Source of the DNA: a virus
DNA length: 42,483 bases
Virus record (IMG/VR): IMGVR_UViG_3300033151_000560
Span: 1 to 42,483 of that record
Strand: one strand, 5' to 3'
Shown here: positions 1 to 42,483 of the stretch, one piece after another
How the letters are laid out: each line of letters opens with the position of its first letter
Position numbering within the stretch: position 1 is the first letter of the stretch
Program-made: the position numbers and the translations under genes
The notes under the pieces: model-generated
Database searches by the model: none
Seen by the model: the letters and a program-made list of their open reading frames with translations, nothing else
Told to the model about the DNA's origin: nothing

Positions 1-130
1 TATTGTAACGAGAGTCTTGCAAGAATCCTACCACTACTTTATTATTTAGTGATTTCATTTTTTCATAATCTAAATAATAGATCCATTCACCACCATCGTC
101 CAATAATTTTTCATTGCTTGCGTAATTCAT
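1..130 (-). CDS. hypothetical protein, C-terminal end cut by window edge
   Basis: An open frame starts at the ATG at 130 and is still open at base 1, giving 43 codons. The start overlaps the stop of the upstream membrane-protein gene as ATGA, the coupling used throughout this window. The visible part begins MNYASNEKLL and is mixed charged and hydrophobic with no recognisable motif. Function unknown. Confidence 0.6.
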   Translation of the reverse strand, partial: MNYASNEKLLDDGGEWIYYLDYEKMKSLNNKVVVGFLQDSRYN

Positions 131-345
131 CTGTTTTCTTCTATTACTTCTAATATCAATCCAGTCACAGCATAAATAGCGTAACTTATGATTATCCATT
201 GAACCCACACTATAAACCCAGTGTATACACCGAAGGATATGTTGGAATTCACACTCACAAAGACACCTACCATAATTCCAATAGCGAAACTAAGTTTGAT
301 GGATAACATTGCCAGTGCTTTAGTTACTATTAATATCGCTTCCAT
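127..345 (-). CDS. small membrane protein, two predicted TM segments
   Basis: This 72-residue protein is very hydrophobic, with apparent membrane segments at about residues 15-33 and 40-62, a short polar turn between them and a charged tail ending EVIEENR. An AGGGAGG ribosome binding site sits 5 bases before the ATG, inside the end of the upstream gene (26-base overlap). Two helices and small size would fit a holin, but the endolysin lies about 41 kb away and no sequence motif supports that. Best called a phage inner-membrane protein of unknown function. Confidence 0.7.
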   Translation of the reverse strand: MEAILIVTKALAMLSIKLSFAIGIMVGVFVSVNSNISFGVYTGFIVWVQWIIISYAIYAVTGLILEVIEENR

Positions 346-922
346 TTTTAGCCTCCCTTCTTATTTTATCTAATTTTGTTTCTAGGGAGTCCAACCCTAT
401 CAACCCGCTGTGGCGATAGGTGTATAGTGTCACACCACCTTCATTCCAGCATTTTACAGATAATGTGGGGACACCTGATCGAAATACACACACTTCCATT
501 TGGAGATTAGGCATGGACTTCATCACTTCTAAGAATCTTTTCTCTGACGATGGTTTCAGTTTGATAGGAAATTTGTTGTCATGCACTTTGTTTATCCTCC
601 CTGTATTCACTATTATCCACTCCAAAGAACTAACAAGCACCTCAATCTCTGTGTTCTCGGGTAAGACGACCTCTTGCCATAAGAATTGTGGTGAACCTAA
701 TTTCTTGATCTCACAGATGCATCCATGCTCCATTTCCCAGCTACGCATGGCGTATCCTAGTGATAAAGCTTTTTGTTTGCATTTGGAATGGGCAAATTCA
801 TGTAGGTTAATGTTGTTACTATCATAGTTATCATAAAATAATTCAGTGTCTGTACATCTTAATTGTGTTACCACATATTGGCTACCTAATACTGAACCTA
901 TTAGTTTTTTGGATATTTCCAT
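320..922 (-). CDS. hypothetical protein, 200 aa
   Basis: A 200-residue soluble protein starting after a good AAGGAG site. Residues about 41-45 read HEFAH, which has the HExxH form of zinc peptidases, but no convincing third ligand or typical flanking hydrophobic helix follows, so I do not call a protease. Several cysteines (CKQ, CIC) lie in the same third. It heads a run of small genes reading toward base 1. Function not recognised. Confidence 0.7.
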   Translation of the reverse strand: MEISKKLIGSVLGSQYVVTQLRCTDTELFYDNYDSNNINLHEFAHSKCKQKALSLGYAMRSWEMEHGCICEIKKLGSPQFLWQEVVLPENTEIEVLVSSLEWIIVNTGRINKVHDNKFPIKLKPSSEKRFLEVMKSMPNLQMEVCVFRSGVPTLSVKCWNEGGVTLYTYRHSGLIGLDSLETKLDKIRREAKNGSDINSN

Positions 923-932
923 TTTTAACTCC

Positions 933-1217
933 TTAATAATTTTTCTTGGATTTTCGTTGATTTTCTTTCAAATGTTGAAAGTTCTTATTCGGGTCTTTAG
1001 GGTGGTGGGTCTTCCTAGGTATCCTTGACGGAAGCTGAACGGAATCGTACCTCATACTAGAAATTACATGGACGTCGTCACCATTAAATATCATTGTACC
1101 GGTAATAGACTGTCTTCTGCTACCAACAGCAATAAATACATCTCCGCCGGTGGGTGAAGTGCTAGGGAAAGAGGTTACATCCTCGTCGTTCATAGATATA
1201 GGATATTCGTGTGTCAT
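933..1217 (-). CDS. hypothetical protein, 94 aa, basic tail
   Basis: Starts at an ATG overlapping the stop of the gene at 1214-1480 (ATGA), so it is probably translated by coupling. The first half is Ser/Thr/Gly rich, with a beta-prone stretch around GDVFIAVGSRRQ. The last 25 residues are strongly basic (KTHHPKDPNKN to KSKKNY), which could bind nucleic acid. No family recognised. Confidence 0.55.
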   Translation of the reverse strand: MTHEYPISMNDEDVTSFPSTSPTGGDVFIAVGSRRQSITGTMIFNGDDVHVISSMRYDSVQLPSRIPRKTHHPKDPNKNFQHLKENQRKSKKNY

Positions 1218-1480
1218 GATATGTACAATGGGTCTATTGTACCTCTAACAAAATCTTCCAATCCCAAAGCCTCTATAATTTTTTCTTGTACTTCTTTACG
1301 ACCCTTGTTTTCACCCATTTTCACACCTCTAGATAAATCATCTCTCATAATCTTGTATTCTATATTAGGGAGTTGTTCAATATGCTTCACCACTTGGGTA
1401 TAAATTTCCGGCTCTTCAGCCCCGGTGGCAGTTTCTTCTAAATATTCTTTTACTTTTTTAAGTAATGTTATCGTTTTCAT
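1214..1480 (-). CDS. hypothetical protein, 88 aa
   Basis: A helical, charged 88-residue protein with a near-consensus AAGGAGG site 6 bases before the ATG. It is followed by an ATGA overlap with the next gene. The pattern of Leu/Val/Ile between Lys/Glu suggests a small all-alpha protein. No motif or family recognised. Confidence 0.65.
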   Translation of the reverse strand: MKTITLLKKVKEYLEETATGAEEPEIYTQVVKHIEQLPNIEYKIMRDDLSRGVKMGENKGRKEVQEKIIEALGLEDFVRGTIDPLYIS

Positions 1481-1490
1481 TTTTTCCTCC

Positions 1491-1883
1491 TTATGCTTTA
1501 GGTACAGTTACGCCAGCCCATGGGCTACCAAATCCAGTGTCTTTATCATCGTCGAAAAATCCCCATTTTCTGAGATTTTGCCCCCACATCTCTAAAGCGT
1601 CGTCATGTACTTTTTGTGCTTGTTCCCTAGTAATTGTAGGAGAAGGCTGACCGCCACCAAAAGGCATTAAGGTCTTTTTAGGTAAATCCCTTAATGCTTT
1701 GGCTTGGCTTGGATGCATGATACACGCACTACCTGATATCATTACAGGCAAATATGTCATCTCCCGCTTTCGTCTACCTAACTTGTTACCATCTTTGTAC
1801 CCGGCGGGGTATTTGAGTACGGGTTGAATATTGGGATCTTCGTATACCCTGTACCCTGATATATCGCCTAGATAATTTCCCAT
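1491..1883 (-). CDS. hypothetical protein, 130 aa
   Basis: The ATG at 1883 is preferred over a TTG one codon upstream. It has no strong ribosome binding site of its own but shares its A with the stop of a 12-codon ORF (TGATG), which suggests coupled re-initiation. The protein has a Gly/Pro-rich middle (LMPFGGGQPSP) followed by a helix and an aromatic, acidic end (WGFFDDDKD). Function unknown. Confidence 0.6.
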   Translation of the reverse strand: MGNYLGDISGYRVYEDPNIQPVLKYPAGYKDGNKLGRRKREMTYLPVMISGSACIMHPSQAKALRDLPKKTLMPFGGGQPSPTITREQAQKVHDDALEMWGQNLRKWGFFDDDKDTGFGSPWAGVTVPKA

Positions 1884-1921
1884 CAATAATCACCATTCAG
1901 TATTACTGCTACCGTTATCAT
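1883..1921 (-). CDS. 12-aa mini-ORF coupling two genes
   Basis: The sequence reads MITVAVILNGDY then stop. It has a better ribosome binding site (AAAAGGAAG, 5 bases before the ATG) than the gene it precedes. It overlaps the upstream stop as ATGA and the downstream start as TGATG. It may be a translated leader that delivers ribosomes to the 1491-1883 gene rather than a functional peptide. Confidence 0.4.
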   Translation of the reverse strand: MITVAVILNGDY

Positions 1922-2109
1922 AATTTCTTCCTTTTAATTTTTTCAATGAATGCCGAAGATGGTGTACATTCTTCAGTGATCATGCTAGATGGAATTCCCA
2001 TAGATTCTACAATACTCTTTTTCATTTTCTCTATGACCTCGATTTCGGGATAGTCCCATCCACATTTAGGACAGTGACACTTATCGTAAGGAGGTAAATT
2101 AGGCATCAT
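1918..2109 (-). CDS. small zinc-ribbon-like protein, 63 aa
   Basis: The start is taken at the tandem ATG ATG (2109/2106), which overlaps the end of the 53-residue gene at 2099-2260; a start at 2121 would overlap more. The sequence CHCPKCGWDYPEI near the N-terminus gives Cys at three closely spaced positions, resembling half of a zinc ribbon. The C-terminus is basic (EKIKRKKL). Possibly a small nucleic-acid or protein-binding zinc protein; no family named. Confidence 0.6.
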   Translation of the reverse strand: MMPNLPPYDKCHCPKCGWDYPEIEVIEKMKKSIVESMGIPSSMITEECTPSSAFIEKIKRKKL

Positions 2110-2260
2110 AAGAAACACCATCCAAATACTGTTTGGTTAACAAATAACCTGTATGGCGTGTGGTCATTCCGGGGACGGGGTCATTAAATGTACCTGTTAC
2201 CTCATATTCATGCATCGTCTCTCGGTTCCAATATGTGTCGCCCCCTGTTAAAGTTATCAT
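2099..2260 (-). CDS. hypothetical protein, 53 aa
   Basis: A complete 53-codon frame starting MITLTGGDTYWNRE and ending YLDGVSYDA. Its ATG shares a base with the stop of the 2260-2532 gene (TAATG) and its end overlaps the start of the zinc-ribbon-like gene, filling what would otherwise be a gap in a tightly packed operon. The aromatic, beta-prone composition looks like coding sequence. No family recognised. Confidence 0.6.
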   Translation of the reverse strand: MITLTGGDTYWNRETMHEYEVTGTFNDPVPGMTTRHTGYLLTKQYLDGVSYDA

Positions 2261-2532
2261 TATCTACCACCTAATTTCTTGAGTTCTGCCATTTGATCAA
2301 ATGTAAATTCGATCTCACCACAGTCGGTACTTTTACCATTTTTCCATTGTTTGTGTATCTCTGCGATCTTTTTTATTAAACCTACAGACATTGAATTTGA
2401 AGTACCATTGGTGGTAAACGTGACAGAGTCTCCAGTTGGAGACTCTACTGTAAGGATGTTTTTCCAATCGTCACCATCAAATTGTACTTTGCATATTGCT
2501 GTTTTAGTATTTGCCATTTCTATTTTTTGCAT
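2260..2532 (-). CDS. hypothetical protein, 90 aa
   Basis: A 90-residue protein preceded by a clear promoter and the recurrent GAAATTATAAGGAA leader, so it is the first gene of a transcription unit reading toward base 1. A second Met (MANTKTA) five codons in is an alternative start. The composition is alternating hydrophobic and polar, suggesting a small beta-rich domain (VQFDGDDWKNILTV). Function unknown. Confidence 0.7.
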   Translation of the reverse strand: MQKIEMANTKTAICKVQFDGDDWKNILTVESPTGDSVTFTTNGTSNSMSVGLIKKIAEIHKQWKNGKSTDCGEIEFTFDQMAELKKLGGR

Positions 2533-2559
2533 CTGTTATTCCTTATAATTTCTTGGGTA

Positions 2560-2588
2560 TGTATAGACAGATGATGTTTAATTTTTAA
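2560..2588 (-). promoter_or_regulatory. promoter, TTAAAA-N17-TATACA
   Basis: Minus-strand -35 TTAAAA and -10 TATACA lie exactly 17 bases apart. A CAAGAAATTATAAGGAA leader follows before the ATG at 2532. The -35 contains the stop codon of the upstream gene at 2585. It is one of eight elements of the same type in this window. Confidence 0.7.
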
Positions 2589-2800
2589 CTATTGCCTCTT
2601 TTGTTTATGTCGTCCCAGTATAAGGTCTCATTCCTAAATCTAAGTATGGCATTCATTTCATCAGGGTACCCCTTACCCAATTTAACAGTGTTATTAGCGT
2701 CTGCTGTATGCATCAATGTAGCCAATGTTTCCTTGAATTTAGATAATCGCCCATATTGCCAGTCGTATATAAATTGTTCGGCTTCGGTTAGTTTAATCAT
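2585..2800 (-). CDS. hypothetical protein, 71 aa
   Basis: A 71-residue, mostly helical protein (MIKLTEAEQFIYDWQYG...) with an AGGAA site before the ATG. It is the first protein gene downstream of the large non-coding, structured region at 2.8-3.6 kb, so it could be cotranscribed with that RNA. No motif recognised. Confidence 0.65.
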   Translation of the reverse strand: MIKLTEAEQFIYDWQYGRLSKFKETLATLMHTADANNTVKLGKGYPDEMNAILRFRNETLYWDDINKRGNS

Positions 2801-3104
2801 GTGGTTGGTTTCCTATATTGGTATGAAGATTTTCAAAGGGACTGCAAAAAATATTTAGGGATACTTTGGTTTAACCTTGGAAGAGGGAGGTTAAACTTAT
2901 ATACAGCCCCCGTGAAAATCTTCGGAGTGGAACTCTCTCTTTATTTTTAAAACTCTCTTTTATGGACGGCGGTGAGGCATCGCACCTCATGTTTAGGTAT
3001 TTAAACGTCATCATTCCCTAACACCCGCACTACAAGGGTCGGTCTTACATTATCCCGCGTTACCCGCCATATATTTTAATGAATCTCCCCTACTTGCATA
3101 TGGG

Positions 3105-3144
3105 GAGAAGATCGGTGGTAAGACACCGGGTCTTCTCTATTTTT
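3105..3144 (+). terminator. terminator-shaped hairpin, plus-strand sense
   Basis: GAGAAGATCGGTG (3105-3117) pairs with CACCGGGTCTTCTC (3124-3137) over 13 bp with one bulge and a GTAAGA loop. TATTTTT follows on the plus strand, giving the form of a Rho-independent terminator. No plus-strand gene precedes it, so it may simply be a helix of the structured RNA read from the other strand. Its 5' arm overlaps the competing CTCCCC/GGGGAG hairpin. Confidence 0.4.
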
Positions 3145-3331
3145 ACGTATAACATTGATTCTTAATAGAACCAATTACGAAATGGCGCCGAATACAGCGC
3201 CTAGAAATTGTCGTGATTATAAGGAAATCGATGATCTTAAGGGGATCATCATACACGATTGGTGTGGTACAAACGCATGGTTATTCATGCTCCCACATTA
3301 TTTTTTAGAAAATTTGTCTTTTTTACTTAAT

Positions 3332-3425
3332 TGGATGGGCGGTGGGATTTGAACCCACAAACTTAGGACCACACTCTTGCCATCGTTCTCTCCGGCAGTC
3401 TAGGTATGTCCTAATTATTCGCCCC
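3332..3425 (-). ncRNA. tRNA-like domain lacking D and anticodon arms
   Basis: Read on the minus strand, the 3' half is tRNA-like: GTGGG-TTCAAAT-CCCAC is a canonical T-arm and T-loop, GGGCG/CGCCC is an acceptor-like stem, and CCA occurs at the 3' end. Instead of D and anticodon arms, a 7-bp helix TTAGGAC/GTCCTAA encloses 38 nt containing a TGCC/GGCA hairpin. That layout (acceptor, no D-stem, long helix, T-arm) is the tRNA-like domain plan of tmRNA, but far too short and with no tag reading frame. It could be a degenerate tRNA or a module of the surrounding structured RNA. Confidence 0.5.
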
Positions 3426-3433
3426 TATAAATG

Positions 3434-3458
3434 CGGTGGTTTTTTTGAAAAACCACCG
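3434..3458 (-). other. 11-bp perfect hairpin beside the tRNA-like domain
   Basis: CGGTGGTTTTT pairs with AAAAACCACCG across a 3-base loop. It lies 9 bases upstream (minus sense) of the tRNA-like acceptor stem. No U-tract follows on either strand, so it is more likely a structural or processing helix of the RNA than a terminator. Confidence 0.6.
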
Positions 3459-3532
3459 AGTAATCTGTAAAGGAGTTAACAGATATGGTGCAAACGTGCC
3501 ATTTTTACTAGCACTCCCATGCCACTTTTTAG

Positions 3533-3555
3533 ATTATATTCTTTTTTGTTTTAAT
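3533..3555 (-). promoter_or_regulatory. possible promoter of the structured RNA
   Basis: Minus-strand TATAAT is preceded at the right distance by TTAA, matching the frame of the TTTAAG-N11-TATAAT promoters found elsewhere, though without their G and TG. It would start transcription near 3525 and read through the non-coding region. About 80 bases between this site and the Tat-signal gene's end hold no other signal I can support. Confidence 0.4.
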
Positions 3556-3605
3556 ATCTCCGACCCCTCCGGGCATCACGTTGGTCTTATTCCTTCCCCT
3601 TTTTT

Positions 3606-4079
3606 TTATAATAATGTTATTGTTATACTACCTTCATTAAATGACAAGACATCTCCATCATACAATTTTGTTTTTTTATTTAATTGTTGGAAGAACATCA
3701 AATTTTTGCCGTCATATATACCCAAACTCATTGCAATGAGGGGGTCTAACCCAAAAGGGTACCCTTTAATTGCGGGAAATTTTATTTGATTTTGGTTTGA
3801 CATTTCACCTTCAGCCACATTAGTGAGATCAAAATTTATATCTATATATTGTCTTTCATAGCCCCAATAATTTAATTCGTCACCATTACCATCGGCGTCC
3901 ACTATATTAGAGAACAGAGCCAAAGTAAATTTCTTCAAATGGTGATGAGTCTTATCTTCTTTATCAACGATCAACGATCCAACTACTTCCTCCGGTGGTT
4001 TGACTTGACAAGCTGACGCTGGGAGAGCCGTGGCTACCGCTCCTATTCCTAATATTTTTAAAAAATTTCTTCTTTTCAT
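3606..4079 (-). CDS. Tat-signal protein with phage fibre-like domain
   Basis: The N-terminus reads MKRRNFLKILGIG, a textbook twin-arginine motif followed by a hydrophobic stretch and PASAC at residues 20-24, usable as an AxA signal peptidase site or a weak lipobox with Cys24. The rest (about residues 45-157) resembles a domain common in phage genes annotated as tail or head fibre proteins: FTLALFSN, WGYERQYIDINF, IKFPAI, GIYDGKNLMFF, then a final GDVLSF..GSITITL. Known: Tat exports folded proteins, and phage virion proteins do not normally carry such signals. Inference: an exported or surface-anchored protein made in the infected cell, perhaps a decoy or superinfection-exclusion factor. Confidence 0.65.
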   Translation of the reverse strand: MKRRNFLKILGIGAVATALPASACQVKPPEEVVGSLIVDKEDKTHHHLKKFTLALFSNIVDADGNGDELNYWGYERQYIDINFDLTNVAEGEMSNQNQIKFPAIKGYPFGLDPLIAMSLGIYDGKNLMFFQQLNKKTKLYDGDVLSFNEGSITITLL

Positions 4080-4107
4080 GATTATCCTTTAACCGATTCA
4101 GACATTA

Positions 4108-4749
4108 TTATGACTCCTTAAATAATTTATGTAGCCCGGGTAGAAATTTATCATCTTTACAATATGAAAACTCCATTACACGATCTCCGTATACACTAAA
4201 ATTAGGCATATCTATCATAAACTCAAATAAAAACTCGTCATAACCAATGTCTTTATCTATGCCCAACTCATCCATTTCATATAATAATTCATACGTGATT
4301 GCTTTGTGTTCGTATGGGTTTTTGATGTAATCACAAAGATCTGCATCATCCCTGTCTTCTTCGTCCAGTTTACCACCTTTAAGAAGATCATAAATATGTG
4401 TTAGTTCATGTAGATACACACCGTGATATCCACTGTCAGAAACAGTCCCCATGATATAATTTTTTAGATTTTTCATTCCCTTAGTTATATCGCCGTGTTT
4501 AGGTAATACAGGAAGATACAGAACGACATCTCCCTTGTACATAGACACTGATGGGAACACTGACCTAGCAGGTTCTAATCCAATGCGTACTTTTTTGCCT
4601 CCGAAGAGTTCTATGTACTCGGGACTTACCAAATGGTCTTCATAAGAGATTAACATTCCCGGGTCTATCCCCGGAAGTGCTTTTTTTAACCCTCTTTTGA
4701 GACTGTCAGTTTGTTTTGCTATTGCGTTATATTCAGACATTTTGTACAT
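4108..4749 (-). CDS. zincin-like metalloprotease-type protein
   Basis: A 213-residue protein with YLHELTHIYDLL at about residues 111-122, an HExxH zinc-binding motif in a hydrophobic helix; acidic residues downstream (around NPYEHKAITYELL, 141-153) could supply the third ligand. This is the pattern of small zincin-like proteins found in many phages, whose substrates are mostly unknown. It starts 2 bases after the stop of the gene upstream, with a second Met three codons in. No signal peptide. Could be a catalytically active peptidase or a structural relative. Confidence 0.6.
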   Translation of the reverse strand: MYKMSEYNAIAKQTDSLKRGLKKALPGIDPGMLISYEDHLVSPEYIELFGGKKVRIGLEPARSVFPSVSMYKGDVVLYLPVLPKHGDITKGMKNLKNYIMGTVSDSGYHGVYLHELTHIYDLLKGGKLDEEDRDDADLCDYIKNPYEHKAITYELLYEMDELGIDKDIGYDEFLFEFMIDMPNFSVYGDRVMEFSYCKDDKFLPGLHKLFKES

Positions 4750-4751
4750 TT

Positions 4752-5129
4752 TTAGTTTTCCGTGAGATCTTTAATTTTTTCAATCGCTTCTTCCACACTA
4801 CCTACTGCAACAATAGTAGTTTTAGGTTTGGATGTAGAATACTCATATGTTAACTCTGCACACAACTTAAGGAATTTCTCTTCGTTGGGTATTGCTCTGT
4901 CAAGATATTGTATCAACCCGGATCGGGTGCCAATAGCGACACCAGTTAAAGCTTCTACAGTAGACGCTAACGCATTCATTTCTCCTAAAGGGAGATATAA
5001 ATACACGGATGCGGCGGCAAGAAGTCGAGTTGGATAATCCTCCGATTTTTTCGTACCTGCTTTGATAGATTTAATGTCTATATTAAATATTTCTTCCATA
5101 TTATTGCCGTCGTGATTTAATTCTAACAT
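4752..5129 (-). CDS. hypothetical protein, 125 aa
   Basis: A 125-residue protein with an AGAAGGAA site before the ATG. The middle is Ala/Leu rich (LLAAASVYLYLPLGEMNALAS), probably buried helices rather than a membrane segment. The C-terminus is a charged amphipathic helix. It sits between a sigma region 4-like gene and the metalloprotease-like gene in one operon. No family recognised. Confidence 0.65.
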   Translation of the reverse strand: MLELNHDGNNMEEIFNIDIKSIKAGTKKSEDYPTRLLAAASVYLYLPLGEMNALASTVEALTGVAIGTRSGLIQYLDRAIPNEEKFLKLCAELTYEYSTSKPKTTIVAVGSVEEAIEKIKDLTEN

Positions 5130-5140
5130 GTTTTTTCCTT

Positions 5141-5464
5141 CTAAATTTCGTATAAATATTGTCTAAGCGTTCTAGCCACTTTAGGGTGTTTAATTTGTTT
5201 GATAGCTCGATCTTCAATTTGTCTGATTCTTTCTCTAGTTAAACCAAAAATGCTGGCTATTTCAGATAGTGTACTACCACTGGCACCCTTAGAATTGGAT
5301 CTAATGTCTCTTTGTACTAATTTTTGATTAAATTTGGTGTTAAATAAAAGACTTTTAAGTTCTTTTTTCTCGTCAGGAGAAATCCCCTCCAGCTTTAGGA
5401 CTGAGTTGATTTCCTGAATAGACAATTCATGGTCGTTAAATAACGTGTTTAAATGGATAGCCAT
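5141..5464 (-). CDS. sigma70 region 4-only DNA-binding protein
   Basis: The last 45 residues of this 107-residue protein match region 4.2 of housekeeping sigma factors: LSEIASIFGLTRERIRQIE followed by RAIKQIKHPK and LRQYL. The TRERIRQIE recognition helix is the part that reads the -35 element. There is no region 2 or 3, so it cannot melt a -10 element alone. It could bind the RNA polymerase beta flap, compete with or redirect host sigma, or act as a repressor. The N-terminal 60 residues are helical and charged. It has its own TTAAAA-N17-TATAAA promoter and an AAGGAG site. The role is inferred from the domain only. Confidence 0.75.
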   Translation of the reverse strand: MAIHLNTLFNDHELSIQEINSVLKLEGISPDEKKELKSLLFNTKFNQKLVQRDIRSNSKGASGSTLSEIASIFGLTRERIRQIEDRAIKQIKHPKVARTLRQYLYEI

Positions 5465-5495
5465 TTCGTTTCTCCTTGTTTTTGTGTCATATGTC

Positions 5496-5524
5496 TTTAT
5501 AGACTAACAGAAGGAGATTTTTAA
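5496..5524 (-). promoter_or_regulatory. promoter, TTAAAA-N17-TATAAA
   Basis: Minus-strand TTAAAA and TATAAA are 17 bases apart, upstream of the sigma region 4-like gene. The -35 overlaps the stop codon of the MazG-like gene, as at several other sites of this family. Confidence 0.7.
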
Positions 5525-6163
5525 TTATTCCTCTGAATTAGCCGATGCTGATGTTATTTTATGTGCTTCAGGTTCCGGCGTTGCTTTAGCTTCTTCGATT
5601 TGTGCAAGAACTGTTTCTAAAATACCTCTGATAACATCTTGTGGTGGTATAAATCCTTCAGGTTTTTTAGCCTTACCATGTTCGTCTTTACCAGCTTTAA
5701 GTTTTTGATTATTGGCGCCTACTACTGCCGCAAAACAGGCAGAATACACTCTGTCCGGTGCATCAATGCCAACTGCATAAAGACAGTTATACATTTTATC
5801 GATGGCGTCCATGAGTGATTTACTCTGCCAATCCATAATATCTGCGTTGCGTTTAATGGTCGCCCACACTTCGTCTATGTCCAAATGTTTATAATCTACA
5901 TCTGTCAGACCGTTGAATTTGCTTTTGGTACCTTCATGTACAAATGTCATATCACATACAGCATCGACGATCTCTGTCAAATATGTAATATTTGGGTGTG
6001 TCATAAAGTCAGTCAGAGCATCTTTAAATTCTTTTGCTTCTTCAGCAAACATTTTAACTTCAAGACCGTCCCTTACATTTAATCCATTTACTGCAATGTT
6101 CCATAGAGTTACTTCCAATAGAGGTGGGAATTCCACATCCATCGATTTATTTGTTTTATTCAT
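5525..6163 (-). CDS. MazG-like nucleotide pyrophosphohydrolase
   Basis: The 212-residue protein starts at the ATG at 6163, which follows AAAGGA; a longer frame from 6205 lacks a site. It shows MazG-type metal-binding helices: FAEEAKEFKDAL (E..E) and EIVDAVCDMTFV (E..D). The family's C-terminal signature follows in VVGANNQKL and GKAKKPEGFIPP. Known members hydrolyse (d)NTPs to (d)NMP and pyrophosphate. In diaminopurine phages the MazZ member makes dGMP from dGTP for PurZ, and a PurZ-like gene lies 3 kb upstream here, so a linked role is plausible. The C-terminal 25 residues are low-complexity and acidic. Substrate not determined by sequence. Confidence 0.75.
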   Translation of the reverse strand: MNKTNKSMDVEFPPLLEVTLWNIAVNGLNVRDGLEVKMFAEEAKEFKDALTDFMTHPNITYLTEIVDAVCDMTFVHEGTKSKFNGLTDVDYKHLDIDEVWATIKRNADIMDWQSKSLMDAIDKMYNCLYAVGIDAPDRVYSACFAAVVGANNQKLKAGKDEHGKAKKPEGFIPPQDVIRGILETVLAQIEEAKATPEPEAHKITSASANSEE

Positions 6164-6214
6164 ATATTGATCCTTTAATTTTTGGTGAGTTGATGTATAA
6201 CACAATACAAATGT

Positions 6215-6622
6215 TTATTTAACTATGTTAAACAGATATCGCAATCTATACCACACATTTTTGGGTCTACGAAATTCTTCTATTTCAGAGGTCTGCGTTT
6301 TTATTAAACATTCGGATTGATGTAACCTTTTTTCCAAATGTTCTATCACTGGGGTGTCCACGTATGGTAGATCTAATTTAGCGGTTATTATTTCTATGTC
6401 ATCTCTATCATCGTATCTACTCACTGTTATAAAAGATTTGACTCTGTCTAATATCCCTTTTACTGCTTTGTCCACTAATTCTTCTCGATTTATGGGAATA
6501 TTTGATCGCATGGCTTCTTCCATGTCTAATCTTGTGGTGACAGAAGATAAAATTTGTAATTCTTTAATCAATTCCACTGATCTATTCACCCCATCATGGG
6601 ACATCATATATTCTTGATTCAT
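6215..6622 (-). CDS. hypothetical protein, 135 aa
   Basis: A 135-residue helical protein whose ATG overlaps the stop of a 24-codon basic ORF (ATGA) and lacks a strong site of its own, so it is likely translated by coupling. Heptad-like spacing between residues 90 and 115 suggests a short coiled coil. The end RPKNVWYRLRYLFNIVK is a basic amphipathic helix that could touch membrane or nucleic acid. No family recognised. Confidence 0.6.
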   Translation of the reverse strand: MNQEYMMSHDGVNRSVELIKELQILSSVTTRLDMEEAMRSNIPINREELVDKAVKGILDRVKSFITVSRYDDRDDIEIITAKLDLPYVDTPVIEHLEKRLHQSECLIKTQTSEIEEFRRPKNVWYRLRYLFNIVK

Positions 6623-6693
6623 GGTCTTGATTTTTTGGCATTTTTAGCCCGCATGTCTGCTTTACGCTGTCTCTTAATTTCTGCTTTAGCCAT
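6619..6693 (-). CDS. 24-aa lysine-rich microprotein
   Basis: The ORF reads MAKAEIKRQRKADMRAKNAK then KSRP and stop. A GGAAT sequence lies 9 bases before the ATG. Eleven of 24 residues are Lys or Arg, and the stop overlaps the next start as ATGA. The phased overlap supports translation, either as a basic peptide or as a ribosome-delivery leader. Confidence 0.5.
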   Translation of the reverse strand: MAKAEIKRQRKADMRAKNAKKSRP

Positions 6694-6790
6694 TTTGTTT
6701 ATTCCAATCCCCCATAATTTTATAAAATTTTATAAAATTAGGATATTTCTCTTTTAATATCGGGGTCCGAACCCCCAACAATTTATTCTT

Positions 6791-7633
6791 TTATTTTCTG
6801 CGAAATTCTCTCAGTTTTTCGTATGCATTTTTCTTTTTTAAGATTTGTTCCATATATTTGTCATGATATTTGTCCATAAACACTTTACGCATTTTAGCCA
6901 CATACTCTAAAAATGCCATATGCGCCTTTATACCTTTATCATCTGCAAGATCATAACCACCTGTTGATATATTACTTTCAAATTTTATAGTAAGGTCTTT
7001 TTTCTCAGTGCTATACATCGATCTAGGTGCGTTTACATAAATGGAATACGACGGGACAAAATCTTGAAATGTGGCAGTACTAGCATGAAGATCGCCATAT
7101 CCGACAGACACATTGGTAAAATATTCAGCTTCCAGTTCTTTACCGAATTTTTTCAATATTGTAGTCATTTTTGCATCCGCTTGATCAGACAATTCCCCTA
7201 ATTTGGCTTTTTCTTTTTCCATGTTATCTGCGTTTCTCTCTACCAATTTTTGATAAAGGGTCTTGTCAATATCAGAAGACTCAATCAATTTCTTAGCGTA
7301 CCCCCCGGGGATTCTAGCCCAATTGCCCTGATCGCCCAAAGCGTCAGGATCATATACAAATAATTCATTTTTCTTCGGATTAATATCCCCCGAAGACTTA
7401 ATAGCCACCAAAAATTTGTCACCCGGTGATAATTTCCATACGTCTTGTGTACTATATTTTTCGTTGGGGTTGAAAGTGACGTTAGGAACTGATTTCCAAT
7501 ACACTTGAATAGTAACCTTTTTAGTTACTTTAACTCTAGCCACTTGATAGCCATCCCTCTTATTAACTAATTTTTTGTAAACTTGAGAAACTGATGTTGC
7601 CGTAGTGTTAGTTTTATCTGCCATATGTAACAT
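6791..7633 (-). CDS. hypothetical protein, 280 aa, coiled-coil end
   Basis: The protein begins MLHMADKTNTT right after the stop of the upstream gene; either Met can be the start. Residues 20-110 are beta-rich. About residues 125-165 and the last 45 are charged and helical (KYHDKYMEQILKKKNAYEKL). No enzyme motif is visible. It is the largest unrecognised gene in the 4-9 kb segment and could be structural or nucleic-acid binding; I do not assign a function. Confidence 0.7.
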   Translation of the reverse strand: MLHMADKTNTTATSVSQVYKKLVNKRDGYQVARVKVTKKVTIQVYWKSVPNVTFNPNEKYSTQDVWKLSPGDKFLVAIKSSGDINPKKNELFVYDPDALGDQGNWARIPGGYAKKLIESSDIDKTLYQKLVERNADNMEKEKAKLGELSDQADAKMTTILKKFGKELEAEYFTNVSVGYGDLHASTATFQDFVPSYSIYVNAPRSMYSTEKKDLTIKFESNISTGGYDLADDKGIKAHMAFLEYVAKMRKVFMDKYHDKYMEQILKKKNAYEKLREFRRK

Positions 7634-7885
7634 TTAAAGAGCCTTTTTCATGCTTTGAAGATCACCGTAGGATAAATTGCTTTTTTTAAAAAATTCAAGA
7701 ATATATTCTATCAAATCACCTTTATCTAGATCGTTTTTGGTGTCGTCCCAATCATCTTTGTCATCTTTGTTATCAGAGTTTGAATACATTTCGTCAGCTA
7801 AATCGAATAGATCACCCTCTACCCAATCTTCGATTTCTTTTTCAACTTTATCTAAATCGGAATTTTTAGCAAATAAATGTACCAT
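7634..7885 (-). CDS. acidic hypothetical protein, 83 aa
   Basis: The start at 7885 follows AAAGGAAAATATA, whereas the longer frame to 7957 has no site and would run into the preceding gene. The mature 83 residues are very acidic (NSDNKDDKDDWDDTKNDLDK). Strong negative charge in a small phage protein is compatible with DNA mimicry or inhibitor binding, but that is speculation. Confidence 0.65.
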   Translation of the reverse strand: MVHLFAKNSDLDKVEKEIEDWVEGDLFDLADEMYSNSDNKDDKDDWDDTKNDLDKGDLIEYILEFFKKSNLSYGDLQSMKKAL

Positions 7886-7941
7886 TATATTTTCCTTTTG
7901 TGTTAATTTGTAATTTCTTCGTGAAAACCTGCTATATACAA

Positions 7942-8184
7942 TCATATCATACACCATCCGTAAAACGGGTCTAATGTTTTTAGTTCCTCACGTTTAACGT
8001 TCACTAACCAAATTAGATACGACACTTTGCCTTTTTCAAATATGTCTGAATTTTGTGCCTCAAACAAAGCGGCAAGAGCCATTTGCTCCTCGATCTCTAC
8101 ATATTCCGTATAATCCGTGGCTTCCATCAGACGGGCGATATACGCTTCGTCTGAAATGTCACATTCCGTGGCAAACAGTTTCAT
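7942..8184 (-). CDS. hypothetical protein, 80 aa
   Basis: The ATG at 8184 overlaps the stop of the 8181-8366 gene (ATGA) and is preferred over a GTG four codons upstream. The 80 residues (MKLFATECDISDEAYIARL...) are acidic and helical. It forms a two-gene unit with the small HTH-like protein upstream, so it may work with it. No family recognised. Confidence 0.6.
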   Translation of the reverse strand: MKLFATECDISDEAYIARLMEATDYTEYVEIEEQMALAALFEAQNSDIFEKGKVSYLIWLVNVKREELKTLDPFYGWCMI

Positions 8185-8366
8185 GCCGCTACCCACAGAT
8201 TATATTGTTTTGCGGTAACTTGACTACCTTTTTTGATGATTTTTCTGATTTGTCTTTCGGTGAGATTGTATGCTTTAGTAAGCTTCTTCGGTTCCACATT
8301 TTCGCATATTACCCTAACGTAAAGGTCGTATTGTGCAACGTAAAACGGGATTGGTTGAGTTTTCAT
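8181..8366 (-). CDS. small helix-turn-helix-like protein, 61 aa
   Basis: A 61-residue protein with a promoter and the recurrent GAAATTATAAGGAATT leader. Residues about 26-48 (PKKLTKAYNLTERQIRKIIKKG) have the spacing of a helix-turn-helix, with a short turn and a basic second helix. This suggests a DNA-binding regulator, though the small size and missing profile evidence keep confidence moderate. Confidence 0.6.
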   Translation of the reverse strand: MKTQPIPFYVAQYDLYVRVICENVEPKKLTKAYNLTERQIRKIIKKGSQVTAKQYNLWVAA

Positions 8367-8392
8367 ATTAATTCCTTATAATTTCGTACTAC

Positions 8393-8421
8393 TTTATAGT
8401 TGTGAAATCAGAAATTTTTAA
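8393..8421 (-). promoter_or_regulatory. promoter, TTAAAA-N17-TATAAA
   Basis: Minus-strand TTAAAA and TATAAA with a 17-base spacer. The following GTAGTACGAAATTA is identical to the sequence downstream of the promoter at 41309-41337, so the initiating region is conserved as well as the hexamers. Confidence 0.75.
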
Positions 8422-8450
8422 TTATATCTCATCCAGCCATATGCGTCATG

Positions 8451-8852
8451 TTATCGTAACTCGTATAGCCATGCTAAAGTCTCATCGATCTTGTCAGTGA
8501 AATTTGGATGCTCATGCAGATATTTTACCGAATCCGCATGATCTGATACATATTTATGAAACTTATCCACTTGTCCTACTATTTTAGGATCAACACTGTC
8601 AGAATCTGTAGAATCGTAGTCCTCTATAAAATCTTTGATGTCACCATATTTTGACACCAACAATCTCCAGTCGGAAACAATACCCTTGGTCATTTTTGTT
8701 AATTCTTGTTCCATAGGGAACACACTTCCCTTAATCCTATTTGTAAAAGTGTATATATCATTAAGAGATTTATATACGTCTAAGTCTTTTTTGGCTGTTA
8801 TGTGTACTTTCTCGGTGGTTAAAGCCGGGTTGTAAAATTCAGGTACTTCCAT
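8451..8852 (-). CDS. hypothetical protein, 133 aa
   Basis: A 133-residue, helical, acidic protein with TATAAGGACATT before its ATG. It includes a run of Asp/Ser (EDYDSTDSDSVDP) in the middle that may be a flexible linker between two helical halves. No motif recognised. It follows the PurZ-like operon. Confidence 0.65.
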   Translation of the reverse strand: MEVPEFYNPALTTEKVHITAKKDLDVYKSLNDIYTFTNRIKGSVFPMEQELTKMTKGIVSDWRLLVSKYGDIKDFIEDYDSTDSDSVDPKIVGQVDKFHKYVSDHADSVKYLHEHPNFTDKIDETLAWLYELR

Positions 8853-8894
8853 TGTAATGTCCTTATAAGTTAGTTATAATTATCTCAAAAAACT

Positions 8895-9095
8895 TTAATC
8901 TATATCTAACGAATCTACCACTGCATCCAGCATCTTGTTAGATATCACTACATCGTTCAACGCTTTTTCAAAATGTGGGAAATCCCTAAAGATAGATTCT
9001 TTGATATCTTCCCAACAGACGTAACTTTCCACACATTTTTCTTCGTGAAAATATTTAACCATGGTTAAATCGTCGTCTGTATATTCTCTAGGCAT
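8895..9095 (-). CDS. hypothetical protein, 66 aa
   Basis: A small acidic protein whose start overlaps the last codons of the PurZ-like gene by 8 bases, so the two are probably translationally coupled. It contains two Cys (EEKCVESYVCWED) but no zinc pattern. Its coupling to a nucleotide-biosynthesis enzyme is the only functional hint. Confidence 0.6.
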   Translation of the reverse strand: MPREYTDDDLTMVKYFHEEKCVESYVCWEDIKESIFRDFPHFEKALNDVVISNKMLDAVVDSLDID

Positions 9096-10446
9096 AATTA
9101 AAATCTTCCGACATCACGTCGTCCGTAAATAAGACATTGGACAGATCTCTACCAGTTTGAAGGATGGAAACATCTATGTCTTCCATATCCGCTTCATTTA
9201 AACATTCCCTCAAATCCGTAGCCCACTCTTGGACATCATCATTACTCATAACTATCATAGGGTTAATTTCATCCGCTATGTCAGGAATATGATAATTCAT
9301 GAATGTGAATGATAAATAATCCGGATCGATAGTAACCTTTGCTTTTTTGAGTAGTTCTATTGACGTGGCTCTATCAGGTATGGCGATACGTCTATTTAAC
9401 TTGGTTAATGTGGTCACTTCTTCCACTGTGGAACCAATACGGCTGGATAAATCCCGCCAACTAATTTCCGTCATATCAGTCTCAAATGTCCCGGAAGTAC
9501 CCACTACACCATAAATAGCGTGGACTGTGAAATCAAATCCGAATGGTACTGTGGATTGATTTTTATAGACCACTTTTTCTACAATCGCGTTAACATCTGA
9601 ATATGATAAACCTAACTCCGACGCGTTCACTCTACTTGTTTCTTCGGGGTAATCTATGTTCGAAATGTCAACTGTAACTTTGGAAAAGTCGTCGTCTTTA
9701 AATCTGTTGGAAACTCTGATCGGGTAAACTCTAATGTTACCTACCACTTTACCTAGATATCTTTTAGGACTTAACCCAAAATCTGACATAGCTTGCGCTG
9801 GTGATACATTTCTATATGTGTTATATGGGTACTCGATGGAATAATCTACAGACAATGGAAACCCCTGTGGTAACTCACACAAGGCAGTAAGCCCTTTATT
9901 TAACGATTCAGCCAATTTGGTGGTGTATTCCGGGTAATCTATGATACACGCAATCTCCACCAACTCCGGATAATCTTTAGCCAGTTTGATCGTAGACGAT
10001 CTTGCAGATTTTTCATTAACTGCCGCACTCTGCCCCGAATGTGTACTACCCAAATGGTTTTCCAACCCCATGGCTTTGGCTTCCGCAATTTTATGGGATG
10101 GTTGAATTACCATCGCCCTAGCCGAAATAATTAATTTGTTTTTTGGGATTCCAGTGTATTCAATCTCTTTACGGAGTTGGTCAATCTCAAATCCAGCTGA
10201 TGGGGCTATGATTACTGTTGGGTGATAATCATCTCTCACTTTATATAAAAATGTAGCTGAAGGTAAAATTTTGAATACAAATTCTTCGTCACCTTCTGTG
10301 GCTGTGTGAGAAGCACTTACATTATGTGTACACATAAGTATTTCCGGTCTAAATCTGTCGGCGATCGCTGTAACTACTTGTGCTTTACTTGAACTACCAT
10401 ATGTGATGTCCAGCAGAAAATTCACTTTCCCTTGATCTAATTTCAT
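9088..10446 (-). CDS. purZ-like: PurZ-like adenylosuccinate synthetase homologue
   Basis: This 452-residue protein shows the PurA family motifs in order. YGSSSKAQ (residues 16-23) stands where E. coli PurA has WGDEGKGK. THNVSASHT (40-48) matches the NAGHT block, LGSTHSGQ matches the IMP-contacting IGTTGRG loop, PQGFPLSVDY matches GAQGTLLDIDHG, and ILQTGRD near the end matches STGPDR. The catalytic Asp13 of PurA is Ser18 here, the kind of replacement reported for phage PurZ, which joins Asp to dGMP on the path to diaminopurine DNA. Later insertions differ from both families, so the substrate is uncertain. An AAAGGATATAT site precedes the ATG. A MazG-like gene lies downstream; no dATP hydrolase (DatZ) was seen in the window. 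Confidence 0.75.
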   Translation of the reverse strand: MKLDQGKVNFLLDITYGSSSKAQVVTAIADRFRPEILMCTHNVSASHTATEGDEEFVFKILPSATFLYKVRDDYHPTVIIAPSAGFEIDQLRKEIEYTGIPKNKLIISARAMVIQPSHKIAEAKAMGLENHLGSTHSGQSAAVNEKSARSSTIKLAKDYPELVEIACIIDYPEYTTKLAESLNKGLTALCELPQGFPLSVDYSIEYPYNTYRNVSPAQAMSDFGLSPKRYLGKVVGNIRVYPIRVSNRFKDDDFSKVTVDISNIDYPEETSRVNASELGLSYSDVNAIVEKVVYKNQSTVPFGFDFTVHAIYGVVGTSGTFETDMTEISWRDLSSRIGSTVEEVTTLTKLNRRIAIPDRATSIELLKKAKVTIDPDYLSFTFMNYHIPDIADEINPMIVMSNDDVQEWATDLRECLNEADMEDIDVSILQTGRDLSNVLFTDDVMSEDFNYA

Positions 10447-10840
10447 ATATATCCTTTTGTTTTAATTCATAATTGTAAGAGTTTTGTATATCTTTGATTT
10501 CTGCTTTGATAAATGTATTAACCACTTTAACAGCGTTTATTCTTATTCTATTATTAGACCAGTCATATTCTGTAATAGTGTAAGGGAAAGAGAAGATACT
10601 ATCATGAGGCGTAACAGTTATTTCCATGTCATCTCTACTCATGACGATAAAAGATTTTAATTTAAAATGTGACTGGTAATCATCGGTGTGAATAAGTGCC
10701 CATACCGTATCAATAGGGAGTCCTCCCTCATAATCTACTTTAAAAACAGTGAACTGTCTCCCTCGGACTGCTTCTTGGATAAAATCCGGTGATCGATGCA
10801 ATTTTACCTTCCGGACGTTGGTGTATACCTTGTTAGACAA
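10394..10840 (-). CDS. hypothetical protein, 148 aa
   Basis: A 148-residue beta-rich protein with basic patches (VRKVKLHRSP). It overlaps the PurZ-like gene by 53 bases, and the PurZ-like ribosome site lies inside its last codons, which ties their translation. The repeated pattern of hydrophobic strands suggests a small barrel or sandwich. No family recognised. Confidence 0.6.
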   Translation of the reverse strand: MSNKVYTNVRKVKLHRSPDFIQEAVRGRQFTVFKVDYEGGLPIDTVWALIHTDDYQSHFKLKSFIVMSRDDMEITVTPHDSIFSFPYTITEYDWSNNRIRINAVKVVNTFIKAEIKDIQNSYNYELKQKDIYEIRSRESEFSAGHHIW

Positions 10841-11276
10841 ATGTATCCCCCGTCACAGATTCAACTTCCTCTTCTGTAAATTTATTCCAAAAAGCGGTTA
10901 CTCTTGTTCCATTTGTTGAAACTAAATCTTTTACAGAAAAATCACTGGTAACTGTCATATGCATATTACACATGACAGCTTCATCATTCATTATAGCTTT
11001 ACACGCCAATTCTTTTTGTTCTTTTGTCATTATGTTTCCTTTATTTCTCAGATGTATAGACTGGTTTGTATCTACTTTATAATCTAAAAAAGTGTGTGAA
11101 TATCTCTCATGTTTTTCTTTTAGTTGCGGTGGTTGGACTTGATCTACAACTATCATTCTACTTCTACAGATAATAAGATCTACGTCTTCCGTGACTAAAT
11201 TGCACCGTGTGTTTAATGGTACACGTCCAAAATATTTCGCATTGTAACTACCATTTTTTCCTAGAATCATTGTCAT
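10833..11276 (-). CDS. hypothetical protein, 147 aa, possible internal start
   Basis: The frame starts at 11276 after GGAGGG, sharing a base with the upstream stop (TAATG). Codon 83 (ATG at 11030) also follows AAAGGAAACATA and a TCTATACA -10-like sequence, so a 65-residue protein MTKEQKELACKAIM... may be made separately. The two halves look different: the first is beta-rich, the second helical and acidic. This may be two genes fused in frame, or one gene with an internal product. Function unknown. Confidence 0.6.
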   Translation of the reverse strand: MTMILGKNGSYNAKYFGRVPLNTRCNLVTEDVDLIICRSRMIVVDQVQPPQLKEKHERYSHTFLDYKVDTNQSIHLRNKGNIMTKEQKELACKAIMNDEAVMCNMHMTVTSDFSVKDLVSTNGTRVTAFWNKFTEEEVESVTGDTFV

Positions 11277-11557
11277 TAATTTTCCCTCCAGTATTCAATA
11301 AGTTCGTCATAATACCCCTTGTTTTCTTCATAAAAATTGGGGAACATGATACAAAAAGCCACAATATAACTCTGTCTCTCGCCGTATTCATGTACTACAA
11401 GTTCTATCACTCCGACACCTTCTTTTTCTCGATCAGAAAGTTCGTTTGCTAACTTATGGTATTTATCCTCCTCGAATACTGTCTGTCGCCCTTCATAGGA
11501 TAGACCCGCAAAGTCGTTTTGCATTTCTTTTAATGCGTCTGAAATAGTGTTTTCCAT
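11276..11557 (-). CDS. hypothetical protein, 93 aa
   Basis: A 93-residue acidic helical protein at the head of a unit driven by its own TTAAAA-N17-TATATA promoter, with AAGGAGATAATC before the ATG. The sequence contains IAFCIMFPNFYEENKG near its end. It reads into the 10833 gene through TAATG. No family recognised. Confidence 0.65.
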   Translation of the reverse strand: MENTISDALKEMQNDFAGLSYEGRQTVFEEDKYHKLANELSDREKEGVGVIELVVHEYGERQSYIVAFCIMFPNFYEENKGYYDELIEYWREN

Positions 11558-11583
11558 TGATTATCTCCTTATGATTTCTAAGA

Positions 11584-11612
11584 TATATAGACTGGTTATA
11601 TACAGTTTTTAA
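11584..11612 (-). promoter_or_regulatory. promoter, TTAAAA-N17-TATATA
   Basis: Minus-strand TTAAAA and TATATA with a 17-base spacer, placed directly after the stop of the 11615 gene and before the AAATCATAAGGAG leader of the 11276-11557 gene. Confidence 0.7.
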
Positions 11613-11614
11613 TA

Positions 11615-11902
11615 TTAAAAAGGGATTTCATCTTCGTCGGGGTTGTGGATAATTAAATCGGGGGCAAACGCTACATACGACTTATCAACAGTGTACGTAA
11701 ATATGATTTTATATTTCTTGCTTAGTCTTTTTAATACATCTTCGTATTCTTTTTTATAAGCATATAAAGCAGGGAGGATTATAGTGTCAGGTTTAAATTT
11801 ATGCTTTTCCATAAATTTAAGTATAAGTTGTCTGTACACATCTAATTGTTTTTCAAATTTTTCGTCCTTAGCTTTGTCTATTACTTGAATTTTATCGCCC
11901 AC
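11615..11902 (-). CDS. hypothetical protein ending in an SSB-like acidic tip
   Basis: A 95-residue alpha/beta protein with a Lys-rich N-terminal half. The last eight residues are PDEDEIPF, nearly the same as the DDDIPF tip by which bacterial SSB recruits RecQ, ExoI, PriA, RecO and the clamp-loader chi subunit. The phage's own SSB candidate ends DIDIDEIV and lacks the tip. Inference: this protein could hook onto, or compete for, host SSB partner proteins. No fold was recognised in the rest, and the tip could be coincidental. Confidence 0.65.
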   Translation of the reverse strand: MGDKIQVIDKAKDEKFEKQLDVYRQLILKFMEKHKFKPDTIILPALYAYKKEYEDVLKRLSKKYKIIFTYTVDKSYVAFAPDLIIHNPDEDEIPF

Positions 11903-11903
11903 T

Positions 11904-12479
11904 TCATTTCCTTATTTTTACTTTGCCACCATAAATATCCGCTTTGAAATTTTTCAGAACTAAATCTATCTTTTTGGCTACTGTTTGTATGGACGGTTTT
12001 AATAAAGGTCTAGCTGGCATTGTTCTTGTACCGTTTTCCATGTATAACACTATTTTATACAGTTCTGTACCTGAATTTGGGTGTTGGATGTTTTTTGGAA
12101 ACCCAACATACACATTTCTTTTCGTACCACCCCGGTAAGCTTTTATATTATTTAACAAAAATTCCGTGTTAACCCAAAAATCATCACTGTGTATTGGGTT
12201 TTTACGCTTTTTATACGCCTTGGATAATTGTTTATATTTGAACCGCATGGGATTTTTATTAATTTTTTGGGTTTCAATAGATTTCTTAATTACAGCCACT
12301 ATCACAGCACCAATATAAGCACCAAATGTGTCCAGTATGATATCTATATCGGAATCCATGTCATAAGCAAGATCCGACAGATCATCAAATCTTGATCTAT
12401 TTTTAACGGTGTCATAAGACATAGGATGATATAATATTTCATTAACGTTTAAAATAGGTAAATGGAACCCTGATGTCAT
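11904..12479 (-). CDS. HK97 gp10-like virion morphogenesis protein (tentative)
   Basis: A 191-residue protein whose C-terminal third, YMENGTRTMPARPLLKPSI then a helix, resembles the 'E.GT..MpArPFlrPA' end of HK97 gp10-type tail-completion proteins. The N-terminal half has a helix (DLAYDMDSDIDIILDTFG) and a hydrophobic GAYIGAVIVAVIKKSI segment. It is isolated among small and replication genes. If the match holds it would be a head-tail joining component. Confidence 0.45.
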   Translation of the reverse strand: MTSGFHLPILNVNEILYHPMSYDTVKNRSRFDDLSDLAYDMDSDIDIILDTFGAYIGAVIVAVIKKSIETQKINKNPMRFKYKQLSKAYKKRKNPIHSDDFWVNTEFLLNNIKAYRGGTKRNVYVGFPKNIQHPNSGTELYKIVLYMENGTRTMPARPLLKPSIQTVAKKIDLVLKNFKADIYGGKVKIRK

Positions 12480-12480
12480 T

Positions 12481-12669
12481 TTATTTCTCCTCGTCTATCT
12501 CGTATCTCGTATTAGGTATTTCATGAATATTTGTTATATTAGTGTATCCATAATTATCCAAAAATATTTTAAATTCTGCCATAGTTCCCCAAATGGTAGG
12601 TATAATCCACTTTTTTTCTGTGAGACCATATGCGGTAAATTGAGCTATCGATATCTTTTTACTCATCAT
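12481..12669 (-). CDS. hypothetical protein, 62 aa
   Basis: A 62-residue protein with AGAAGGAG before tandem ATG codons; the start overlaps the stop of the nucleotidase gene (ATGA). The sequence (MMSKKISIAQFTAYGLTEKK...) looks like a compact alpha/beta fold. No family recognised. Confidence 0.6.
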   Translation of the reverse strand: MMSKKISIAQFTAYGLTEKKWIIPTIWGTMAEFKIFLDNYGYTNITNIHEIPNTRYEIDEEK

Positions 12670-13223
12670 TGTACTCCTTCTAAATTAAGTATAAGATCTG
12701 TCAAATGTAACCCCCATCTCGAAATGGAATAATCAGCCTCAACATGTGTGTTCCACGGTTGATCATATTTGATAACAACATGATGACCCATAGAAGCTTC
12801 GATCACTGTTGGATTATCATCTATGATAATTCCGGGGAGTAACAAATGTTTGTCTTTCATGCATATCAAATGGTGATCAAACACAAACCAATTGAAATAT
12901 TGCATAAGGGATTGTACTTTACCCTCATAAGCATGGGTGGTTACTATGTGAGTTACAAATCTAATTTCGTACCCTAACCTGTGTAGTATTTCGATGGATG
13001 TTATAGAATATTGATACGGCTTCATATTTCTGAAGAAATCTTGGGTCAGATAGTCATATTTATCCACCTCTGAGAGACCAAATAATTTGTTCATGTGATA
13101 ACCCACTGATACTAATTCTTCGTCGGTCGGTATGATCAAATCGCCAGTATGCTTTTCATGAGCTTTTGAATATGCGTGTCTGTAATCAAACACAGTCGAA
13201 TCGAGGTCGATATAGATAATCAT
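12666..13223 (-). CDS. HAD-family 5'(3')-deoxyribonucleotidase-like protein
   Basis: The 185-residue protein has HAD motif I IDLDSTVFD at residues 5-13 (nucleophile and acid Asp), a motif II Thr in RFVTH, a Lys-bearing motif III (MKDKHLL) and motif IV IIIDDNP. This order and size fit the NT5C-type nucleotidases that dephosphorylate dNMPs. In the phage it would trim nucleotide pools, in line with dUTPase and the MazG-like enzyme. The start overlaps the endonuclease stop (ATGA), and its GGAAATATT site is inside the end of the endonuclease gene. Confidence 0.7.
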   Translation of the reverse strand: MIIYIDLDSTVFDYRHAYSKAHEKHTGDLIIPTDEELVSVGYHMNKLFGLSEVDKYDYLTQDFFRNMKPYQYSITSIEILHRLGYEIRFVTHIVTTHAYEGKVQSLMQYFNWFVFDHHLICMKDKHLLLPGIIIDDNPTVIEASMGHHVVIKYDQPWNTHVEADYSISRWGLHLTDLILNLEGVQ

Positions 13224-14209
13224 AATATTTCCTTTTTTAAAATTAACGGTATTTTATTATATTCTGTGTATGGTATCCTAATTAATTTCGTATTGTTATC
13301 AACGCAAAACTGATTTTTAATTTCGTCCAACTCTTGTCTTTTTTTAAGTCCTTTTTCTCCGCCCCATCTCTTTACAGATATAAAATGTTGAATACCATCA
13401 AACTCTATGGTTGTGTTGTGATCGGGAAGATAAAAATCAAATCGGAGTTTAGGTAGATTTGGAAATTTGTGTTCTCTAACGTAATCAATACTGTTTTTAT
13501 CCAGCCACAATCTGATTCTTTCTTCACCCTTTGATTCTTTACACGATGGACAACCAATCCCTTTGACGTGTTCTTTGGGGGTTTGTTTAAAATCACCATG
13601 GGTTTTGCATGTTATGACGACTTTAGTTGTCCCATTAACATACACCGTCTTAAAATAATCATATTTGTTCTCATGGACTTTGTGTGATTCCTGTATAAAT
13701 TCGTCAATAGATTTTGACGAAGCATCTGTTGCACATTTTCGGCATCCCTTACCTGCCAAATGGTTTGATGGAAGTTGATGATAGTCACCATGTTTGGGGC
13801 AGACGATTATAACTTTGGTGGTAAAATTTTTATAGATCGTTTTAGAGTAGCCGTATTTGTTGTTGTGGACTTTTACAGCATCTCGTATAAATTGTTCAGG
13901 AGTTTTCTTCTCACTACCCCCACATTTGTTACACCCCATACCTTGCAAATGGTTGTTTGGTATTTGTTCAAAGTCGCCGTGGACGGAACAAGTAATCACA
14001 ACTCGTGCGTGGGCATTAATATAATTCACATTAGAATAGTTATATTTGTTATTGTGGACTTTTTTAGCTTTAGTTATAAACCAATGTGTTTTCCATGTAA
14101 CTGGTATTTTTGAAAGTACACTGGGACTATTTATTTTTCCAATCACTTTCTTAAATGCTTCAAAATCTGTTAGATCGTTTGTAACATCTTTGAGTTCTGC
14201 CAGTTTCAT
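13220..14209 (-). CDS. free-standing EDxHD (Vsr-like) homing endonuclease
   Basis: The 329-residue protein has three tandem zinc-binding repeats (about residues 45-100, 105-160, 165-220) of the form HNNKYxYS..Y....TKVVITC..HGDF.Q.P..HL.G.GC.KC. These are followed by a nuclease domain with FDFYLPDHNTTIEFDGIQHF (E, D, Q-H). That combination matches the Vsr-like EDxHD homing endonucleases described with fractured genes and split inteins. A near paralogue lies at 25718-26767. It has its own TATAAT promoter and CTAAAGGA site. It sits between the TOPRIM and nucleotidase genes with no intein around it. Confidence 0.8.
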   Translation of the reverse strand: MKLAELKDVTNDLTDFEAFKKVIGKINSPSVLSKIPVTWKTHWFITKAKKVHNNKYNYSNVNYINAHARVVITCSVHGDFEQIPNNHLQGMGCNKCGGSEKKTPEQFIRDAVKVHNNKYGYSKTIYKNFTTKVIIVCPKHGDYHQLPSNHLAGKGCRKCATDASSKSIDEFIQESHKVHENKYDYFKTVYVNGTTKVVITCKTHGDFKQTPKEHVKGIGCPSCKESKGEERIRLWLDKNSIDYVREHKFPNLPKLRFDFYLPDHNTTIEFDGIQHFISVKRWGGEKGLKKRQELDEIKNQFCVDNNTKLIRIPYTEYNKIPLILKKEIL

Positions 14210-14259
14210 AATTGTCCTTTAGGAAAATTATATCACATATCAGCTTAAAAGAAGCTTAA
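14207..14259 (-). repeat. 5' flank shared with the other endonuclease gene, copy 1
   Basis: From the TAA stop of the upstream gene to the endonuclease ATG, this sequence closely matches 26765-26817. Both read TTAAGyTTCTTTTAAGC, then TGnTATAATTTTCC, then TAAAGGAnAATTATGA. It therefore carries the stop codon, promoter and ribosome site as one unit. Confidence 0.75.
14227..14250 (-). promoter_or_regulatory. promoter, TTTAAG-N11-TGATATAAT type
   Basis: Minus-strand TATAAT is preceded by TG one base away (extended -10) and by TTTAAG 11 bases upstream. The same arrangement occurs before the second endonuclease (26785) and before the sigma-like operon (33293). Confidence 0.65.
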
Positions 14260-14867
14260 ACAAAATCTTTAAGTGATTGATTCATTAAATTCTTAAATCT
14301 ACGGCTTTTACATTTAAAAACGTTAATATCGTTGTATGGATAGGATAGATGTTCGACGTCCACCCCATATTTTTCTTTTGCCATACTCTCAAATCTCCCT
14401 GTGGCTTTTACACCGGCTTCGTCATTATCAAAAGCCGTTATTAATTTCGTGTTGGATGTAAGGAACATCAGAAAATGGAACTGAGCCAACGTGAAAGATG
14501 CTCTGAAGGTAGATATAGCTATAACATCTTCTGATGTAAGGATTTGGTTTATAGATTCAGCGTCGATCACTGCCTCTGTAATGACTATTACTTTTTTATC
14601 TTTTATTCTGTTGATGTTCCATAACGGTATTGTGTATTCGGACTGGTGTATCTTTGTGTATACACCGCCTAAAGATCGATTTTCTATCAGGGCTACTGTC
14701 CCTTGTGTGGAATATGTTACTATAAATAAGCCTGAATATAATACATCTCTGTACAAAATTCCGTTACAGTAGTACATATCTGACACAAGTTCTAAATTTC
14801 TTGTGTCCAAATATTCCATAAGACTGTTATGATTGTGTTTTTTTGCTATATTATCTAATAATTCCAT
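14256..14867 (-). CDS. primase TOPRIM-domain protein
   Basis: The 203-residue protein contains a TOPRIM fold: VIVITEAVIDAESINQ with Glu98, then LITAFDNDEAGVKA with Asp147 and Asp149, the metal-binding acidic residues of DnaG-type primases. It lacks an N-terminal zinc domain; a CHC2-like protein at 28342-28794 may supply that role in trans. No ribosome site precedes the ATG, but TATAAA ends 5 bases before it, so the mRNA may be leaderless. It ends at a TAA belonging to the endonuclease 5' flank, so the natural C-terminus may have been replaced. Confidence 0.75.
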   Translation of the reverse strand: MELLDNIAKKHNHNSLMEYLDTRNLELVSDMYYCNGILYRDVLYSGLFIVTYSTQGTVALIENRSLGGVYTKIHQSEYTIPLWNINRIKDKKVIVITEAVIDAESINQILTSEDVIAISTFRASFTLAQFHFLMFLTSNTKLITAFDNDEAGVKATGRFESMAKEKYGVDVEHLSYPYNDINVFKCKSRRFKNLMNQSLKDFV

Positions 14868-14872
14868 GCAGA

Positions 14873-14901
14873 TTTATAGGGAAATTGTGTGGTTGATTTA
14901 A
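14873..14901 (-). promoter_or_regulatory. promoter at the start codon, TTAAAT-N17-TATAAA
   Basis: TTAAAT and TATAAA with a 17-base spacer, one mismatch from the TTAAAA family. The -10 ends 5 bases before the ATG at 14867, so transcription would begin at or next to the start codon. Confidence 0.55.
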
Positions 14902-14909
14902 CCCGCGTA

Positions 14910-15335
14910 TTAAAAAGAACTAAAATCCGGGTTGAGTTGTTTGATGTCTAGGGTTACGCTATATCTGTCCCCGATCATTTTGCTATATTTACCGGCTAGA
15001 TTCGATATAAACCTTTTAGAAGCATACAAATTGTTTTTATTTCTGCCTATAAACAAACCAGCGTGATCTTCATTTAAATCTAGAAGTACGAAACAATTAC
15101 GATCGTCGATGAAGAAAAATTGTGTGTGTTTGACAAAGCTAAAATATGTTCTATTAAAAGCTAAGGAATCCGTCATTACGTTTAATATTGACATGATATC
15201 GGTTACTAAGTCTACATTTATATCATCGGGGACATCAAACCTTATGTCTATATTGCTATCATTATCATACGCCATAGACTTGCTAGTGTTTGACACTCTT
15301 TCATAATGTTCTAGTCTTGATTCTTCCGGGTGCAT
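14910..15335 (-). CDS. hypothetical protein, 141 aa
   Basis: A 141-residue protein beginning MHPEESRLEHYERV with AAGGTTGGA upstream. The middle is alternating hydrophobic strands (FFFIDDRNCFVLLDLNED), suggesting a small beta domain. It lies between the Rad50 C-half and the TOPRIM gene, so a recombination or replication accessory role is possible. No family recognised. Confidence 0.65.
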   Translation of the reverse strand: MHPEESRLEHYERVSNTSKSMAYDNDSNIDIRFDVPDDINVDLVTDIMSILNVMTDSLAFNRTYFSFVKHTQFFFIDDRNCFVLLDLNEDHAGLFIGRNKNNLYASKRFISNLAGKYSKMIGDRYSVTLDIKQLNPDFSSF

Positions 15336-15347
15336 AGCCGTCCAACC

Positions 15348-15968
15348 TTATTGATTAACGACCTTTAATTCTGACCCTTCTTTTTCGAAATGCACTATTT
15401 GATCGGCGTATTCCGTAAGCCTATCTTGATGGGTAACTAAAACTATGGTCATGTTAAACTCGTCACATAAAACCTTAATAAAATTACTTAGTTTTCCTTG
15501 GTAACTTTCAGACACGTGGTTTAGGGACTCATCCATCATCATTATTTTTGGTTTGTTTTGCAAAATGTTGATAGACACCCGTAATAAGAAACTAACTGTA
15601 GCCATAATTCCACCACCAAAATTGTTGATGTCTCCCACTATACTACTCTTTTTATCTTCCAGTGTATACGAAAAAATATTTTTATTTTGTTTTATGGAAT
15701 GGTTTATGACAAAAGCATAATCCGTCATAAATATGTACTCTAAACCTCTGTTTACTATGTTTTGTACAAATTCACTGTTACCCATAACTGTTTTTTCTAC
15801 TAAGGTACTGATGATTTTTATACTCTGTTCAAACACTTCTATTTCAGATGATTTTTCATGGATAGACACAATCAACCCATCCAATTCATCATGCTTGGAA
15901 TTCAACAGACTTTTTGCAGCATAAATTTCCTGATTTATACCCTCCGGGCTAAATAAAGTATTACACAT
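15348..15968 (-). CDS. Rad50/SbcC (gp46-like) C-terminal ATPase half
   Basis: The 206-residue protein is only the second ABC ATPase lobe of a Rad50/SbcC protein: a short helical stretch (residues 20-60), signature FGGG at 117-120, Walker B KIMMMDES at 141-148 and switch His in VLVTHQ at 180. It has no Walker A. The missing lobe with Walker A and zinc hook is the separate gene at 18303-19535, three genes upstream. Together with Mre11/SbcD (17312-18310) they would form the end-resection complex that feeds UvsX. The coiled coil here is much shorter than in the N-half. Confidence 0.8.
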   Translation of the reverse strand: MCNTLFSPEGINQEIYAAKSLLNSKHDELDGLIVSIHEKSSEIEVFEQSIKIISTLVEKTVMGNSEFVQNIVNRGLEYIFMTDYAFVINHSIKQNKNIFSYTLEDKKSSIVGDINNFGGGIMATVSFLLRVSINILQNKPKIMMMDESLNHVSESYQGKLSNFIKVLCDEFNMTIVLVTHQDRLTEYADQIVHFEKEGSELKVVNQ

Positions 15969-17058
15969 AACGCGCTAATAATTGGACAGTAGATCCATAA
16001 TTGAACTGTACCATAGTTTCATGGATTTTTACTGTAAGAATAGTACTACCTACATTTTTAACAATTGCTTTAACAGACGGCATATGCATCATCATTTGAC
16101 CTAACTCGTCGTTTGATTTAACTTCGGTAATATTTTTAAACGGTACTAAACTCACACGATTACCGATGTCTTTAACGCTAATGTTAACAGATCCTTTGTT
16201 GATTGTCCAGTTTACATATTTTTCTTCCATCCCCATCAATGGGATAGCTAATCTATCAAGCTCTACCAATAAATGTTTAACATCTTCCCCGCTTACTTTG
16301 AATGAAGCCAGTGGTTTAGCTTTTAAAATTGCACTTACGCTTTGAAATGTGTACGGATATGTGTTAGCTACAAACATCAATTCTTTATGATGTGCAACCA
16401 CTCTGTCACCTAAAATGGACAATTTGACACCTTCAGCACCCGCAGACTTGACAATGCTCGCCAGTCTATGGATAAACGATCTCGGCACGTTGGTGTTTGG
16501 TACACCTTTGAACACCCCGTTTCTAACCAATGCCATATGTGACCCGGAACCATATTTGATAGTTTCAGACAGATTCAGCATTTCAATTTGACCTGATGCA
16601 AAAGCATCCGCCACCAACAGTGATTTTAATGAATCTCCAAAATCTATTGGAAGGGTTATCTCAGTGGCACCTTCCAGTTTGGTGTTTGTAAGTACCGTGG
16701 CTACGTCCACTTGTTCATCTTCATCGGGATAGATAGGGGAAAAATTCAATACTGTATCGTCGTCGATAGTAAGCTGTACCAAATTTTCATCAAACGAAAT
16801 GTCGAATGTTTTGATAGTCGATTTTAATGATAGCGTGATCATATTAACATTCAAATGGAGACACACATCAGGTGCTTTTTCAATAAATCCTGAAAATTTA
16901 ATTACAGATGCCATCGGGGTCGCACCCTCGTCTATAATAAATCCAAAAAAATCTTCTTTCTTATTATTTACTAATGCTACTTTATCCACAAATTGTGCAG
17001 ATTTTAGTAAAGTTACTGCTAACCCGATTTGATCGGTGGTTATTCTATGCTTCGTCAT
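15961..17058 (-). CDS. DnaN-like sliding clamp (probable)
   Basis: The start at 17058 (MTKHRITTDQIG) has GAAGAGGTT upstream and overlaps the previous gene by 14 bases; a longer frame to 17100 has no site. At 365 residues it has the length of bacterial beta clamps. The last third (FVANTYPYTF, LVELDRLAIPL, VNWTINKGSVNISVKD) follows the pattern of clamp domain III strands and helix. Its place inside a recombination-replication operon fits. No clamp loader genes were recognised in this window. Assigned on pattern, not on a diagnostic motif. Confidence 0.5.
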   Translation of the reverse strand: MTKHRITTDQIGLAVTLLKSAQFVDKVALVNNKKEDFFGFIIDEGATPMASVIKFSGFIEKAPDVCLHLNVNMITLSLKSTIKTFDISFDENLVQLTIDDDTVLNFSPIYPDEDEQVDVATVLTNTKLEGATEITLPIDFGDSLKSLLVADAFASGQIEMLNLSETIKYGSGSHMALVRNGVFKGVPNTNVPRSFIHRLASIVKSAGAEGVKLSILGDRVVAHHKELMFVANTYPYTFQSVSAILKAKPLASFKVSGEDVKHLLVELDRLAIPLMGMEEKYVNWTINKGSVNISVKDIGNRVSLVPFKNITEVKSNDELGQMMMHMPSVKAIVKNVGSTILTVKIHETMVQFNYGSTVQLLARYV

Positions 17059-17302
17059 TTTGTTGAACCTCTTCCCTATACTCTTTTTCCAACACTGCAA
17101 GTGCGCTACCCAATTTTTCTAATTCTTTATCAATATCCATATCAATTATGTCAGGATATTCTTCTATCAATAATTCTTTGATCTCTCCCAGTTTTTTTGT
17201 TGAAGTTTCAATCCCAACTTCAAGGACTGTAATCTCTCTGTCTATTTGGGTTTTTTTCTCTTTGTATTCATATATTTTTGCTTTTGTTTCTGCGTTGGTC
17301 AT
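17045..17302 (-). CDS. small coiled-coil protein, 85 aa
   Basis: An 85-residue protein that is almost all heptad-like helix (EYKEKKTQIDREITVLEVGI, then KELEKLGSALAVLEKEYREE). It lies between the Mre11-like and clamp-like genes. One possibility worth noting is that it supplies coiled-coil material missing from the short Rad50 C-half, but this is only inferred from position and helix content. Confidence 0.65.
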   Translation of the reverse strand: MTNAETKAKIYEYKEKKTQIDREITVLEVGIETSTKKLGEIKELLIEEYPDIIDMDIDKELEKLGSALAVLEKEYREEVQQNDEA

Positions 17303-17311
17303 TTGTATTCC

Positions 17312-18310
17312 TTAATTTTTGATTTTTGCTTGTTCTACATATTTGTTTATAACTTCTCTGATCTTTTTGGGTAATTCCAACCCCTCTAATTGTTCTTCCA
17401 TAGTAACACCTGACAGACCATCCGAACTTAACAAACTAGTCATTTCCTCAATTGTGTTTTGTTCTTCCAGTTCTTTTTCAAGAATTTTTGGATTAAACAC
17501 TTCTGAAGTTGGGGGTACCAATAATGGTACATGAATCACGGTGTCATTGTCAGTATCTAATATAGCCACTTCCGGGGTGTGTTCATCATTTAGAACATAA
17601 TAATTCCTAGCTAAACGGTAGATATTCCACGGGTTAATATACCACTGCTTCCTACCGGATTTAGTTTCATAATAAGTCGGTTTAAAGCCTCTGTGTAAGT
17701 GACCCATAACAAACCCATTGATTTTATCAAATTTAACCAAATCCTCATATGTGTGGAACGATGAATATTTTAAATCGCCTACTTCATCGTTCATCGATAT
17801 AAAATGTTCGTGTGTCATCACTATGTTATACAAGTCAGGGTCTGCGTTTGTGTTAATTTTTTCTAACTCCTCAAACAATTGTTTACTATCAGATAAAAAA
17901 GGAACTCCGTATATTACAGTGTCCCCTATTCTTGTTTTAGAGAATGATAGATCTGTGATCATGTTTACTTGGGACATTAGACCATAAAATGATCTATCCA
18001 TTTCCGCATAATTACTCCATGGTAAATCATGATTACCGGGTATAGTTAGTACGCCGTGTTCTACTTCTGACCCTAGTTTCTGCATAAGTGCCATATTACC
18101 CGATATCGATGATAAAGAGTATGAAGATGGATATTTTTTATCAGTAACATCACCGGCTACCAATACAGCTACTACTCCGTGTTCAACACCAATTTTGACT
18201 ATTTGGTCTATTTTTTCGTTTATGACTGTGTTATAATCATCTTTCCTAGATATTGGAGATGGAAATCCAAATCTGAAATGGGGGTCACACACACACATGA
18301 ATTTAGGCAT
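17312..18310 (-). CDS. Mre11/SbcD (gp47-like) nuclease
   Basis: A 332-residue metallophosphoesterase with all family motifs: CDPHF (D9, H11), AGDVTD (D54), IPGNHDLP (N93, H94), MTHEHF (H167) and MGHLHRG (H204, H206). These bind the two metal ions of the exo/endonuclease site. The C-terminal 80 residues are helical and acidic, as expected for the Rad50-binding part. The start overlaps the end of the Rad50 N-half gene by 8 bases. It would act with the two Rad50 halves in DNA-end processing for recombination-dependent replication. Confidence 0.9.
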   Translation of the reverse strand: MPKFMCVCDPHFRFGFPSPISRKDDYNTVINEKIDQIVKIGVEHGVVAVLVAGDVTDKKYPSSYSLSSISGNMALMQKLGSEVEHGVLTIPGNHDLPWSNYAEMDRSFYGLMSQVNMITDLSFSKTRIGDTVIYGVPFLSDSKQLFEELEKINTNADPDLYNIVMTHEHFISMNDEVGDLKYSSFHTYEDLVKFDKINGFVMGHLHRGFKPTYYETKSGRKQWYINPWNIYRLARNYYVLNDEHTPEVAILDTDNDTVIHVPLLVPPTSEVFNPKILEKELEEQNTIEEMTSLLSSDGLSGVTMEEQLEGLELPKKIREVINKYVEQAKIKN

Positions 18311-19535
18311 GATTTGCTCCTATAAGGTTTCCACAACAAGGACATTCATCCATGTTATTATTTTTAAGTTCATCTCTCTCGTCCATTTTTACACGTAAAC
18401 TGGTATTACGTAAATTTATCACGTTATACACCAACGCATACCCCATCATTAAATAGACTGTTTTGTATATCTTAGATAATTTATTGGCTGTGACTAGTTT
18501 GGCAGAATTATTCTGAAGAATGTTAGTATTAGAAACTGTTTCTCTCTTAATAATTTCTAATTTATCTTTATTGTCTAAAACAATAATAACTTTATCCAGT
18601 TTGGTTATAAATTTGGAAAATATTAGAGCTTTATTTGTTAACTTACCAAATTTGGTTGTATTTCTTGCTATCTCCTCTTGGATTTCCTTGGCTTCTGTTA
18701 ATTTCTGAACATAAGAGCAGGTATTTAGTATCTTAGATATGCTTTCTTGGGTTCTCTTTTTATTTAGTCTTTTGCATATGGAGGAAGTATAATGACGTCT
18801 CTCGTCTTTAAAAATGTTAAAATTGTACAAAGTGTTTAATGTGGTAATGATACCACTAGTGTGTTTCTGCGTTTTTGTTTTATCTTCTAATATAGATGTT
18901 ATTTCATCATGAGCCTCTGAAAATTCTTTGTACTCTTTAAGGTTATGAATGTTATGAATCAGCCCTTGCATAGCTTGAAGTTTTTTGAGTTTATTGGATA
19001 TCAATGTTACTTCTAGATTGAGATTAGATTTTCTACCCTCATCATACGCTATCTCTCTATTGATGGCTAATGTGTCTTTGTTTATTAGACGGATAGCCTC
19101 CTCATAAAGATCGGTACCAAATAAAGACTGGAATATTTTAGTTTGCACATATTCAGTTTCATCTACTAAGAATAATGGTTTGTATTGAGGCACTACTAAT
19201 GTGTTATCAAACCCGCCGTTATAAGAGAATGGGGAATAACCCCGATCTGCCATAGCGTCGGGTACACCCATACCTACTTTGCTGTACGTCTTCCCCGCAA
19301 TTTCGTAAGTGTTAACGGTGGTAGATTTTACTCTATGTATCCCATCAACAGTTATTTCCATTTTTTTGGTACCATGTCTTAAATATGTTTTATTATATTC
19401 GTTGTCCAACACAAATTTGACCGATCTAACAATGGCAGATTTACCTATGTCACTGTTACCAGTCAAAGCTACGAATCCATTCATGTCCAGTTTAACATGT
19501 TTAATTGATTGGAAATTTTTGATCTCAAGAAGCAT
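18303..19535 (-). CDS. Rad50/SbcC (gp46-like) N-terminal half ending at a zinc hook
   Basis: The 410-residue protein starts with an ABC ATPase lobe I: EIKNFQSIKHVKLD then Walker A GNSDIGKS (26-33). About residues 155-390 are coiled coil. It ends with CPCC (398-401), the CxxC zinc hook, and stops nine residues later. There is no second coiled-coil arm and no signature or Walker B; these lie in the separate gene at 15348-15968. Rad50 family proteins are normally one chain with the hook in the middle. The frame is open and shows no frameshift, so the split appears to be an established arrangement. Confidence 0.85.
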   Translation of the reverse strand: MLLEIKNFQSIKHVKLDMNGFVALTGNSDIGKSAIVRSVKFVLDNEYNKTYLRHGTKKMEITVDGIHRVKSTTVNTYEIAGKTYSKVGMGVPDAMADRGYSPFSYNGGFDNTLVVPQYKPLFLVDETEYVQTKIFQSLFGTDLYEEAIRLINKDTLAINREIAYDEGRKSNLNLEVTLISNKLKKLQAMQGLIHNIHNLKEYKEFSEAHDEITSILEDKTKTQKHTSGIITTLNTLYNFNIFKDERRHYTSSICKRLNKKRTQESISKILNTCSYVQKLTEAKEIQEEIARNTTKFGKLTNKALIFSKFITKLDKVIIVLDNKDKLEIIKRETVSNTNILQNNSAKLVTANKLSKIYKTVYLMMGYALVYNVINLRNTSLRVKMDERDELKNNNMDECPCCGNLIGANHA

Positions 19536-19608
19536 ATGTTATTTCCCTTGTGAGTATTTTGTCTACATCCTTATAACTAGTGTGGGGTGTTCCGATTAAT
19601 TTAGAATA

Positions 19609-20106
19609 TTAGCAAGCCTGTATGTTCACATTGAGTATGACGTCTGCCATTTTGTCATCTGTATATTCCCCGTCGATCTCTATATCGGGGGTGACTATTA
19701 GATCGTTATCTTGAACATACGGGTGTGTATTTAATGCTTCCGACACCAAATCTTCTAATTGTCTAATAAAAATTTCTATAGGAAGTTGACCATGCCAATC
19801 CACTGATGGATTGGATGACATAAGTTGTATTTTATTATATTGAGCGCCTTCAATATTAGCCATTGACATTTTTTTATGGGATGCAATATTACCTACAGTG
19901 GTAAACACTTCATCGTCATTTTCTTCATTTTGTACATTCACCAGCATTGCGGCAAATTGTGTTTTGTCTGTACTAGATCGAAATCGAATTGGAACATCTG
20001 AAGAGGCAATATAGAAATTTGTGTTTAACACAGAATTATAAATCACATCATATAATTTTTTTGCTTCATGTGATGATAAATCTCTACTCGATGATATGTG
20101 GAACAT
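19609..20106 (-). CDS. hypothetical protein, 165 aa
   Basis: A 165-residue protein with AGAGAGGACG before the ATG, between uvsX and the Rad50 N-half. It is alternating hydrophobic and acidic with no recognised motif, and the end (IADVILNVNIQAC type) is beta-like. Position suggests an accessory protein of recombination or replication; function unknown. Confidence 0.65.
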   Translation of the reverse strand: MFHISSSRDLSSHEAKKLYDVIYNSVLNTNFYIASSDVPIRFRSSTDKTQFAAMLVNVQNEENDDEVFTTVGNIASHKKMSMANIEGAQYNKIQLMSSNPSVDWHGQLPIEIFIRQLEDLVSEALNTHPYVQDNDLIVTPDIEIDGEYTDDKMADVILNVNIQAC

Positions 20107-20159
20107 ATACGTCCTCTCTTAAAGTATATCTTAAAAAAACACCGAAAAAACTTCCGGGT

Positions 20160-21326
20160 TTACAATTCATGTTCTGTTTCTATTTCCAACTCATCAAAAT
20201 CTGAGGGAATTGCCGCTTCATCATCTTCGGAAGATTTGTTGAATTGGGTTTTCATGTCTTCCCAGTGTTCTTTTTGCATAGTAGCATTAAACGCTGTTTT
20301 ACCTAAGATTTTTATTTCTTCACCGGCAACAGTTTTATATATCATAAAACTACCCCGATTGGTTACTATGCCTCTTTGCTTCAGGGCATCCATCACAATA
20401 GGGAAATCGTCTATACCCTCTCCAAATCTGATCACGAATTTGGCGTTAGCATATGGCGGGTTGATTTTGTTTTTGATATTGGTCAACTTATACATATTAG
20501 CTGTTCTATGATCTACCACCTCACCGCTAATCGGATCTTCCGTCTGCTCCTTAAGAACTGTAGAAAATTTAGTAACATATCTAGCTGAAAGATAAAAGCG
20601 TAAAGCGTTACCACCTGTTGTAGTAATATCAGCGTCCATAGAACTGGTAGCGTTACCCATACCGGTACTGCTCATCTTAAACTTGTCCATATTACCCATT
20701 TGGGGTTTGGCTCTAAATTGGTTTAGTAAGAACACGGCAAAATTACTTTCTGCACACCATCTTTGTAATTTAGGCACCCAAATAGTCCAAGCGTTGGCAT
20801 GTTGTGATTTTTGACCCGTACCATCCACTGAAGCGTCAAACATCTGAGCGGGTCTAGCCGCAGCTACCGAATCTATTACTACTAAAGATACTTTGTGTTT
20901 AAGTATAGCATCTTTACCGCCTTTTTGTTTATCAAACGCTTTTTGCAAGATCTCATCACCCTCTTCCAATGTTCTAGGTTGATAAATCATCACTCGATCG
21001 TCATCCGGGTCTAAACCCAAAGCTATGGCGTATATGCTATCGAAACTCTGTTCGAAATCCAGTAATATTACTGCCTCATCAGGGTATTTTTTCAGTGACT
21101 CTACCATAGTGAGATATGCGATAGTAGATTTACCACCACTTTCAAATGAGCTTATTTCAGTAAGTCTCCTTTTATATGCTAGACCCATATTGAACGCTTT
21201 GTCTAGAACTATACTCCCAGTTGGGATTGGCTCTTTGGCTCTGTGTGTGTCGAAGATAATCTCTTCATTCTTCTTTTTGAACGATTTTTGTACGTCCTTG
21301 GCAAAATCCCCAAATATATTTCCCAT
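20160..21326 (-). CDS. uvsX: UvsX/RecA-family recombinase
   Basis: The start at 21326 (MGNIFGDFAKD) follows AAGGAATTACG; the longer frame to 21404 overlaps another small gene. The 388 residues carry the RecA core: Walker A FESGGKST (61-68), Walker B VSLVVIDSVAAARP, a QFRAKPQMGN strand before loop L2, and LRFYLSARYV. The C-terminal 25 residues are very acidic, as in RecA and UvsX. It catalyses strand exchange for recombination-dependent replication, working with the SSB, Mre11 and Rad50 proteins encoded nearby. Family certain; the phage symbol is by analogy with T4. Confidence 0.92.
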   Translation of the reverse strand: MGNIFGDFAKDVQKSFKKKNEEIIFDTHRAKEPIPTGSIVLDKAFNMGLAYKRRLTEISSFESGGKSTIAYLTMVESLKKYPDEAVILLDFEQSFDSIYAIALGLDPDDDRVMIYQPRTLEEGDEILQKAFDKQKGGKDAILKHKVSLVVIDSVAAARPAQMFDASVDGTGQKSQHANAWTIWVPKLQRWCAESNFAVFLLNQFRAKPQMGNMDKFKMSSTGMGNATSSMDADITTTGGNALRFYLSARYVTKFSTVLKEQTEDPISGEVVDHRTANMYKLTNIKNKINPPYANAKFVIRFGEGIDDFPIVMDALKQRGIVTNRGSFMIYKTVAGEEIKILGKTAFNATMQKEHWEDMKTQFNKSSEDDEAAIPSDFDELEIETEHEL

Positions 21327-21339
21327 CGTAATTCCTTGT

Positions 21340-21507
21340 TTAATTTTGTGAATTGGGAGTCGGACAATCTGATAATCCTTCTCTGTCTCGCTGTATTTTT
21401 TCATGTTCGCCTAAACCCACTAAATCTTCCCAGTGAATTTCTTCACCGGAGCAAAAGTCTTCTAATGCTTCCGGGTTTGTGTTTATGTCGTCTATATCAT
21501 CTATCAT
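21340..21507 (-). CDS. small acidic protein, 55 aa, before uvsX
   Basis: A complete 55-codon frame, MIDDIDDINTNPEALEDF to DCPTPNSQN, fills the gap between the DUF1599-like gene and uvsX. It starts one base after the upstream stop and ends 13 bases before the uvsX start. The N-terminal half is strongly acidic. The tight fit supports translation; no family recognised. Confidence 0.55.
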   Translation of the reverse strand: MIDDIDDINTNPEALEDFCSGEEIHWEDLVGLGEHEKIQRDREGLSDCPTPNSQN

Positions 21508-21508
21508 T

Positions 21509-21982
21509 TTAATCAGCCCCGGTTTCTACGTGCGGATCGTTGGCGTATTTCGAATTACATTCAGCAATTTCTTCATCTAGTGGTATAAAATCACCCACTC
21601 CTATAACAACAGAGGGATCTAAATTGTCCATCATCATATGACTTTTTTTAGCTATTCGTTCCGCTTTTTCAACAGATGCTTTTTCGATCAAATAACCTTT
21701 CATAAGAATACAGTAGCCTATAAGATCATCTAATGTATCCTCTATTCCCTCATCTGCAACCATAGGTGGTCTATCTAAAAGACCCCCCAATCTAGAAATT
21801 TTATCCGACATACGCACCAAAATAGTTTTTTCTGTGGGTACCCCCGCGATAGACGATGATAATTTAAAATTAACAAATGTATCCGCATTTCCTGAGTAAT
21901 CCGTCCCCTTCGCTATTAATGTTTTTACCATTTTGTCTGATGTGCATTCCATAAGTTTTGCTATGTCTTGAGGTGTTGTCAT
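21509..21982 (-). CDS. DUF1599-like (nucleotide modification-associated) protein
   Basis: The start at 21982 (MTTPQDIAKLM) follows AAAAGGAAATC; a longer frame lacks a site. The 157 residues contain the pattern of the DUF1599 family: KGTDYSGN with F..F, then VRMSDKISRLGGLL, then GIEDTLDDLIGYCILMKGY. This all-alpha fold with D..DL is related to MazG-type folds and is named for its association with nucleotide-modification systems. Together with the PurZ-like and MazG-like genes it fits modified-nucleotide metabolism. The reaction is unknown. Confidence 0.6.
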   Translation of the reverse strand: MTTPQDIAKLMECTSDKMVKTLIAKGTDYSGNADTFVNFKLSSSIAGVPTEKTILVRMSDKISRLGGLLDRPPMVADEGIEDTLDDLIGYCILMKGYLIEKASVEKAERIAKKSHMMMDNLDPSVVIGVGDFIPLDEEIAECNSKYANDPHVETGAD

Positions 21983-22515
21983 TTTTGATTTCCTTTTATT
22001 GTATTGTTGAAATAACACATACTGTCTTTAGACAAAAATACGTCCAAAGTGGTGACTATATGCCCTTTATAATCAACTAGACCTATGTTGTTAAATAACA
22101 AATTGTTATTGAATGATAGCCCTAATATTACTATTTCAGGTACCAAATTGTATTTTATTACGAGTATAAAATCTTCTTTTTTAGATGTGACAGTGTCCTG
22201 TGTAGCTTGGGCTATCCATTTATCCCATTGTGCGGATCTGTTAGCCATTACAGCTTTAAAAGTTATGGGAGTGGCATAATGTTTTAATTCTAAATTCCAT
22301 CTAAACGACATGGGCGTAATTATATCACCTACGTCCAAATGTTCGTCCACCACACCTTTAGCTCTGTGGAAATTCTTACCACCAAAATAAGACCCACTAC
22401 CCCGGTTTCTAATAAACCCTTGATCTGCGCCTATAAAACTGGCGAATTGTTCGGATAATCGTTTAGCAATTTTACGTTCGAATGTGCTACCTTTTTGTTT
22501 ACTATTGGTGGGCAT
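21979..22515 (-). CDS. Holliday-junction-resolvase-like PD-(D/E)XK nuclease
   Basis: The 178-residue protein begins KQKGSTFERKIAKRLSEQF, an Hjc-like N-terminal helix with Glu, then RNRGSGSYFGG. The catalytic strand pair is DVGDIITP and WNLELKHY (D...ExK). This is the core of archaeal-type Holliday junction resolvases and related phage nucleases. Its place beside uvsX fits branch resolution, though a repair or restriction-like nuclease is possible. It overlaps the next gene as ATGA. Confidence 0.65.
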   Translation of the reverse strand: MPTNSKQKGSTFERKIAKRLSEQFASFIGADQGFIRNRGSGSYFGGKNFHRAKGVVDEHLDVGDIITPMSFRWNLELKHYATPITFKAVMANRSAQWDKWIAQATQDTVTSKKEDFILVIKYNLVPEIVILGLSFNNNLLFNNIGLVDYKGHIVTTLDVFLSKDSMCYFNNTIKGNQK

Positions 22516-22531
22516 AATTATTCTTTAAAAA

Positions 22532-23143
22532 TCATATCGATGCATCTTTAATTATGTTTTGACCTTGAGCCACCATAGACTCAAATTCTGTCGTCCCTAT
22601 AATATTTTGCTTAAGTCTAATCATAGAATCTAATCTATTGCAGTATGACCCCATACTGTTTAGATGTGATATCATGTCTTTAGACAACTTATATTTTACC
22701 TCTATCTTACCAAATGTCTTTATCATATCCATTAAAATAAAATCTGATTCTCGGTTTCTCTCCGCATTGGAAGTAGTAAGTTTGGTAAACATTGGGTCAT
22801 TCATTAGTTCTAATTTGATCGATCCCATAATTGACTTACTATCACTATATATCTCTGTTAAATCAGGCAGAAACTTCATGCTGATCGTGTTCAGAGCGTC
22901 GTTGATCTTGTACATGGCTTTATGTGTCAACAATAGACTGTCCATCTGTAATAGCTCTTCTTCCACAATCTTTTGAGCCACTTTATACGGGGCATTATCT
23001 GACAATGAAAGATCTGTTACTTTTTCACGGATTGTTTTGTACATCGTATCGATTTGGTCTAAATTAGTAACTAAATAATCTACGTTAGTTTTCATATCCA
23101 ATTTATGATCGTTACGGAATTTTTGTATGCTCATCAATGCCAT
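22532..23143 (-). CDS. hypothetical protein, 203 aa, helical
   Basis: A 203-residue protein predicted to be almost entirely helical with many Leu/Met/Ile heptad-like repeats and regular charges. No catalytic motif is visible. It lies between SSB-side genes and the resolvase-like gene. It might be a mediator or scaffold of the recombination machinery, but nothing in the sequence proves this. Confidence 0.65.
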   Translation of the reverse strand: MALMSIQKFRNDHKLDMKTNVDYLVTNLDQIDTMYKTIREKVTDLSLSDNAPYKVAQKIVEEELLQMDSLLLTHKAMYKINDALNTISMKFLPDLTEIYSDSKSIMGSIKLELMNDPMFTKLTTSNAERNRESDFILMDMIKTFGKIEVKYKLSKDMISHLNSMGSYCNRLDSMIRLKQNIIGTTEFESMVAQGQNIIKDASI

Positions 23144-23148
23144 GATAT

Positions 23149-23517
23149 TTACTTTTTATGTAATTTGATCATGTTAGTTAAGAGTAAATCCGCTGTACTG
23201 ATAGTGTTTTGCTTTCTTTCGGCGTATTGAACTTTAGTAATAAATCCGCTGATCAGATAATGCTTTGTCGTATCCAATGATTGTTGGGTAGAAGCCAACA
23301 CTGTGAATATTTCTCGTTCAAACGGGTTTAGATCGCCGGATACATTATAAGTAGTCCCCGCACCACCACCGTTTGAAGAATAAGAGTCTTGCCCCGGGTT
23401 TTTCTCGTCAATGGAAAAACTGACTGTGTCGATCGACACTACTTTTTCTATACTGATTAAGGCTGACCCTAATGTTTTTTTGTCTTCCGTTTTTAGGTCG
23501 TTTATAAATGTAAACAT
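23149..23517 (-). CDS. hypothetical protein, 122 aa
   Basis: A 122-residue protein with a Gly/Ser/Asn-rich centre (SYSSNGGGAGTTYNVSGD) separating an N-terminal alpha/beta part from a C-terminal helical part. It starts one base after the preceding gene's stop. No family recognised. Confidence 0.65.
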   Translation of the reverse strand: MFTFINDLKTEDKKTLGSALISIEKVVSIDTVSFSIDEKNPGQDSYSSNGGGAGTTYNVSGDLNPFEREIFTVLASTQQSLDTTKHYLISGFITKVQYAERKQNTISTADLLLTNMIKLHKK

Positions 23518-23518
23518 G

Positions 23519-23839
23519 TTAATTATCTCCTAATAATTGATTTTGTATAAACTCTTTTGCTTTTATAGCTGATGATTCGGATTCGAATTCATATAATGTT
23601 TCTGAACTGTCCTTAAATAACATAGAAAAATTAGCCGTAATATGTTTTTTAATGACACCCTCTGTTTTTACCTCAATACCAGTTACACCTTTGATTGTGT
23701 CTATAGCGTATAATTCCCCCATGTGGGTTTTTATAAATTTATAACTCGATTGGATGGATATTATCGGTTTGGTTCGATTGGATATGGGGGGCGCCGGTGG
23801 TGGACTTTTGTAAACTCTTTTTTGATATTTTTTGTTCAT
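23519..23839 (-). CDS. hypothetical protein, 106 aa
   Basis: A 106-residue protein with a basic, Pro-rich N-terminus (YQKRVYKSPPPAPP) and a C-terminal domain of strands and a helix (YEFESESSAIKAKEFIQNQL). It is the first gene after the SSB hairpin terminator, with AAGGAATATAT before its ATG. Function unknown. Confidence 0.65.
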   Translation of the reverse strand: MNKKYQKRVYKSPPPAPPISNRTKPIISIQSSYKFIKTHMGELYAIDTIKGVTGIEVKTEGVIKKHITANFSMLFKDSSETLYEFESESSAIKAKEFIQNQLLGDN

Positions 23840-23855
23840 ATATATTCCTTAAAGA

Positions 23856-23884
23856 TTACTGAGAGGGATTACACCTCTCAGTAA
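23856..23884 (-). terminator. hairpin terminator after the SSB gene
   Basis: TTACTGAGAGG and CCTCTCAGTAA form a perfect 11-bp stem with a 7-base loop starting a few bases after the SSB stop. TCTTT follows in the minus sense, so the U-tract is short. It would end or attenuate the SSB transcript. Confidence 0.7.
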
Positions 23885-23888
23885 CGCT

Positions 23889-24596
23889 CTATACAATTTC
23901 GTCTATATCTATGTCGTCAATTACTACGACATCTTCATCAGTCGTGTCGTCGGCAGTAGATGTAGAAGCTGTACTAGGAGTAAGACCTAATTTTTCGATA
24001 AGTTTGTCTTTGCCCCATTTGCTAGCCACAGCTTCAACCATATCATCTGCGCTGGCGTTAGAGTCAGTTCTCATTTTTTCAACAAGTTTTACATTCAACC
24101 AAATAGCTTCTTTCGATGTCGGAAGAATAGTTAAATTTTGGAATTTTGGGTCTGTACCATCTTTGATGTTCAACACTAAATCGTGTTTGTTAATTGGGAA
24201 TTCGTCATTTATACTGATAAGATCTGCATAAACAGAATCTGAAAATACGAACGGCACCAATTTGTACGATAACGGTTTTACCAATGCACCAGTCGCTTCG
24301 GTACTATATTGGGCTACTATAGTGACATATCTGTACACCGGTTCACCTAGCACTTTTGTTACTTTTGCGTTGAAGTCTACATCGTCCGTAAGCAAAGCTT
24401 TGATTTTAAGCCCGCCTTCATGTTGCTCAAATTTGTTCCAATAAAATACTTTATCAACTCTAACTTGTCCGTTGTCTGTCCCTAGGGGGAATCCGATACG
24501 ATATTTTTTACCTTTTTCTGCGGTAAATTTCTCTACGTTTTGCGGTCTTGGGGTAAAGGTGCCTAAGGCACCTTGTTCTGTATTCGCTCCACTCAT
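23889..24596 (-). CDS. single-stranded DNA-binding protein (gp32-like)
   Basis: The start at 24596 (MSGANTEQG) follows CAGGAGCAAACAT; a longer frame lacks a site. The 235 residues have a beta-rich core (KYRIGFPLGTDN to LVLNIKDGTDPKFQNL) with many Lys and aromatic residues, a helical stretch, a Thr/Ser linker and a very acidic tail ending VVVIDDIDIDEIV. An OB-like core with an acidic tail is the plan of phage SSBs such as T4 gp32. It lacks the IPF tip of bacterial SSB. It has its own terminator and a weak promoter, fitting high expression. Confidence 0.6.
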   Translation of the reverse strand: MSGANTEQGALGTFTPRPQNVEKFTAEKGKKYRIGFPLGTDNGQVRVDKVFYWNKFEQHEGGLKIKALLTDDVDFNAKVTKVLGEPVYRYVTIVAQYSTEATGALVKPLSYKLVPFVFSDSVYADLISINDEFPINKHDLVLNIKDGTDPKFQNLTILPTSKEAIWLNVKLVEKMRTDSNASADDMVEAVASKWGKDKLIEKLGLTPSTASTSTADDTTDEDVVVIDDIDIDEIV

Positions 24597-24682
24597 ATGT
24601 TTGCTCCTGATTTTTGCGGTCTTTGACCGATGATTTTTTTGAGTATGCTGAGTAAAATTCCGCATCTCCTATGTGTTTAGGG

Positions 24683-24711
24683 TTTATATGCTTTTTGATA
24701 AATACATCGAA
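24683..24711 (-). promoter_or_regulatory. possible SSB promoter
   Basis: Minus-strand TATAAA has TTCGAT 17 bases upstream. The -35 is only a partial match to TTAAAA, so this is a weaker candidate, but it lies in the only sizeable gap before the SSB gene. Confidence 0.35.
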
Positions 24712-24726
24712 AGCACCACCCAGCGT

Positions 24727-25746
24727 TTATTTTTTCTTAGCTTGTAACCCTGCCAAATCAGTATATACCGTTATTTCTGCTTCATATCTTATGGTGTCCA
24801 GTTGAGACTGTATGTGGGACGGTATTTTGGTTAATTTTTTCATAGGTTTGATATCTATACCGGGTGTCGGTAGACCCTGAGAGTTTAGACCCGGGGTCAA
24901 TCCATTCCCAATTTCTATTTTTGTGCTGACTTTAGTTTTTAACTGATGGAAACTTATATACTCAGATCTACCTTTACCCTTAGAACTGGAGTACCTATGT
25001 GTGTCCGTACCTGATATGTTTAGGTTTATCGGGGTAAGCACTGTATTACGATCGTCTATAAAACAACTGTGTAATATGCCAATATATAGCGCTCTATGCA
25101 TGTTTAACGTACGGAATATAGACACTAGATCAATAACATTTTTCACATCGGCTTTAGTCGTGTCAGATAAATATTCTATACTATCTATGTTACCGGATAA
25201 GTGTGACACGATTTCATCTTTGGTACTAAATTCCTCTTTTACTCTATGTTTTAATTGAGTCAGTTTTCTAGAAAGTTTTAAATATTCGCTTATAAAATCA
25301 AAAAATTCGGGGTCTTCACCTTTCCATTCCGATTTCAACATTTTAACTATTAAATTACCTACCATAGGGGAAGATATACCTATAGGTTCAAAGTTATATT
25401 TGGTCGTGTAGGTGTCCAGTCTTTTTTGTATACTTTGTATTCTTATTATAACTGTCTCTACTGATGTGGATAAACGATCAAAATCAATCGGTAAACCGTA
25501 TGTTAAAGAAGAATTAGAAGTGTACACAGTTTTATGTAGTATATTGGTAGCCAAAGCTTGATGTTTATAAGGGTTTCTTTTATACCTGTCCTCTATTACA
25601 AAAACATCATATAGACCAAAAGTATTGCAAGCGTCACTGCAATTGTGGACGGATACGCCGTTGGCATAAAATCTGTGGTTGGGGTGGTTGACTTCAATGT
25701 CATAAACGTTATGCTCTTCAGACGGGGATACTGACACTACTTTCAT
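24727..25746 (-). CDS. split-intein C-half fused to DNA polymerase C-extein
   Basis: Residues 1-35 are an intein C-terminal fragment (VYDIEVNHPNHRFYANG then VSVHN), and Cys36 is the +1 extein residue. The extein begins CSDACNTFGLYDVF, completing the Exo III motif (YxxxD) begun in the gene at 26814-27923. It then gives a thumb-like helical region and GTDTHRYSSS, matching the TGRLSS segment of family A polymerases. The frame ends in LQAKKK before motifs A, B and C, so the palm and fingers must be encoded elsewhere or be lost. AAGGAATTTATAA sits 5' of the ATG, inside the end of the endonuclease gene. Confidence 0.85.
   Translation of the reverse strand: MKVVSVSPSEEHNVYDIEVNHPNHRFYANGVSVHNCSDACNTFGLYDVFVIEDRYKRNPYKHQALATNILHKTVYTSNSSLTYGLPIDFDRLSTSVETVIIRIQSIQKRLDTYTTKYNFEPIGISSPMVGNLIVKMLKSEWKGEDPEFFDFISEYLKLSRKLTQLKHRVKEEFSTKDEIVSHLSGNIDSIEYLSDTTKADVKNVIDLVSIFRTLNMHRALYIGILHSCFIDDRNTVLTPINLNISGTDTHRYSSSKGKGRSEYISFHQLKTKVSTKIEIGNGLTPGLNSQGLPTPGIDIKPMKKLTKIPSHIQSQLDTIRYEAEITVYTDLAGLQAKKK
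25642..25746 (-). other. split intein, C-terminal half (35 aa)
   Basis: A 35-residue fragment ending VHN with Asn as the last intein residue, His before it and Cys as the first extein residue: the block F and G chemistry for trans-splicing. Its length matches known natural IntC fragments. Confidence 0.88.
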
Positions 25747-26767
25747 TTATAAATTCCTTAATAATTGTCATCACTCTAACGCGCATGTTTTCGTGATTGG
25801 TAGAATAGACATCTTTTGCTCTGATTCTCAATAGTTCGATGTTTTTTCTCTTACAGTATATATTTTTTCTTTTGTCTCTGTCTAATGTATCTTGGAAGAG
25901 TAACATATCTTTATTGTTAAACGAAGGTTTATAATGTTGCTCACCGTCGTATTCTATCGCCATGTTATGATCAGGGAGATAAAAATCAATAAACTGATAC
26001 CCTCTTTCTTGAGTTTTTATTCTGTGTTGTCTTATCACCGGGTCAAACTCAGACTTGATCATGTTGTATACCAAATCTTCTTGGTAAGATTTTTTATTTT
26101 TAAAAATACCTCTACCACGTTTGATATTATGGAAATCTTTAAACCATACTTCCCCTCCGTTTGTAAACTTTATGTTGGTACGATGCCCGTTGAACCTACA
26201 AATGGAATATTTTATGCCGGGGAATCGTGCCATGTGAATTTTCATGTGTGAATTTATGAAATCCAACGAAATTCGAGTGGGGGAACATTTGGGGCATTTA
26301 GTTTTTTTGACGTCCAAACGTTTCATAAACTTTTCGTCACAATTCGGGCACGTACATACGCATGACCTGCTCCCACCTGAGCCAGTGTCAGTGTAATTTA
26401 TCATGGCTACGAAATTAGGGACGTCGTATTTGGTGTTATTGTGAAATGTTATTTTCGTGACTAAATGGATTTTGTCCCACTCTATGCCCCATTTAGAAAA
26501 TTGATTTTTAAATTTAACATCACCTCGACACTTTGACACTCGTTTCTTACCATAATTTGATATGTTTACACTTTTGCATTTGTCGCACCCCTCGTACCCC
26601 AACAAATGATTTCTTGGTTTTTGTTGGAATTCACCGTGATCAGGACAAATGATTGCAATTTTGGTCTCTCTGTTGACATATTCCATTTTGGAATAACCAT
26701 ACTTGTTGTTGTGTACTTTGTTAGCTTTTTTTAAAAATTGTGTAAACAAAACTGGCGGTGTACTCAT
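25718..26767 (-). CDS. EDxHD homing endonuclease between split-intein halves
   Basis: The 349-residue protein starts with one zinc-binding repeat (VHNNKYGYS, CPDHGEFQQKP, HLLGYEGCDKC). A second Cys cluster follows (CVCTCPNC, CPKC), then a nuclease domain with IDFYLPDHNMAIEYDGEQHY, closely like the enzyme at 13220-14209. It is not fused to the intein but encoded as its own protein. It presumably cuts intein-less polymerase alleles to spread the cassette. Its 3' end overlaps the IntC gene start by 29 bases. Its promoter and CTAAAGGA site lie in the flank shared with the other copy. Confidence 0.85.
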   Translation of the reverse strand: MSTPPVLFTQFLKKANKVHNNKYGYSKMEYVNRETKIAIICPDHGEFQQKPRNHLLGYEGCDKCKSVNISNYGKKRVSKCRGDVKFKNQFSKWGIEWDKIHLVTKITFHNNTKYDVPNFVAMINYTDTGSGGSRSCVCTCPNCDEKFMKRLDVKKTKCPKCSPTRISLDFINSHMKIHMARFPGIKYSICRFNGHRTNIKFTNGGEVWFKDFHNIKRGRGIFKNKKSYQEDLVYNMIKSEFDPVIRQHRIKTQERGYQFIDFYLPDHNMAIEYDGEQHYKPSFNNKDMLLFQDTLDRDKRKNIYCKRKNIELLRIRAKDVYSTNHENMRVRVMTIIKEFINESSVSIPV

Positions 26768-26817
26768 AATTATCCTTTAGGAAAATTATACCATACTTTG
26801 GCTTAAAAGAAACTTAA
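26765..26817 (-). repeat. 5' flank shared with the other endonuclease gene, copy 2
   Basis: It matches 14207-14259 over nearly its whole length, including the TAA stop of the IntN frame, the TTTAAG-N11-TATAAT promoter and the CTAAAGGA ribosome site. Differences are concentrated in the promoter spacer. Confidence 0.75.
26785..26808 (-). promoter_or_regulatory. promoter, TTTAAG-N11-TGGTATAAT type
   Basis: Extended -10 TGGTATAAT with TTTAAG 11 bases upstream of TATAAT, directly before the endonuclease gene. It would allow the endonuclease, and possibly the IntC half, to be made independently of the upstream polymerase transcript. Confidence 0.65.
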
Positions 26818-27923
26818 TCCGATTCCGTCACCACGTCGTCACCACTTTTAAGATTTCCCGCTTCTATCCATCCCCGGTTGGTGGTCTCTATCAAATGATC
26901 AGCCGTACACACTAAAGACTTGCCCTTTTCAAAATTAACAGTTACAGTGCGTTGTCTACCGTTATCGAATAACGTAACCAAATCTACATAACCATCGGGA
27001 GAATGCACTTGTAAATCGGGATAGCTGTCTAAATAAGACTGAGCATCTTTGATGTTTATGTGCTCCACTTTTTTATCTCCGTCGTATCTTATTTTTATTT
27101 GGGTACTTCCTACAACACAAGCGTAAATATACGCGTTTACAGCGGGAAGACGATTAAACAGTATGATACCATTTTTCTGCACACCCAGTATTTCTGCGAT
27201 CTCCAGCATTTTTCTTTTTAAGACGTATTCACTTAATTTTTTAAGACCATTCCTTACCCATTGTTCAAAATATTCCCAATTGTTCATAATTTTGTTCAAT
27301 AACATAGTGTCCGCAAAATTGGTGTCATCCACTATAACACCATTGTTCATCAGAACATTCATGTCATACTGTGCATTGTGATAAATTATGTGATATTTGT
27401 TTACCAGTTTAGTCAGGAACTCTATGGCGTCCTCATAGGGGAAATTTGGGACTTCATCTTCTTCAGTGTGCATAATTGGAATGTAATACCCCTCTGTAGA
27501 GGAAGTAGCTAGTGGGATACCAACTATTTTTACATCTATCTCGTATTCGCTATTATATAATCTCCAGTTAGGTGATAGCCCGGTGGTTTCTAAATCTAAT
27601 GCAACTATTTTCTTTTTAGCATATGGGCTAGTTTGAGCTTCTTTCTCAATGATGTCCATGAGAGTATCTAAAGAATCAACTTCGATTATATCATCTACGG
27701 GAACATAATCAGGCAGAATAGTTCCCGTTTTTACTACTATCCTCATCCGTACTTTCGACATCCACCCAAATTCAGGTTTGCTTTCTATCAATTCTTTTTT
27801 AGTGAACATAGAACTAGGCGGTATATTTTCGTTGGTTTGGTCAAACTTGGCTTGTGCTATTTTTATCAAATTCTCGTATTCAGGAAATCTTTTTTTCGTG
27901 AACTTATGTACAAATGGTTGCAT
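26814..27923 (-). CDS. DNA polymerase exonuclease domain fused to split-intein N-half
   Basis: Residues 1-268 are the N-extein with family A 3'-5' exonuclease motifs: Exo I VALDLETTG (D110, E112) and Exo II YHNAQYDMNVL (N183, D187). The sequence NAYIYA is where Exo III begins. Residue 269 is the intein Cys1 (CVVGSTQI), followed by an intein B-block CTADHLIET (TxxH) and RGWIEAGNLKSGD, to the stop at 369. The intein has no endonuclease domain of its own. The partner half is at 24727-25746. Trans-splicing would join Tyr-Ala to Cys-Ser-Asp and rebuild the catalytic Exo III Asp. Function requires splicing. Confidence 0.88.
   Translation of the reverse strand: MQPFVHKFTKKRFPEYENLIKIAQAKFDQTNENIPPSSMFTKKELIESKPEFGWMSKVRMRIVVKTGTILPDYVPVDDIIEVDSLDTLMDIIEKEAQTSPYAKKKIVALDLETTGLSPNWRLYNSEYEIDVKIVGIPLATSSTEGYYIPIMHTEEDEVPNFPYEDAIEFLTKLVNKYHIIYHNAQYDMNVLMNNGVIVDDTNFADTMLLNKIMNNWEYFEQWVRNGLKKLSEYVLKRKMLEIAEILGVQKNGIILFNRLPAVNAYIYACVVGSTQIKIRYDGDKKVEHINIKDAQSYLDSYPDLQVHSPDGYVDLVTLFDNGRQRTVTVNFEKGKSLVCTADHLIETTNRGWIEAGNLKSGDDVVTESD
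26817..27119 (-). other. split intein, N-terminal half (101 aa)
   Basis: The 101 residues start with Cys1 and include block A (CVVGSTQI) and block B with the TxxH motif (CTADH). The length matches natural IntN fragments of fast split inteins from phage-derived fractured genes. Confidence 0.88.
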
Positions 27924-27926
27924 CGT

Positions 27927-28289
27927 TTAGTTACCTTGAATAATTGAGTTTATAATGATATCCATCTTTGAGAAAGTACAACGATCGATCAATGCAATTG
28001 CATCTTCCAAACTTGAATCGTCTTTTAATGCGCTGTCGTTATAGTTCGAACTTCTTTCTAAAATAACTAAAACAATAGCCATAGAAACTTGTAACTCTGT
28101 GGATAACTCAGAATACCATCTTTTACCACTGATATTTACCGCTATAGCTACCTTGGTGTTGAACTCTCCGATTGGAGTACCAACAAACTTTCGTCTAGTT
28201 GGAGTATCCATATTCACTATGTTACCAAATTCCTCGGTAGTCATACCGGTACTATCGATCTCCATCATTTTATCTTTAATTATCGTCAT
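27927..28289 (-). CDS. hypothetical protein, 120 aa
   Basis: A 120-residue protein starting after TTTAGGAGAAATTA and ending 3 bases before the polymerase N-half gene. It has a hydrophobic middle (VSMAIVLVILERS) that looks like a buried helix rather than a membrane segment because of its charged neighbours. A TATAAA without a matching -35 lies upstream. Position suggests replication, but the function is unknown. Confidence 0.65.
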   Translation of the reverse strand: MTIIKDKMMEIDSTGMTTEEFGNIVNMDTPTRRKFVGTPIGEFNTKVAIAVNISGKRWYSELSTELQVSMAIVLVILERSSNYNDSALKDDSSLEDAIALIDRCTFSKMDIIINSIIQGN

Positions 28290-28341
28290 TAATTTCTCCT
28301 AAATTATCTGCACCTTTATAGTGTGCATATGATTTCTTCGT

Positions 28342-28794
28342 TTATATGTTTACGCTTTCGATGTCCGCCATTAATTTATTGATAAAAGATGGATCTTCCT
28401 TGGACATAAAACCACTTATGGCTTTTTCTACCTCGCCGGGGGAGGGAGATGATAAACGCCTGATTATTATTAGTTTATCAGATAAACCGTTGTCCTTACC
28501 TTGATGTTTGTGATCGGACAACTCTATATTATAATTTACCCTAATATAATCTAATGCATCACGGAACGATAAAGACATTAGTTCCATGATAAATCCGACT
28601 GGTGTATAACTCTCTCCGGCACCCCAATCATAACAACTTCCGAGATCGCCTTCCTCGCCTTTTGGGGCATATACCCTTAGTGAAGGATTACTGTCACGTC
28701 TAAAAGGGGAGGAGACCGTAACGTCACCCACTCCTGAGAATCCATGACCTAATTCATCGTTGATGACCTCGATCATAAGATTTCGTTCTTCCAT
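28342..28794 (-). CDS. primase zinc-domain-like (CHC2) protein lacking zinc ligands
   Basis: The 150-residue protein follows the primase zinc-domain pattern: VSSPFRRDSNPSLRV matches 'CPFHxexTPSF', SCYDWGAGESYTPVGFIMEL matches 'CFgCGxgGdvixFvm', and then SFRDALDYI. Most of the Cys/His ligands of the family are replaced by Ser, Arg and Trp, leaving one Cys, so it probably does not bind zinc. The TOPRIM half of a primase is encoded 13 kb away at 14256-14867. It may be the template-recognition part of a two-gene primase or a helicase-binding relative. Confidence 0.6.
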   Translation of the reverse strand: MEERNLMIEVINDELGHGFSGVGDVTVSSPFRRDSNPSLRVYAPKGEEGDLGSCYDWGAGESYTPVGFIMELMSLSFRDALDYIRVNYNIELSDHKHQGKDNGLSDKLIIIRRLSSPSPGEVEKAISGFMSKEDPSFINKLMADIESVNI

Positions 28795-28803
28795 TTAAGT
28801 GTC

Positions 28804-29169
28804 CTAGTATTTAAGTATTTTATGAGTACCCGCTAGTTGTTCCAGCAGATCATTGATAATTATTTCTTTTTTAACTTCACCGGTTTTTTTGTCAAATAGG
28901 TGTATGAAACTAGGGTGTTCAAAATACTCCATGTCTTCAATGCCCTGTTTTAAAGGCTCAAAATAGGTGGTGCTGTCTGATGCTTCGGCATAATAACTTT
29001 CACCATATTTGCAATTAACATTGGCACCATATTTGGCTTTGAACACCTTACAAGTATGGTAGAATGCCAAATGTGTCATTATAAATTTGATGATCTTGTA
29101 GTGATCTTTAGTTTTTGCTATTTTCTCAAATTCTTCCAATGATGTTGGTTTTGCTGAAATGTGTGTCAT
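28804..29169 (-). CDS. hypothetical protein, 121 aa
   Basis: A 121-residue protein overlapped by the preceding gene's stop (ATGA). It has a helical N-terminal half with His and Cys (THLAFYHTCKVFKAKYG) and an acidic C-terminal half. No zinc pattern is complete. Unrecognised. Confidence 0.65.
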   Translation of the reverse strand: MTHISAKPTSLEEFEKIAKTKDHYKIIKFIMTHLAFYHTCKVFKAKYGANVNCKYGESYYAEASDSTTYFEPLKQGIEDMEYFEHPSFIHLFDKKTGEVKKEIIINDLLEQLAGTHKILKY

Positions 29170-29486
29170 TTCGTAGCCTTTTCGAGATACTCTTTCAAAG
29201 CATCTTTAGCCTCATCCAGCGATTTGGCGTATGTCCATATTGATCTTATGCCTGTCCGACCGGCGATCATAGTTCGGACAGAATATGTCCTATCCCCTTT
29301 TTCACCGCTGAAAGAAGATATTTGTTCCGATGTGATGAAAATTACGTGTCCGTCCCATGTTTTTGCCCCACCATGGATTTCAGAATCGAATGCTTTCATG
29401 GTAAGTTTATCGAAGAAGTGACCTTCCGGGTTTTGCTCGGAATAGTGTTTTTTAATATTGGCTATGGATATTGCTTTTGTTTTCAT
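29166..29486 (-). CDS. hypothetical protein, 106 aa
   Basis: A 106-residue alpha/beta protein with a strand-rich centre (KTWDGHVIFITSEQISSF, RTYSVRTMIAG) and a C-terminal helix (LDEAKDALKEYLEKA). An AAAGGACGATC site precedes the ATG. It forms a coupled pair with the gene at 28804. No family recognised. Confidence 0.65.
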   Translation of the reverse strand: MKTKAISIANIKKHYSEQNPEGHFFDKLTMKAFDSEIHGGAKTWDGHVIFITSEQISSFSGEKGDRTYSVRTMIAGRTGIRSIWTYAKSLDEAKDALKEYLEKATK

Positions 29487-29495
29487 GATCGTCCT

Positions 29496-29765
29496 TTATA
29501 TGTATCTGTTTAATTCGTATTGCTCAATTGTATCATTTGCCTCGTCCAGTGTACTTGGATTATCAAGTTCTGTAGGTACGTCAAAATATACAATGTTGAT
29601 CGTTCTCTGATAAGTACTTCTTTTGATAAGTTCTTCAGTTGCTTTTACCAAAGTAAGACCATCATGGGTGTTTACTCTCTCTCTAGTGTCAATAGAGAAC
29701 GAGATAATCGTTAGACGATCTTTAAATCTGCGGTTGTTTTCAATAAAATCTTTTTGAGTTGTCAT
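29496..29765 (-). CDS. hypothetical protein, 89 aa
   Basis: An 89-residue protein with its own TTAAAA-N17-TATAAA promoter and GAAATTATAAGGAAA leader. It has alternating strands and helices (RLTIISFSIDTRERV, INIVYFDVPTEL) and an acidic C-terminus. The leader organisation suggests strong, phase-specific expression. Function unknown. Confidence 0.65.
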   Translation of the reverse strand: MTTQKDFIENNRRFKDRLTIISFSIDTRERVNTHDGLTLVKATEELIKRSTYQRTINIVYFDVPTELDNPSTLDEANDTIEQYELNRYI

Positions 29766-29791
29766 GTCATTTCCTTATAATTTCTTACTAT

Positions 29792-29820
29792 TTTATAGAC
29801 AAACAATCCAAAAATTTTAA
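29792..29820 (-). promoter_or_regulatory. promoter, TTAAAA-N17-TATAAA
   Basis: Minus-strand TTAAAA and TATAAA with a 17-base spacer. The -35 includes the stop codon of the Cys-rich gene at 29817. ATAGTAAGAAATTATAAGGA follows, nearly identical to the leader after the promoter at 30514. Confidence 0.75.
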
Positions 29821-30206
29821 TTATTTATCAGACCCATGTTTCCATAATCATTCATGTCCAATAATTCTTTGTTGTATTGTTCTACTAATGTTCCCATTCC
29901 GGGGACTTCATTTATACCTTGATAATCACATTTATTACGTATAACTTGCTTCACCATTCTATACGAGGGTTGTATTCTTGAATAGGCTATACAACAATTA
30001 CCAGCTTTCGCCATAGGGCAACTGGGACAATCATAAAGACTGTCATAATGGACATGGCAATAAGGACAACAACCAACATCGGAACCGGCGTTTAATGGCA
30101 CTTGTTTACATTCTTCGATTTGACTTTCCGGGATTAAATCTATGTCTTCACCGATAGCTTCTTTCATTAGGTCATTTTTCTTTCTAAGATATTCTGATAT
30201 TAACAT
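29817..30206 (-). CDS. Cys-rich probable zinc protein, 129 aa
   Basis: Residues about 45-72 hold a dense Cys cluster: CCPYCHVHY, DCPSCP and NCC, giving two or more CxxC pairs that could bind one or two zinc ions. Both flanks are helical. Its ATG overlaps the stop of the gene at 30206-30487. A small zinc protein of this kind could be a regulator or a nucleic-acid binder. No family recognised. Confidence 0.7.
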   Translation of the reverse strand: MLISEYLRKKNDLMKEAIGEDIDLIPESQIEECKQVPLNAGSDVGCCPYCHVHYDSLYDCPSCPMAKAGNCCIAYSRIQPSYRMVKQVIRNKCDYQGINEVPGMGTLVEQYNKELLDMNDYGNMGLINN

Positions 30207-30487
30207 TAGTAAACTCTCCCATCTGCTTTTTTTGCTAGTTGTTCACCTTCGTAAACTTCTTGGTCGTCTATATCACTTTGGACAGCATCTTCAAGGGTAG
30301 TTTCAATAAAATTGAGATAACGTTCCGAAATAACCCAACCACCGTCGGCTTGTGTAGCAGATTCACCAACTGATTTGTAGATTGATTTCCCATAATCGTC
30401 CACTCTGTAGAATACGACAGTTATGATCTCACCTGCATTGAAAAAGCCGTTTGTTTCCGTGACTTGTGCTTTAATTAATTTGTTCAT
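30206..30487 (-). CDS. hypothetical protein, 93 aa
   Basis: A 93-residue protein with a promoter and the common GAAATTATAAGGAATT leader. The N-terminal part is beta-like (AQVTETNGFFNAGEIITVVFY), recalling a small SH3-like or OB-like barrel. The C-terminus is acidic. The sequence alone does not show what it binds. Confidence 0.65.
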   Translation of the reverse strand: MNKLIKAQVTETNGFFNAGEIITVVFYRVDDYGKSIYKSVGESATQADGGWVISERYLNFIETTLEDAVQSDIDDQEVYEGEQLAKKADGRVY

Positions 30488-30513
30488 TTTAATTCCTTAT
30501 AATTTCTTGCTAT

Positions 30514-30542
30514 TTTATAAATAAGGGATTACAAATTTTTAA
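30514..30542 (-). promoter_or_regulatory. promoter, TTAAAA-N17-TATAAA
   Basis: Minus-strand TTAAAA and TATAAA with a 17-base spacer. The stop of the gene at 30539 lies in the -35, so genes are butted directly against the next promoter. Confidence 0.75.
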
Positions 30543-30727
30543 TTATTTTTACGATGTATAGTCCATGGCTTGGATAGAACCAAATTATGTACATCCTGAG
30601 TTCCATTTAAAAAATCGCCATATAAAGAATTATTGTACAGCCATGTCTTACAAAATTTATATATGGACTGATTGTGGTGGTTCCCCACCACAATGATCGT
30701 TTTAGTTTCTACGTCAATTTTTATCAT
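30539..30727 (-). CDS. hypothetical protein, 62 aa
   Basis: A 62-residue basic protein (MIKIDVETKTIIVVGNHHNQ...) with a His/Asn-rich turn. Its ATG lies inside the last codons of a 24-aa microprotein gene (14-base overlap). Function unknown. Confidence 0.6.
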   Translation of the reverse strand: MIKIDVETKTIIVVGNHHNQSIYKFCKTWLYNNSLYGDFLNGTQDVHNLVLSKPWTIHRKNN

Positions 30728-30788
30728 TTTTCAATCTCTCCAGTTCCTCGGTGTATATGATTCTCTTACGTCTACCTATGATCGGCAT
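30714..30788 (-). CDS. 24-aa basic microprotein
   Basis: MPIIGRRKRIIYTEELERLK then NDKN and stop. It has one of the best ribosome sites in the window (GAGGGAG, 6 bases from the ATG) and overlaps the next gene. A basic first half and an amphipathic helical second half suggest a real peptide rather than chance. Confidence 0.55.
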   Translation of the reverse strand: MPIIGRRKRIIYTEELERLKNDKN

Positions 30789-30798
30789 AATTTCTCCC

Positions 30799-30900
30799 TC
30801 ATCTCCACACTTTAAAGTCTTTTAAAAAATAGACAACCAATCCCAATAAGCCTGTCTCGATCCCGACTATTACTAACAATGTAATCTCTAAATTCGTCAT
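30799..30900 (-). CDS. 33-aa single-pass membrane microprotein
   Basis: The frame reads MTNLEITLLVIVGIETGLLG, then LVVYFLKDFKVWR and stop, with AAGGACGGATAT before the ATG. Residues 5-26 form one hydrophobic segment with a basic C-terminal end. This is the shape of small phage membrane peptides that act on the host envelope or on lysis timing; no specific role can be assigned. Confidence 0.6.
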   Translation of the reverse strand: MTNLEITLLVIVGIETGLLGLVVYFLKDFKVWR

Positions 30901-30931
30901 ATATCCGTCCTTCTTAATTTTTAATTATTTG

Positions 30932-31008
30932 TCCACAGAGTAAGACTCGAACTTACGAATTAGATGCGTGGGATGCATCTCACCTGACCAACTTGGTTGT
31001 ATCTGTGG
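30932..31008 (-). tRNA. tRNA with anticodon CCC (Gly?)
   Basis: A full cloverleaf can be drawn: acceptor CCACAGA/TCTGTGG (7 bp), anticodon stem GATGC/GCATC with loop ATCCCAC, T-arm GTAAG-TTCGAGT-CTTAC and D-loop AAGTTGGTCA. The anticodon CCC would read GGG (Gly), but C1-G72 with A73 is atypical for Gly, the D-stem has a mismatch and an extra linker base, and the 3' CCA is not encoded. A TATACT lies about 60 bases upstream. The 31009-31128 gap otherwise holds only GC-rich short repeats (CCCCAAGGG twice). Confidence 0.7.
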
Positions 31009-31128
31009 GTAAATGGGTGGGTAGATCCCTTGGGGTAACTGGATAACTGGTACCCTTGGGGAAGCCCCGTAAAAGTATACAGGGTAGGAGTATTTTTGAT
31101 TAACTTATTTATTCACAGTAGAAGTATT

Positions 31129-31401
31129 TTAAATTAACGCTAACATGTCTTTTTCATAAGCTTCAATATCTTCCATACTAAGCCATTCAGGTTTCTCTTT
31201 TAAAGATTTCCAAATCTTTTTCATCTCTTTAATTTGGTCTTTTACATTCCCCGCCCATAAATGTTTTTCAACACCATTACCAGCGTTTAAAAAAAATTCG
31301 TTATCCTGTTGAAGTCTACCTAACATCTGATAATTAAACTCATCAGAAGAAGCCTTATGTTGACCGTGATCTTTTGCACTTTGAAATAGTTTTACTGCCA
31401 T
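31129..31401 (-). CDS. LPD11-like domain protein, 90 aa
   Basis: Residues 25-88 resemble the 'large polyvalent protein-associated domain 11' found in phage and plasmid proteins: LGRLQQDNEFFLNAGNG, KHLWAGNVKDQIKEM, KEKPEWLSMEDIEAYEKDM. Its biochemical role is not known. It is preceded by a ParB-like gene in the same operon, a common association in mobile elements. Confidence 0.65.
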   Translation of the reverse strand: MAVKLFQSAKDHGQHKASSDEFNYQMLGRLQQDNEFFLNAGNGVEKHLWAGNVKDQIKEMKKIWKSLKEKPEWLSMEDIEAYEKDMLALI

Positions 31402-31413
31402 TTTTGTTTCCTT

Positions 31414-32127
31414 TTATTTGTTTCTCTCATTACCTATAGAATCGCCATAAGCGACCGCTAGCGGCAACAATTTAGATATTGGTAAGTCTATTACCAACAC
31501 TTTAACCTTGATGGACGGGTCAATTAACATTCCAGTCAGAAATCTATGATGCCCATCTATAATTTTATGATCAGCGCTGGCTATAAACACGGAATCGCCA
31601 CCCAAGAACTTTCTAGACCCCTTTGACCCATCTTTAGCTATATTGGCTATAGATTTGTCAAAATATATCTGTTGTTGGATGGGTCTGAGAAGTCCCACGG
31701 GTATGGTTTCTAGTTTTACATTCACTTTATCATCATGGGCGTCACCGTCGTTTCGTTTAAGCCCATCTTGTAGCCATTTTTTGGCTTGATTCCCTGATAA
31801 ACGTACCGGGAACGGGTCTATTTCCAAATGTAACTCATCATGAGGGTGCGGGTCTACAATGTCAATAAACCCGTTTTTGATTCTTTTTTGAAATCTCTTT
31901 ATATCTTTGGTGTCTATGACGGGCATATCTTTACGCTTAGTATGACCCCTCTGCGATAAATTTTGTACACGAATGTAATTATCAGCAAATTGAGGCAATT
32001 CTTTATCTAAATCTTTTCCCTCAGAGATAAATAATTCTGTTGCGTATTTAATTGCGTCCGGAAGAGGAGTTTTGTGTAATTCCAGTTTACCAGCGTCTGA
32101 CCCGCCATATGCCTGAAGATGTAACAT
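31414..32127 (-). CDS. ParB/Srx-like domain protein, 237 aa
   Basis: The start at the ATG 32127 shares a base with the upstream stop (TAATG). The C-terminal half contains LETIPVGLLRPIQQQIYFDK, followed by IIDGHHRFLTGMLID, the DGHHR motif of ParB-like/sulfiredoxin-fold proteins. The N-terminal half is charged and helical with an FPVRLSGNQAKKWLQDG segment. Such phage proteins may bind or nick DNA or bind CTP or ATP; the activity cannot be read from sequence. Confidence 0.65.
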   Translation of the reverse strand: MLHLQAYGGSDAGKLELHKTPLPDAIKYATELFISEGKDLDKELPQFADNYIRVQNLSQRGHTKRKDMPVIDTKDIKRFQKRIKNGFIDIVDPHPHDELHLEIDPFPVRLSGNQAKKWLQDGLKRNDGDAHDDKVNVKLETIPVGLLRPIQQQIYFDKSIANIAKDGSKGSRKFLGGDSVFIASADHKIIDGHHRFLTGMLIDPSIKVKVLVIDLPISKLLPLAVAYGDSIGNERNK

Positions 32128-32360
32128 TAACTGATATCCCAATACATACCTAAATCGATAAAATCTACCATTACCGCTCCTGCATCTTCATATACGTGTG
32201 GTAAATCTTTATCTTCTTCATATACAACAAACCCATCTCTAGTCTTTTTAAACGCCCACTTTTCACCCTCATACGAATACGGGATCACTTGATTGTGTTT
32301 CATGTTATCTAAATCTTTATTGGTACGTAGATTTTTTACTGTTTCGGCTATATGTATCAT
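32127..32360 (-). CDS. hypothetical protein, 77 aa
   Basis: A 77-residue acidic protein coupled on both sides (ATGA with the sigma-like gene, TAATG with the ParB-like gene). It has strands around EKWAFKKTRDGFVVYEED. Its place between a sigma-like and a ParB-like gene suggests a regulatory partner. No family recognised. Confidence 0.6.
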   Translation of the reverse strand: MIHIAETVKNLRTNKDLDNMKHNQVIPYSYEGEKWAFKKTRDGFVVYEEDKDLPHVYEDAGAVMVDFIDLGMYWDIS

Positions 32361-33187
32361 AGTTTTATTCCTTGTAAGTTTATTCCAGTTTCACTGAGTT
32401 GAGCCAATAATCTATCTAGGGGTTCCACTGTTCTGTTTCCTATTGTACTACCCTCGACAAATTTGCTGTACATATCGGATAGTGTATCATCGCCTTTTTT
32501 AGAATACCCGTCTGCAGTCTTTTCAATCATTTGTTTGAGATCTTTCATCCGCTTGCTAAGTCTAGCCGGAGAAACATTCAGTATTTTAGCTATTTCCGTT
32601 TTACTCATGCCTATAAATAACATATCTAAGATTAGATGATACACATCCGGATTTGCTTTTTTATCGATCTCTTTCTTAATATGACTTAACAATTGATCGA
32701 ATGCCAGTTCCTCTTCAGTGGTAAATTGTTTTTCCAATGCATCGTCGTATTTGCTTACCAATCTATCGAAAGCGTCTGAAGCTGTCTCATCATCAATTGT
32801 AAAGATGTTGTTTTCTTTGATCTCTTGCATTCGTTTTTTGTATTGTGATTGGGAAAGTCTAGATAATTCACGTTGGAAGATGAGGTTTAACCATGGCTCA
32901 ACTCCCGATCTATGTCCGGGTTGACCTTTTTTAACGAAGTTGGTGAAAGGATTTTTAGATACCATGAGATTAACAAATGCTTCAGTAACCGTGTCATATT
33001 TGGCGTCGTAATCTGTGCCTTGCCATGCAAGTTCCTTACGTACCAATTTATTAAGATTAGGAGCGAAGAAATGTTTGTTTTTTTGATTGTTGGACGTAAG
33101 TTCTTCTGTCAGACCTAGTGTATGTATGATGTCGTAGATCCCTGAACTTAATATTTGAAGTGATTTGTTAAACTCTGTGGAGGTCAT
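32357..33187 (-). CDS. sigma factor-like protein with HTH
   Basis: The 276-residue protein has a region 2-like helical part (residues about 55-115: DAKYDTVTEAFVNLM, GVEPWLNLIFQRELSRL) and a C-terminal region 4-like HTH (LILDMLFIGMSKTEIAKIL then NVSPARLSKRMKDL, about 185-220). The linker is acidic. This layout fits an ECF-type or phage late sigma factor that redirects host RNA polymerase; another transcription activator is possible. It heads an operon with two different promoters upstream and an AAAGGAATTT site. Confidence 0.6.
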   Translation of the reverse strand: MTSTEFNKSLQILSSGIYDIIHTLGLTEELTSNNQKNKHFFAPNLNKLVRKELAWQGTDYDAKYDTVTEAFVNLMVSKNPFTNFVKKGQPGHRSGVEPWLNLIFQRELSRLSQSQYKKRMQEIKENNIFTIDDETASDAFDRLVSKYDDALEKQFTTEEELAFDQLLSHIKKEIDKKANPDVYHLILDMLFIGMSKTEIAKILNVSPARLSKRMKDLKQMIEKTADGYSKKGDDTLSDMYSKFVEGSTIGNRTVEPLDRLLAQLSETGINLQGIKL

Positions 33188-33243
33188 ATGGAAATTCCTT
33201 TAATTGTTTATGTAAAGCGCAATTTGTAAAACGCATCTGGTAT

Positions 33244-33272
33244 TATATAGATAATAAAGACAAAACTTTTAA
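33244..33272 (-). promoter_or_regulatory. promoter, TTAAAA-N17-TATATA, for the sigma-like operon
   Basis: Minus-strand TTAAAA and TATATA with a 17-base spacer, 57 bases before the sigma-like start codon. It lies just downstream of a second promoter of the other family. Confidence 0.65.
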
Positions 33273-33292
33273 TCATTCCTCGTCTTTACTAT

Positions 33293-33316
33293 ATTATATC
33301 ACAAGTTTACTTAAAA
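33293..33316 (-). promoter_or_regulatory. promoter, TTTAAG-N11-TGATATAAT type
   Basis: TGATATAAT with TTTAAG 11 bases upstream of TATAAT, the same arrangement as at the two endonuclease genes. It is the upstream member of a tandem promoter pair for the sigma-like operon. The rest of 33188-33411 holds a short CATTCT/AGAATG hairpin and no convincing gene. Confidence 0.6.
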
Positions 33317-33411
33317 ATTACAGCATTCTGACATCAACAATCCATTCTTTTTAGAGAATGTTACCCCCGGTTACGCCCCACTACTTCCAAATTCTGTTTT
33401 ACCCCTATCAT

Positions 33412-33852
33412 TTAATTTGAGGAACCGAAACCTTTAACCCCCCTATCACCATAGATAGGTAGATCGTCCACTTCCTCAAATTCTGTGCTAATCACAGGGG
33501 TTTGTATTAGAACACATTGGGCTATTTTATGTCCAATGTCTATTTCCGGTGGCGTCCCTTGCCCTATATAATGCAAGAAGAATGTAAGTTCACCCAAATA
33601 TCCAGTGTCTAAAACAGAATGATAAACGGATATTTTTTGTTTAAACAGTACCGACGATCGCGGGGCAGTAGCCAAATAATACCCCATAGGTATTTCCATA
33701 GCTATGCCAGTATAAGCGGTGGCAGTATAACCTACCCCAGTCTTGACCCATTTTAGGGGTTTTATGCATTTAAAATCCATGCCAGCGTCCAGTATTCTAG
33801 ATTTCTCCGGCGGAAAAGCAATAGCTCTAAGTTTTTTGTATCTCAATCTCAT
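33412..33852 (-). CDS. dut: dUTPase
   Basis: The 146-residue protein has all five trimeric dUTPase motifs: ILDAGMDF, APRSSV, VLDTGYLGELTFFL (the Asp/Tyr uracil pocket), GHKIAQCVLIQ and the C-terminal DRGVKGFGSS P-loop-like arm. It converts dUTP to dUMP and pyrophosphate, keeping uracil out of DNA and feeding dTMP synthesis. Its start overlaps the stop of the upstream gene (ATGA), tying it to the helicase operon. Confidence 0.95.
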   Translation of the reverse strand: MRLRYKKLRAIAFPPEKSRILDAGMDFKCIKPLKWVKTGVGYTATAYTGIAMEIPMGYYLATAPRSSVLFKQKISVYHSVLDTGYLGELTFFLHYIGQGTPPEIDIGHKIAQCVLIQTPVISTEFEEVDDLPIYGDRGVKGFGSSN

Positions 33853-34409
33853 AATTCTACCTCGTCGTCTATTTGTCCCTCTTCTTGCATTTCTTTGCTT
33901 ATGTCCCAGTTTCTAGACCCGGTGTCGGATATGTATAGTTTGAATGAAGAAGAGACCACAAAAGACCCTCTCATGGACACTTCCCAACCGTCGCCCAGTT
34001 GTCTGATATTGTACTTGTTATCCGAGTCCATAGGCGTTATAGAAAAGTCTATATTGAAAGGGATAACAATTCTCAATGATTTGAAATCGTCTTTAGTCCT
34101 GATCTTTATTTGGTGATCAGAGATCTTATCTGCTGAAATGACAGTGTGATCTACGATTTGTATAGCCACTTGATTTTTATCCACCATAGCAAGGTTGAAA
34201 TTTTTTAAAAAATTCTTAACTCCACGCTGTGTTGACGCCTGACCATCTTTATGGAATTTCAATGAAGGGAAATATATGTTCCAATAAACTGATCTATCCT
34301 CTTCAAACACTCTGATATGTTGACCCTCGTTACCTTTTACTTCATAATATATCATATTAGAATTTAAGATCTCCAATAGTTCTTTTTTAACTGTGTCTTC
34401 ATGTTCCAT
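33849..34409 (-). CDS. hypothetical protein, 186 aa
   Basis: A 186-residue beta-rich protein starting next to the stop of the DnaB-like gene, with the overlap to dut on the other side. Strand patterns (VAIQIVDHTVISADKI, IKIRTKDDFKSLRIVIPF) and a basic middle (QASTQRGVKNFLKNF) suggest a compact nucleic-acid or protein-binding domain. No family recognised. Confidence 0.65.
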   Translation of the reverse strand: MEHEDTVKKELLEILNSNMIYYEVKGNEGQHIRVFEEDRSVYWNIYFPSLKFHKDGQASTQRGVKNFLKNFNLAMVDKNQVAIQIVDHTVISADKISDHQIKIRTKDDFKSLRIVIPFNIDFSITPMDSDNKYNIRQLGDGWEVSMRGSFVVSSSFKLYISDTGSRNWDISKEMQEEGQIDDEVEL

Positions 34410-35843
34410 CTATATCTCCAATTGCTGAATTACTTGTAACACTTCTTCTTCGGAATTCATTTGTACACCTTCATTAAGATGGAACCAACCCGTCTGAGGA
34501 TTTACTTGTGCATAAAAAGGTGTAAAGCCGGGACACTCTCTGTGTAATACAGAACCAATCTTCACGCTATTTAATGATTTCATTTCGGGGTTTTGTGCGA
34601 TGTAGACAATGTCAGTGAGACTTTTTTCAAATTCACTGTACATACCAATATCTGTAAGGTCGTACCCCACTTCATCTTCCTTTTCAGAGGAACTCTTTTT
34701 AAAGCCCATTCTGTTAGTCTGAATTGGTGTCCATATAGGTACGCCTATTTCTAGTCCAAATAATCGTGTTTGTTTAATCATATCATTAATGTCCGATACG
34801 TCAACCCTACCTTGTTGCTTCGGAGCCACCAGTGACAAATAATCTACAACCAACAAATCTAATGTATTATCATCCACTTTCATAGTATGTACTTGCTCGA
34901 TAGCGTCACCTACCATATCTTGGAAACTGTATTTTTTCCTAGGGGTTAACAATGTAAGATCGCCCAACTGTTTATTAGAATTAAAATCCCTGACCACTTG
35001 AAGATAGAATTCCTTCTCTTCTTCAGTCAGATTCTTTCGGCGTATCTTGTTGGTTGTAAGGGATGGGGAAGTGTAACCCCATCTTTCCCGATTTTGAGAA
35101 TGGATTACATAAAAATGCTCTTTGATACTTCTAATTGACATTTCTAACGATATGAATAATACATTCTTACCTTGCAATAACTGTTTATACACCATATATC
35201 TAAGTAACGTAGACTTAAATTGCTTGGCTGATGCCAATATGCCTAGAAAATGATCGTCTTTTTTCACGCCCCCGATACCATCATCAAACGGTTGAATAAG
35301 GAACTCGGACATATAATAATCGTCCTCTTCAGCTTCTAATCGTTCTTTCTCTTCTATATAGGCTTCCTTGGACTTCAGTGATATGATGTCTTTATTTGAG
35401 CTATCCGCTATGGATATCATGAGGGAGATCTCTTTATTAAGCTCCCCCACCCTATCTAGAACTTCACCTATCGAAGTGACTTTTAAATGTGACTTGAAAT
35501 CGTCCACCATGTTGGAAATGCCATGCTTCAGAGAGTATTTGATCTGATAATCTATCAGAGAGTCTAACGGTTCTTTGGTGTCATAATCCTCTTGTGTCAC
35601 TTCAGCGAAGGCTACTTTGGCGTCGGAATCTGAATTATCCATAGTAAAATATGACTCCATAAAATCTATGGTGGGATATACATTATACTTGTATACATAC
35701 TCTTTAATCACATCAAACAAATCCGCATATTTTGGGTCGGGAAATACTAATGATTTGGCTTGGTTTATTTTGTTTATTACTTGTATAGTAAGTTCTTCAC
35801 TCTCTGATAAAAGCCGGTCTACTATCTTATCTTGATTCATCAT
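34410..35843 (-). CDS. DnaB-like replicative helicase
   Basis: The 477-residue protein has an N-terminal helical domain (1-175) and a RecA-type core. Its Walker A-like LASAKQFKSTLL (about 203-214) is followed by KNVLFISLEMSI (the DnaB-type strand), Walker B LDLLVVDYLSLV and an IPIWTPIQTNR motif with Gln/Asn/Arg. The Walker A has Phe where most have Gly before the Lys, as also known in T4 UvsX (SFKS). It would unwind the fork 5'-3' and load primase. It starts inside the end of the loader-like gene after AAAAAGGCAA. Confidence 0.85.
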   Translation of the reverse strand: MMNQDKIVDRLLSESEELTIQVINKINQAKSLVFPDPKYADLFDVIKEYVYKYNVYPTIDFMESYFTMDNSDSDAKVAFAEVTQEDYDTKEPLDSLIDYQIKYSLKHGISNMVDDFKSHLKVTSIGEVLDRVGELNKEISLMISIADSSNKDIISLKSKEAYIEEKERLEAEEDDYYMSEFLIQPFDDGIGGVKKDDHFLGILASAKQFKSTLLRYMVYKQLLQGKNVLFISLEMSIRSIKEHFYVIHSQNRERWGYTSPSLTTNKIRRKNLTEEEKEFYLQVVRDFNSNKQLGDLTLLTPRKKYSFQDMVGDAIEQVHTMKVDDNTLDLLVVDYLSLVAPKQQGRVDVSDINDMIKQTRLFGLEIGVPIWTPIQTNRMGFKKSSSEKEDEVGYDLTDIGMYSEFEKSLTDIVYIAQNPEMKSLNSVKIGSVLHRECPGFTPFYAQVNPQTGWFHLNEGVQMNSEEEVLQVIQQLEI

Positions 35844-36366
35844 TTGCCTTTTTAGGGTTGTTTACTTTGATCATTTTGTCAGAGTCAAATCGTACCTTTT
35901 TTTCAGCTACCACCACTTGTGTACTGATGATTTTAAATAGAGCTTCACCATATTTCTCTTTTATATAATGAGTTCTGTTAACGGTTTCGGTTATACTTTT
36001 GTTTACCCACAATACGAAGGTTTGTTTACCCTTGGTAGCTCTTTCCCCTAAAATAAACGGCAACAATTCTTGAATGTAATTGTTTTTAAAATCGTTACCA
36101 ATACATACTACAAATAAATCACATTCCACTATACGCTTTTGCTCTGCCATATCATCTGACATAAACACATCAAATACATCTTTACCTGTCCCATAAAAAT
36201 ACGTGTAGTTAGGATTCCTTAAAAATCGTTTGAGTATGTACATCTTGACAAGAGGAACTATCGGCAATCTCTTAGCCATATACCCCTCCACCGGATCGTT
36301 GCGATACTTAGACGTATTGGTTTCGATGGGGACAACACCACCACCGAAATAAATATCTTGCTTCAT
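35827..36366 (-). CDS. possible helicase-loader-like protein
   Basis: The start at 36366 (MKQDIYFGGG) overlaps the stop of a 19-codon ORF (ATGA); a longer frame to 36402 begins inside that ORF. The 179 residues lack a Walker A, but VECDLFVVCIGNDFKNNYIQ then LLPFILGERATKGKQTFVLW recall the Walker B and sensor region of DnaC/DnaI-type AAA+ loaders ('DLLVIDDLG...LL..R...KPTIITSN'). It is encoded immediately before the DnaB-like helicase, the usual place for a loader. The nucleotide-binding residues are not convincing, so it may be a degenerate loader. Confidence 0.45.
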   Translation of the reverse strand: MKQDIYFGGGVVPIETNTSKYRNDPVEGYMAKRLPIVPLVKMYILKRFLRNPNYTYFYGTGKDVFDVFMSDDMAEQKRIVECDLFVVCIGNDFKNNYIQELLPFILGERATKGKQTFVLWVNKSITETVNRTHYIKEKYGEALFKIISTQVVVAEKKVRFDSDKMIKVNNPKKANDESR

Positions 36367-36422
36367 AAAATTCTGTTGGGGTTTACCCCCGTGTCGTCGC
36401 ATAATTTACATTCATCTTCCAT
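36363..36422 (-). CDS. 19-aa CxxC microprotein before the loader-like gene
   Basis: MEDECKLCDDTGVNPNRIL then stop, with AAAGGATATTTTA directly before its ATG. The C-x-x-C-D-D-T-G pattern resembles the zinc-binding start of DnaI/DnaC loaders ('C..C.DtG'). Its stop overlaps the next start (ATGA), so zinc part and body would be made from two coupled ORFs or joined by a -1 shift. Confidence 0.5.
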   Translation of the reverse strand: MEDECKLCDDTGVNPNRIL

Positions 36423-36433
36423 TAAAATATCCT

Positions 36434-38218
36434 TTACATCATCATAAGTTTATGCATTATCTCTTCAGTCGGTAAGAGTATATCCGCCTCTTCTAGGGTT
36501 TTTAGATCTGCTTGATGAATGCCAGTCATTTTACTTTCTATATATCGATTGGTGTTATTGGTTTCGACACTATATAAACCTTTTTTCTCATTGGCTTTGT
36601 CTAGTGAGATTGCCGCTGTTAAACCCGGGTCGTTTTTGGATATATGGGTAACACTCTTTACATTTACCCCAAATCCACTTATACTTTCTTTGATTGTACC
36701 CATCTCCTCCGCATTTAAACCCATATAATCAAATTCATTTTCATCTACATCACGGTTTTTGGACGCTCTGTTTTCTTTTACTGCTGTCTGTAATCTAATA
36801 AATTTAGATATAAAATCATCATTATCTTCAGAATGTACGTATGTCTTACCATTCTCATGTACTTCATCTACACAGTATTTTTCATGAATGTATAGTTTCT
36901 TTTTTGCTCTAGTTATAGCCACGTACAAATATCTGAGATCTGAGTCTGAGAAATAATTGTTGTCTGTGGTGAACGGGGTCTCAAACGTAGGCAAAATCGC
37001 CACATTGTCATACTCCAATCCTTTAGATATAAATGCATTGGTCATTATTACTGTAGGTGCCTCGGGGTCAAACACCATCAATCCACGTTTAATATTATCT
37101 ATGGACTCTATTGCACCGGCACATGCTAATTGGGAAAGTTTACCTTTTTGGAGTGATCTCTCGTACACTTGAGCCAATTCTTTAGCATTACCTCTGAATT
37201 TCTCCAAAAATTTATTGCCTGAAGGCTCATCATTTAACCATCTGAAATGTTGCTCTACGCCGGTTATGTTGGTACCACAATTGATTTTTACATTCCATCC
37301 GTCTTCAATAAATCTCTCAGACATTACGTATAAAATAGGATTTGTCCTACTGATGCAAGTCAAATCCTCTTCCGGGAATTCCATGTATCTCATTTCTAGA
37401 TCATCGGGTATTTGGATTACTTTACCTGAATGTTTAACATTGGTACCCATGGTTGTGTCCGAAACGAACTTGAGGTATGGGTTTACCACGTCTATAATTT
37501 CTTGTGGACATCTCCACGTGTTGTGTAAATTTTTAGTGTTGTACGGAGCATCGAATGTCTTTAGCTGAGGGGAGGCACCACGCCATTCATAAATACGCTG
37601 ATCAGGGTCTTCTGCGCCTATCACACGGTCAAATTTGTGTATGCTTTTTTCGATAACATCACGCATAGCTTGAGAAAAATCTTGATACTCATCTACGATC
37701 AAATTGTCATATCCATCGGGCAAAGATCCCTTCAATTGATATAATTTTAAATAAAAATCATGTGTAAAGTCTTTTCTGTCTAAGATATATGCAATCAATT
37801 TCTTGAAATTTTGAATAATTTCAGGTGTTAACGCCATCAATTCATAATACTCATGACGATCTCTGATGTCGTCTATAAACCCTTGTACGTTCATAGTAGA
37901 ATAACAGAAATGATTAACCAATATCATTAGAATAGAAGCTTCTTGAGTGTCTACCCCAACCCATCTTTTAATCAAAAAATTTTGGTATTCCCCCCATGAT
38001 TGGAAATCTCCATGAGCTTGCATAGTCCATCTGTACGCCAAACTATGGAAAGTGGACACTGTCACATCATAATCTTGTTGTAGATATTCGAATTCTTGTT
38101 GTAAACTCTTGTTAAAAGTGAGGAAGAGTGTTTTACCTTTAAGTGATTTTAATTCTTCAATCAAAGACGTGGTCTTACCCCCGCCGGCTTTGCTGTCGTA
38201 AACTGTTATTTTTGCCAT
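36434..38218 (-). CDS. UvrD/PcrA-like superfamily 1 helicase
   Basis: The 594-residue protein carries SF1A helicase motifs: Walker A SKAGGGKTTS (9-18), Ia FNKSL and STFHSLAYRW, motif II VDEYQDFSQ, motif III GAEDPDQRIYEWRGA, motif IV/V region TNAFISKGLEYDNVAI and motif VI YVAITRAKKKLYI. It is shorter than host UvrD (about 720 aa) and is closer in size to phage Dda-type helicases. It would act 3'-5' in repair, fork restart or origin opening. An AAGGAATTACA site precedes the ATG. Confidence 0.9.
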   Translation of the reverse strand: MAKITVYDSKAGGGKTTSLIEELKSLKGKTLFLTFNKSLQQEFEYLQQDYDVTVSTFHSLAYRWTMQAHGDFQSWGEYQNFLIKRWVGVDTQEASILMILVNHFCYSTMNVQGFIDDIRDRHEYYELMALTPEIIQNFKKLIAYILDRKDFTHDFYLKLYQLKGSLPDGYDNLIVDEYQDFSQAMRDVIEKSIHKFDRVIGAEDPDQRIYEWRGASPQLKTFDAPYNTKNLHNTWRCPQEIIDVVNPYLKFVSDTTMGTNVKHSGKVIQIPDDLEMRYMEFPEEDLTCISRTNPILYVMSERFIEDGWNVKINCGTNITGVEQHFRWLNDEPSGNKFLEKFRGNAKELAQVYERSLQKGKLSQLACAGAIESIDNIKRGLMVFDPEAPTVIMTNAFISKGLEYDNVAILPTFETPFTTDNNYFSDSDLRYLYVAITRAKKKLYIHEKYCVDEVHENGKTYVHSEDNDDFISKFIRLQTAVKENRASKNRDVDENEFDYMGLNAEEMGTIKESISGFGVNVKSVTHISKNDPGLTAAISLDKANEKKGLYSVETNNTNRYIESKMTGIHQADLKTLEEADILLPTEEIMHKLMMM

Positions 38219-38227
38219 TGTAATTCC

Positions 38228-40513
38228 TTATTTAAGTATTGTGGTTTTATACATGTTAGATAATTTTGTCTTAACCCATGTATCGCTATCTGCCCCTTCA
38301 AAAAGATCTTTTGCTTTAGGGTCTAATAACCCTTCTTCTACTTGGTCGGGGTTTGTCTTGGTGAGAAGATACAGTGATGCCTGAATGTTTGCCCATTTGA
38401 CTTCGTCTATGCTGTTTTCTACCATAGGTACCACCACATTTAAATAGTTGAATGTGGTTCCTATCCTGCTTATACGACCAACAATCTGTATAAATTGACC
38501 TACTGTCTCCGGTATAGTCAGAAATGCTATAGTATCCGCTACCTTGTGGACGCCGTCAAATCCTTTAGCAATAGAATCTGTCCCGACCAATACTTTAATC
38601 TTATCGTCAGTTAGGAATTGCTTCTTGATCTCGGCAGAGTATTTGGAATTTCCACCGTGGATAGACACTGCCCCTATACCTTCCCGCTTATTGAGTATTG
38701 TCTCGAAGTAGATTGCTACTGTTCTGAATTGAGTATATACCATGACTTTTTCGTCTGCAGATTCTTTAATAAACTTAACCAATTCCGCGATCTTCGTGGG
38801 GGTAGGGAGTTTTTCTTGTATAGTAACTGCTGGTGCTGTATTAGCTATGTTTATCAAAGACGAGGGGACGCCGTCGGGATACTTTTCCAATAATACAGTA
38901 AAAGCTTTACCAAAATTAAGATCTTTTGTAACCTTGAGAGGTATTGGCACAAATGGTGGCATATCCATAATCTCAGATTTTTTCTTGGTGTATAATTTAT
39001 CTTTAAACAATTCATAAAATTCGTCAATGTTCCTATATCCGACTAAAGTTTTCTGCTTATTTACCATTTTACCCCTAACACGACGAGGTTTGACATATAT
39101 GTCTTCAAAAGTACAGAAGTTACCATAGAATCGCCCTAAGTTATATAAAAATATTCCAGTAATACTAAGTATATAATACATATCCAATAACTCTTTCATG
39201 ATTGGGGTAGCCGTCATAGCCAACAATCTAGTAGACGACTCTGACATACGTTGAGCTACTTTAGTAACTTGGGCTTTCGGATTTTTTACTGCTGTGGCTT
39301 CATCTAAAATGAGATGGACATCGTTATAATGATATATGTCCATAAGATGATGTATGTCGTTTCTGAGCTTCTGATAGTTTATTACTATAAAATCGGTGTC
39401 TTCTTTATATGCCTTGTGCCTCTTTTTAGCGGACATATTAACTACATTAGTTATCCTAACATCTATGTCAAAAAATTCATCTTTGGTGTCTTGCACCTGA
39501 CTAGCTGTGGTTTTTTCACAGACAAAGATACATCTGTTTACCACACCCATTTCTTTTAACTTTAAGAAGTATATCATAGCCAATAAAGTCTTACCACTAT
39601 TATGAACCACTATACCGTTAGCAGTAAAGTTGTGGTGGGGGGTCTCACACGATATGTCATATGTATCCACAACACCATTATCTTCTACGTTAATACATTC
39701 GTCGTAGGATATGGCTCCCTGATTGAAATTTGAAGTATACTGTGAGGTGTGTATTAGTCTATGTTGTTTTTTTGTAAGATGTGTTAAATTTTGAGGATCA
39801 TTATTATAATGGTCAAAATCTATATGGTGGATGTCGTAAATTTTGGGGTCTATAAACATAAGATCGCTAACATCTGCAGTAGTGGTCATACGACACCTGT
39901 ACTCTTCTAAAGATAACAAATTTATTTTTGCTTCGTATATGGCTCTGTGTTTTTCAATTCTACATGTTTTGCCATCTCTTGTAGAATTTATTTCTTTAGC
40001 GTATGGATGATAAACAGTCCGTATAAAAGTATCTGAATATTTTACTTTTTTGTTATTCTTTGAAGAAGCTTTGATGTTAACATCAATCATAGCCTTTTTG
40101 TGTAGCATATCTTTGGCTTCTACCCATCCCGTGTCTGTCATAATTTTGTGTTCCGGGGTGCACACTAAAAAAGTACCACCCCCGAAATGCAACTTGATAG
40201 TATATTTTTGCCCCGAATACACCACGTCTTCTACATTGTTAAGACCAATTTTGTCACCTAAGTACGACCTGACTTTCACAGATGAATTTTCTTTCCAGTT
40301 GTATCTACCCCCGTTAAGGGTGTCTATGCGATTATATCTGTAGTACATATCCTTAATAGTGATTTTTTTACCCCTACCGTTAAGATTAATCCTTATTTCT
40401 GTATCCCCACCTAAACAGCCTGTAGGGAGAGCTATCAGACTTCTTTTAGAATGAGAACTATGTTTGATAGCCCCACCCTGATGATCGTAAAGTTTTATGC
40501 CTTTTTTTAACAT
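38228..40513 (-). CDS. SNF2/UvsW-type helicase with HNH intein
   Basis: The 761-residue precursor has extein residues 1-32 (ending ALPTG), an intein (33-305) and extein 306-761 starting SGKTLLAMIYF. Splicing rebuilds the Walker A PTG-SGKT. Other SF2/SNF2 motifs are LILDEATAVKNP (II), MTATPIMKELLDMYYILS (III), VYTQFRTVAIYF (IV), SIAKGFDGVHK (V) and QIVGRISRIGTT (VI). The mature protein is about 488 residues. UvsW-type helicases drive branch migration and fork regression in recombination-dependent replication; an origin-unwinding role is also possible. Unspliced protein should be inactive. Confidence 0.9.
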   Translation of the reverse strand: MLKKGIKLYDHQGGAIKHSSHSKRSLIALPTGCLGGDTEIRINLNGRGKKITIKDMYYRYNRIDTLNGGRYNWKENSSVKVRSYLGDKIGLNNVEDVVYSGQKYTIKLHFGGGTFLVCTPEHKIMTDTGWVEAKDMLHKKAMIDVNIKASSKNNKKVKYSDTFIRTVYHPYAKEINSTRDGKTCRIEKHRAIYEAKINLLSLEEYRCRMTTTADVSDLMFIDPKIYDIHHIDFDHYNNDPQNLTHLTKKQHRLIHTSQYTSNFNQGAISYDECINVEDNGVVDTYDISCETPHHNFTANGIVVHNSGKTLLAMIYFLKLKEMGVVNRCIFVCEKTTASQVQDTKDEFFDIDVRITNVVNMSAKKRHKAYKEDTDFIVINYQKLRNDIHHLMDIYHYNDVHLILDEATAVKNPKAQVTKVAQRMSESSTRLLAMTATPIMKELLDMYYILSITGIFLYNLGRFYGNFCTFEDIYVKPRRVRGKMVNKQKTLVGYRNIDEFYELFKDKLYTKKKSEIMDMPPFVPIPLKVTKDLNFGKAFTVLLEKYPDGVPSSLINIANTAPAVTIQEKLPTPTKIAELVKFIKESADEKVMVYTQFRTVAIYFETILNKREGIGAVSIHGGNSKYSAEIKKQFLTDDKIKVLVGTDSIAKGFDGVHKVADTIAFLTIPETVGQFIQIVGRISRIGTTFNYLNVVVPMVENSIDEVKWANIQASLYLLTKTNPDQVEEGLLDPKAKDLFEGADSDTWVKTKLSNMYKTTILK
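39599..40417 (-). other. intein with HNH endonuclease domain (273 aa)
   Basis: The intein begins Cys1 (CLGGDTEI) and ends VVHN with Ser as the +1 residue. Block B is VCTPEHKIMT (TxxH) and block F is VVDTYDISCETPHHNF. Between them an HNH-type homing endonuclease is visible as EKHRAIYEA and IYDIHHIDFDHYNNDPQNL then KKQHRLIH. It sits between Gly and Ser of the P-loop. Confidence 0.88.
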
Positions 40514-40571
40514 CGTCGTGATATCCTCTTGATTTTTTCTTGTACGGGAGAGTGTCTAGTAACATAAACAC

Positions 40572-40594
40572 AGCCATTTAATATCTAAATGGCT
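40572..40594 (-). terminator. hairpin after the 40610 gene
   Basis: AGCCATTTA and TAAATGGCT form a perfect 9-bp stem with a 5-base loop, 16 bases after the gene's stop. GTGTTTATG follows in the minus sense, so it is terminator-like but without a strong U-tract. The rest of 40514-40609 shows no gene. Confidence 0.55.
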
Positions 40595-40609
40595 TCTTTG
40601 TGCTTCCTG

Positions 40610-41275
40610 TTATAGTTTATTTGAAGGCAAGCCCAATTTAGTTTTACCTGAGATAACGTCACCTAAAGTAATCAAAATGTCGCTGTGGGCTAGTATAGCC
40701 ACCGGGAGAGTTTTTGCGATCTCTTCAAATTCTTCTGTACTTAGTTCAAATCTAGTACCACCTTCAACAATGTTGAGTAACACATCATTTAAAGCTCTAA
40801 GATTGACGGTGTCTTTTGATTCACAGTGACATTCTTCGTTCACTTGATGGATTGCGTCTAGTTTTTTAGCAAATCTTTTACCGCTAAAGCCTACCGCTGT
40901 TGCATTTTTATTCCAAAATAAGAGGAATGTGGCTACTTTTTCATCAATAGTTTTTAAAAGTGCCAATTTAGCATCAATCTTTTTTTCTGCTTTAACTTTG
41001 GCGTAGACCTGAGCACCACTTACCAAATCGTTGACTGAAACATCAATTCTTTTAAATGAAGCAACATTTTGTTTTCTTGGGGCTGGTTTAGCTTCCGGGG
41101 CTGGTTTAGCTGGTTTTTTCTTAGGGGCTATTTTAGTTGCCACTGTATCAATTGCTTTAAGGGCTATCTCTCTAGAAACTCTCTTACCATTTGAATAAAA
41201 GTGAGTACCTGCTGGATTGCTTGTGATTGTCACTGTGGTTCCGTCGATTTCGCCTACTTGAGTTAATTTGTTCAT
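40610..41275 (-). CDS. hypothetical protein, 221 aa, Pro/Lys-Ala linker
   Basis: The 221-residue protein has an N-terminal beta part (residues 1-45: TVTITSNPAGTHFYSNGKRV), a Lys/Pro/Ala linker (KKKPAKPAPEAKPAPRKQ, about 52-69) and a C-terminal helical domain with HCES. It has its own promoter, with AAAAGGAATTACAG upstream, and a hairpin after it, so it forms a single-gene unit. The linker resembles histone-like or tail-associated phage proteins, but no family is recognised. Confidence 0.65.
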   Translation of the reverse strand: MNKLTQVGEIDGTTVTITSNPAGTHFYSNGKRVSREIALKAIDTVATKIAPKKKPAKPAPEAKPAPRKQNVASFKRIDVSVNDLVSGAQVYAKVKAEKKIDAKLALLKTIDEKVATFLLFWNKNATAVGFSGKRFAKKLDAIHQVNEECHCESKDTVNLRALNDVLLNIVEGGTRFELSTEEFEEIAKTLPVAILAHSDILITLGDVISGKTKLGLPSNKL

Positions 41276-41308
41276 CTGTAATTCCTTTTCGATTTAATTT
41301 CGTACTAC

Positions 41309-41337
41309 TTTATAGATAAGAAATTACCAGTTTTTAA
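41309..41337 (-). promoter_or_regulatory. promoter, TTAAAA-N17-TATAAA
   Basis: Minus-strand TTAAAA and TATAAA with a 17-base spacer. GTAGTACGAAATTA downstream is identical to the promoter at 8393-8421, 33 kb away. Confidence 0.75.
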
Positions 41338-41346
41338 TTATATATT

Positions 41347-41372
41347 AAAATACCCATTTCGACGGGTATTTT
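41347..41372 (-). terminator. Rho-independent terminator after endolysin
   Basis: AAAATACCC and GGGTATTTT form a 9-bp stem with an 8-base loop beginning at the endolysin stop codon, with T-rich sequence (TTTTAATATAT) after it in the minus sense. The next promoter follows directly. Confidence 0.75.
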
Positions 41373-42111
41373 AAGCTTCAGATGTAGAGGAGGCGTGATG
41401 TCCAGTGTACGTGTCAAGAGCTATATATTCTTGTCCGAAGGGTAGACGAAAATTCGTGAAGATACTTTTTTTATATTTTTTTACTGTGACAGCGTCCCCT
41501 TGATTTCCGCCTAAACAATAAAGATACTTACCATTTTCACTTTTACCCACGACGAAACAAACGTGCCCACCTCCCGATCGATTTTTTATAGCTATAGCCC
41601 CGTGTGTGGGTTGATGTAACCCAAATCCGAAGTCAATCCATGCTTTAGCTCTCTCGGGATAAGCCACCGTTTTTGTTACACCGGATTGCAACATCACCCA
41701 ATTTATGAAACTGCCACACCATGGTACTTCATCATTTTTGTATTTACCATAAGTAGTAGAGTGATACTGAACTACTCTTTTGTTATGTTTTTTCCCCTTG
41801 GTTTCTTTTACACCGATTTCTTGTTTGGCTATAGTAATATAATAAGGGTCTCTGTTCTCCTTTAGATAATTTATTTCTTTAGACAGACGAGATTCCAGTC
41901 CATTAGGGTTGAGGGAGTTTATAGCTTGCACTGATTCTGCACCAAACCATCCATCAATCGTTATGTTACCTCCCAGTCCGTTTATGGCTCTTTGTACAAT
42001 TTTAATCCCATCTTTAGCTTTCCATAACCATAAAAGTTGTACGATAGATCTAAGTGTATCATCGTTTATACTATATATATGACTTGTATTAAATGTTTGT
42101 ATATCAGCCAT
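41371..42111 (-). CDS. endolysin: PG-binding domain plus CHAP/NlpC-like amidase
   Basis: The start at 42111 (MADIQTFN) follows AAAGGACAACAA; an earlier ATG five codons upstream overlaps the previous gene. Residues about 30-65 (AINGLGGNITIDGWFGAESV) are a peptidoglycan-binding repeat of the type attached to phage lysins. Residues about 90-230 form a cysteine peptidase-like domain: AKQEIGVKE, VPWCGSFINWVML (Cys nucleophile), GGGHVCFVVGKSE (His) and YCLGGNQGDAVTV (the GGNQ signature of TIGR02594-type lysins). It degrades the host wall at the end of infection. No signal peptide, so it depends on a holin. Confidence 0.85.
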   Translation of the reverse strand: MADIQTFNTSHIYSINDDTLRSIVQLLWLWKAKDGIKIVQRAINGLGGNITIDGWFGAESVQAINSLNPNGLESRLSKEINYLKENRDPYYITIAKQEIGVKETKGKKHNKRVVQYHSTTYGKYKNDEVPWCGSFINWVMLQSGVTKTVAYPERAKAWIDFGFGLHQPTHGAIAIKNRSGGGHVCFVVGKSENGKYLYCLGGNQGDAVTVKKYKKSIFTNFRLPFGQEYIALDTYTGHHASSTSEA

Positions 42112-42483
42112 TTGTTGTCCTTTCATTTGTGTGTTTTTCTAAGAATTCCCATGCTTCTTCTTCTTTTGCTATGTCGTATGGGGTCATATCTTTTTCGTTG
42201 ATTTCATACACCGATCTCTTACATTCTGTCTCATATGGATTTTTATCATATCCCTTAGTAATCCAGTGGTAATTATACATTACCATGTATTTGAATATAC
42301 CATCCCTCTGTATTTGTCTCATATGACATCTCTCATGACGCTTAAGAGATGCATTGTTAAAAGAATATTCGTCTATATAATAAATGACACCCCACGGGGT
42401 AGTCAGACCCCCATATCCCCAAAATCGCATCCAAAGTCTAACTAATGCTGGGAGATCAGTCGTTTCTTTAAAATCTTTTTTTG
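42104..42483 (-). CDS. zincin-like small protein, 5' end possibly outside window
   Basis: An ATG at 42430 opens a 108-residue protein (MRFWGYGGLTTPWGVIYYID), but the frame stays open to the window edge and no ribosome site precedes that ATG, so the start may lie upstream. It contains KRHERCHMRQIQRDG, an HExxH-type motif, with NPYETECKR about 25 residues later as a likely third ligand. The pattern occurs in phage proteins near lysis or tail genes. It overlaps the endolysin start by 8 bases. Peptidase activity is inferred only. Confidence 0.55.
   Translation of the reverse strand, partial: KKDFKETTDLPALVRLWMRFWGYGGLTTPWGVIYYIDEYSFNNASLKRHERCHMRQIQRDGIFKYMVMYNYHWITKGYDKNPYETECKRSVYEINEKDMTPYDIAKEEEAWEFLEKHTNERTTNG

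Follow-up and report, generated by a model that had tools for sequence, protein, structure and literature searches.

A structured noncoding stretch of a phage genome with two uL1-type modules flanking a tRNA-like domain

The IMG/VR record analysed here (the window, meaning the whole linear stretch of 42,483 bases) otherwise has almost no intergenic space, and the 805 nt that separate two of its minus-strand ORFs raise the question of what, if anything, they encode. The gap is the largest in the window, the next two being 401 and 224 nt long, and every convincing gene lies on the minus strand. The proteins encoded in the window include a UvsX-like recombinase, helicases, a PurZ-like synthetase and sigma-factor-like proteins, and the record is therefore likely to be part of the genome of a large tailed phage. 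No close relative of the window was found in the phage records and viral contigs searched, nor were relatives found when sought by way of the neighbouring protein and the helicase; searches with PurZ and the helicase reach distant phages only. The PurZ-like protein (a 2-aminoadenylosuccinate synthetase at 9088-10446, minus strand) suggests that the DNA of this phage contains 2-aminoadenine (Z).

The noncoding gap and its folding

The minus strand of positions 2810-3540 is predicted to fold at -216.8 kcal/mol, compared with -172.6 ± 5.7 kcal/mol in 20 dinucleotide shuffles, none of which is as low (z -7.76); for the plus strand of the same interval z is -4.59 against dinucleotide shuffles. Two of the three segments of 120 nt that are most over-stable for their GC content genome-wide also lie here (2804-2923 and 3084-3203, both minus strand), and the long hairpin at the end of the gap (Table 1) directly precedes the next ORF. 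An earlier note on this DNA had described a gene-free stretch of about 700 nt, densely structured, with at least nine helices. Both observations hold: the density of structure is beyond chance, and the helices are present, with 5-11 bp. The stretch itself was well placed, but the RNA is now assigned to the minus strand and its span adjusted to run from about 3535 (possibly 3600) to 2825. Its ends, and all helices outside the two modules described below, are thermodynamic predictions from a single sequence; beyond the modules and the tRNA-like domain these predictions comprise about 400 nt of further stable domains.

Table 1. Positions of the window features and of the phage mini RNase P RNAs, with the basis of each assignment
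Feature	Position	Strand	Basis or remark
Upstream ORF	3606..4079	minus	157 aa, signal-peptide-like start, without family
Noncoding gap with RNA, about 0.7-0.8 kb	2801..3605	minus	gap size and fold z -7.8
Downstream ORF	2585..2800	minus	71 aa, function not assigned; weak match phrog_15317
Module A, AUGG-GA-GUGCUA/UGGCAC-GUUUGCA-CCAU	3485..3520	minus	module-model score 29.1 bits
Module A with flanking helix AAUCU/AGAUU (putative P5-like frame)	3462..3535	minus	sequence; frame as in phage RNase P P5
11-bp hairpin CGGUGGUUUUU/AAAAACCACCG	3434..3458	minus	predicted fold and sequence
tRNA-like domain	3332..3426	minus	tmRNA-model T-arm match E 0.004, fold, pattern scan
Module B, GUGG-GA-GCAUG/CAUGC-GUUUGUA-CCAC	3264..3296	minus	module-model score 32.7 bits; exact rplA-leader pattern
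Module B with flanking helix AAAUU/GAUUU and hairpin 3251-3229 (putative)	3225..3315	minus	fold and sequence
Hairpin GGCGCUG/CGGCGCC	3184..3201	minus	predicted fold and sequence
Hairpin AUUGGUUCU/AGAAUCAAU	3154..3175	minus	predicted fold and sequence
Two base-sharing hairpins, GAGAAGA..UCUUCUC (inside: CGGUG/CACCG) and CUCCCC/GGGGAG	3085..3137	minus	predicted fold
Multi-helix domain, closing region AUGGCGG/CCGUCCAU; hairpins UGAGGUGC/GCCUCA and GUUUA/UAAAC	2962..3070	minus	predicted fold
Long hairpin GAAGAUUUUCA/UGAAAAUCUUC, inner GUUUAACCU/AGGUUAAAC	2825..2923	minus	over-stable segment and fold
Mini RNase P RNA	L056:2541-2747		archaeal model 34.8 bits, E 5e-7
Mini RNase P RNA	L057:9814-10015		P1, P2, P4, P5 form; among phage tRNAs
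Mini RNase P RNA	L071:3489-3709 (same in L289)		bacterial class A model 64.3 bits, E 1e-20; among phage tRNAs
Mini RNase P RNA	L004:10914-11158		P1, P2, P4, P5 form
Mini RNase P RNA	L171:2431-2690		LR745206, 634,780-bp uncultured huge phage

Elsewhere in the record a tRNA-Gly (CCC) with a 3-bp D stem is found at a 90% threshold (30931-31008, minus strand); it was missed by ARAGORN at default settings and by Rfam. Adjoining it, in a second intergenic gap, is the 120-nt segment (31001-31120, plus strand) whose excess stability for its GC content is the highest in the record.

Two uL1-type modules and a tRNA-like domain

The earlier note had read the stretch as a candidate for a large, structured noncoding RNA in which a tRNA-like module occurs, and this description stands, except that it overlooked two modules of the type bound by ribosomal protein uL1. 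These modules (copies A and B) flank the tRNA-like domain and have a common layout of outer helix, GA, inner helix, GUUUGYA and outer helix, the GA lying opposite GUUUGUA and the inner helix being closed by G-C; copy A departs from it in having C for U in the loop (GUUUGCA) and in its shorter outer helix. Within the window GUUUGNACC occurs at A and B only, and both pair fully, when 0.0004 such sequence matches would be expected in the record by chance. A model prepared from six phage modules from outside the window picks out exactly A and B, with the next match at 13.8 bits. Both copies lie in a short P5-like helix and have a similar A-rich sequence upstream.

The module was assigned by its genomic associations. 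When a collection of 85,000 species of prokaryote genomes was scanned with the exact form of copy B (GTGGGAG-N8..18-CGTTTGTACCAC), 109 loci were found, 94 of which directly adjoin rplA/rplK in tblastn (70 between L11 and L1, 17 before L1, 6 before L11 plus L1 and 1 with L11 only); downstream ORFs were confirmed as Ribosomal_L1 (PF00687) at four loci, and eight of the remaining 15 loci are RNase P RNAs. When two bacterial genomes were searched in full with the module model, each gave a single match, in the L11/L1 setting both times. The 23S rRNA of E. coli has GGUGGGAGGCU...AGCCGACCUUGAAAUACCACC at 2115 ff, a region included in the H76-H78 segment that uL1 binds, and the mRNA sites of uL1 are like the rRNA site both in their sequence and in their secondary structure, with possibly two uL1 sites in Firmicutes (PMC10931766). 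From the rplA/rplK association, the model matches in the L11/L1 setting and the likeness to 23S H76-H78, the module is thus a uL1 binding site by genomic association, and we infer that its phage copies would bind uL1 as well. The sequence part of the search pattern was taken from the window and loci were chosen by pairing, so that there is some circularity in the scores and in the covariation of conserved bases, from which the association with rplA and the RNase P cores described below are free. Outside the modules, comparison of the window RNA with 23S and 5S rRNA gives only 9-nt chance matches.

The rplK-rplA autoregulatory site and 23S H76-H78 have the same succession of helix, GA/GUUUGUA internal loop and helix, and copy B is letter for letter the rplA-leader pattern; it may fit the uL1 site of the host itself less exactly. 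Unlike the rplA-leader site, the window copies are two in number, lie in a phage noncoding RNA and are far from start codons. This last difference bears on whether host uL1 might sit on a leader and control translation of the phage genes downstream, as would follow from the role of the module upstream of rplA/rplK in bacteria. At most bacterial sites the distance to the start codon is no more than about 10-60 nt, whereas some 685 and 465 nt separate the ends of copies A and B from the next ORF, with the tRNA-like domain and several stable domains intervening; because of this distance of 465-685 nt, regulation in cis is very improbable.

The tRNA-like domain comprises, in order, the acceptor strand GGGCG, a linker AAUAA, one long arm (UUAGGAC to GUCCUAA), GUUU, the T-arm GUGGG-UUCAAAU-CCCAC, then CGCCC, AU and an encoded CCA. 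The window has a single such combination of T-arm, paired acceptor and CCA, and 200 shuffles have none. The tRNA-like module noticed earlier is retained in this form, but not as a canonical tRNA: a decoding tRNA was rejected, as ARAGORN has no default match and at relaxed settings reports only 'tRNA-?' with a broken anticodon arm, and the domain forms no cloverleaf with a 7-nt anticodon loop. Acceptor plus T-arm, one long arm and CCA are features in common with tmRNA and viral tRNA-like structures. However, the search with the tmRNA model that the earlier note had proposed yields the T-arm alone (3358-3342, the sole suggestive Rfam match at E <= 10) and not the full tRNA-like and mRNA-like domains; only model positions 347-363 of RF00023 match, at 14 bits vs 47, ARAGORN finds no tmRNA, and this identity too was rejected. 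BLAST of the region against phages likewise returns T-arm matches only.

No Rfam family matches the gap RNA at threshold, and riboswitch or ribozyme identities considered by eye have no Rfam support. The first interpretation had likened the RNA to the phage RNAs GOLLD and ROOL while recognizing no diagnostic sequence of either, and covariance models bear out the latter point, giving nothing at E <= 10. The ROOL model (RF03087), with which true members score 320 and 158 bits, has no such match here; the GOLLD model (RF02032) has no match in the record at E <= 10, and it scores control genomes only below its cut-off, with no positive control found. ROOL shares with the window RNA its size, phage setting and dense folding, and GOLLD its size and phage setting; GOLLD linkers sometimes hold tRNAs (PMC12286853). 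Since the two ROOL RNAs that were fetched have no uL1 module, and no model matches, the likeness is one of size and setting only. No full-length homologue of the window RNA was found in the viral contigs or phage records searched, and for this reason it is no more than a candidate for the new class that had been suggested, and its helices outside the modules have no covariation support.

uL1-type modules in other phage RNAs and in RNase P RNAs

A strict module scan gives no match, and relaxed scans of viral contigs give many chance matches in coding sequence, which were filtered by pairing and gene context. Of 123 distinct matches, 10 pass the pairing filter compared with 3.35 expected, a count reached in 2 of 1000 inner-letter shuffles. 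Intergenic modules are present in phage contigs L004 (and its copies L042 and L059), L021, L036, L056, L057 and L071. The covariation score of eight modules is 0.49, against 0.13 in shuffles and 0.03-0.13 when the structure is slid; because pairing helped to select the loci, this result is supportive but not independent. Rejected as modules were L022, L041, L053, L110 and L286-L288 (coding or badly paired), and a module-like hairpin in L066, at only 16.5 bits, was not counted. The reverse strand of L066 is noncoding there and has a tRNA-like 3' end (7-bp acceptor, T-arm and CCA, with no tRNA or tmRNA call) 345 nt downstream of this weak hairpin.

Four of these phage RNAs (L004, L056, L057 and L071), together with a fifth in the huge phage L171, belong to RNase P and measure about 205-245 nt (Table 1). 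Helices P1, P2, P4 and P5 form in all five despite their different sequences; in each a GAGGAA-like CR-I precedes the module by 29-30 nt and an ACAGAA-like CR-V follows it, and the module lies between the two strands of P5, which is the place of the specificity domain. All five are unannotated and below the Rfam thresholds, and for L071 and L056 the scores under the curated cut-offs explain why. The specificity domain of RNase P grips the tRNA elbow, and in these phage mini RNase P RNAs it appears to be replaced by the uL1 site. In the literature searched, no report on a phage-encoded RNase P RNA was found and none linking uL1 with RNase P or with phage noncoding RNA, and the huge-phage paper makes no mention of RNase P (PMC7162821). 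In phages the module lies in structured intergenic RNAs, most of which are mini RNase P RNAs not described before.

These RNAs and the window RNA are alike in having the module in a P5-type frame, in occurring in large phages and, in some cases, in having tRNAs nearby. The window RNA differs in being three times longer and in having two modules and a tRNA-like domain but no CR-I, CR-V or P4; as it lacks a CR-I/CR-V pair with P4 and is not matched by RNase P models at E <= 10, it was rejected as an RNase P RNA. The modules might still be leftovers of RNase P RNAs that once stood beside tRNAs, the gap then holding decayed or divergent copies together with a degenerate tRNA gene. Such an origin would accord with the fact that phage modules occur mostly in RNase P RNAs, often adjoining tRNAs, and with the P5-like helix and A-rich upstream sequence of both window copies. 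It is nevertheless improbable, as neither a GAGGAA/ACAGAA pair with P4 near the modules nor a model match is found, the helices are intact, and the folding is far beyond chance.

The nearest in kind to the window RNA is an intergenic RNA of about 600 nt in a 100.8-kb phage contig (L021:2660-3290, minus strand; z -6.2), which is likewise large and structured, has one uL1 module and has no Rfam match; unlike the window RNA it has no tRNA-like T-arm that could be found, and no sequence likeness was noted beyond the module. Modules are carried both by RNase P RNAs and by RNAs of the window and L021 type, so that phages have the uL1-type site in no fewer than two kinds of RNA. An intergenic RNA with the module in a 149.9-kb phage contig (L036:4170-4395), which shares the lead-in AAAAAGUGGC with copy A, is possibly a third kind, since it has a CR-I-like AAGGAA without a clear CR-V.

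The site is also found in cellular RNase P RNAs, in Paenibacillus at a P19-like position (L186:3363-3761 and L243:7633-8000, where RF00010 matches far above threshold) and in Chloroflexales at other positions (six loci, L178, L225, L238, L242, L244 and L279, identified from conserved blocks by eye and the pattern only). These are apparently independent acquisitions.

Possible uses of host uL1

From sequence, structure and context we consider it probable, with moderate confidence, that a noncoding phage RNA is encoded in the gap and that it docks two host uL1 molecules on a scaffold bearing a tRNA-like domain. The phage would transcribe an RNA of ~0.7 kb from the minus strand, and two molecules of host uL1 would dock at sites that imitate the base of the 23S L1 stalk. 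The RNA would most likely serve as scaffold for a phage RNP, with uL1 borrowed as an RNA-binding protein ready for use, just as the phage RNase P RNAs appear to borrow it, with its site in place of the specificity domain. On the ribosome the L1 stalk contacts the E-site tRNA, and by analogy uL1 would, speculatively, help to hold the tRNA-like domain.

Two sites per molecule that imitate the rRNA and autoregulatory mRNA targets alike could also serve to take up free uL1, so that an abundant RNA would relieve autogenous repression of rplK-rplA or disturb host ribosome assembly, the tRNA-like domain then serving only for processing or stability; phage RNAs of this size can indeed top phage transcript abundance, as in ICP1 (PMC7567579). 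However, rRNA binds uL1 with higher affinity than do the mRNA sites (PMC10931766), and very high abundance would thus be needed; moreover, the structure of the window RNA far exceeds the needs of a sponge, and the single sites in catalytic phage and bacterial RNase P RNAs point to use of uL1 and not to its titration. We regard such sequestration as unlikely and favour instead that uL1 is recruited to play a structural part or to handle tRNA, because single sites in catalytic RNAs are no sponges.

Recruitment of uL1 could be part of a wider pattern, which we put forward tentatively and as somewhat doubtful: phages may repeatedly have moved the L1-stalk/uL1 site into RNAs that handle tRNA. In the mini RNase P RNAs host uL1 would then grip the tRNA elbow for the specificity domain, in the window RNA the tRNA-like domain would be held between two uL1 molecules in the manner of the ribosomal E site, and Paenibacillus and Chloroflexales would have put the site into their own RNase P RNAs at other positions.

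We know of no established function for the large phage RNAs (GOLLD, ROOL and the ICP1 RNA), and uL1 is an abundant and easily purified protein; naming it as a likely partner makes one large phage RNA a testable RNP. That the uL1 site is present in RNase P RNAs of phages and of some bacteria suggests a connection, hitherto unsuspected, between uL1 and the maturation of tRNA. RNase P RNA encoded by phages would also demonstrate that large phages bring with them the processing of tRNAs as well as the tRNAs.

What the first reader, a model, noticed from the sequence alone, without database searches (positions are those of the whole stretch)
24727..27923. DNA polymerase fractured by a split intein exactly in the Exo III catalytic motif, with a free-standing endonuclease between the halves
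Seen: the 268-residue N-extein ends NAYIYA and is followed by a 101-aa IntN that stops. A complete EDxHD endonuclease gene follows, then a 35-aa IntC ending VHN and a C-extein starting CSDAC. Joining gives Y-A-C-S-D, the YxxxD Exo III motif of family A polymerases. Known: fractured genes with split inteins and EDxHD endonucleases have been described in phage-derived metagenomes. Inference: proofreading depends on trans-splicing, so splicing could control fidelity or timing of replication, and the insertion targets the most conserved residues of the gene.
Basis: partly seen in the sequence, partly recalled or inferred. Interest (0 to 1): 0.93.

Follow-up and report, generated by a model that had tools for sequence, protein, structure and literature searches.

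The report
Split-intein-fractured phage polymerase exonuclease subunit
A phage gene for the proofreading half of its DNA polymerase has been cut in two by a mobile split intein carrying its own DNA-cutting enzyme, so two proteins must be stitched together to rebuild the active site; the arrangement is a known kind in a new place, and the stitched protein is only part of the polymerase.

Summary
A 369-aa ORF (268-aa N-extein + 101-aa IntN) and a 339-aa ORF (35-aa IntC + 304-aa C-extein) flank a complete free-standing endonuclease gene. Class 1 splicing residues are all present, and the joined intein resembles VidaL and gp41-1. Joining the exteins restores YACSD, the Exo III YxxxD motif of family A polymerases. 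The same three-gene layout is known in cultured phage (Yersinia phage TG1 NrdA).

The interpretation needs correcting. The joined 572-aa protein is not a complete polymerase. It stops before catalytic motif A, and no palm domain (PF00476) is found in the 42-kb contig. An intein-free relative (L089, 30% identity) encodes this protein as one ORF ending at the same point, with motif A and motifs B/C in separate downstream genes. The cultured phage MEP401 breaks its PolA at the same place. So the intein invaded the exonuclease-thumb subunit of a polymerase that was already divided.

Trans-splicing is therefore very probably needed for a working exonuclease site. Control of fidelity or timing is unsupported, because inteins normally occupy conserved catalytic sites. 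This is a new member of a known kind. The palm gene and the splicing itself were not shown.

The parts
27120..27923 (-). N-extein, 268 aa: N-terminal region plus 3'-5' exonuclease domain with Exo I (LDLETTG) and Exo II (YHNAQYD), ending Y-A before the Exo III aspartate
   Evidence: ORF; PF01612 36.5 bits alone, 44.2 joined; AlphaFold model matches Klenow exonuclease, E 7e-10, prob 1.00
26817..27119 (-). IntN, 101 aa, Cys1 (CVVGST) and block B TxxH (TADH); stop codon 26814-26816
   Evidence: sequence; joined intein matches VidaL E 3e-15, gp41-1 E 6.5e-11; IntN alone matches TG1 NrdA IntN E 3e-5
25718..26767 (-). free-standing homing-endonuclease-like gene, 349 aa, zinc-ribbon-like Cys repeats and C-terminal DFYLP...ExDGxQH nuclease motif (Vsr/PD-(D/E)xK-like; EDxHD probable)
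   Evidence: phrog_559 E 7e-38, phrog_9084 homing endonuclease E 1e-16; tblastn to 607 phage records, one annotated group I intron VSR; own start and SD
25642..25746 (-). IntC, 35 aa, block F VYDIEVNHPNHRFYANG, block G VSVHN; own ATG and SD, overlapping the HEG 3' end by 29 nt
   Evidence: sequence; joined intein matches
24730..25641 (-). C-extein, 304 aa: C+1, S+2, D+3 (Exo III Asp), end of exonuclease domain, thumb-like region, TGRxSS-like motif (THRYSS), ending at or just before motif A; stop 24727-24729
   Evidence: BLASTP to L089 E about 1e-6; hhalign prob 95.8 at TGRxSS block; phrog_17 gain on joining

Best explanation
A mobile split intein (IntN and IntC as separate genes) plus a free-standing homing endonuclease has invaded the Exo III codons of a phage family A polymerase gene. 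The two precursor proteins are made separately and joined by trans-splicing through Cys1, the terminal Asn and Cys+1. This yields a 572-aa exonuclease-thumb protein whose YxxxD Exo III site exists only after joining. That protein is itself one subunit of a polymerase already divided in this lineage just before motif A; the palm (motifs A, B, C) is inferred to come from one or more other genes lying outside this contig and to bind non-covalently. Splicing is best read as constitutive repair of a parasite's insertion, and the endonuclease as the driver of spread to empty alleles. Shown: the layout, the motifs, the exact junction, one intein-free homologue with the same end point, and no detectable palm in the contig. 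Inferred: that splicing occurs, that the palm is elsewhere, and that the endonuclease cuts the empty site.
For: Layout and residues. Score gains on joining exteins and intein halves. Intein resembles VidaL, gp41-1 and NrdJ-1. Klenow alignment places the junction at Exo III. L089 encodes both exteins in one ORF (276 aa at 33%, E 1e-29; 289 aa at 20%, E 2e-6) with YGASDATNT at the empty site. No PF00476 in the contig, with positive controls ringing, and no palm ORF by phmmer. L089: motif A ORF and motif B/C ORF (PF00476 110 bits) are separate genes. MEP401: gp13 ends TGRLSSSSPNLQN...SRYGE and gp15 starts at motif A (PMC10580990). Same three-gene layout in YenM_TG1 NrdA, including HEG/IntC-gene overlap.
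Against: Splicing was not observed. The C-extein is strongly diverged (6 bits alone against the PolA profile; model pLDDT 58 and no significant fold match). The palm gene of this phage was not seen, and only one intein-free homologue was found. The joined intein is just under Pfam's cut-off (32.1 vs 35.8 bits).
Confidence: 0.78

Rival explanations
1. The spliced 572-aa protein is a stand-alone proofreading exonuclease, a remnant of a former PolA, and the phage replicates with some other polymerase and has no palm subunit of its own.
For: No palm found in the 42-kb contig although many replication genes (DnaB, UvsX, clamp-like, SSB-like, SbcCD) are there; stand-alone exonucleases related to phage PolA exist (ExnV1, 7r0t).
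Against: The thumb-like region and TGRxSS-like motif are kept and would be useless to an exonuclease alone. L089 and MEP401, with the same break point, do have palm genes. The contig is a fragment.
Confidence: 0.12
2. Trans-splicing is a control step: the phage withholds proofreading until splicing occurs, tuning fidelity or timing.
For: The Exo III aspartate lies on the C-extein at +3, so an unspliced N-half should lack exonuclease activity.
Against: The closest characterised relatives by sequence include gp41-1, which the literature calls high performing (PMC11923092). Inteins prefer conserved sites for reasons of persistence, not control (PMC2814812). A HEG sits in the gap, as expected of a parasite. 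L089 does without the intein. No known regulatory RNA was recognised.
Confidence: 0.05
3. The element is decayed: splicing no longer works, and the two halves either associate without splicing or are non-functional.
For: Strong divergence of the C-extein; polymerase genes here are already divided without inteins (L089).
Against: All class 1 catalytic residues are intact (C1, TADH, D in VYD, HN, C+1), three frames are intact with their own SDs, and the exonuclease motifs are intact. Without splicing the intein halves would sit inside the Exo III region.
Confidence: 0.05

Closest known systems
Fractured genes with split inteins (Dassa et al. 2009, paper not held; cited in PMC7090010 and PMC6892783)
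   Same: two host-gene halves fused to IntN and IntC, encoded apart, with a free-standing homing endonuclease gene between them
   Different: host gene is a family A polymerase exonuclease-thumb gene, site is Exo III; endonuclease family label EDxHD not verified here
Yersinia phage vB_YenM_TG1 NrdA fractured gene
   Same: same order and orientation, HEG gene between, HEG end overlapping the IntC gene start; inteins align throughout, both VHN|C
   Different: host gene is ribonucleotide reductase; HEG annotated HNH, not evidently related in sequence
Pseudomonas phage MIJ3 split PolB intein with HNH HEG (PMC6892783) and Aeromonas phage Aes123 PolB1 split intein (PMC11923092)
   Same: split intein in a phage replicative DNA polymerase; in MIJ3 a HEG lies between the halves
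   Different: family B polymerases, other sites; Aes123 intein is cysteine-less
Methylophilales phage MEP401 two-gene PolA (PMC10580990)
   Same: exonuclease plus N-terminal PolA gene ends between TGRLSS and motif A, palm on another gene, no intein recognised
   Different: palm gene is two genes downstream there; not found in this contig; exonuclease half not interrupted by an intein
L089, IMGVR_UViG_3300017598_001230
   Same: 30% identical over the joined exteins; same end before motif A
   Different: no intein; motif A and motif B/C genes follow close by

Membership tests
class 1 split intein (gp41-1 / VidaL type) | N-terminal nucleophile, block B TxxH, block G His-Asn, and Cys/Ser/Thr at +1 | tested here: met
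   C1 in CVVGST, TADH, VHN, C+1
class 1 split intein (gp41-1 / VidaL type) | the two splicing halves on separate polypeptides | tested here: met
   IntN ends in TAA; IntC has its own ATG and SD
class 1 split intein (gp41-1 / VidaL type) | sequence homology to known inteins over the whole length | tested here: met
   VidaL E 3.2e-15 over 7-135 of 136; gp41-1 E 6.5e-11; PF14890 32.1 bits, slightly under the 35.8 cut-off
class 1 split intein (gp41-1 / VidaL type) | protein trans-splicing activity | not testable with these tools
   needs an experiment
fractured gene (split intein + free-standing HEG) | HEG gene between the two halves, in a third ORF | tested here: met
   26767-25718; phrog_559 and phrog_9084
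fractured gene (split intein + free-standing HEG) | intein-free homologue with the exteins contiguous | tested here: met
   L089 564-aa ORF aligns across the junction
EDxHD homing endonuclease (I-Bth0305I) | sequence or fold match to a known EDxHD enzyme | tested here: inconclusive
   no PDB hit by phmmer or relevant hit by a two-sequence profile; ExDGxQH motif and a homologue annotated group I intron VSR fit
family A DNA polymerase | 3'-5' exonuclease domain with Exo I, II and III | tested here: met
   PF01612 44.2 bits on the joined exteins, cut-off 23.6
family A DNA polymerase | palm with motifs A, B and C in the same protein | tested here: not met
   joined protein ends before motif A; no PF00476 in the contig. 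Not filed as a complete polymerase
split PolA of the MEP401 type | break between TGRxSS and motif A | tested here: met
   same end point in window, L089 and MEP401 gp13
split PolA of the MEP401 type | separate palm gene in the same genome | tested here: inconclusive
   present in L089 and MEP401; contig of the window is a fragment without it

The most novel reading that the evidence does not exclude
Proofreading in this phage is switched on by trans-splicing: until the two halves meet, the separately encoded palm replicates DNA without a working exonuclease, so splicing sets when the polymerase becomes faithful.
Probability: 0.05. Interest if true: 0.85.

Novelty: new member of a known kind. 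Interest (0 to 1): 0.42.

Why it matters
If right, it adds a family A polymerase exonuclease site to the genes fractured by split inteins. It also gives a natural case of a replication enzyme whose parts are joined in two ways: one break healed by trans-splicing, another left as separate subunits. Comparing the two breaks would show when a divided enzyme needs a covalent join. The Cys1/VHN|C intein is also a candidate for protein-ligation work.

Tried and rejected
Whole remaining polymerase in the C-extein: rejected. Palm reached by slippage at the A-run before the C-extein stop: both other frames close before the SSB-like gene about 60 nt on, read by eye. Group I intron in place of an intein: no Rfam match. 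Close relatives: single-protein scans found none besides L089 itself; degenerate patterns gave only L089. Recurrence of an intein at Exo III: pattern VHNCxxDAxxT in 2.9 million viral contigs gave no polymerase, only other genes or chance; this tests one exact pattern only. PolA relatives by profile: of about 60 full ones, all but L089 are single ORFs, the rest cut by contig ends. C-extein structure: low confidence, uninformative. EDxHD by PDB: no hit. MaF61 as a relative by its PurZ: shares nothing else.

Full report
Observation. On the minus strand, ORF 27923-26814 encodes 369 aa: a 268-aa N-extein ending NAYIYA and a 101-aa IntN starting CVVGSTQ. ORF 26767-25718 encodes a 349-aa endonuclease. 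ORF 25746-24727 encodes 339 aa: a 35-aa IntC ending VHN and a 304-aa C-extein starting CSDAC. Each start codon follows an SD-like sequence, and the endonuclease end overlaps the IntC start by 29 nt in another frame. These are three separate genes, not one intein broken by sequencing errors.

More than chance. Joining the exteins improves PF01612 from 36.5 to 44.2 bits and completes the domain. It raises phrog_17 (DNA polymerase) from 59.3 to 78.0 bits with collinear cover. Klenow aligns across the junction with YAAED opposite YACSD, the Exo III motif. Joining the intein halves gives VidaL at E 3e-15, gp41-1 at E 6.5e-11 and NrdJ-1 at E 6e-5, and PF14890 at 32.1 bits, just under its cut-off. 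All class 1 residues are present.

What the joined protein is. A profile of about 60 phage PolA proteins (637 positions) matches the joined exteins at 119 bits. The N-extein model matches Klenow and phage G20c PolA exonuclease domains with probability 1.00. But the protein ends before motif A. PF00476 is not found anywhere in the contig, while the control genomes ring, and phmmer with palm sequences finds nothing. The C-extein's last residues, TDLAGLQAKKK, faintly resemble the start of a motif A (MDLTTAE in L017, L021 and others); I could not settle whether this is real.

The relative that decides. A degenerate pattern for YHNAQYD led to L089 (IMGVR_UViG_3300017598_001230, 43.8 kb). Its 564-aa ORF aligns with both exteins in one frame (33% over 276 aa, E 1e-29; 20% over 289 aa, E 2e-6), with YGASDATNT where the intein sits in the window. 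This ORF also ends before motif A. Motif A (AIDYSAIEPR) lies in a separate 210-aa ORF and motifs B and C in a third, 387-aa ORF (PF00476, 110 bits). Profile coverage is 31-369, 393-428 and 424-625. No intron was recognised between them.

A cultured precedent for the second break. In phage MEP401 PolA is two genes (PMC10580990). Here gp13 was found to end TGRLSSSSPNLQNFDGEIKTLFLSRYGE and gp15 to start MILNADAKALEWVCASFLSQD, so the break is again just before motif A. Three phages thus share this break point, and the window's missing palm is most simply a gene outside the contig. That is an inference: the contig is a fragment and the palm was not seen.

The endonuclease. It belongs to phrog_559/phrog_9084, with an N-terminal region of Cys motifs and a C-terminal DFYLP...ExDGxQH motif shared with a second gene in the window and, in part, with Bacillus phage AR9's intron endonuclease annotated VSR. 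This fits a Vsr/EDxHD-like nuclease, but no direct match to a characterised EDxHD enzyme was obtained. The family label stays probable.

Mechanism. Two precursors are translated, IntN and IntC associate, and the exteins are ligated, giving ...NAYIYA-CSDACNT.... The catalytic Asp at +3 is on the C-extein, so the unspliced N-half should be inactive as an exonuclease (inference from the family's mechanism). The spliced 572-aa protein then serves as the exonuclease-thumb subunit beside a separate palm. The endonuclease would cut the empty Exo III site and copy IntN-HEG-IntC into it. No step after translation was observed.

Against a regulatory role. Inteins sit preferentially in conserved, catalytic regions because precise loss is hard and the target cannot easily change (PMC2814812). 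The relative without the intein keeps the same gene. No known regulatory RNA was recognised. I put control of fidelity at about 5%.

Known or new. The layout is known: Yersinia phage TG1 carries NrdA-IntN, an HNH endonuclease gene and IntC-NrdA in the same order, with a similar overlap. Split inteins in phage family B polymerases are known, one with a HEG between the halves (PMC6892783, PMC11923092, PMC12707363). I found no report of a split intein in a family A polymerase Exo III motif in the held library, nor another occupied site by one exact pattern in viral contigs. Dassa et al. 2009 was not available, so priority cannot be claimed. The combination of a spliced break and an unspliced break in one polymerase appears new.

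Noticed in passing
window 38228-40513 (-): SNF2/DEAD-type helicase with a contiguous HNH-containing intein inserted in the Walker A motif (GLPTG|C...HN|SGKT); PF14890 42.8 bits, HNH_3.
   Followed up: partly
window 13220-14209 (-): A second free-standing endonuclease of the same family (phrog_559, E 2e-72; 32% identical to the first), next to the TOPRIM gene; no intein motifs seen beside it.
   Followed up: partly
window 18303-19535 and 15348-15968 (-): SbcC-like ATPase in two genes divided at the zinc-hook region (first ends CPCCGNLIGANHA, second has Walker B), with SbcD-like and sliding-clamp-like genes between; no intein motifs seen.
   Followed up: partly
window 28342-28794 and 14256-14867 (-): Primase also in two genes about 14 kb apart: CHC2-type zinc-ribbon gene and TOPRIM gene, no intein motifs seen. 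Several replication enzymes of this phage are divided.
   Followed up: no
window 9088-10446 and 5525-6205 (-): PurZ-like synthase (best NCBIfam model PurZ, 119 bits, under cut-off; phrog_1211) and a MazG-like pyrophosphohydrolase, which suggests a 2-aminoadenine genome.
   Followed up: partly
L089 3928-7738 (IMGVR_UViG_3300017598_001230): Family A polymerase in three separate genes: exonuclease-thumb, motif A, and motifs B/C; no intein or known intron recognised.
   Followed up: yes
L003 5836-11112 (LR745208.1, 485-kb phage): PolA with two large contiguous inteins, one near motif B (HN|SCNFALCYGGG) and one further on (HN|TSAD), and an intein C-terminus in the neighbouring DnaB-like gene.
   Followed up: no
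L097 and L098: Found by the junction pattern: intein ends (VHNC) in what look like a terminase large subunit gene and a portal gene; assignment by eye only.
   Followed up: no
window 24727-24745 (-): The C-extein ends AAGAAAAAATAA, an A-run right before the stop that could allow slippage, though no palm follows in the other frames.
   Followed up: partly
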